Of a stretch of 32,170 bases of DNA, positions 1 to 32,170 are shown in pieces; within the stretch, counting starts at the first letter, position 1, and every line of letters begins with the position of its first letter. This stretch comes from Ignavibacteriae bacterium HGW-Ignavibacteriae-1. Lineage in GTDB: Bacteria; Bacteroidota; Ignavibacteria; Kapaibacteriales; UBA2268. The stretch is from assembly GCA_002839825.1 (NCBI GenBank), contig PGYU01000027.1, positions 1 to 32,170 of the forward strand, given 5' to 3'. The notes beneath the pieces were generated by a model. The model was not told where the DNA came from. It did not search any database and saw nothing but the letters and a program-made list of their open reading frames with translations. The position numbers and the translations under genes are program-made.

Positions 1-90
1 AAGAAACAATATTTAGAATTTTAAAGTTATTTGAAAATTGCACTCCATTTTTCCCCCTCTTTTAAGAGGGGGTTAGGGGGTGTTAAGAAA
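1..90 (+). repeat. Left copy of ~90-bp direct repeat
   Basis: This stretch is repeated at 578-667 (offset 577) with about 84 of 90 positions identical by eye. From 16 to 90 only two positions differ. It contains an AT-rich leader and one REP-like hairpin, and sits in front of the DUF559 gene as the other copy sits in front of the next gene. It reaches the window edge, so it may extend further left. Confidence 0.9.
53..84 (+). repeat. REP-like palindromic element, copy 1
   Basis: Arms CCCCCTCTT and AAGAGGGGG are separated by two bases (53-72), followed by a conserved G-rich tail ending GGGGGTGTT (to 84). The same unit occurs at 491-522 (reverse), 546-577 and 630-661. It lies 23 bases upstream of the DUF559 start codon. 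Confidence 0.9.
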
Positions 91-107
91 ACTAATAGAA
101 TCGAAAA

Positions 108-491
108 ATGTCATATGAAATACCATATAACAAAATACTTGTTGACTATGCACGAGCAAATAGGAAAAATCCGACATTGTCAGAAAAATTGCTTTGGTTC
201 GAACTAAAAAACAAGAAGTTAAATGGATATGATTTTCACAGACAAAAGCCTTTTGGTTATTATATTTTCGACTTTTACTGCCATCAACTAAAGTTGTTAA
301 TTGAATGTGACGGAGAAACTCACAATCATGAAATTACAAAAGTTAATGATAAACGAAAGTCAGAATATGCGGAATCTTTTGGTTATAAGGTGTTAAGATT
401 TTACGATGCAGAAATAGTCCATAATATGTCAGGAGTTCTTGAACGGATTTATGATTATATTAAAGATTATGAGTCGTTGAAAAAACAATGA
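108..491 (+). CDS. DUF559-family PD-(D/E)XK endonuclease-like protein
   Basis: A 127-residue protein of the DUF559 family, a small Vsr-like nuclease fold. Visible core: a helical N-terminus with TLSEKLLWFELK (23-34), then IFDFYC with Asp55, then LLIECDGETH with Glu66, Asp68 and His72, then the amphipathic segment DKRKSEYAESFGYKVLRF near 81-98. These match the family's acidic and histidine catalytic pattern, and the length is normal. The start has an A-rich upstream stretch and no clear Shine-Dalgarno. The stop codon overlaps the following REP-like element by one base. Family members are predicted DNA nucleases, often annotated as stand-alone genes of unknown role. Being enclosed by four copies of one palindromic repeat suggests a link to that repeat, which is inference. 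The family call is firm; the substrate is unknown. Confidence 0.88.
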   Translation: MSYEIPYNKILVDYARANRKNPTLSEKLLWFELKNKKLNGYDFHRQKPFGYYIFDFYCHQLKLLIECDGETHNHEITKVNDKRKSEYAESFGYKVLRFYDAEIVHNMSGVLERIYDYIKDYESLKKQ

Positions 492-522
492 ACACCCCCC
501 GACCCCCTCTTACAAGAGGGGG
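491..522 (-). repeat. REP-like palindromic element, copy 2 (inverted)
   Basis: This is the reverse-complement orientation of the unit: tail AACACCCCCC first, then arms CCCCCTCTT and AAGAGGGGG around AC. It pairs with copy 3 (28 of 32 bases complementary) across a 23-base spacer, so the two make one large inverted repeat just behind the DUF559 gene, like a REPIN. Confidence 0.9.
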
Positions 523-545
523 AGTAAGACAGGGGTTCTCTATTT

Positions 546-577
546 CCCCCTCTTTTAAGAGGGGGATAGGGGGTGTT
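546..577 (+). repeat. REP-like palindromic element, copy 3
   Basis: Forward unit with 9-base arms around TT (546-565) and the tail ending GGGGGTGTT. It forms the right half of the inverted pair 491-577, and is followed directly by the second direct-repeat copy. Confidence 0.9.
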
Positions 578-667
578 AAGAAAGAAATTTTTGAATTTTA
601 AAGTTATTTGAAAATTGCACTCCGTTTTCCCCCCTCTTTTAAGAGGGGGTTAGGGGGTGTTAAGAAA
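578..667 (+). repeat. Right copy of ~90-bp direct repeat
   Basis: This is the partner of 1-90. The 577-bp interval between equivalent positions carries the DUF559 gene plus three REP-like units. Recombination between the copies would remove the nuclease gene cleanly and leave a single leader in front of the gene at 674. Confidence 0.9.
630..661 (+). repeat. REP-like palindromic element, copy 4
   Basis: Forward unit (arms 630-649, G-rich tail to 661), ending 12 bases before the ATG at 674. It will form a hairpin in the leader of that gene. Read in frame it encodes an artefactual peptide ending in KRGLGG, which should not be included in the protein. Confidence 0.9.
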
Positions 668-673
668 AAGAAA

Positions 674-2767
674 ATGAAAAAAAATATAATAAATATCACC
701 ATCACTATCATCTTGCTATTAATAGCAGGCTTGGGAGCTAATGCCCAAAACTCGCTTGATAATACAGGAGGGGCTATAAAAAATTCCGGTACCATTAGAG
801 TCAAAAATGGTCAGGTGAAGAGTTTGCCCGATACGCTTGGTGGCAGGGTGGAATTTTTGCAAAAGGTAGCATCTTCGCAACAAATTGTTCCTAATATTGT
901 TTACTTCCAATTAGTAATCGCAAACCAAGCAAAGAAAATCGTTCATGATTTGAGAGATGCCAATAATGTTATCAAACCATTGGTAGTTCTTGATTCGTTG
1001 ATAGTGGTTGATAGTGCACATTTTACTACTCGTTGGATTGGGTATGAGCCTGAAGACGTTCACGCGAAATCTACTGTCAAGAATAATGCTAAGTATTCAG
1101 GTCCTCGATATATCGTCCTTAATGCCGAAAATGAACCCCAAGATTTGATGGGTGTTGGTTCATTTTCGAAATTAATGATAGATAATCCACATGGTGTCAA
1201 TGTTGTAAGCGGTGGCTTCCTGATTGACGAAGAACTCAAACTCAACAGAGGCGAGCTTCGCAATTCGCAGGAAAATAACTTTACAATGATGGATACTACG
1301 CTGATTGTCCGGAATGTAGGAGCTTCACTTGCAGTTGAGCCACAATTTGAGGCATCAGTCAACATTCGCTACATAGGCACGGGTGATTTGGTCACCGGTC
1401 CTGAAACGCCGTCTGATGAGACTGTTCTACAAGATTTGTACGTCCAAAATACGGGCAATACCGAACTTTCGCGAAATGTAACGGTGAATGATTCATTATT
1501 CGTCGGAGCCACTGTCAATACGCTTGACGATACTCTTACTTTTACATCGGATATAAATCCTGTTTATGCAGGGTATAATGATGCAGCTGAAATTGCAGGC
1601 AATTTTGAAAGGACTACCTTAGTGATTGGCGATACAATCTTGCTTAATAATCCCCATACTTGGTTACTATTTGCTAATCAAGCTGATATGGCAGCAATTA
1701 CGCGAATAGTAAGCACTGTCAGACCCTTGACTTATCAACCTTATCCGGGTGGTGATGATAAAGTGCAGAGAATTATAAATTTGCAAGGTTTCGACGAATC
1801 AAACAATCTGATTGACCAAGGTATGGCAGCAAGTTTCGGGTTCGGCTGGAGACATTTGCAGAATGCACAATTCCACGAAACGGGCAATTTGCCTGTGCCG
1901 GAATTGCTTTTGCAACTTTGGATAGGTAATAATTGGTTCGATTTCGATTCTAATGAGCCAACGATTGATTTTGCAACAAATTGGGCATATAGCGACGTTC
2001 AATCAATATCGCAATTTGGCGAATTTGCAATTGGTTTGCCCGGCATGATTTCAATTATACTTAACGCTCGAATGTACCTCGAAGGAGCTTATCTGAAAGG
2101 GAATAAGGGCAGAATGCATACCGAACTGAATAATAGAGGATTGCTCGCACAGACAAATTATGATGCTTATCCGATTAATCTTGATACAAAATTCGACCCA
2201 ACTTTGATAACTCAAATTCCTGATTCGGCTGTAGATTTCATTGTGCTCGAATTTAGAAAAAAAAGAAATGATCAAGCAAGCTTCTACAAGACTGTATATT
2301 TGAATACTGATGGCAGATTGTTTGACATACATGGAGATTCGAACATAAGAATTACTCGTCAAGATGGAATTGATTCCGGTGGCGGAAATTACCACCTTGT
2401 AATTCGTCACAGAAATCACTCCCCGATAATAACTGCCGAACCAATAGCAATATATCCGCAAAATAACAGTTTTTTGTATGATTTTAGTCAACCCGGTTTG
2501 ATTGAAGGCTCGGAAGCTTCTATGAAAATTGTTGAAATCAACGACTTAGGTCAAAGGATTTTTGCACTCAAAGGAGGTTTCTTGAACGAAGATGTTGCTT
2601 TAATGGGAGGAATTTTCAATGTTACGCAAAATTATACTATGAACTACGACCACGAAGGTTCATGGATTGGTTTTACAAAATATGGCTTTTTCAACGCAGA
2701 CTACAACATGGATGGTCTAATCAATACACGTGACTTTAATATAAGCTGGAATAATAGAAGACAATGA
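674..2767 (+). CDS. Secreted protein with C-terminal dockerin-like motif
   Basis: About 697 residues from the ATG at 674. The open frame runs back to 608, but that part translates the REP-like repeat, and a good signal peptide (MKKN, hydrophobic stretch, then GANAQ) begins at 674. The body is β-rich and I do not recognise its family. The last ~20 residues contain YNMDGLINTRDFN, a Ca-binding dockerin-like pattern (D/N-x-D-G-x-I-N-x-x-D). No T9SS sorting domain is visible at the end, unlike the two following proteins. It is first in a close-packed cluster, with 31 bases to the next gene. It is probably a surface or extracellular protein, perhaps anchored through a partner; function unknown. Confidence 0.75.
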   Translation: MKKNIINITITIILLLIAGLGANAQNSLDNTGGAIKNSGTIRVKNGQVKSLPDTLGGRVEFLQKVASSQQIVPNIVYFQLVIANQAKKIVHDLRDANNVIKPLVVLDSLIVVDSAHFTTRWIGYEPEDVHAKSTVKNNAKYSGPRYIVLNAENEPQDLMGVGSFSKLMIDNPHGVNVVSGGFLIDEELKLNRGELRNSQENNFTMMDTTLIVRNVGASLAVEPQFEASVNIRYIGTGDLVTGPETPSDETVLQDLYVQNTGNTELSRNVTVNDSLFVGATVNTLDDTLTFTSDINPVYAGYNDAAEIAGNFERTTLVIGDTILLNNPHTWLLFANQADMAAITRIVSTVRPLTYQPYPGGDDKVQRIINLQGFDESNNLIDQGMAASFGFGWRHLQNAQFHETGNLPVPELLLQLWIGNNWFDFDSNEPTIDFATNWAYSDVQSISQFGEFAIGLPGMISIILNARMYLEGAYLKGNKGRMHTELNNRGLLAQTNYDAYPINLDTKFDPTLITQIPDSAVDFIVLEFRKKRNDQASFYKTVYLNTDGRLFDIHGDSNIRITRQDGIDSGGGNYHLVIRHRNHSPIITAEPIAIYPQNNSFLYDFSQPGLIEGSEASMKIVEINDLGQRIFALKGGFLNEDVALMGGIFNVTQNYTMNYDHEGSWIGFTKYGFFNADYNMDGLINTRDFNISWNNRRQ

Positions 2768-2798
2768 TGAAATTCAAGCTAACGGGAAAAAGTCTTGT

Positions 2799-4109
2799 AT
2801 GAGAAATGCAAAAATATTCATAATTGCTTTGTTTGTCTTTTTAAATTGCGTAACTAATATTTATGCTTTGGATACCCTTGCATTTGTTAATGTGAATAAT
2901 ACCTATTTAGTTAATTCTCATACGTTAGAGTTCCAACTTCGGATTCAGAGAAATTCGGACAAATGGCTGAAATTTGTAAACGGCACATTTCAATTTACTT
3001 TCCCGCAAGGAATTACGCTTGATTCGGATTTTGAAATTCAGCTTTATCAAACTGACTTACCGGAAACTGTAATTTCGGGTGCCGGATTGCCCAAAAAAGA
3101 ATATTTAATCGAGTATCAAAAATATGACGAACGGTTTAGTATTACAATTCTGGGACCCGAAAATTATATTGATTGCATGGATGTACCTCTTGATACTTCA
3201 CTGCTCTTAGGTCAATTCAGACTTATCAAAAACGGGGGAGACCCTATCCCGAAACTGATAGATTGGCTGCAGCCCCAAAATTATTACCAAGCAGTAGCAT
3301 ATAAAATCGAGACGGATTCGATTGAAAGCAATGTCACTTGGTATTATGCTGACGACAATGTCGAAATTCACGATGGCAGAAACAACACTTTTTCTATCGG
3401 TTATGATGAAAGTCGTCCTTGGGGATTTGAGTTCGAGGATTTCTGGGTACGTTACGCAGGACAAACCAATTTGCAATATGGATGGTCAACAAGGCGCGAA
3501 ATTAACGCTGTTGGTTATACAGTACTGAGAGGATACAAATTTACCGATGAACAAGTAGCATATACAGATACAATCGGCAGCTTTGTTGATTACGACCATT
3601 ACAATGCTGACTTTCTAAGCCAAGGGATTTCAGCATCGGGATTCATTTATGGTGAATTCGACGACCAAGTTCAATACCGTGGTGGCGATTATTCTTACGC
3701 TTTGTGGGGAAGATTAATTACCGATGACGGCTACGAATTCGACTCTTTGCTTTCTATACGTGATGTACCTGTGCCTCATGCTGTGATTGTACAGGCAAAT
3801 GCTTCACCAAACCCTTTCAATATTACGACCAAGATTAATTACAAACTTGATGATGACGTTTACCTGACAGCATTTGTAAGCGATTTGTTAGGTAAACAGG
3901 TCAAATTTTTAACTCATCCTGAAACAGGCGAGAAATTTGATAAATTACTGATGCCAATGGGTGAACATTATACAATTTTTTCAGCCCCTGAACTTGCTTC
4001 ACAAGGGCTTTACAATATAGTTTTGCTTGCTTACCCCATCAATGACCCTACTATTGAAATATCCCGTGCGATAGTCAAAGTCCAGCTCATCAAAGATGGC
4101 GTAAGATAA
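2799..4109 (+). CDS. Secreted protein with T9SS type A sorting domain
   Basis: 436 residues with an N-terminal signal peptide (MRNAKIFIIALFVFLN to about residue 23). Residues 25-150 look like a β-sandwich with a long hydrophobic strand pattern (VNGTFQFTFPQGITL), faintly cohesin-like, though this is not secure. The C-terminal ~100 residues begin SPNPFNITTKINYKL (about 335) and continue FVSDLLGKQVKFL, which is the T9SS type A sorting signature, with somewhat longer loops than usual. Export across the outer membrane by T9SS is therefore expected. It lies 31 bases after the dockerin-like gene and 15 before the WD40 gene, so co-transcription is likely. The specific role is unknown. Confidence 0.75.
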   Translation: MRNAKIFIIALFVFLNCVTNIYALDTLAFVNVNNTYLVNSHTLEFQLRIQRNSDKWLKFVNGTFQFTFPQGITLDSDFEIQLYQTDLPETVISGAGLPKKEYLIEYQKYDERFSITILGPENYIDCMDVPLDTSLLLGQFRLIKNGGDPIPKLIDWLQPQNYYQAVAYKIETDSIESNVTWYYADDNVEIHDGRNNTFSIGYDESRPWGFEFEDFWVRYAGQTNLQYGWSTRREINAVGYTVLRGYKFTDEQVAYTDTIGSFVDYDHYNADFLSQGISASGFIYGEFDDQVQYRGGDYSYALWGRLITDDGYEFDSLLSIRDVPVPHAVIVQANASPNPFNITTKINYKLDDDVYLTAFVSDLLGKQVKFLTHPETGEKFDKLLMPMGEHYTIFSAPELASQGLYNIVLLAYPINDPTIEISRAIVKVQLIKDGVR

Positions 4110-4124
4110 TTTGAACATAATTAT

Positions 4125-6032
4125 ATGCTAATTAAATCAACGATATGTTGTAGTTTGTTTTTTATTTTCATTTTGACAGCCCAAGCTCAGAATGAAATTA
4201 CAATCGTTGAGCCTGTTCCCGGTATTAAGCTCCTTTCCGGACAGACTGTCAATATCGTGTGGTCAATGGACCAGCCAAATCCTGTGGATTTATATTATTC
4301 ATACGGAGGCAATCAATACCTCATAGCTTCAAATATTGTTGCTCCGCCATACCAATGGTTGGTTCCATATTTGAATACCGATGAATTGGAGCTAATTGTC
4401 AAAAGTTATGAGCTTGAAATGCCTTTTCTCATTTGGCATCAACCCGACGCACATATTGATGAAGTAAGTTCAATCGCTTTTTCGGAAGATGGTACAAAAT
4501 TAATTACCACAGGAAAGGATAATAAAGTTAAAATTTGGGATATTCCGAGCCGCTCGTTGAGTGACGAATTTTTAATCGAGGGCGGCGTGTTGAAACAAGC
4601 AGTTTTCTTTCTGTCGGATGGTTTCGTAGCAGTCACAGATAGTGTTTTGATACTTTATGATTTGCTGAATGACATTCGTGAGGAAGTCAATGCAATAGAT
4701 TACGGCACAACATTTAGAAATGTCAGTTATTCCGATTTCAATGCTTTGATAGCAGTAGGCACCGAAAATGGCAAGGTTTATACTTTTTATCCGAATGGTG
4801 AATTAGTCGAAACTTATGAAACCGGTACTTCTTCTATAATTTATTCGGTCAAATTCGGATTCGATGGCTCAAAATTGTTATTTACCGATTACGAAGGTTA
4901 TACTCATATCGTTGATATTGCCTCCGGCACAATAGTTTCGAAGGGCGCTCATGGTAATATTAAAGCCAATACTGTTGTATGGTCGGCAGACACCGACAGT
5001 AGCTACTCGAGTATTGTTTCCTGTGGTGTTGACCGTACCGTTCGGCTATGGGATTATGAACAAGACGCTTACTTGGCATCGTTCAATTCCCACGCTCAAC
5101 ACATCCGAGCAGTTAGAATGTCCATTGACGGAAGCAGGGCAATTTCAGGTTCATTAGATAGCTATATCAGACAATATGATGTTCGGAATATGACAGAATT
5201 GACCCAAATCGCACTAAATCACGGTGGCGCAGTACTGAGTCTCGATATCACACCAAATTTAGATACAATCGCCACTGCGGGACGTGATAATTCGTTCAAA
5301 GTTTGGAGCAATGATGAAATCTATATCATTGAAACCTCGGAAAATTACGATTTGGAGAATGATTTATATATTCGAGTGCCCGACAAAGTTGTCACCGCGG
5401 GCTCAGATTTTGAATTGCCGATATTCAGTAATATTTCTAAAGCACTCGAACAAAGCGGTGAATCAAATTTCGATTTCAACTTAACTTTGGAAATCCCCAT
5501 TTTGATAATGGAGCCCGAAATTGGAATCACATCATTACCCGGGCAAATATACGATACAATCACTTTCCAAGGCAATTTTGCTCTCGGCGATGAACAAATT
5601 TTCGATTTTAATTCCCTTGCAATATATTCGTATATAGACCGAGATTCGGTCAGAATTTTAGATTTTGATATTGTAGGGCAAGATATTCCAATGATTCGTT
5701 ATATAAACGGATTGATTGTAATTGACTATGATTGTGAAGGGGATTTCGTTAGACGAGTTTATGTCGGCAACGAGAGAAACGGAATTTTACTATATCCCAA
5801 CCCGACAAAGGAATTTGCAAAATTAGCTCTTGATTTGTTAGAAACAGCAAATTATGAAATTAAATTAGCTGATTTGAACGGTGTCGAAAGGCAAATGATT
5901 CATAATGGTGAATTGCATTATGGTTCTTATGAATATGATATAGATTTGACTAATATTGAAAATGGCACTTACTTTGTAATTGTCAAATGGAATCAAAAAG
6001 GAATGAACTACAAGTTTCAGGTGAGCAAATAA
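4125..6032 (+). CDS. Exported WD40-repeat protein with T9SS sorting domain
   Basis: 635 residues with a signal peptide (to about AQAQN, residue 22) and a short Ig/β domain with the PVPGIKLLSGQTVNIVW motif. A WD40 propeller at about 105-425 follows: repeats such as VSSIAFSEDGTKLITTGKD with KVKIWD, NTVVWSADT with RTVRLWDYE, and LDITPNLDTIATAGRDN with FKVWS. Next come a β domain and a C-terminal sorting domain from about 555 (LLYPNPTKEF, IKLADLNGVERQM, NIENGTYFVIV, FQVSK). WD40 propellers are protein-interaction scaffolds; here the protein should end up at the cell surface. It is six bases ahead of the OmpA gene, implying a shared transcript and perhaps a shared envelope assembly. Confidence 0.82.
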   Translation: MLIKSTICCSLFFIFILTAQAQNEITIVEPVPGIKLLSGQTVNIVWSMDQPNPVDLYYSYGGNQYLIASNIVAPPYQWLVPYLNTDELELIVKSYELEMPFLIWHQPDAHIDEVSSIAFSEDGTKLITTGKDNKVKIWDIPSRSLSDEFLIEGGVLKQAVFFLSDGFVAVTDSVLILYDLLNDIREEVNAIDYGTTFRNVSYSDFNALIAVGTENGKVYTFYPNGELVETYETGTSSIIYSVKFGFDGSKLLFTDYEGYTHIVDIASGTIVSKGAHGNIKANTVVWSADTDSSYSSIVSCGVDRTVRLWDYEQDAYLASFNSHAQHIRAVRMSIDGSRAISGSLDSYIRQYDVRNMTELTQIALNHGGAVLSLDITPNLDTIATAGRDNSFKVWSNDEIYIIETSENYDLENDLYIRVPDKVVTAGSDFELPIFSNISKALEQSGESNFDFNLTLEIPILIMEPEIGITSLPGQIYDTITFQGNFALGDEQIFDFNSLAIYSYIDRDSVRILDFDIVGQDIPMIRYINGLIVIDYDCEGDFVRRVYVGNERNGILLYPNPTKEFAKLALDLLETANYEIKLADLNGVERQMIHNGELHYGSYEYDIDLTNIENGTYFVIVKWNQKGMNYKFQVSK

Positions 6033-6038
6033 TCTAAT

Positions 6039-7409
6039 ATGAAAAGCACTTTAATTATACTCATACTAATTGTTTTATTTAATATTGATGCCGCGGGTCA
6101 AGCTCCGAAAGGTGAATTCAAGACCATGCATATTGACAAAAACCGTGACACAATTGCTTTAAACAGAAGCTATGGTGATTGGTGGTTTGGTGCTCGCGGC
6201 GGACCAAGTGCTTTATTGTATTTTGGTGAATTGAATTTGTTTCAATTCCCGGGTGAGATTGATAACCCATTCAATTCAATTTTGAATTACTCATCAGGCT
6301 CCGGATTAGGCTATTTTATTGGGCTAACCGCCGAATGGATTCCTGTGGATGAAGTTTGGGGAGCAGGCGTCGGCGTCAACTTCTTAGACAAACGAACATT
6401 TACTTCCGAAACTAGACCTTTGGAAGATTCTTTAGATACAAAATATGAAGTCGTAGGTGCAAATTCATTCGTGAATTTTAACCTTTACGGACGCTATAAT
6501 TTTCCAATTCCGGGTTTACATGCCTTAATCGGATTTGATATTGATTTGATGGTTGGTGATGATTTCAAACAACGGAAAAAATTCATAAACACGGGCGATA
6601 TATCCCAAGACCAAACCGTTGCTATAAACAATCTTAAAGCCGGAATCGGTCTTCACATAGGCATTGGGTATGATATTTTTTCAGCCGATATAATTAATTG
6701 GGGTCGCATGATGATGACTCCATTTGTTACTTTACATATTGCAAGCTCATCTATCGGCGATAATGAAAGCAAATGGAATGTAGTATACGGAAAAGCCGGA
6801 CTTGCAATAAAGCTTGGCAAAGACAAAATACTTTATGATACATTGAAATATGACCCACTTTTCGAGCCGCCGCCTGTATATTTTGCATCTGCACAAGATT
6901 CGCGAGGAATTGAATTTGCCAAATATATTCCGGCAGAAGCTTTGCCATCGGCGACGATTGATTTAGTCCAAAATCCGGTATTGTTAGGCGAATTACGCCC
7001 ATCCGAATTAAAAGAAACTGAACGACCCAAAGTAGCCGCCCCCGAAACACCATTGATAAATGTGGCTGTGGGTCAAGCTAATCAATTCAGATTCCCGACA
7101 TCGGCTTCGACGGGATTGTCAAAAGATGTGAGAGAATATTTAGATGCCGTTGCCAATTATTTGTTAGCAAATCCAAATGCCGAGGTCAGAATCATTGGAC
7201 ATTCGGACAACCAAGGTACTTTATCTGAAAATACGGAACGTTCGAGAGCAAGAGCCAACAACGCTCGGCAGTATTTGATAGCACGAGGAGTGCCGGGAGG
7301 CAAAGTACTTTCCACATTCAGCGGTTCGCTTAGTCCGATTGCTCCAAACAACACCGAAGCAGGTAGACGACAAAATAGAAGAATTGAAATTGTTATTAGT
7401 TCGAAATAG
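6039..7409 (+). CDS. OmpA-family outer membrane protein
   Basis: 456 residues with a signal peptide (MKSTLIILILIVLFN to about AAGQ). Residues 45-270 are glycine- and aromatic-rich with alternating strands (WWFGARGGPSALLYFGELN, SGLGYFIGLTAEWIP), consistent with an outer-membrane β-barrel. A Pro-rich linker follows. The C-terminal OmpA domain (about 345-456) has VRIIGHSDNQG, SRARANNARQYLIARGV and GRRQNRRIEIVIS, the peptidoglycan-binding pattern with the conserved Asp and Arg. Family role: links outer membrane to peptidoglycan. Some T9SS components carry OmpA domains, but nothing here identifies it as one. It is followed after 35 bases by the response regulator. Confidence 0.88.
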   Translation: MKSTLIILILIVLFNIDAAGQAPKGEFKTMHIDKNRDTIALNRSYGDWWFGARGGPSALLYFGELNLFQFPGEIDNPFNSILNYSSGSGLGYFIGLTAEWIPVDEVWGAGVGVNFLDKRTFTSETRPLEDSLDTKYEVVGANSFVNFNLYGRYNFPIPGLHALIGFDIDLMVGDDFKQRKKFINTGDISQDQTVAINNLKAGIGLHIGIGYDIFSADIINWGRMMMTPFVTLHIASSSIGDNESKWNVVYGKAGLAIKLGKDKILYDTLKYDPLFEPPPVYFASAQDSRGIEFAKYIPAEALPSATIDLVQNPVLLGELRPSELKETERPKVAAPETPLINVAVGQANQFRFPTSASTGLSKDVREYLDAVANYLLANPNAEVRIIGHSDNQGTLSENTERSRARANNARQYLIARGVPGGKVLSTFSGSLSPIAPNNTEAGRRQNRRIEIVISSK

Positions 7410-7444
7410 TTTATTATTAATATAGAATCAAAAAAGAGGCATTC

Positions 7445-7816
7445 ATGTCAAAACAAAGAATATGTGTAATAGAAGATAACAACCCAATCCGAATGTTGTT
7501 CTCTACATTACTAAAAAAAGCAGGGTACGAAGTTGTAGATTTCCACAATGGTCAAACAGCTGTTGAATGGTTAATGGCTAACGAATGTTTTGGCATAATA
7601 ACTGATATATTTTTACCTGATATTTCGGGGAACGAAGTTCTAAATATGGTGAGACAATCGGCTTTAAATAAGGATATACCTGCAATTGCAGTTACAGGAT
7701 ATTCGGATTATGATGACAGAGAGAAATTTCTAAACTATGGTTTTAAACATTATATGACAAAACCGGTAGATGTTAATACATTTGTAACTGAAATCAGTAG
7801 AGTTTTTAATTCGTAA
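7445..7816 (+). CDS. Single-domain (CheY-like) response regulator
   Basis: 123 residues forming only a receiver domain. The acidic pocket is Glu10-Asp11, the phospho-acceptor Asp54 (in ITDIFLPD), with Thr84 (AVTGYSD) and Lys106 (MTKPV). All residues needed for phosphorylation are present and there is no DNA-binding output domain. Such proteins act by protein contact or as phosphorelay intermediates. It lies 21 bases upstream of a membrane sensor with a degenerate kinase core, so its phosphodonor may be another kinase. Confidence 0.93.
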   Translation: MSKQRICVIEDNNPIRMLFSTLLKKAGYEVVDFHNGQTAVEWLMANECFGIITDIFLPDISGNEVLNMVRQSALNKDIPAIAVTGYSDYDDREKFLNYGFKHYMTKPVDVNTFVTEISRVFNS

Positions 7817-7837
7817 TTTTAAAATGGAAAATATAGT

Positions 7838-10051
7838 ATGAGTGACGAAAAACAAACGGTATCGTATGATAAGATTTTAAGGGATGCTGCCCATAAGGGA
7901 GCAGGCATACATTCGATTAAAAATACTTATCCTGCCTATCTGATTCTTATTATTCTATTGGTTATGAGCTTTTTTGTTCGGGAAATTGTTAGTAACCAAA
8001 TTGAAGGTGAATTGCAAAGTGAATTCAATAAATCTACTACTAACGTTATATCTCGTATTGAAACCGTTAATCTGAGAAATTTGGAAGTTCTCTTTTCGAT
8101 GAGCGGATTATATGATTTGGTTATTGACGTTGTTCGGGATTATTTTGAACTTTACGCTACAATTCCCACAAGAACTTATACTTCAATTTCCGGAATTTCA
8201 TATATTGCCCAAGTCCCCAAGAGTTCTTTAGATGAGTTCGTTTTCTATGTCCGCTCCCAAGGCTATTACGATTTCGAAGTCCAAAGCAATAACGAAAGCG
8301 ATCCCTACTATCTCATCAATCATTCTATTCCCTATAGCCGAAATATCCATAGAATTGGTTTCGATTTAGCGCCCGAAAAGCAAATGTTCAATGCTATCGA
8401 ATACGCTCGAGATAATAATAAAGCTACTTCCACAGGATTTTACAATACTCGTCCCGACACTTTAGGAATTTATCTTATTACTCCAATTTACAAATTCGGT
8501 ACAGAAAGAGAAGAGTTAAACAATAGGAGAAATAATTTTACGGGAGTAGTTGCGGTAGAACTTAATGCTCAAAAGTTTTTTGAAGCAGCTCTGTTGAACG
8601 AATTTTTAGTAGGTACCACATATACTCCGATTGACACAACTATTGCTTACAAAATTTATGATAAAGACGAAAATGGCGAATTGTTTACGATTTATTCATC
8701 TACGAATGCGGTTTTGATTGATTCAGACTACAAACCTATGCTTCAGAAAGACGAAACAATATTGGTCGGTGATAGAGAAATCACAATCAGATTTTACACA
8801 ACACCTACTTTTGGCGGGCAATTAACTGCCAATATACCTTTAGCATCATTGATAATATCTGTGCTTATCAGCTTTGCCTTTTTTGGATTTGTTTATGCTG
8901 TTGTCACATCGCGTTCTCGAGCTCTTGAATTGGCTGACCGTATGACAAGGTCGCAACGCAGAATAGTCGAGACTTCTAAAGATATTATCGCTGTCATGAA
9001 ATTTGACAGAAATTGGATTAGCATGAACCCCGCATCAAAGGATATTTTCGGAGTGGATGAAATCGAAGTTATAGGCACTTCATTCGATGATTACGTTTAC
9101 GATGAAGAAAATCTTCGCGAATTCAACAAAATACTAAACCTGAAAGCTGACTACGAAATAACCGAAAGAACTTATTTGAAAATGAAATCACAGACAGAAA
9201 AATTCAGATGGGTCAATTGGTCATTCACTATTTCGCCCAAAGACAAATTAATTTATAGCATCGGGCGTGATGTCACAATCGAAAAACTCGCAGAAGAACA
9301 AACTTTTCTCCAACAAAAGCAATTGAAACTTGCTGAACTTTTTGCTCGAGAAGCGATAGAATCGAAGAACTTTTTCATGAGAAAAATGAGTTTCCAATTA
9401 CGTAATTCACTGACAGGTATCTTAGGATTTTTGCAAATGGTTACAGGCAAACTATACGAAACTGAAGAAGAACGTGATTCGTATGTCAAAATGGCTGAAG
9501 AATCAAGCGAAGAGATTTTTACTTTTGTTTCGGATATGATTGACTCAACAATTATTCAAGATAAAACTGCTGTTGCATTTGAAACAGCTAAGTTGCTTGA
9601 TATTTATAATTCCGCTCAAAGTCAATATACTATGGATAAAGATGTCAATCATAACGTTAAATTTGTTATTGATGACGAGACCAAAAAAGTCAAAGTTTAT
9701 GGAAATATTGAAACACTAACAATTGCTACATATAGTGCATTTGATATACTTTCTACAGGTATTGATAAAACTGAAGTAATTATCCAAGCCCAAGAAAACC
9801 AATATGAGAGAATTGTCGAAATCCAAATTCTCGGTGGCGCTAATAAATTAGTATCCGAAATGATTGATATGTATAAATTGAATTCTAATAATACTATAGA
9901 TGCACTCAAAGATGATAAATCAGATATTTTACTCAAAATATCTAAGATTAATTCATATTTTAATATTATGGGTGCAAAGCTTACTGTTGACACTTTTGGT
10001 GTTGAAGATGGCAATCTGATTACTTTTAGAATTCCATATAATAAAGCTTAG
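7838..10051 (+). CDS. CHASE-PAS membrane sensor with degenerate histidine-kinase core
   Basis: 737 residues. TM1 is at about 30-48. A periplasmic CHASE-like domain follows to about 320 (SGISYIAQVP, FEVQ, IHRIGFDLAPE, LITPIYKF). TM2 is at about 333-355, a PAS domain at about 375-485 (ETSKDIIAVMKFDRNWISMN), and a HisKA-like helix pair at about 505-570. The H-box normally reads SHELRTPL; here it is SFQLRNSL, with Phe519 in place of the phospho-accepting His. The C-terminal part resembles an HATPase fold in position and length, but I see no N-box asparagines and no DxGxG/GxG glycine loops. It is therefore probably a pseudokinase: a ligand sensor signalling by conformation or as partner of another kinase. 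It is paired with the response regulator upstream and ends the forward cluster begun at 674. Confidence 0.85.
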   Translation: MSDEKQTVSYDKILRDAAHKGAGIHSIKNTYPAYLILIILLVMSFFVREIVSNQIEGELQSEFNKSTTNVISRIETVNLRNLEVLFSMSGLYDLVIDVVRDYFELYATIPTRTYTSISGISYIAQVPKSSLDEFVFYVRSQGYYDFEVQSNNESDPYYLINHSIPYSRNIHRIGFDLAPEKQMFNAIEYARDNNKATSTGFYNTRPDTLGIYLITPIYKFGTEREELNNRRNNFTGVVAVELNAQKFFEAALLNEFLVGTTYTPIDTTIAYKIYDKDENGELFTIYSSTNAVLIDSDYKPMLQKDETILVGDREITIRFYTTPTFGGQLTANIPLASLIISVLISFAFFGFVYAVVTSRSRALELADRMTRSQRRIVETSKDIIAVMKFDRNWISMNPASKDIFGVDEIEVIGTSFDDYVYDEENLREFNKILNLKADYEITERTYLKMKSQTEKFRWVNWSFTISPKDKLIYSIGRDVTIEKLAEEQTFLQQKQLKLAELFAREAIESKNFFMRKMSFQLRNSLTGILGFLQMVTGKLYETEEERDSYVKMAEESSEEIFTFVSDMIDSTIIQDKTAVAFETAKLLDIYNSAQSQYTMDKDVNHNVKFVIDDETKKVKVYGNIETLTIATYSAFDILSTGIDKTEVIIQAQENQYERIVEIQILGGANKLVSEMIDMYKLNSNNTIDALKDDKSDILLKISKINSYFNIMGAKLTVDTFGVEDGNLITFRIPYNKA

Positions 10052-10183
10052 GATTATGTTATTGTTCTGACATTGGCTCGGAACGGAGGAACTTATCCAA
10101 GAGAAAATTCATTTCGTACTCGATAGACCCGTTATTGAAAGTACGTCTGCTTGATAGGTCATATACTTTAATTTCATAATTTT

Positions 10184-10218
10184 GTATAGTGCTTCGGTGC
10201 AAATCCGAAGTATTATAT
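10184..10218 (+). promoter_or_regulatory. Leader hairpin upstream of leuC
   Basis: A 14-base-pair stem (10184-10197 with 10205-10218, three G-U pairs) closes a 7-base loop TGCAAAT. A smaller stem follows at 10225-10229/10235-10239, and an SD-like TTGGAG lies before the leuC ATG. No T-run follows, so it is not a plain terminator. It could be an RNA control element or a processing site. The CGGTGCAAATCCG core faintly recalls a cobalamin-riboswitch segment, but the rest of that structure is not seen. Confidence 0.4.
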
Positions 10219-10261
10219 TTAGTGTCCGTAATGAACGGATTTGTAAAAAATTGGAGTTATT

Positions 10262-11554
10262 ATGAAACAAACAGTTGTAAGGAAAATACTTGCCCGAGCT
10301 GTTGGTCAATCTCAAGTCAATGTCGGCGATGTAATCGAACCGCGCGTTGATTTGGCGATGTCGCACGAGAATGCCGCTTTGGTAATGAATCAATTCTTCG
10401 AAATTTACTCAGGTCTTAATACCGAACCAAAAGTTTGGGACCCGAATAGAATCTCTATCATCTTAGACCACAGAGTCCCTGCCGAAAGCAAAAAAACTGC
10501 CACAAATCAGAAAAAAATTCGTGAATTTGTTGCCGAACAAGGCATTGCAAAATTTCATGACATTCGCGGCGACGAAGGTGGTATTTGCCACCAAATTCTC
10601 CCCGAAATGGGCTATGTTTTGCCCGGATATGTCGTAGTTGGGACTGACAGCCACACTACAACTCATGGCGCCCTTGGTGCATTTTCATTCGGAATCGGAG
10701 CCACAGAAATGGCTTCAGTTTGGGCTTTGGGTCACGTTCTCAACGTGGAAGTGCCCGATACAATCAAAGTCGTTATTGATGGTGAATTGCAAAAATTCGT
10801 CTCTGCAAAGGACATCATTTTGCATTTAATTGGCAAAATATCCGCACAAGGAGCTAATTTCAAAGTTCTGGAATTTCATGGCTCGACAATTTCAGCTATG
10901 GATACATCCGGACGTCTTACAATCAGCAATATGAGCGTCGAAGCAGGCGCTACGTCGGGTATCATTCCTGCCGATTATGAAACTATTCGATATTTGAGAG
11001 AAGTTGCGGGATTTACGGGAACATTTGAACCTGTTTTGTCGGACAATGATGCCGAGTATTGCCAAACTGTGCATATTGATGTGTCCAAACTTGAACCACA
11101 AATCGCTTGCCCACACACAGTTGACAACGTCAAATCTGTTAGCGAAGTAGAAGGGACGAGGATTCACCAAGTTGTAATCGGTTCATGCACAAACGGAAGA
11201 TTGGATGATATAAAAATCGCTGCCGATTTGCTTCGCGGACAAAAAATATCTAAAAACGTGCGGATGTTGGTATTTCCGGCATCATCGCGAATTTACCGCG
11301 AAGCTTTGGAATTGGGCTATTTAGCGGATTTGATGAACGCAGGAGCCGTCGTTATGAATTCCGGTTGCGGACCCTGCTTGGGCGTTCACCAAGGTGCCTT
11401 GGGAGACGGCGAAGTAGCACTTGCTACTACAAATCGCAATTTCAAGGGCAGAATGGGCAATCCTGTCGCCGATGTTTACCTCTCATCACCTGCTGTTGCG
11501 GCTGTATCTGCAATTACGGGTGTAATCACAAATCCAATCAAAGGGGGATATTAA
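10262..11554 (+). CDS. leuC: 3-isopropylmalate dehydratase / homoaconitase large subunit
   Basis: 430 residues, the short (type 2, prokaryotic/archaeal) LeuC class. The aconitase features are clear: AMSHENAA near the start, IILDHRVPA, DEGGICHQ, VVGTDSHTTTHGALGAFSFG, and the three [4Fe-4S] cysteines Cys309 (IGSCTNGR), Cys369 and Cys372 (SGCGPCLG). It isomerises 2- to 3-isopropylmalate in leucine synthesis. The type 2 class also includes homoaconitases of lysine synthesis, and sequence alone cannot settle the substrate. The start has a good SD-like TTGGAG ten bases away. The small subunit follows after one base, so the two subunits are made together. No leuA or leuB lies within the window. Confidence 0.9.
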   Translation: MKQTVVRKILARAVGQSQVNVGDVIEPRVDLAMSHENAALVMNQFFEIYSGLNTEPKVWDPNRISIILDHRVPAESKKTATNQKKIREFVAEQGIAKFHDIRGDEGGICHQILPEMGYVLPGYVVVGTDSHTTTHGALGAFSFGIGATEMASVWALGHVLNVEVPDTIKVVIDGELQKFVSAKDIILHLIGKISAQGANFKVLEFHGSTISAMDTSGRLTISNMSVEAGATSGIIPADYETIRYLREVAGFTGTFEPVLSDNDAEYCQTVHIDVSKLEPQIACPHTVDNVKSVSEVEGTRIHQVVIGSCTNGRLDDIKIAADLLRGQKISKNVRMLVFPASSRIYREALELGYLADLMNAGAVVMNSGCGPCLGVHQGALGDGEVALATTNRNFKGRMGNPVADVYLSSPAVAAVSAITGVITNPIKGGY

Positions 11555-11555
11555 A

Positions 11556-12056
11556 ATGCTCAAAGTGATTTATAAATTGGAAGATGATATTTCTACCGAT
11601 ATTATTTATCCGGGGAGATACATGGCGACTGTATTGCCAACCGAAACGCCGCAATATGCCTTCGATGACATGAAAGACCTCAATCAGCTGCTGAATGGCA
11701 AATCCACCGACGAGCAATCTATCCTCGTTGCCGGAAATAATTTCGGGTGCGGTTCATCGCGCGAGCAAGCTGCTTCGACCTTAGTTGGGCACAATGTGAT
11801 TATAATAGCCAAAGATTTTGCACGAATCTTTTTGCAAAATGCTATTAATCTTGGTTTGCGAACCATAATTTGCCCTGATATTGAAGCCGCCGCAGGAGAC
11901 GTTTTGGAAATTCATGCTGACAAAGTCGTGAACCAAACTCGAGGAACAACACATCCGATAATTCCATTACCCAAAGCTCGTCGAGCAATCGTCGAAGCCG
12001 GTGGCTTAATTCCCTACAGCCGCTTAAAACTGAAACAAAAACTGGGAATAAGTTAG
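11556..12056 (+). CDS. leuD: 3-isopropylmalate dehydratase / homoaconitase small subunit
   Basis: 166 residues forming the swivelling domain of the dehydratase. Visible motifs are STDIIYPGRYM near the N-terminus, GNNFGCGSSREQAA (substrate-binding serine/arginine loop) and IIAKDFARIFLQNAINLGL. It is the short type that partners with a type 2 LeuC. It starts one base after the leuC stop and gives the catalytic heterodimer with it. It closes the operon; a cluster of palindromes follows. Confidence 0.9.
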   Translation: MLKVIYKLEDDISTDIIYPGRYMATVLPTETPQYAFDDMKDLNQLLNGKSTDEQSILVAGNNFGCGSSREQAASTLVGHNVIIIAKDFARIFLQNAINLGLRTIICPDIEAAAGDVLEIHADKVVNQTRGTTHPIIPLPKARRAIVEAGGLIPYSRLKLKQKLGIS

Positions 12057-12062
12057 CTACTT

Positions 12063-12095
12063 AGATGTGACGCACCTGGCAGGTGTGGCACATCT
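12063..12095. repeat. Palindrome of the AGATGT...ACATCT family (imperfect)
   Basis: The arms run from AGATGTG to CACATCT and continue inward with CACCT/AGGTG around a GGC loop. There is one mismatch (12070/12088) and one G-T pair. A perfect relative lies at 15617-15650 and another inside the coding region at 13787-13819. It is seven bases after leuD, where it may also help 3'-end formation. Confidence 0.85.
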
Positions 12096-12107
12096 GTGAT
12101 TTTGTAG

Positions 12108-12128
12108 GGACAGAACAGCGTTCTGTCC
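12108..12128. repeat. Short palindrome (GGACAGAAC arms)
   Basis: Perfect 9-base arms GGACAGAAC and GTTCTGTCC with loop AGC. It is preceded by TGTA and, like the next palindrome, begins with GTAGGGACA, so the two look like members of one repeat family. It lies in the 210-bp gap between leuD and the gene at 12267, which has no gene of its own. Confidence 0.85.
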
Positions 12129-12140
12129 GAAAACTAAAAC

Positions 12141-12168
12141 GTAGGGACACGGCGCGCCGTGTCTCTAC
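12141..12168. repeat. 28-bp palindrome (GTAGGGACACGGC arms)
   Basis: Self-complementary over 28 bases with one G-T pair (12145/12164) and no loop. It shares the GTAGGGACA lead with the palindrome at 12104-12128. It is a strong hairpin, but without a following T-run. Confidence 0.85.
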
Positions 12169-12266
12169 AAAATATTTTGCATGTTTTGGTGACAAAAACG
12201 ATTTTCACTTGTTTATACTATATGTAAGGTGTTTGTTTGGAAACTTTTTGAGGCTTTGGAGAAAAT

Positions 12267-13904
12267 ATGAAACTTCTAATTATAATATTCTTACTATTCA
12301 TTTCAAGAATAGCTACATATGCTTCTGAATGGAAATTTACAAAGAATTTAGATACGGGACAAATTAATCCTTTGGTATGCTTTGATGATGGGATGTGCGT
12401 ATCTGTGGTTCAGCAAACTGGCCTAATAGAGCTTTACCATAGCTATGATGCTGGTGATACTTGGTCTTTGACCTATAAAGCAGACCCAATGAATGATGAA
12501 CCTAAATATTTACTGAATGTACGAGATTTTTCTGCACCCGATAAAGATAATTATTTTGCAATTTTCTCTGAAGGTAAATATGTTACTAAGAGCACTGACC
12601 GGGGTAAATCATTTAGTAAAATCTTAATATCAGAAGATTCTGACCCAACTCATATTTTTATGTTGGATTCTTTGCGTGGTATTATTACAGATACCCAATG
12701 GTCTGATGATACATTTTATCACTATATTTATATCACAGAAGACGGTTGGGAATCATATTCAATAGCAGATACCATGCTTATACGAGGCGAAATATATTGC
12801 ATTGATAAAGTTAATGAGGGAACATTAGGATTTTATGTTATAGCTCACACGGGAGAAATTTTTTCTACACAGTATGTAAATTTTAATATTAAAACTCAAA
12901 AATGGGAGAGATTATTTGATTTTAAAGTTGATACAACTTATTTGTCTTTTTATGATTTAGAAATTGTCAATGACAGTATAGCTTTTTTGGTTGGCAGTGA
13001 ACTGCTTGGTATAGCACATTACCAGTCTGATGTAATTTACCGAACTCGAGACGGTGGTAAAAATTGGGTCGCTGTGCTTGACAAAATTGTTGAGCCTAAA
13101 TTTGGTCTTCAATCAATTAAATTTTATGATGAATTGAATGGTATCGCAGTAGGTCAATATGGAAAAATTGTAATGACAAATGATGGTGGCAATACTTGGA
13201 ACTATCTTCCATTACCACAGCAGATGATTGACGAAGCACCATTAACCATGCGCATTGATTGGGCAGGCAAGAAGCCGGTAGTGGGTACATGGTATGGTAA
13301 TATATATAAGTATGAAGGAATGTTTTTTAAATTTCAGCCTATACCGGAATCAATTTGGCTAACAACTCCTATACATGGAAGTCAACAAAAAAGCGAAGAA
13401 ATAAATTTTGAGTGGGAACCTTCATCGCAATTAGATTCGTATCACTTTCAAATTGCAGATGATAAAAATTTCAAAAATATCTTTTATCAAGGAACTATAA
13501 AATCAAATCAGTTGACATTAAATGATTTTAAATATCTAACGAGTTATTTTTGGCGCGTTGGTCTCCGCCATAACAAAAAAATGATTTGGTCACCAACATG
13601 GAATTTCACAACGATGAATAAAGCAAGCGTAAGCGAGCCAAACTCTGTTTCATTTATCCACCCTAACCCTGCAACGGATTATATCGAAATTAATGCTGCT
13701 ATCAACCCTACGGTTAACCGTAGGGTTGATGAAGGTTCTGAAATCAAAATCTACAATATCCTTGGTGAATGTGTGATTGAATTAGCAGATGTCCAACATC
13801 TTGGAGATGTTGGACATCTACAACGCATAGAAGTTTCGCATCTCCCTCGTGGTGTATATTACGTCCGCTTCGGCAGCCGGACGCAGATGTTTGTGAAGAT
13901 ATGA
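12267..13904 (+). CDS. Exported YCF48/BNR-type propeller protein with T9SS sorting domain
   Basis: 545 residues with a signal peptide MKLLIIIFLLFISRIATYAS. A propeller of YCF48/BNR-like repeats follows at about 20-350 (YHSYDAGDTWSLTY, TKSTDRGKSFSKI, YRTRDGGKNWVAVLD, VMTNDGGNTWNYL). A fibronectin III-like domain lies at about 365-450 (INFEWEPSSQLDSYHFQIA). The sorting domain spans about 464-545 (HPNPATDYIEI, IKIYNILGECV, VSHLPRGVYYVRFG, MFVKI). The start has an SD-like GGAG six bases upstream. Two palindromes are embedded in frame in the sorting domain (residues 479-488 and about 507-518). A surface or secreted protein of unknown ligand; the closest relative in view is the gene at 14070. Confidence 0.85.
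   Translation: MKLLIIIFLLFISRIATYASEWKFTKNLDTGQINPLVCFDDGMCVSVVQQTGLIELYHSYDAGDTWSLTYKADPMNDEPKYLLNVRDFSAPDKDNYFAIFSEGKYVTKSTDRGKSFSKILISEDSDPTHIFMLDSLRGIITDTQWSDDTFYHYIYITEDGWESYSIADTMLIRGEIYCIDKVNEGTLGFYVIAHTGEIFSTQYVNFNIKTQKWERLFDFKVDTTYLSFYDLEIVNDSIAFLVGSELLGIAHYQSDVIYRTRDGGKNWVAVLDKIVEPKFGLQSIKFYDELNGIAVGQYGKIVMTNDGGNTWNYLPLPQQMIDEAPLTMRIDWAGKKPVVGTWYGNIYKYEGMFFKFQPIPESIWLTTPIHGSQQKSEEINFEWEPSSQLDSYHFQIADDKNFKNIFYQGTIKSNQLTLNDFKYLTSYFWRVGLRHNKKMIWSPTWNFTTMNKASVSEPNSVSFIHPNPATDYIEINAAINPTVNRRVDEGSEIKIYNILGECVIELADVQHLGDVGHLQRIEVSHLPRGVYYVRFGSRTQMFVKI
13701..13730. repeat. Perfect 30-bp palindrome inside coding sequence
   Basis: Arms ATCAACCCTACGGTT and its exact complement meet without a loop. 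It is exactly ten codons, in frame with the surrounding gene (residues 479-488, INPTVNRRVD). It falls between the first strand of the sorting domain and the conserved SEIKIYN strand. Confidence 0.95.
13787..13819. repeat. 33-bp palindrome inside coding sequence (AGATGT family)
   Basis: Arms AGATGTCCAACATCT and AGATGTTGGACATCT (15 bases, perfect) flank TGG. It is 33 bases long, a multiple of three, and is read as ADVQHLGDVGHLQ. It fills the loop between GECVIEL and RIEVSHLPRG of the sorting domain. The ends match the intergenic elements at 12063 and 15617. Confidence 0.95.
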
Positions 13905-13949
13905 ACTATGATTTTTTTTTGATTAAGATACTTTATATGTTTTCAATTT

Positions 13950-13983
13950 GTCCCGTCAGGTGTAACACCTGACGCCAAGGGAC
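13950..13983. repeat. Intergenic palindrome (CGTCAGGTG arms)
   Basis: Perfect 9-base arms CGTCAGGTG and CACCTGACG around TAA, with a short outer stem GTCC/GGAC. It lies in the 165-bp gap between the two sorting-domain genes. The rest of that gap is AT-rich with no recognisable signal beyond an SD-like AAAGGGA before 14070. Confidence 0.85.
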
Positions 13984-14069
13984 TTAGCCCAAACTCAATT
14001 ATATTTTTGCATATAATAAGAAAATTTATTAAGTTAGCATAAGTATATGAACTGTTAAAGGGAATCAAT

Positions 14070-15608
14070 ATGAATTCCACCCCAAAAATTACTATTATCG
14101 CAGCGTTAATCGCTGTATTGGTGCTATTTTCCTATGCTCATGCCAAGCCACCACCTGCTGACTTGGGCTACGAACCCCCTGACGGCTGGGAATTCGTTAT
14201 GAAGTTGGACTCATTAGCTGCCCATTTTTTACATTGTCACAACGACACTTGCTATTTTTCTGCGGCTTTTAGTGGGTCGCGAGAAACTCCTTTCTTTCAT
14301 AGGCTTTCAACAGATGGTGGCGAGACTTGGGAAGATATTAAAGAAATCTATCCATTAAACTTCAAAATGAACTCCAACGCTTTACATCGCATGACGGTTG
14401 ATATGGATGAAAAGCAACGCTATTACGAAGTATCTTATGATTTTTACAAGACAAGCGATAGATATAAAGCAATAAACATATCTTTAGGTGAAAAAGACTT
14501 ATTAGAAAGTCCTATTGATACAAATACGCTGATTTCTGTGCATGAGGGCAAACAAAGTACACATATGGGCTACATTCTTCATAATACGGCGGCACAAATA
14601 TCCCGAAACGCAGGTAGGAACTGGGAAATATTAGAATTGTATCGCTACCCTCTTGGTTATACTGTCTATACATTTAATTTTGATTGGGCAGAAAAAGGGC
14701 ATTGGTTCTACAAATCAAGTGACGGTTACGATGATTTGGATTACGAAAGACAACCCGAAAAATATTTCGAGACATTCGACAACGGTAAAACCTTCAGAGA
14801 AATCAAGTTTGACCCTATTTCAGAATTTAACAGTAATTTAAAAATTGGCGTTGACGGTTTAAAAACAATAACTGAAAAGACAAAATATTTTGCATCGGGT
14901 ATTAATATACAACAATACGACGATACAATAAAGAGTAACATTTTTTATGATTGGCTATATTTAAGTGACCCAAATAAACCTAAAAGTAATATAGATTCTG
15001 GTTATCGAAGAGCCATCACTTTTTTGGATAATTATTATCACCAAGATAACAAAAACTTGAACAATCATGTTGTAAGAATTTTTGAAAATAATGGTGATAT
15101 ATTAAACTCAAATTATACAATAGAGCACTCACTTTACCATAGTACTGATAATGGACAGTCTTGGAATTTGATAAATGATTTAGGTGAAAATCCAAACTTT
15201 TACGATTCTTTTTTGGATCAAAGTACCAAAACACTTTGGATACATGTTAAAGACGAACCTTATTTAAGAGGTAAAAACCATGCATATTACAAGGGTTCAC
15301 TCTGGAAACTCAAGTTACCATGGGGAGCGTCAAGCGTAGAGGATTTCAAAGGCGATGATGATAATATAGCAATTTATCCCAATCCGGCGATGGAATACAT
15401 TACAATTACGAAACCTTCCGAAGGTTTCGAACCTTCGGAAGGTTCAGAAGTCAAAATCTACAACACGCTTGGCGAATGTGTGAACCTCACCACATACCCT
15501 TCGACAGGCTCAGGGAGCGGATATTTAAGAATTGATGTTTCGCATCTACCTCGCGGTGTGTATTACCTTCGCATCGGCAACCAAACGCAGATGTTTGTGA
15601 AGATGTAG
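14070..15608 (+). CDS. Exported BNR-like protein with T9SS sorting domain
   Basis: 512 residues with a signal peptide (hydrophobic 8-24, cleavage near AHAKPP). The body has Asp-box/BNR-like turns (LSTDGGETWEDI, ISRNAGRNWEIL, HSTDNGQSWNLI), suggesting a β-propeller of low conservation. The sorting domain starts near 434 (IYPNPAMEYITI) and ends VSHLPRGVYYLRIG, MFVKM. The last ~60 residues are far more similar to the protein encoded at 12267 than the bodies are. Palindromic sequence again occupies the two loops of the sorting domain (PSEGFEPSEG and YPSTGSGSG). It has an SD-like AAAGGGA. Ligand unknown. Confidence 0.82.
   Translation: MNSTPKITIIAALIAVLVLFSYAHAKPPPADLGYEPPDGWEFVMKLDSLAAHFLHCHNDTCYFSAAFSGSRETPFFHRLSTDGGETWEDIKEIYPLNFKMNSNALHRMTVDMDEKQRYYEVSYDFYKTSDRYKAINISLGEKDLLESPIDTNTLISVHEGKQSTHMGYILHNTAAQISRNAGRNWEILELYRYPLGYTVYTFNFDWAEKGHWFYKSSDGYDDLDYERQPEKYFETFDNGKTFREIKFDPISEFNSNLKIGVDGLKTITEKTKYFASGINIQQYDDTIKSNIFYDWLYLSDPNKPKSNIDSGYRRAITFLDNYYHQDNKNLNNHVVRIFENNGDILNSNYTIEHSLYHSTDNGQSWNLINDLGENPNFYDSFLDQSTKTLWIHVKDEPYLRGKNHAYYKGSLWKLKLPWGASSVEDFKGDDDNIAIYPNPAMEYITITKPSEGFEPSEGSEVKIYNTLGECVNLTTYPSTGSGSGYLRIDVSHLPRGVYYLRIGNQTQMFVKM
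15409..15445. repeat. Double palindrome inside coding sequence
   Basis: Two overlapping palindromes: CGAAACCTTC/GAAGGTTTCG around C (15409-15429), and GAACCTTC/GAAGGTTC around G (15429-15445). They are read as part of TKPSEGFEPSEGSE, at the same sorting-domain loop that holds the 30-bp palindrome in the upstream gene. Confidence 0.9.
15497..15515. repeat. CCCTTCGACAGGCTCAGGG repeat-like element in coding sequence
   Basis: An imperfect inverted repeat (CCCT/AGGG ends). From memory, near-identical sequences occur as dispersed repeats in many bacterial genomes. It is read as YPSTGSGSG and sits at the second sorting-domain loop, the counterpart of 13787-13819 in the other gene. Confidence 0.6.
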
Positions 15609-15616
15609 CTTGTCTT

Positions 15617-15650
15617 AGATGTGCCACACCTCGGCAGGTGTGGCACATCT
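15617..15650. repeat. Palindrome of the AGATGT...ACATCT family (perfect)
   Basis: Perfect 15-base arms AGATGTGCCACACCT and AGGTGTGGCACATCT with loop CGGC. It starts eight bases after the stop codon of the sorting-domain gene and is the clean relative of 12063-12095. Confidence 0.92.
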
Positions 15651-15658
15651 GTAAGAGC

Positions 15659-15683
15659 AAGAAAACTTCCGAAGGATTTTCTT
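15659..15683. repeat. Imperfect inverted repeat, possible terminator
   Basis: Arms AAGAAAA-CTTC and GAAG-GA-TTTTCTT enclose one C. The inner CTTCCGAAG resembles the coding-region palindrome at 15414. The T-rich right arm could let it act as a weak terminator for the gene ending at 15608. Confidence 0.45.
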
Positions 15684-15731
15684 TACAAATATTGTTAGCA
15701 CATTTTCGTTGCATTGTATGAGGTAAGTAAT

Positions 15732-15974
15732 ATGAAATTTACTAAATATTTTGAATTTACTAAATTGCGACCCGATAGAGTAGATATAAGGGAAGAGTGG
15801 ATAGCTGAAGCATTTTACCGCCCAATTTTTGAAGAAGTTCAAAATGACGGTAGAATAAAATGATGGGCGAAAATCCCTGAAGCTGATAACAAATTTCTAA
15901 GAATTATTGTCCTCGAGGACAAAGAAACGATACATAACGCATTTTTTGACCGTTCATTTAAGGAGAAATTATAA
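15732..15974 (+). pseudogene. Toxin-like small protein gene interrupted by TGA
   Basis: The frame opens at ATG 15732 (SD-like GAGG eight bases upstream), reads 43 codons (MKFTKYFEFTKLRPDRV..., IREEWIAEAFYRPIFEEVQ) and meets TGA at 15861-15863. The same frame continues in a protein-like manner (WAKIPEADNKFLRIIVLED, then ETIHNAFFDRSF) to TAA at 15972. That TAA overlaps the ATG of the DUF2283 gene as TAATG. Small proteins of this type are commonly paired with DUF2283 genes, and a toxin-antitoxin role has been suggested for such pairs; here that is inference. A single nonsense change best explains the break; a sequencing error or recoding cannot be excluded. Confidence 0.75.
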
Positions 15975-16174
15975 TGCATATCAAATATTTTCAAGATATC
16001 GACACTTTATTGATAAACTTCAATGATAATTTTGTTTATGAAACTAAAGATATTAATGAAAATACCCTTGTGGAGCTTGACGAGAAGGGCAATGTAGTTA
16101 GTATGACTTTCGAACATGCCAAAAGCGTTGCTGATGTTAATGCAATTTCATACCAACAATTAGCAACCGCCTAA
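15974..16174 (+). CDS. DUF2283-family small protein
   Basis: 66 residues of the DUF2283 pattern: MHIKYFQDIDTLLINF, then ETKDINENTLVELDEKGNVV and SMTFEHAKS. The strong AGGAG at 15961-15965 and the TAATG overlap couple it to the broken upstream gene. It may act as the antidote-like partner of that small protein (inference). The gene itself appears intact. About 120 bases without a gene separate it from ctpA; they hold only the ctpA terminator. Confidence 0.8.
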   Translation: MHIKYFQDIDTLLINFNDNFVYETKDINENTLVELDEKGNVVSMTFEHAKSVADVNAISYQQLATA

Positions 16175-16246
16175 ACACGAGTTAGTCTAATAACACTCCA
16201 TTTTGCTTTAATCACACAAATCACAGTTCAGACAATCTTATCAAAC

Positions 16247-16276
16247 AAAAAAAAAGGCAAGCTAATCGCTTGCCTT
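16247..16276 (-). terminator. Intrinsic terminator of ctpA
   Basis: Read on the minus strand, the 9-bp stem AAGGCAAGC/GCTTGCCTT with a 5-base loop is followed by a run of nine T. It lies 21 bases after the ctpA stop. Confidence 0.88.
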
Positions 16277-16297
16277 CTCTTATTTATGCTGTATGCC

Positions 16298-17956
16298 TTA
16301 TTTTAATTTTGCGACTTTTTCTGCTTCGGGGAAGAGTGTCAAAGCTTTTTGTACTTGGCGGTCAATTGTTGAATAGAACAATTGTGAACGTTCCTTTGAG
16401 CCCCAAACGATGCTCGCTAGTGTACCCTTAATTTCGGCATTGATGAAGTCCACATCAATCTTGAATTGTTCCTCATTCCATTCGATTTCTTTACTTTCAG
16501 CAAGTTTTCTGAAGTCTTCGTGCATTTTTGCAGACATTTTGAAATCATTTGCGAATGCTTTGAAATCTTTGCCATAAGTCTTTTTCACATCTTCGCCATT
16601 ACGTAGATTGTTGTTCACAAATTCGTAAAATATGCGTTTGATTCTAAGCTGAACTGATAAATCAGTCAATGTATCGGATTTGATAATGTAATCAGGAGTG
16701 ATTCCACCGCCACCCAATACAGTTCTGCCGCTTTTGGTGTAATGTATTGGAAGCTCGTCCATGTTCACATAGTTACTGCTATCTTTATCTTTAATTTTTT
16801 CGTCTTTGAATTCTTTACGCACTGTTTCCAAAGCGTGCTCGATATTTGCGCCTTCTTCAAGTTCCAATCTACCGAAAAGTCTGCGATAGTTTAGTTTGTC
16901 TTCATATGGACGTTGAATACTTCTACCCGATGGTGTAAAATATTTTGAAACTGTTAATCTGAACGCCGAGCCATCGCCAATATCATACTGACGTTGGACA
17001 AGCCCTTTGCCGAATGATGTTGTACCGACTATCAAGCCTCTATCCAAATCCTGTATTGCACCGGAAACGATTTCGCTTGCGGATGCAGAACCATGATTAA
17101 TCAACACGATAATCGGCAAATTGCTGAATTGTCCGGTGCGTTCTGCACGCATCATTTCGTCAAATTCAGGGCGTCTGCCTTGTGTATAAACAATGGTATC
17201 TCCTGCTTTCAGGAATTCACCTGCCATGTAATATGCTTGTTGTAAGAATCCACCGGGATTGCCGCGCAAATCAAGGATGAGTTTCTTCATGCCTTCATTT
17301 TTCAAACTTATCAATGCTTCTTTCAATTCCGTATGAGTTGTAGCTGCAAATCTATTTACGCGAATGAACCCAACATCTGAATTTTCAAATAAAAATGAAG
17401 CGTCAACTGTATAAAGCGGAATTTTATCACGAACAATTACGAAGTTGAGTGGTTTGGTTTGCGAGCCTCTGATTATATCTACAGAAACTTTGCTTCCTTT
17501 TGGACCTTTCAATTTTTTGGGGACATCGTCTCTGTTCATCGCTACGGCATTTTCGCCATCAATAGCGATGATTTTGTCACCGGCTAAAATTCCCAATAAT
17601 TCGCTGGGTCCGCCGGAAATTGGAGTAATAATTGTAATTGTATCATTTATCATGTCGAATTGGACACCAATACCTTCGAAACTGCCTTGGAAATCTTCTT
17701 GGACAGCTCTCATATCTTCAGCATTTATATAAACCGAATGCGGGTCAAGATCGTTCAACATACCCTTGATTGCTGCTTCGGTGAGTTTTTGTGTATCTAC
17801 ATCGTCAACGTAATTCTTAACTGTTAGCCCAAACACTTTTTTGTACTTTTCTAATTGACTGTAAACATTGTCGTTCGATACCATTGGTGTCACAATGACG
17901 CCGATAGTAACGCCAAGTATGATTGCTAACAACCACCCCAAGATTTTTTGTTTCAT
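16298..17956 (-). CDS. ctpA: S41 carboxyl-terminal processing protease
   Basis: 552 residues. An N-terminal hydrophobic segment (7-27) anchors or exports it. A PDZ domain at about 85-175 has FEGIGVQFDM, GGPSELLGILAGDKIIAIDG and LKGPKGSKV. The S41 core at about 185-360 has LILDLRGNPGG and the Ser-Lys dyad Ser292 (HGSASASEI) with Lys317 (TSFGKGLVQ), spaced 25 residues as in Prc/CtpA. The ~200-residue C-terminal extension is typical of the long bacterial group. It cleaves C-terminal tails of envelope proteins in the periplasm. It is transcribed alone, with its own terminator, 79 bases from the next minus-strand gene. The gene symbol is a family-level choice. Confidence 0.92.
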   Translation of the reverse strand: MKQKILGWLLAIILGVTIGVIVTPMVSNDNVYSQLEKYKKVFGLTVKNYVDDVDTQKLTEAAIKGMLNDLDPHSVYINAEDMRAVQEDFQGSFEGIGVQFDMINDTITIITPISGGPSELLGILAGDKIIAIDGENAVAMNRDDVPKKLKGPKGSKVSVDIIRGSQTKPLNFVIVRDKIPLYTVDASFLFENSDVGFIRVNRFAATTHTELKEALISLKNEGMKKLILDLRGNPGGFLQQAYYMAGEFLKAGDTIVYTQGRRPEFDEMMRAERTGQFSNLPIIVLINHGSASASEIVSGAIQDLDRGLIVGTTSFGKGLVQRQYDIGDGSAFRLTVSKYFTPSGRSIQRPYEDKLNYRRLFGRLELEEGANIEHALETVRKEFKDEKIKDKDSSNYVNMDELPIHYTKSGRTVLGGGGITPDYIIKSDTLTDLSVQLRIKRIFYEFVNNNLRNGEDVKKTYGKDFKAFANDFKMSAKMHEDFRKLAESKEIEWNEEQFKIDVDFINAEIKGTLASIVWGSKERSQLFYSTIDRQVQKALTLFPEAEKVAKLK

Positions 17957-18035
17957 CTGAAAACTCCGTAATTATACATTCTTATATACTTACTATAACG
18001 TCTCAAAGGGCAAATAAGTTTCACTAAAAATGAAA

Positions 18036-21000
18036 TTAGCGGTTGATTAGCAATGTTTTTGTGATTATTATCGAATCTGTTTGCAACGAGTAAATATATA
18101 TTCCGGTTGGTTGGTTATTCAAATCTAAATCCATTTCAAAATGCCCTGCTTTAAGTTCACTATTTACAAGGTTTAAAATTTCTTGTCCTAAGATTGAATA
18201 TACCTTGATTTCAACATATGAATCTTGCGGAAGTCCAAACTCGATTTTAGCTATTCCTTGAGTAGGATTCGGTGTACTGCTCGACAAATATGTTGTATTC
18301 GGGACGCTCGCGGTGGTAATGGTCAATGGTACGTTGCATCTGGAATCTTCATTAAACTCGATACTTAATGCCAATCCCGAAACGGGCACAAAACGGTCAA
18401 TGCAATTGTGTCTCAATTTCAGTGTGTCATAATCAACTTCGTCAACAAATACGGAAGGTCGGTAACAAAGGGTCAAATCCATGCTTGTGCCGGATTTGAT
18501 TATCAATGGCATTTGAGCCTGTGGAACCGTAAACAAGCTGTTTCTCATCATAAATACATCGTCCAAATCTAAGTCAAATCGTCCATAGTTTTTGATTTTG
18601 AATTTCGAACAATTTAATCCACCAATCAAAGTATTTGAGAATTCATATTCCTCGTATTGGTCTGATGATCCGGATAGTGTTAAATCTTCAAATTCAAGAG
18701 TGAAACCGGGAAGTATTGCTTCGTAAGTTGCTACTTTACCGGAGGAATCTTTAACTGAGAGCATAAAATACGCATCTTGGTAAGGGTCAATCACTTGAAC
18801 CATAATTTCGCGAGAATAAACTCCGGGTTGGGTAACTTCAATTTCAACATTCTCAACATTTTCAAATGTCACATCCTCCAATCCCCATTCCCAATTATCG
18901 TTGTCAGTAATTTTTATCGAGACGAATTGATTACACGGGTCAGGCGTTGCAAGTATGATTGGGTCATATTGGTCTTCTTTGGATTCGAATTCCATAGTAG
19001 CAAAATTTCGTTCTACGCAATCATTATATAAAATTAAATCTTCCACTTCAATTACGTTAACCTCGCTATTGAAGCATACTTCGAATGTAAAACTTTCGCC
19101 GGGTTCTAAATTCACGGAATTCGGGAAATCGCTGACAAAGTTATCACTTTCAAAAGCTTTCAAATAAACTTCTTGGGGGAATTGACCGTAATTATACAAA
19201 GTATAATCCATACAATACTTAATATCGGAGCGAATTCTCTTTTGCACTTCAATTGTGTCTTCGGTGTATTGAGTGCCATTAACAGCAATCGTGAATCCCG
19301 GAATGTTAATTTGTTTACGTAAATATTGCAAAACTAAATCGGTTGCTATCAATCTAAAAGATGCGTCTAAGAATGGGTTTATTGACTTGGCTCTAAATGA
19401 TATCTCAGTATCTCCTTCTACATAAGGCATAATCTCTAAATCTACATTAATATCAGAATCTTTAAGAATCCGAATATCTTTTATACCTATATCGGTGACG
19501 CTGCCTTCAATTTCGAAACACTCCAATGATGATTGAAGTACGGGTGGCTGCCAATCATCTCTTTCTCGTAAAGTACCTGTAAAATATCCGTATGAATTGG
19601 CATGACCATAGCCACACACAAATAGACCCACTTTTTCAAATGAATTAAGTAAGTTTACACCTTCTTCAACAGGCAATACTATATAAGAATAACCACTATT
19701 ATCTATAGATATCTTTGAACTTGAATTTATTGGGACGCCATTAAGTGTTAAATTGTCGAAATTATCATCCGGGCTTATCACAGCAACATAATGTTCTGAA
19801 TAAACTTTTTTATGTGTGACTGTACCGCCTGATAGTATATCGTATTCTTTTACTTCAAGTGAATAGAACTTTTGTCTGTTTGTAAATTGGTCAAATGAAG
19901 TAACAATTTGCATTAATGGGTCACCGACGTTAATTCCACCTGTTAGTTGTGCCGTTCTTCTATAAAGCATAGGTAATATTGGAGCCGAGGCAGTTAAAAT
20001 ATAAGGGTCAATGATTTCTGTTTCATAAAACTCACCACGATTTATTGTTGCAATAACACTATCATTGACAATTAGTTCAGTATCGTCGTAAGCTGCAAGT
20101 ACACGTATCTTATCTTTAAAATTCCTTGTTTCGAATGGTGCTACAGGGTCAGGAAATGGAATTATTGGGAATGTCATATTCCAAAACTTTATAGGTATCA
20201 TTTGTTCAATTAGCATGTCACGTGACGCTTCTAATAATGAACCTTCAAGATCATAAGGGATACGAGACCTTTGATGCCCGGCAACGACTGCTATTGGCTT
20301 GTCGGAACGTACTTCGGTGCCTGTCAAATCACTATAAATGTTTTCTTCAAAAGCATCAGCTTGTACCAAATATACTTCACCTTGGTTTAAGAAAATCTCT
20401 TGACGAGCAAGTCCATTCTTAAAAGTTGGTGCTTTAGGAATAATATTCACTTTAGTATTATCTTCAGTAGCTACTATAGCAAACTGAGAGGGAGTTACAG
20501 TATAACCCATAGATGTACTATCCAATTCTCTTCTGACTCCATTACTATTATATGTTAGCACCAAATAATCATTACCCAGGTGTTCAATTGGTAAAACTTT
20601 GAAAGATTCACTTGTCATAACTGCTTGATTATGTCCTATCACAAAAACATGTTTATCGGTTTCGACATAAAATGATTTGAGGCTGACTTTTTCGTTATCA
20701 GAATCAAAATTTGTTCTGTTCGCGTCATTATAACCAATCAATTCAAATTCGTTATATGCAATTGAAAATATATGGGGTATGTCGGGGTCCGGAATCGAAA
20801 AGGAATGAATGTATTTTTTTCCGTTTGCATCAGAGTAAGTAATTGTACCTTTTGTGGGGTCTAAATCGGCAAAAATCATTATATAAAGTGAGTCACCATA
20901 TTTTAATTGAGGGGTAGGGCTCCACTTGTGGTTGTGGAAGTTTGGGATAAAAGTCAAATAAAACTTTCGTCCGATTTCGTCTTCAGCACCGAATGATATA

Positions 21001-21068
21001 TTCAGCCCTGAGAGCAGCATCACGACGACAATGCTCAATCCTAAGAAAAATTGTTTACGACAATTCAT
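18036..21068 (-). CDS. Exported IgGFc-binding-like protein with T9SS sorting domain
   Basis: 1010 residues with a signal peptide (hydrophobic 10-27). Residues ~130-320 match the IgGFc-binding N-terminal domain pattern: FKVLPIEHLGNDYLVLTY, FAIVATEDNTKVNIIP, FLNQGEVYLVQA, DLTGTEVRSDKPIAVVAGH. Two similar β modules follow (about 520-930), each with a Cys-containing strand (LYNDCVERNFATM, LRHNCIDRFVPVSG). The sorting domain (about 930-1010) has STPNPTQGIAKIEFGLP, YVEIKVYSILGQEIL and QPTGIYIYSL. The IgGFc-binding name comes from mucin-type vertebrate proteins; in free-living bacteria the domain is probably a surface adhesion or structural module. It is transcribed divergently from the TrmH gene, 139 bases away. 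Confidence 0.83.
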   Translation of the reverse strand: MNCRKQFFLGLSIVVVMLLSGLNISFGAEDEIGRKFYLTFIPNFHNHKWSPTPQLKYGDSLYIMIFADLDPTKGTITYSDANGKKYIHSFSIPDPDIPHIFSIAYNEFELIGYNDANRTNFDSDNEKVSLKSFYVETDKHVFVIGHNQAVMTSESFKVLPIEHLGNDYLVLTYNSNGVRRELDSTSMGYTVTPSQFAIVATEDNTKVNIIPKAPTFKNGLARQEIFLNQGEVYLVQADAFEENIYSDLTGTEVRSDKPIAVVAGHQRSRIPYDLEGSLLEASRDMLIEQMIPIKFWNMTFPIIPFPDPVAPFETRNFKDKIRVLAAYDDTELIVNDSVIATINRGEFYETEIIDPYILTASAPILPMLYRRTAQLTGGINVGDPLMQIVTSFDQFTNRQKFYSLEVKEYDILSGGTVTHKKVYSEHYVAVISPDDNFDNLTLNGVPINSSSKISIDNSGYSYIVLPVEEGVNLLNSFEKVGLFVCGYGHANSYGYFTGTLRERDDWQPPVLQSSLECFEIEGSVTDIGIKDIRILKDSDINVDLEIMPYVEGDTEISFRAKSINPFLDASFRLIATDLVLQYLRKQINIPGFTIAVNGTQYTEDTIEVQKRIRSDIKYCMDYTLYNYGQFPQEVYLKAFESDNFVSDFPNSVNLEPGESFTFEVCFNSEVNVIEVEDLILYNDCVERNFATMEFESKEDQYDPIILATPDPCNQFVSIKITDNDNWEWGLEDVTFENVENVEIEVTQPGVYSREIMVQVIDPYQDAYFMLSVKDSSGKVATYEAILPGFTLEFEDLTLSGSSDQYEEYEFSNTLIGGLNCSKFKIKNYGRFDLDLDDVFMMRNSLFTVPQAQMPLIIKSGTSMDLTLCYRPSVFVDEVDYDTLKLRHNCIDRFVPVSGLALSIEFNEDSRCNVPLTITTASVPNTTYLSSSTPNPTQGIAKIEFGLPQDSYVEIKVYSILGQEILNLVNSELKAGHFEMDLDLNNQPTGIYIYSLQTDSIIITKTLLINR

Positions 21069-21207
21069 ATGCTGACCCCATTTATTTGAACTGACTTAAA
21101 TTCTAAATTATTAAATTTGTACTTAAATATTTAACCACGATTCAATTTCTTTTTATTACACAAGTACTTATATTGTAATATAATCATAAAAGCTAAAACT
21201 TACAAAG

Positions 21208-21753
21208 ATGCGAAAACTTTCTCATAGCGAATTACTAAAAATCCGAAAAAAAGAATCTGATATCAATGAATTTGAACGCCATCCTGTCTCAATCATACTC
21301 TCTAATGTCCGCAGCCTCTACAATGTCGGCTCAATGTTCAGGACTTGCGATTCAGCATTTGTATCAGAACTCATTCTTACCGGATTTACGCCATATCCGC
21401 CAAGAAAGGAAATCGAAAAAACTGCTCTCGGTGCAGTAGATACCGTGCCTTGGAAATATTTTCCCGCTATACAAGATGCAATCGAATATCAACGAAACAA
21501 GGGCTTTCATATAGCCGCACTCGAAATCACAAATAATTCAATGTGCTATGATGAAATCGAGCCGAACAATTTCCCACTATGTATCATTGCCGGTAACGAA
21601 TTGACTGGTATTGACAATGCTGTGCTCGAGCTTTGCGATTTTTCCATCGAAATACCAATGTATGGCGTCAAACACTCACTCAACGTCTCAATAGCTACAG
21701 GAATTGCAATATATTCTTCAATTCGTCAATGGCATATCTATAATAACACATAA
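21208..21753 (+). CDS. TrmH-family (SpoU) RNA methyltransferase
   Basis: 181 residues of the SPOUT class. Motif 1 is VRSLYNVGSMFRTCDSA, including the Asn and Arg that bind the RNA ribose. Motif 2 is LCIIAGNELTGI, and motif 3 is IPMYGVKHSLNVSIATGIAIY; the last two form the trefoil-knot AdoMet site. It is a compact version without an extra RNA-binding domain, fitting 2'-O-methylation of tRNA or rRNA ribose; the exact target is not readable. It starts a forward pair with the MqnA-like gene 24 bases on. Confidence 0.88.
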   Translation: MRKLSHSELLKIRKKESDINEFERHPVSIILSNVRSLYNVGSMFRTCDSAFVSELILTGFTPYPPRKEIEKTALGAVDTVPWKYFPAIQDAIEYQRNKGFHIAALEITNNSMCYDEIEPNNFPLCIIAGNELTGIDNAVLELCDFSIEIPMYGVKHSLNVSIATGIAIYSSIRQWHIYNNT

Positions 21754-21777
21754 AAAGCAATTTTGTCACAAAAAAAA

Positions 21778-22560
21778 ATGAAAAAAAAAATATATATATC
21801 GAATAACGGCATCTGTGATATCATTACAGCAAATGCAAAATCTGCAGCAGAGCACTTTGGCTTCGAACTTCAATCAGTTGACGAGAAGGCTATGCTCAAA
21901 GCGGTAACTAATAATCATGCTGATTTGGCTCTTGTTAGCCCTTTGGTTTACGGAATGTGCATGAATATGGCTGACCTTAGGATTATTCCCGAACAATGCC
22001 TCTCGTTTGTGGGCTTTAATGGAAATTCGAGCATACTGTTCCGCCAAGGCGAAAGTAACTTATCAAAAGTTGGAGCATCAAATGTTGATGACTATTTGAC
22101 TGTAATCGCCAAAATCTTATTTTCCGAGAGATATGACATCGAGCCTGAGTTCATTGAATATTCCGGTAGTGCGACTGAAATCCCTAAAGAACTGTCTGCC
22201 ATCTTGCGCATAGGAGAATATCCCGACATTAGTTCACTCGATTTGAGCGAAGATTGGTTTGATTCATTTGAAATTCCATTGCCGATTGCCTTTTGGGTTG
22301 GGCGAAATGAAGAGATAATCCCCGAATTTTATGATTTTATCAAATCTGCCGCAACTGATGATTTGCCGCTCGAATATCCGGTGCATGAAAAGATTGATGA
22401 GAATACTGACCAATACGTGAGGAGTGGCTCGGTGATTACTAAATGGAACGATGAAGTTCGTTCGGCGTTAGACCAAACTCTCCAGATGCTCTATCTGAGG
22501 ACATATTTCAAGAATATTCCGGCTGTAAAGCTTGTTGGTGATGAAAATTTCTTAGTATAG
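21778..22560 (+). CDS. MqnA/MqnD-like periplasmic-binding-fold protein (menaquinone synthesis?)
   Basis: 260 residues from the ATG at 21778; a TTG five codons earlier is possible but less likely. The pattern resembles the VitK2_biosynth family (MqnA chorismate dehydratase): ADLALVSPLVYG, LRIIPEQCLSFVG, a SERYDIEPEFIEY strand, LRIGEYPDI, and SLDLSEDWFDSFEIPLPIAFWVGRNE, where MqnA usually has a similar DLG..W....LP..F..W motif. The N-terminal substrate motif is weaker than in typical MqnA. It may be a divergent MqnA for the futalosine pathway or a relative with another ligand. A9 and A10 tracts flank the start codon. Confidence 0.55.
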   Translation: MKKKIYISNNGICDIITANAKSAAEHFGFELQSVDEKAMLKAVTNNHADLALVSPLVYGMCMNMADLRIIPEQCLSFVGFNGNSSILFRQGESNLSKVGASNVDDYLTVIAKILFSERYDIEPEFIEYSGSATEIPKELSAILRIGEYPDISSLDLSEDWFDSFEIPLPIAFWVGRNEEIIPEFYDFIKSAATDDLPLEYPVHEKIDENTDQYVRSGSVITKWNDEVRSALDQTLQMLYLRTYFKNIPAVKLVGDENFLV

Positions 22561-22645
22561 TAGAAAATATTCTAAATGATTTGTAATTTTTCGGACTTTT
22601 GATGTGTTATAACAATATTGGTTTTAATAAATTTGGAATTAAATT

Positions 22646-25264
22646 ATGAAAAATGCAATTTACCTAATAATTTTATTATCATTTATTAGTAATGAATCAT
22701 TTGCTCAAGCTGTCACTCCCGACAGAGTCAAACGTAGCGAGTCAAATCCCGATTTTCACAAACAAAGACGTGAATGGTTAGAAAGCATGCATCGTGCCGA
22801 GCCCGGAGTTGATTGGAAAATCATCGATCGTGAAGTACGCGAATATCGTCGCAATGAAATTAATCAACTACGGCAAGAGCTCGGCTTTAAAGACCCGAAC
22901 TTGTTCTTGAATACTGTTGCTGCAAACGGAAGTGTAGTGGGCAAGTGGAAGGAGAGAGGAAGCAATAACCAATCCGGTAGAATTCATTGTTGCGATATTG
23001 ATTTTAGTCGTGAATTAATTTATGCTGCATCATCAGGTGGGAACGTTTGGCGAGGCACGCTAGATGGCGAAGATTGGACTTGCCTCAATAACTCATTCAA
23101 ATTCAATATCCGAGATTTAAGAATACTTAAAGTTGGTGATAAGAATCGAATTATTGTGTTCGACCAACGTAATGTCTTTTATTCCGATGATGAGGGCTTA
23201 ACTTGGCATAAATCAAATGGACTGCAAAATGTAGAATCCACAGGCTATATTTCTCGCGGGATTTCCGTTAAGGTAAACTCGAATCAGGGTGCTGTTGAAA
23301 AAGACAATTCGGATATTTTGTACTTGCTTGCCAACGAAAATATCAGTGGACAAAAGACGAGTATATACTATTCTACTGATAGTGGCGAGTCATTCGATGC
23401 ATTCAGAACTCATGTTCGCCAAGAGGCAATTGATATTTGGGGCAGTGATTCGGGCGACCCGAACTTGTATTTGTTTCATCGTGATTCGACATTTTTTATA
23501 AATGCCGTTGCAAATGGTGAGAAAATCAAATTTCAATCTCTTTTCCCGAGCTATGAACTTCTTGATAACCCAAGGTTTTATGCTAAGGGTGCAGTAAGCA
23601 ACGGCAAAACTGTAGTTTATTTAGCTATCAGACTTGGCAATGAAGCACAACGTTATGTGCAAAAAACAACTGATGGCGGCAAAACTTGGAATGATGGGGG
23701 TATAGTGCCTACCGATATGTTCATGTGGAACAGCTTTGGAGTCTCGAAATCAAATCCCGATGTGTTATTCATGGGTGGAGTAAATTGTTTTAAAAGCACT
23801 AACAGTGGAGCTACTTGGTCACTAATCAACGAATGGTATGATTATTACAACGACCCGCTTAATAAACTTCATGCAGATATTCCCGAAATCAAATCCTTCA
23901 TGTCGCCCGAAGGCGAAGAAATAATCTTGATTTCTACTGATGGCGGTCTATATCGTACTTATGGAGATTCTGACAATATAGTTAATATTTCACTTAGCAA
24001 ACTCAACGTATCTCAATATTATTCAATTTATACTTATAACACACCAAATCAAATAATTTATGTCGGTAGCCAAGACCAAGGATTCCAACGCAGCGAACCT
24101 TTTCGAGATGCTGTACTTGATTTCGAACAAACTATAAGCGGCGATTACGGCAGCATTAGCTCCGGCGATTATGGTAAAAGTCTATGGACTGTCTATCCGG
24201 GCTTTGCAATGATTTTTCCCGATGCTACCAAGTCTAATCAACGCTACACATGGAATTTCCCTCAATCTTATGGCAACAGAGTTTGGATGCCGCCAATAGT
24301 AGCAGTGCCGGGTTATCCGAATCTTGCTTACATTGCTCCGGGCGGGTCCGGGGATTTTTCGACCTTATGGAGGCTTGAATTTCTCCCGGGCGGAGGAATT
24401 TCTGCCGGTGAATTGCCTTATAAATTTGACCAAAACATTGGTCAAAATGATGTTACTGCGATTGGAATTTCCGAATTGGATATTGACTATATGTACGTAG
24501 TAACAAGATTGGGCAAATTTTACAATACTACTAATAGAGGTGGTACGTGGACAGAAACTATGGGATTTACAGGTCCCGGGTATAATTATCTTCACGGAAC
24601 AAAAGTTTTACCCTCAAGAGCCCATCTCGGAACTATTTACATTGCAGGCAGTGGCTACTCCTCTTCTCCGATTTACGTTTCTCGTAATAATGGAATTTCA
24701 TTTGAGGCGATGAATAACGGAATGCCGCCGACTATGGTATATGACTTGGCTGCATCGGCAGACGAAGAGGTGCTCTTTGCTGCGACTTCGTCCGGACCCT
24801 ATATCTACATCAAAAACCACAATAAATGGTATCACATTGGCGGATTGGAAAGCCCTGACCAAAATTATTGGTCTGTAAACTATTTGGACGACAAGAAAAT
24901 TGCACGATTTGCTACTTATGGCAGAGGTATTTGGGATTTTGAAATATCACATTTGACAACTACTTCGATTGAGGAAAATCAAAATATAAGCTCTAATCGT
25001 TTGAAAGTGTTCCCCAATCCTGCAACGGACTTTGTCAATGTAGAATTCGGAACTACGCTTGGCAAACCGACTATAATTAAATTGTACGACATTGCCGGCA
25101 ATGTTATTGCAATTTTGCACGATGAAATTGCAGGTAGCGAAAAATTGACCTTAGATATAAATTTGCAAAAAATATCAGGATCTAAAATAAATTCTGGCAA
25201 CTATTTGCTCGTGGCTACTTCAGGAAACTCAACTGAGTATTTCAAATTGAGCATTGTAAGATAA
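22646..25264 (+). CDS. Exported sortilin/BNR-like propeller protein with T9SS sorting domain
   Basis: 872 residues with a signal peptide (to about SFAQA, residue 22). A basic, charged segment follows (HKQRREWLESMHRAEPG), then GKWKERGSNNQSGRI, typical of large VPS10/sortilin-like exported proteins of this phylum. Asp-box turns recur along the body: YYSTDSGESFDAF, QKTTDGGKTWNDGG, FKSTNSGATWSLI, YNTTNRGGTWTET, YVSRNNGISFEAM. The sorting domain (from about 789) has LKVFPNPATDFVNVEF, IIKLYDIAGNVIA and NSGNYLLVATSG. A cell-surface or secreted β-propeller; no catalytic residues of sialidases or glycosidases can be identified. It converges on the SixA gene nine bases away. Confidence 0.86.
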   Translation: MKNAIYLIILLSFISNESFAQAVTPDRVKRSESNPDFHKQRREWLESMHRAEPGVDWKIIDREVREYRRNEINQLRQELGFKDPNLFLNTVAANGSVVGKWKERGSNNQSGRIHCCDIDFSRELIYAASSGGNVWRGTLDGEDWTCLNNSFKFNIRDLRILKVGDKNRIIVFDQRNVFYSDDEGLTWHKSNGLQNVESTGYISRGISVKVNSNQGAVEKDNSDILYLLANENISGQKTSIYYSTDSGESFDAFRTHVRQEAIDIWGSDSGDPNLYLFHRDSTFFINAVANGEKIKFQSLFPSYELLDNPRFYAKGAVSNGKTVVYLAIRLGNEAQRYVQKTTDGGKTWNDGGIVPTDMFMWNSFGVSKSNPDVLFMGGVNCFKSTNSGATWSLINEWYDYYNDPLNKLHADIPEIKSFMSPEGEEIILISTDGGLYRTYGDSDNIVNISLSKLNVSQYYSIYTYNTPNQIIYVGSQDQGFQRSEPFRDAVLDFEQTISGDYGSISSGDYGKSLWTVYPGFAMIFPDATKSNQRYTWNFPQSYGNRVWMPPIVAVPGYPNLAYIAPGGSGDFSTLWRLEFLPGGGISAGELPYKFDQNIGQNDVTAIGISELDIDYMYVVTRLGKFYNTTNRGGTWTETMGFTGPGYNYLHGTKVLPSRAHLGTIYIAGSGYSSSPIYVSRNNGISFEAMNNGMPPTMVYDLAASADEEVLFAATSSGPYIYIKNHNKWYHIGGLESPDQNYWSVNYLDDKKIARFATYGRGIWDFEISHLTTTSIEENQNISSNRLKVFPNPATDFVNVEFGTTLGKPTIIKLYDIAGNVIAILHDEIAGSEKLTLDINLQKISGSKINSGNYLLVATSGNSTEYFKLSIVR

Positions 25265-25273
25265 AGCCCCGGA

Positions 25274-25789
25274 TTAATCGGATAAGTTTTCTTTCTGGAA
25301 ATACATTTTCGGGAAGATAAAGAACCGAAGAGCGCCATTTTCGCTCAGAACTTGTTCCCAATTCTGCACTTTGAAATCTATGCAGACTATACCGCATGTA
25401 GGTACATTTTCGAAATAATCACCTGTCAGAAAACCTGCTAAAGAGCTTATATCGGGGTTGTGTCCAAATATGAAAACTGTACTATTATTATTGTCTAATT
25501 GCGAAATAAGCTTGGAAACATACTTTTGACCCTTTTCATAAATCCCAATGTCGAATTTTAGATTTTTCTCGCCATAATCTAATGCATCAGCGAAAATTGT
25601 AGCTGTAATTTTGGCACGTATAGCCGGAGACGAAATCATCAAATCCGGCTTTAACTCTTTAGTTTTCAATACATCTGCCAAGAATGGAGCATCACGTAAG
25701 CCACGCTTATTTAAGGGTCTTTCAAAATCACTCCAATCAGGATTGTCCCAACTCGATTTTGCATGTCTGACTAATACTATAGTTTTCAT
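25274..25789 (-). CDS. SixA-type histidine phosphatase
   Basis: 171 residues of the histidine phosphatase superfamily, short SixA-like branch. The catalytic RHG-type motif appears as Arg8-His9-Ala10 (VLVRHAKSSW), with Arg58 (SSPAIRAK) and the second His110 (IFGHNPDIS). The RHA form is usual in SixA. SixA relatives remove phosphate from phosphohistidine in phosphorelay or PTS proteins. Its ATG overlaps the stop of the LCP gene by one base (TAATG on the minus strand), so the two are translationally coupled. Confidence 0.88.
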   Translation of the reverse strand: MKTIVLVRHAKSSWDNPDWSDFERPLNKRGLRDAPFLADVLKTKELKPDLMISSPAIRAKITATIFADALDYGEKNLKFDIGIYEKGQKYVSKLISQLDNNNSTVFIFGHNPDISSLAGFLTGDYFENVPTCGIVCIDFKVQNWEQVLSENGALRFFIFPKMYFQKENLSD

Positions 25790-27120
25790 TAATTATTCTT
25801 TAATTTGAATAAATCGTCTTCATCTTTGACCTTGTTTTTAACTTCGGTTGCACTCACAGTATCTTTCATCATCATATAGGCAGTTTGTAGATTTTCGCTT
25901 ATTGCGGTTCGAATATCATACCTGTCAGTCGAATCATCAATCTGAAACCATGCTTTTTGTTCAAAATATATTTTCAAATTATTTATAACTTGAGATGGGT
26001 TTTTGATAGTATCACCCACAATCTTATCAATACGTTGTCTCAGCACTTTGTAAATATATTCTGAATCGTCGTAGTTTTGGTCTTTACTTGTGTCTTTCCT
26101 TGATTTTGAATGTGCAGCGTCAATTTTAGATGTCAGATGCAATAGCGTCAATGGGTTTGAAAAATCATAAACCTTGTATTCAATAGGGAAAGAAGGGCGA
26201 ATTTTGATAGTTATGTCTTCAACATTTCCACTAAAACCGTTTTCTTCAAGTAAATGCAGTATTTCTTTGAATTTAGAGGTATTCAAATTTGATTCAATCA
26301 ACGATAAAACACCTCGAATGATAACTTCGCCTTTAATACCATGTAAATTTGAAAAATTATTCGATATCATTTGCCTCATGAATTGAGCTTGATTATAAAC
26401 TCTTTGGTAATCATCACCGCCAAGAGCTTGTCTGGAGCGTAAAATTTTCAAAGTAGATTGTGGTTTTTCGTGTCCTAACCATTCGATTATGCCAATTGCT
26501 TGCGAAAAGCCAAATTCGCCCCAATAGTGGATTTTGTCTAATCCGGCAATTGAAGCAACTTCTTTCAGATAAGCATTCCTGCCTTTGGCACGCATAGTAG
26601 CAAGTTTGTTGAATCCGGTTGTATCTTCAAATCCGGCGTCAGCATATGTATCTCGTGGAAGAGAAATTATTTCGATTTTGCCACTATCTGCTAAAATTGA
26701 AATAACATGATTTGCATCAGCATGCTTGAAACGTTGTCCAAGTCTCGAATCCACTCCTGTAACTGCAATATTGATTCGTCTGCCGTTATAAACTCTTCGC
26801 ACATACTTACCGGCTTTATCATCGAATTTGTCTTCAGGGGCATGACCCGGGTCATCACTTAATTTGATGATTTTTACCGAAGTATCAGATTCAGGCATTA
26901 AAGATTTCAAAAAGGTTGAATCAAATGTTCGAACAGCATTTTCATCATCAACCGATGAATCTAACTTTAACGTGGAATATAGTGATGCGATATTCTCCGG
27001 TCTTGTAAATTGGGTGCCGAATGTAAGATACATCATCAGTAGCAACGAACCACCAATTACTATAAACAGTAATAGTACTAAGATTATTATCCATTTTAAT
27101 TTGAAACGACGATTTTTCAC
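25789..27120 (-). CDS. LytR-CpsA-Psr (LCP) family protein
   Basis: 443 residues. One N-terminal membrane segment (11-31) follows a basic tail, so the body faces the periplasm. The LCP domain spans about 115-275: INIAVTGVDSRLG (Asp124, Arg126), HADANHVISILAD (Asp135), IEIISLPRDTY (Pro155-Arg156-Asp157), and LRSRQALGGDDYQRVYNQAQF, the counterpart of the usual RGxxxxDxxRxxRQ. In Gram-positives the family attaches polymers to peptidoglycan; in Gram-negatives its role is less clear. The ~165-residue C-terminal part has no recognised domain. Confidence 0.86.
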   Translation of the reverse strand: MKNRRFKLKWIIILVLLLFIVIGGSLLLMMYLTFGTQFTRPENIASLYSTLKLDSSVDDENAVRTFDSTFLKSLMPESDTSVKIIKLSDDPGHAPEDKFDDKAGKYVRRVYNGRRINIAVTGVDSRLGQRFKHADANHVISILADSGKIEIISLPRDTYADAGFEDTTGFNKLATMRAKGRNAYLKEVASIAGLDKIHYWGEFGFSQAIGIIEWLGHEKPQSTLKILRSRQALGGDDYQRVYNQAQFMRQMISNNFSNLHGIKGEVIIRGVLSLIESNLNTSKFKEILHLLEENGFSGNVEDITIKIRPSFPIEYKVYDFSNPLTLLHLTSKIDAAHSKSRKDTSKDQNYDDSEYIYKVLRQRIDKIVGDTIKNPSQVINNLKIYFEQKAWFQIDDSTDRYDIRTAISENLQTAYMMMKDTVSATEVKNKVKDEDDLFKLKNN

Positions 27121-27182
27121 TTTGTAACCCTAATTATACTAAAACTTAATATATTTGTAAAAAAATTCACAAAAAAAGTACT

Positions 27183-27190
27183 CAAATATA
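27183..27190 (-). promoter_or_regulatory. Possible -7 element for the LCP-sixA operon
   Basis: On the minus strand this reads TATATTTG, matching the Bacteroidota TAnnTTTG box, about 63 bases before the LCP start. The expected TTTG at -33 is not well matched, so support is limited. Confidence 0.3.
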
Positions 27191-27222
27191 ATCAATTTAT
27201 TCTTACGACTCAATAGGTCGTT

Positions 27223-27254
27223 TTTGTGATTAGATTTGAATTTTGTTATGTTTG
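27223..27254 (+). promoter_or_regulatory. Bacteroidota-type promoter before ppk2
   Basis: TTTG (27223-27226) and TATGTTTG (27247-27254) are separated by 20 bases. This matches the TTTG / TAnnTTTG consensus of the main Bacteroidota sigma factor, about 50 bases before the ppk2 start. Confidence 0.45.
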
Positions 27255-27305
27255 TAAAGTTTTTTTTCTTAATCTGCTTTGAATAATTAATTTGGAGTGT
27301 TTGGT

Positions 27306-28112
27306 ATGGCAAAGGACAAAAAAAATTCTAAGAACAACGGCATAGACAAAAAGCTTTATGAGAGCGAGTTAGAACGGCTTCAGTTGGAACTTGTGAAGTT
27401 GCAATATTGGATAAAAAAGGAGGGACTGAAGGTTTGTGTGCTGTTCGAAGGACGAGATGCAGCAGGAAAAGGCGGCATCATCAAAAGGATTCAAGAGCCT
27501 CTGAACCCACGTGGAGCAAATGTGGTAGCACTGACTAAGCCAACTGAACGAGAGCTTACTCAATGGTATTTCCAACGCTATATTACTCATCTTCCTGCAG
27601 CCGGTGAAATTGTGATTTTTGACCGTAGTTGGTATAATCGTGCAGGTGTAGAACATGTCATGGGATTCTGCACAAAACACGAATACGATGAATTCATGAG
27701 GTCATGTCCGGAATTCGAGAAAATGCTTGTGCGTTCCGGCATCATTCTAATCAAATATTGGATTACAGTTGAAGAAGATGAACAAGAAAAACGTTTCAGA
27801 GACAGAGCAAGAGATCCAAGTCGCAGATGGAAGTTATCCGATATTGATATCGCTTCATGGGATAAATGGGAAGAATACTCCAGAGCTAAGGACATTATGA
27901 TTCGTCTGACTGATATTCCCGAATCTCCTTGGTATAACGTGGATTGTAACGACAAAAAGCAGGGAAGATTAAATTGTATCGCTCATTTGTTGGGTCAAAT
28001 ACCTTACAAAGATGTCATACCGCCACCGATGGAATTGCCCGAACGAACTATTGACAGCACTTATGTGCGACCTCCGAAAAACGAAATTAGATATGTACAT
28101 GAAATTTATTAA
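27306..28112 (+). CDS. ppk2: Polyphosphate kinase 2 family protein
   Basis: 268 residues of the PPK2 family (one-domain type). Walker A is GRDAAGKGG (49-57, Lys55), with Asp51 in the family-specific position. The lid region PTERELTQWYFQRY is at 79-92, and Walker B is IVIFDRSWYNRAGVEHVMGF (Asp106). FRDRARDPSRRWKLSDID and the C-terminal DCNDKKQGRLNCI are also typical. It transfers phosphate between polyphosphate and nucleotides; which nucleotide is favoured cannot be read here. The ATG at 27306 is preferred over a GTG at 27297, because SD-like GGAG (27294-27297) overlaps the latter and is eight bases from the ATG. It ends at a two-way terminator. Confidence 0.93.
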   Translation: MAKDKKNSKNNGIDKKLYESELERLQLELVKLQYWIKKEGLKVCVLFEGRDAAGKGGIIKRIQEPLNPRGANVVALTKPTERELTQWYFQRYITHLPAAGEIVIFDRSWYNRAGVEHVMGFCTKHEYDEFMRSCPEFEKMLVRSGIILIKYWITVEEDEQEKRFRDRARDPSRRWKLSDIDIASWDKWEEYSRAKDIMIRLTDIPESPWYNVDCNDKKQGRLNCIAHLLGQIPYKDVIPPPMELPERTIDSTYVRPPKNEIRYVHEIY

Positions 28113-28128
28113 GCCGGGCTATAAAATG

Positions 28129-28157
28129 AAAAAAGGGGCTTTAGTGCCCCTTGTTTT
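28129..28157. terminator. Two-way intrinsic terminator between ppk2 and tRNA-fMet
   Basis: Stem AAGGGGC/GCCCCTT with a 6-base loop (28133-28152). On the plus strand it is followed by TTGTTTT-like sequence; on the minus strand by six T. It therefore serves both ppk2 and the convergent initiator tRNA. Confidence 0.82.
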
Positions 28158-28163
28158 CGGTTG

Positions 28164-28236
<73 letters not shown>

Positions 28237-28319
28237 ATCATTTAGACTACAAAAATACGCATTTTTATTGACTTAACCAAACTTTACTTAGATTTTTATC
28301 ATAAATTAAAAAATAACAC

Positions 28320-31300
28320 ATGAATCGCTTCACAGATGAACAGTTAAAAGCCTTTGATTCGAATATTCATATTTCTGTAAATGCAAATGCCGGCTCGGGC
28401 AAGACGTCCGTACTTATAGAACGATACTTGCGTTTGGTGCTGAACGAGTTTGCCCACGGCAATAGAAATATCAATTCGGTTGTCGCCATAACCTTTACCA
28501 AATTAGCCGCTCAGGAAATGCGTTCACGAATTATCATCAAAATAGAAAAATTGATTGATGAATTTGATGATAATATCAAAAGGGAATATAACACAAATTT
28601 GAAAGATTTGAAGATTATTCGCGAAAAAATGAGTGTTGCACCTGTAATGACCATTCACAGCTTTTGTTATTCGCTGCTACGGGAATTTCCTATCGAAGCC
28701 GATATTTCTCCCAATTACTCCGAACTTGACGAATACGAAGCCTTTCTGTACAAAAAAGCAGCAATTGACGAAGTGATTGAAAATATCTATGCCGAACCTG
28801 ATAATTTTCCCTCAGAATTTGAACTTCTCGTTCGTTACGGCATGAATCTAATCAATACCAATGTAACGCTGATGCTGAATTCTAAAGAAAAGTTTCGCGA
28901 AATCAAACAAATTTACACTCGAGATAATTCCCAACTTATTGATGATTTGCAAGATTTCTTTCGGTCAGCTTTTGCAAATTTTTTCAGCAAATTAAGAGAT
29001 TTTACCCACAGCGTAGGCTATGATTATAATAAAATAAAGCCGGAAGCCGAAGACATCGTAAATGTTGCAATGCTTAGAATTGCCACGGAAGTGCTACTCT
29101 TGAGTGATTTGTTGGATATTTACGATAAACTGGCATCAATCAAATTGAGCAGATGCAACTTTTTCACAAAATACAATGATTTCCTTTGTGATAATCATCC
29201 GGAAATTGAAATAAATTTGATTCGTGAATTTTATAAGGATTACTACAAAAATTGGGATTTGTGTGGCAAATATTTTGATGATGTCCGTGCTTTGATTAGT
29301 ATTTCCGATATGGCACTTGAAACTTTGATGAACAAGCAGCACGATGAAGCGAAATATGATTTTGACGATTCGATGCTTTTTACGCTTGATTTGTTGGAGC
29401 GAAATGCTTTCGATGCTCGGAAAAAAATCGCAAGCCGAATCAAATATCTCATGGTGGACGAGTTCCAAGATACGAATGCACTACAATACGAAATCATCAA
29501 ACATATAATGGAAATTAACGATTCAGTTCCACCGCAAAACAGACTTTTCATAGTCGGCGACCCAAAGCAAAGTATTTATGGATTTCGCTCTGCGGATGTC
29601 AAAGTTTTCGGAACAGCTACTGAGGACATTGTCAAGCTAAATTCGGAGAAGGCTTTAGAGACTCCTTCAAATATCGGAAAGCAAAATCTGACTGTGACAT
29701 TTCGACTTCGTCCGGTTCTGACAGCATTCAACAATTTGATATTCAATAGTCTGATGGGTGCTGAGGGACAAGCAAAATCTTCTGAATACGAAGTGTCGTA
29801 TTCGCCATTTGTAGCCGGTAGAATGGTCGAGGAACTTAAGCAAAGTGTTGCTGAAACTGATACATTGAGCAATCATCTCGGCAGTGTTCATTGCTTGGTG
29901 GCAGTCAATGAATACGTGGATACGAAACAAATTTTGGACGATTTGCTAACTAATACTGACGCACAGCCTGATTCCCACAAGAAGGAAGAGGATTTAGTTG
30001 TCAATTTTATTCTTAAAATTGTTAATGGCGAGACAGATTTAACCGTCAAAGATGAACAAATAGGCGAGAGATTGCCCTGCCTTGGCGATATTGCAATTTT
30101 GTGCAGAAAAAAGAAGAGCATTCAGACAATTGCAAACGCTTTGATGCATCATAATCTGCCATATGTCATAAGCTCCGGACGCGGCTTTTACGATGCACAG
30201 GAAGTCATTGACGTGATGTCATTTCTGACTTTTATCAATAGCCCCGCTGATGATTTGGCGTTAGCTTCAATTCTGAGGTCTCCTATGTTTGGGCTTGCCG
30301 ATTCAACGATTCTACGAATCTCACGTTTGAATAATTTCGATACATTATTTGAAAAATTAGCACATTTTATATCAAATCCTGAATTTAACGCAAACGCAAA
30401 AACTGCTCGAGCATTTGAAATTATCAATAGTTTTCTCGAAATTTCGGTAGAATTGCCACTCCCGAGATTGATAAATAAAATTATAACTGAAACTGCATAC
30501 ATTGGCTCGTGGTCGGGGCAACCTGCCATTCAGCAAATTAAAGCGAATTTGCAACAGCTAATCAAATTTTCGATTGCTTTTGAACGACGCGGATTTTCGA
30601 TGCTGCACGATTTCATCAAGCAATTTGAGATTTTGTCGGAAATATCCGGCGAAAAAGAGGCGTCATTCAATACTTCAGCCAATGCCGTAAAATTAATGAC
30701 ATGCCACGCATCCAAAGGTTTAGAATTCCCGATTGTGATTTTATACAATATGAATGTGCGAGCCGGCAAAAATTCCGTCTTAGATACAAACAAGGATTGC
30801 GGCGTAAAAATGAGCTTCAAACATGGTAATGCCGAATCTAACATACCGCTCAAATTAGATATCCCTGCACAGTTATATGTCAAGCAAAAGAACAAACAGG
30901 CTGAAACTGCTGAACTGAAAAGGCTTCTATACGTGGCTTGCACAAGAGCTAAAGACCATCTAATACTTTCGACCGAAATGAAAATCAATCAAAAAGGCGT
31001 GGCATCGTTGAGAGAATTTGCAGAACTGCTTCGTAACGCTGACCCAATATTTAGTCCCGCGTCACTTATCGCTATGGAAAAACTCAATTCCCCCGTCGAA
31101 GTGAGAACTTTCCAAGCTCGGCAGAGCATTTATTCGGATAATCGCGTTCAGGATGAAGCAATTCCATTCAAATTCAATATCAATTTTCATTTTCACGGCG
31201 ATGCACCCGAATCTCGAAAATATAAATTCGCAAGTAATCTAAACAAGGATGATGTTAAATTGCTCACCGGGCAATTCATTCCGGATAGCTTGGAGCAAGT

Positions 31301-32024
31301 AAATTACATTTCCGCCTCAAAATATGCACTTTTCCGCAACGATAAAAAAGCCTTTTCAGATAGGTACATACTCGGTTTGACAGATTCCTATCATGGTGGT
31401 GATACCGATATTGAACTAAGCGACACAAGAGATGATACACCGGGCACACAGTTCGGTTTGATAATTCACCACGTGTTTGAAAATTTGAGTTTATGGTTGG
31501 CGCAAGATGGTGATGTAAATATTGAAAAATTGCGAAAGCAATGTATTTCATCTTCGGAAAATTTTGGCATCATAAAACCCGAGATTATCGAAAGAGTCTT
31601 TGAAACTGTCTCAAAAACTGCATCAACGGGATTCTTTAGAGTTCATGCAGCCAATTTGCTCAATTCCGAGCAAGAAATCGTGTTGAATATGCCATTTAGG
31701 AATTCATTTTTAGTGGGAATTATTGATTTGCTTTTTGAGCGCGATGGTGACCATATCGAAGTCTGGGACTGGAAATCTAATGCTATAACAAATGAACAAA
31801 TCGGCGAAGTCGCTGCAAGTTATGTTCCACAGTTAGAATTCTACTCGTATCTCCTTTGGCGACGCTTCAAGAATGTCAAAAGCATCACTTGCCGCTTAAT
31901 TTTTACAAATATTGCAAGCGATGATAATAATGATTGGTGCTTTACATACAAAATTGATTCTTCAGAATTTGCCCAATTAAATGAAAGAATTGAAACAGAT
32001 TTTGATGAAATTTTATTACTTTAA
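28320..32024 (+). CDS. AddA/RecB-like UvrD-family helicase-nuclease
   Basis: 1234 residues, normal for AddA-type proteins. Helicase motifs in order: Q-motif FTDEQLKAF; Walker A NANAGSGKTS (Lys28); Ia AITFTKLAAQEMRSRI; TIHSFCYSLLREF; Walker B MVDEFQDT (Asp380, Glu381); III FIVGDPKQSIYGFRSAD; IV TVTFRLRP; V MTCHASKGLEFPIVIL; VI LLYVACTRAKDHLIL. The C-terminal PD-(D/E)XK nuclease has His1050 (GLIIHHVFE), Asp1136 (GIIDLLFE), Asp1150 and Lys1152 (VWDWKSN), and the QLEFYSYLL motif, all apparently intact. It unwinds and trims double-strand DNA ends for RecA-dependent repair. No AddB-like gene is next to it; the downstream gene is unrelated. Confidence 0.9.
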   Translation: MNRFTDEQLKAFDSNIHISVNANAGSGKTSVLIERYLRLVLNEFAHGNRNINSVVAITFTKLAAQEMRSRIIIKIEKLIDEFDDNIKREYNTNLKDLKIIREKMSVAPVMTIHSFCYSLLREFPIEADISPNYSELDEYEAFLYKKAAIDEVIENIYAEPDNFPSEFELLVRYGMNLINTNVTLMLNSKEKFREIKQIYTRDNSQLIDDLQDFFRSAFANFFSKLRDFTHSVGYDYNKIKPEAEDIVNVAMLRIATEVLLLSDLLDIYDKLASIKLSRCNFFTKYNDFLCDNHPEIEINLIREFYKDYYKNWDLCGKYFDDVRALISISDMALETLMNKQHDEAKYDFDDSMLFTLDLLERNAFDARKKIASRIKYLMVDEFQDTNALQYEIIKHIMEINDSVPPQNRLFIVGDPKQSIYGFRSADVKVFGTATEDIVKLNSEKALETPSNIGKQNLTVTFRLRPVLTAFNNLIFNSLMGAEGQAKSSEYEVSYSPFVAGRMVEELKQSVAETDTLSNHLGSVHCLVAVNEYVDTKQILDDLLTNTDAQPDSHKKEEDLVVNFILKIVNGETDLTVKDEQIGERLPCLGDIAILCRKKKSIQTIANALMHHNLPYVISSGRGFYDAQEVIDVMSFLTFINSPADDLALASILRSPMFGLADSTILRISRLNNFDTLFEKLAHFISNPEFNANAKTARAFEIINSFLEISVELPLPRLINKIITETAYIGSWSGQPAIQQIKANLQQLIKFSIAFERRGFSMLHDFIKQFEILSEISGEKEASFNTSANAVKLMTCHASKGLEFPIVILYNMNVRAGKNSVLDTNKDCGVKMSFKHGNAESNIPLKLDIPAQLYVKQKNKQAETAELKRLLYVACTRAKDHLILSTEMKINQKGVASLREFAELLRNADPIFSPASLIAMEKLNSPVEVRTFQARQSIYSDNRVQDEAIPFKFNINFHFHGDAPESRKYKFASNLNKDDVKLLTGQFIPDSLEQVNYISASKYALFRNDKKAFSDRYILGLTDSYHGGDTDIELSDTRDDTPGTQFGLIIHHVFENLSLWLAQDGDVNIEKLRKQCISSSENFGIIKPEIIERVFETVSKTASTGFFRVHAANLLNSEQEIVLNMPFRNSFLVGIIDLLFERDGDHIEVWDWKSNAITNEQIGEVAASYVPQLEFYSYLLWRRFKNVKSITCRLIFTNIASDDNNDWCFTYKIDSSEFAQLNERIETDFDEILLL

Positions 32025-32074
32025 AAGTTTAGAAATTTTACAAACATTTTATAGAAAAAAATGGAGAGAATAAT

Positions 32075-32170
32075 ATGAATTCACGAATCGAAAAAGATTC
32101 AATGGGCGAGATTGAAGTGCCTTCTGACGTGTATTGGGGAGCACAATCGGCAAGGTCGCTGATACATTTT
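32075..32170 (+). CDS. fumC: Class II fumarase-type protein, 5' end only
   Basis: The first 32 codons, cut by the window edge. [20 protein letters not shown] followed by QSARS is the characteristic N-terminus of class II fumarases (fumarase/aspartase superfamily). YWGAQ favours fumarase over aspartase, which usually has Y-G-x-Q-T. SD-like GGAGAG is nine to twelve bases before the ATG. It hydrates fumarate to malate in the TCA cycle. The catalytic region lies outside the window. Confidence 0.75.

Follow-up and report, generated by a model that had tools for sequence, protein, structure and literature searches.

The window analysed here, a stretch of 32,170 nucleotides, is contig C2 of the genome of Ignavibacteriae bacterium HGW-Ignavibacteriae-1 (3.23 Mb in 43 contigs), and its first end holds a small gene among four copies of a 32-nt unit made of a hairpin plus a tail. 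The gene (108-491, plus strand) encodes a DUF559 (Vsr-like PD-(D/E)XK) protein of 127 amino acids that is matched by the PF04480 profile. To its left lies an end repeat (53-84, plus strand) composed of a hairpin (53-72), a linker TTA (73-75) and a mirror tail GGGGGTGTT (76-84) facing the gene. The right end repeat is inverted (491-522, minus strand), with its hairpin at 503-522, a linker at 500-502 (TCG on the minus strand) and a tail at 491-499 that touches the stop codon of the DUF559 gene; the two repeats nearest the gene face each other, tails inward. The right end repeat is paired, in inverted orientation, with a third copy (546-577, plus strand), whose hairpin spans 546-565 and whose tail follows at 569-577 after the linker ATA. 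The fourth copy (630-661, plus strand) has its hairpin at 630-649 and, after the linker TTA, its tail at 653-661; it falls within what looks like the leader of the following gene (ORF 608-2767). The three hairpins in forward orientation have the same sequence; the reverse copy departs from them in the loop, and its 3-nt linker is TCG, not TTA or ATA. Because the left end repeat and the fourth hairpin are held in direct-repeat blocks (1-91 and 578-668, both plus strand) that are 93% identical, the locus as a whole is a small array. The window begins at a contig end, and its left flank was therefore taken from contig C16, the last 77 nt of which equal window positions 1-77 when compared by eye; a decayed further copy of the repeat lies there, left of the element. 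An earlier note on this DNA had described a DUF559 gene with one hairpin unit before it, an inverted pair after it and one more beyond, and all four are located as given above; its remark that no copies occur in the other 31 kb is true for the exact stem, of which the window contig carries only the four copies.

The match of the encoded protein to DUF559 (PF04480) extends over the whole domain (E 2.9e-31, 108 bits against a cut-off of 20.6). In Pfam, DUF559 stands as a family of "unknown function". Among the fold matches listed for the AlphaFold2 model of the protein (pLDDT 91.9) are the putative endonuclease NGO0050 of Neisseria gonorrhoeae (3hrl, Z 15.7), the homing endonuclease I-Bth0305I (3r3p, Z 11.9) and Vsr (1cw0, Z 10.0); families outside that list may match as well. 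Twelve residues are invariant in 47 aligned sequences (R19, E26, W30, R45, Q46, I53, D55, E66, D68, G69, H72 and D81), which suggests that the supposed active site is kept. The structure match, combined with the invariance of E26, D55, E66, D68, H72 and D81, places the modelled protein in the Vsr/I-Bth0305I-like PD-(D/E)XK fold with conserved putative catalytic residues. Unlike I-Bth0305I and Vsr, with which it has this fold in common, the 127-residue window protein has no separate DNA-binding domain, there is no sign of an intron, and the gene is bracketed by a repeat family of its own. The E. coli member of the family, YcjD, was classed as PD-(D/E)XK already in 2005, according to PMC1189080.

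The tail of the repeat is the 3' purine arm read backwards and uncomplemented, 3 nt after the hairpin, with A either kept or turned into T. In the window, for example, the arm AAGAGGGGG is followed by the linker TTA and the tail GGGGGTGTT, and elsewhere the arm AAAGGGAGG goes with the tail GGAGGGATTT. In antiparallel triplexes of the purine motif, G is placed on G-C and either A or T on A-T. As judged from sequence, the mirror tail obeys this rule for an intrastrand purine-motif triplex, and one strand could thus fold as a triplex; an intramolecular G/T triplex reportedly modelled early on by NMR has the same layout as the element. When the 152 hairpins near DUF559 genes that have a pure purine arm with an internal A were scored without further filtering, a perfect mirror tail was present on one flank in 100 and on the other flank in none, against a mean of 6.8 and a maximum of 14 in 300 shuffles of the arms. 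Perfect tails occur in at least half of the copies for 29 of 48 arm types, the linker being mostly 3 nt, and swapping of tails among 67 pre-filtered elements lowered the score from 0.958 to 0.788 (p 0.0005). The tail was also considered as a direct repeat of the arm, which would give an alternative Watson-Crick hairpin, and this fits worse: among 142 hairpins pre-filtered for GGG in the flank, the mirror was better in 106, the direct repeat in 5, and 31 were ties. Under strict identity, with no change of A to T, the advantage of the mirror is small (69 against 29, with 44 ties), so the mirror rule rests on allowing A to become T.

A hairpin followed, across a short second loop, by a second purine stem that mirrors the first is also the hallmark of the intrastrand triplex motifs (TM, earlier PIT or BoxC), which Holder 2015 (PMC4666352) describes as a C-rich stem, a loop, a G-rich stem, a 3-nt loop (TTA or CCG) and a second G-rich stem. 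The window repeats have the same order of pyrimidine arm, loop, purine arm, 3-nt second loop and second G-rich stem, and in both cases a TTA type is paired with another linker type in inverted pairs; on this layout, the window repeats belong to the known PIT/BoxC/TM kind. According to the same source, TM_ECO oligonucleotides form a stable triplex in vitro by CD and NMR, melting at 70-82 C, in vivo footprinting gave no stable triplex, and 3,610 copies of one form of the motif are present in 262 proteobacterial genomes. The motifs are linked to genome instability, and their neighbors are said in that article to fall into no functional class and "never" to be remnants of transposases or integrases. 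Its authors report neither a function nor a mobility gene for the motifs, and the word "endonuclease" does not appear in its main text, whereas the repeats described here are tied to DUF559 and cover a far wider range of stem sequences and phyla.

Across the whole genome there are 41 copies of the exact stem pattern and none of a reversed control pattern; one of the 41 copies, that at the end of C16, is probably the copy at window 53-72 counted twice, given that the end of C16 repeats the start of the window. There are two DUF559 genes in the genome, both bracketed by inverted repeat pairs with tails inward. The second (C17:35660-35977) lies between repeats at 35570-35589 and 36050-36069, which differ from those of the window in their loop (ATCA) and tail ending (GTGTG). 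Beyond the copies that bracket the two genes, ~34 further copies are dispersed. The mirror rule holds for 38 of the 41 repeats, all 38 with a linker of 3 nt, and their stems start with CCCCCTCT and their tails read GGGGGTGTT or GGGGGTGTG. Dispersed classes can be told apart among these 38 perfect-tail copies by the ninth position: a stem with T-A there has T as the ninth base of its tail (21 of 21), and one with A/A has G (15 copies) or T (2 copies). At seven places a copy of the first family has, 43-54 nt away, a hairpin of a second family, CCCTCTCC-NNN-GGAGAGGG with a loop of 3 nt; among ten exact copies of this second family in the loci examined, nine obey the tail rule as well. Inspection by eye of the flanks of the 41 copies, one of them cut by a contig end, found no GTAG at the foot of the hairpin, and no CGTC tag is present at the foot either. 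The repeats also depart from the definition of the CGTC-REPs, which comprises a CGTC, TGTC or CCTC tag, a stem starting with AT and a CCA tail.

Two sets of loci were used to compare the surroundings of DUF559 genes. Within 100 related genomes, 54 of which have a DUF559 match, 72 of the 132 matches were examined, picked by score or as short frames and not by hairpins; two or three of the 72 loci were excluded because their flanks were too short. The cross-phylum set was drawn from one genome per species across 84,980 species. Here a single-protein query over the contig set returned no relative, and an alignment profile of seven proteins gave the best 80 of 569 candidates, whose titles name more than 20 phylum-level groups by our own count; L131 and L153 were dropped, leaving 78 loci. 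When the two 350-bp flanks of a gene were compared for their best inverted repeat without gaps, a score of at least 13 was reached in 49 of 69 DUF559 loci in the relatives compared with 0 of 119 control windows elsewhere in the same loci, and in 31 of 78 compared with 2 of 277 across phyla, where the count includes L171 and L192, whose long inverted repeats have another origin. A C-rich hairpin is present within 300 bp on at least one side of 59 of 70 genes in the relatives (both sides 41, one side 18, neither 11) and of 74 of 78 genes across phyla (both 47, one 27, neither 4). Its density falls from 4.2-4.4 per kb within 250 bp of the gene to 0.5-0.6 at 250-500 bp and to 0.09-0.34 beyond 500 bp (well-filled bins). 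In the same genomes, UPF0102 control genes have such a hairpin on one side in 1 of 30 cases and on neither side in 29, and GIY-YIG genes have one in 3 of 30.

The same pattern is seen with a stricter definition of the element (stem of at least 7, linker of 2-4 and a perfect mirror tail). Strict elements reach 2.66 per kb in the relatives and 2.46 per kb across phyla within 300 bp of DUF559, compared with 0.087 and 0.074 per kb, respectively, at distances over 500 bp, so that their density near the gene is ~25-fold above that of DNA further away. None was found in 95.6 kb of UPF0102 loci or in 90.5 kb of GIY-YIG loci, and 30 Y1_Tnp loci hold two in 92.3 kb, both at one locus. The earlier note had suggested enrichment around DUF559 relative to other genes as a way of judging its proposal, and this enrichment proves to be strong near DUF559 and is not seen near the UPF0102 controls. 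A strict element is near 45 of 70 genes in the relatives and 59 of 78 across phyla and is absent near 25 and 19, respectively; a quarter to over a third of the genes are thus without an intact one. In these two sets, 39 of 109 tails and 32 of 114, respectively, are directed away from the DUF559 gene. Mirror-tail repeats are also present close to the DUF559 gene of the gonococcus.

The number of repeats is associated with the gene as well. In genus g33, genomes with a matching stand-alone gene carry 82, 36 and 25 copies, compared with 0, 0, 4 and 11 in those without (Mann-Whitney p 0.029; n=7, relatedness uncorrected and gene-flanking copies counted). Hairpins of the window type occur in 18 of the 100 related genomes, and a strong DUF559 match (E of at most 1e-15) is found in 14 of these 18 as opposed to 30 of the 82 genomes without such hairpins (Fisher p 0.0016, again with relatedness uncorrected and gene-flanking copies counted). 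Repeats are also found without the gene (20 copies in G070 and 5 in G048, neither with DUF559) or with a weak match only (28 copies in G032; 5 in G006, where the weak match lies in a long frame). The association of repeats with gene presence that the earlier note had anticipated is therefore borne out for both presence and copy number, with exceptions in G006, G032, G048, G070 and E. coli O157:H7. Its further expectation that repeat and protein vary together holds for the whole protein sequence: among the 118 loci that have an element with an assignable tail side, element and protein similarity are correlated (Mantel r 0.51 for 64 cross-phylum loci and 0.36 for 54 loci of relatives, p 0.0005), and the correlations are almost unchanged after partialling out GC. 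This covariation could be explained by co-inheritance alone.

Several observations suggest that the gene and its repeats move together. Alignments were made for four pairs of similar cassettes that occupy different places (L109/L110 within G011, L103/L104 within G090, L104/L112 and L058/L086). Of the eight ends, seven lose similarity in a zone that reaches from 5 nt inside the hairpin unit to ~50 nt outside it, and the eighth, on the left of L104/L112, loses it before a hairpin is reached. The cassette is thus the unit, the exact boundary of which these alignments do not fix. In genus g25, MITEs of ~200 bp keep both cassette ends without the gene at seven places (in G026, G039 and G051), two of which represent one orthologous site (G026 C48 and G039 C80). 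A second orthologous site is occupied by a MITE in G039 and, in G051, by a longer cassette whose DUF559 gene is truncated at its 5' end. Like the MITEs of insertion sequences, these are gene-deleted derivatives that keep both ends; unlike them, they have a parent that encodes no transposase and only a Vsr-like nuclease, and no target duplication is established. No clean empty site or target duplication was found in genus g25, where junctions and flanks are rearranged, and the only near-empty site (G051 C12 compared with G039 and G026, CACAT^CGCTGAT) is imprecise. In G059, 82 directional copies of one repeat are mostly arranged as inverted pairs (REPINs) with tails inward, and these REPINs share their ends with the single cassette of that genome. 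Of 20 stretches of G059 and G098 selected for the presence of pairs, 19 have their repeats 40-117 nt apart; in the remaining one the repeats are separated by 422 nt, which contain the DUF559 gene. The best explanation is that single repeats, inverted pairs (REPINs) and ~200-bp MITEs are non-autonomous relatives of the DUF559 element.

Both components are also present in E. coli, where ycjD (DUF559; 1351407-1351760 in MG1655) has a TM_ECO motif 167 bp downstream. A 500-bp ycjD query has matches in 3,365 of 5,426 E. coli genomes, and 2,006 have the query covered by an alternative allele, in which sapF and fabI enclose an efflux operon; the same alternation at this locus is reported for eef in PMC12817139. 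The PF04480 profile had no match in one E. coli control genome, which may have the ycjD-less allele. A TM_ECO query found 76,272 places in 5,375 of the 5,426 genomes, with a median of 16 and a range of 1-28 per genome with any. Genome by genome, the gene and the motif were compared in three strains only: AVS0153, with one TM_ECO place, has no ycjD at the locus; HS combines 16 places with a degraded ycjD pseudogene; and MG1655 has ycjD and, in the record so labelled, 17 places. Three O157 records have 12 TM_ECO places each, and two other O157:H7 genomes carry the ycjD-less allele; thus, the rule that links gene and repeat is not strict.

The association of repeats with DUF559 genes, the mirror rule, the cassette-sized units of similarity and the gene-less derivatives can all be read from the sequences themselves. 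We propose, with a probability of about two in three, that window positions ~1-668 constitute a minimal mobile element, a REP-like system with a Vsr-like nuclease as its only gene. A nuclease-driven REP/REPIN system had been put forward in the earlier note, and the nuclease-driven part of that reading gains support from the enrichment, the copy-number association, the covariation, the cassettes and the gene-less derivatives, whereas the likeness to REPs turns out to be one of organization only, the repeat being of the triplex-type PIT/BoxC/TM kind. Under the mechanism that we envisage, exposure of the G-rich strand during replication, transcription or repair would allow the end repeat to fold as a triplex; the DUF559 nuclease, encoded between two such ends, would recognize its own folded end and would nick or cut there; and repair synthesis would copy the element into a new place or break, or from repeat to repeat, in a homing-like manner. 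The DUF559 gene would in this way spread the repeats that carry it, and the repeats would outlive the gene.

The alternative that survives best, which we consider unlikely and still worth weighing, is that the triplex repeats arose independently and that DUF559 is a homing gene that cuts gene-less repeats and is copied by gene conversion, without having spread the repeats. Gene-less derivatives that keep both cassette ends, including the sequence inside the hairpins, are more easily read as deletions than as products of homing, even if the orthologous site where G039 carries a MITE and G051 the longer cassette with its truncated gene is compatible with the latter. The homing endonuclease I-Bth0305I is indeed among the closest solved relatives of the window protein, and repeats persist without the gene in G032, G070 and E. 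coli; on the other side, copy number in genus g33 is high where the gene is present, and different DUF559 lineages tend to have their own repeat sequences. Propagation by the nuclease is the reading that we prefer to homing.

REP/REPIN elements and RAYT (TnpA-REP) transposases were reportedly the subject of work by Nunvar in 2010, and it could be supposed that the repeats described here are a REP family spread by an HUH tyrosine transposase (RAYT/Y1_Tnp), DUF559 being a passenger between two copies. The REPIN layout is that of RAYT-linked REPs, and 50 of the 100 relatives have a Y1_Tnp match. We nevertheless regard this as improbable, as strict elements number only two in the 92.3 kb of Y1_Tnp loci compared with ~2.5 per kb near DUF559, G059 with its 82 copies has two weak Y1_Tnp matches only, and neither a GTAG nor a CGTC tag is found at the foot of the hairpin in the flanks of the own-genome copies. 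The genome of the window itself has one weak Y1_Tnp match over the cut-off (C31:26142). With strict elements nearly absent from the 30 Y1_Tnp loci, Y1_Tnp is not favored as the mobilizer. The likeness to REP/RAYT systems is real in other respects: as described in Di Nocera 2013 (PMC3733652), "REPtrons" likewise consist of an enzyme gene flanked by dispersed palindromic repeats, and as here the copies occur singly, in pairs and in clusters, a genome can have several families with genes of their own, and some copies are intragenic. In contrast to those systems, the enzyme here is a Vsr-like PD-(D/E)XK protein and not an HUH protein, and the repeat has a mirror (triplex) tail after 3 nt and no GTAG. 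With neither an HUH transposase between its repeats nor a GTAG tag, the window element is organized like REP/RAYT and is not a member. The CGTC-tagged REPs are, in the text of Di Nocera 2013, REP-like repeats described without a dedicated transposase, which resembles the present case, and they differ in sequence. In the genomes surveyed here, CGTC-type repeats lie around GIY-YIG nuclease genes.

Even less probable is a reading of DUF559 as an enzyme of Vsr-type repair or restriction, with the repeats as no more than structure-prone hot spots of instability beside its gene. VsrA of Caulobacter, a DUF559 protein, is described in PMC12907096 as required for the DNA-damage response that arises when a cytosine methyltransferase is absent, and this link to cytosine methylation suggests that some members of the family have another job; the predicted Vsr fold of the window protein is in keeping with such a role. 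A repair function leaves unexplained why repeat families are specific to lineages, why the repeats are enriched near the gene in more than 20 phylum-level groups, and why there are MITEs and REPINs that carry cassette ends. Hairpins near gene ends are common in bacteria, and on that ground those of the DUF559 gene might be thought immobile and to act as ordinary terminators of transcription or as structures in the mRNA of a small nuclease gene. This is very improbable given that the hairpins flank the gene on both sides and are often inverted, that a terminator needs no mirror tail, that up to 82 dispersed directional copies exist per genome with copies near the edges of similar cassettes in different contexts, and that PIT motifs lacked terminator activity in earlier work cited by PMC4666352.

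A search of open-licence PubMed Central titles and abstracts, with preprints outside its scope, found no report that couples DUF559 to triplex repeats. As far as our literature searches show, DUF559 and PIT/BoxC/TM repeats as one mobile system are new, each half being already known. Neither the class of enzyme nor the fold of the repeat matches a mobile-element family known to us or found in these searches; to our knowledge, no mobile element recognizes a three-stranded fold of its own end. More tentatively, and with somewhat less than even confidence, we suggest that DUF559 nucleases are the missing enzymes of PIT/BoxC/TM repeats, that they recognize and propagate triplex-folded ends, and that they may form part of a broader group of nucleases associated with REPs, with GIY-YIG proteins acting likewise for CGTC-type REPs. 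Since arm, tail and protein sequences vary together across phyla, a recognition code for DNA triplexes is possible, and because ycjD and the repeats are both present in E. coli K-12, the questions of the repeat and of DUF559 are directly testable there. If the proposal is true, a second, non-HUH class of enzyme would be added to REP biology. Triplex-type repeats are widespread in bacteria and yet have been orphans, with no function and no mobility gene, and the link to DUF559 would give this long-orphaned family a likely enzyme.

Two ends in the assembly of our own genome bear on the number of repeat copies. The 77 bases at positions 1-77 of the window (contig C2) are identical to the end of contig C16 (locus L031). 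Thus, the two contigs are probably joined at this common sequence, and one repeat copy of this genome has probably been counted double.

The linker between the purine arm of the hairpin and its mirror tail, usually 3 nt long, is replaced in one repeat family by a variable mini-hairpin, for example TGGC-stem-loop-ACG (L278, L273, L274, L276 and similar loci). In E. coli, the interval between sapF and fabI has two alternative contents, either the DUF559 gene ycjD with the triplex-type repeat TM_ECO or an efflux operon (L359, L360, L363).

In related genomes, GIY-YIG nuclease genes likewise lie between inverted repeats with the pattern TGTCATTC...GAATCCA; these are clear at L241, L244, L245, L250, L253, L256, L259 and L260, and L243 and L257 have similar ones. 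Counting repeats of all kinds, 15 of 30 GIY-YIG loci reached a flank inverted-repeat score of at least 13, compared with 1 of 30 UPF0102 control loci. The TGTCATTC...GAATCCA repeats resemble CGTC-type REPs, which are reported to have no transposase of their own. Other GIY-YIG loci, including L238 of our own genome, carry TGAGCTTGTCGAA-type sequence.

Some copies seem to lie in coding sequence. At L043, a hairpin copy (1500-1519; G000 C38:6299-6318) falls within the apparent linker of a secretion-signal C-terminal domain, a region similar to the window ORFs at 12267-13904 and 14070-15608; this copy is apparently translated. At five loci (L053, L056, L069, L075, L102), a DUF559 domain runs on in an unbroken reading frame, in some cases through translated hairpin-like sequence, into a long protein that resembles restriction-modification subunits or methylases. 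DUF559 cassettes therefore seem to have been inserted in frame. In genus g25, cassettes and their gene-deleted derivatives (MITEs) are located at coding remnants (L098, L279, L283, L300, L301) that resemble RHS repeats (HLGNVRTVIS), suggesting that such remnants may be a preferred target of these elements.
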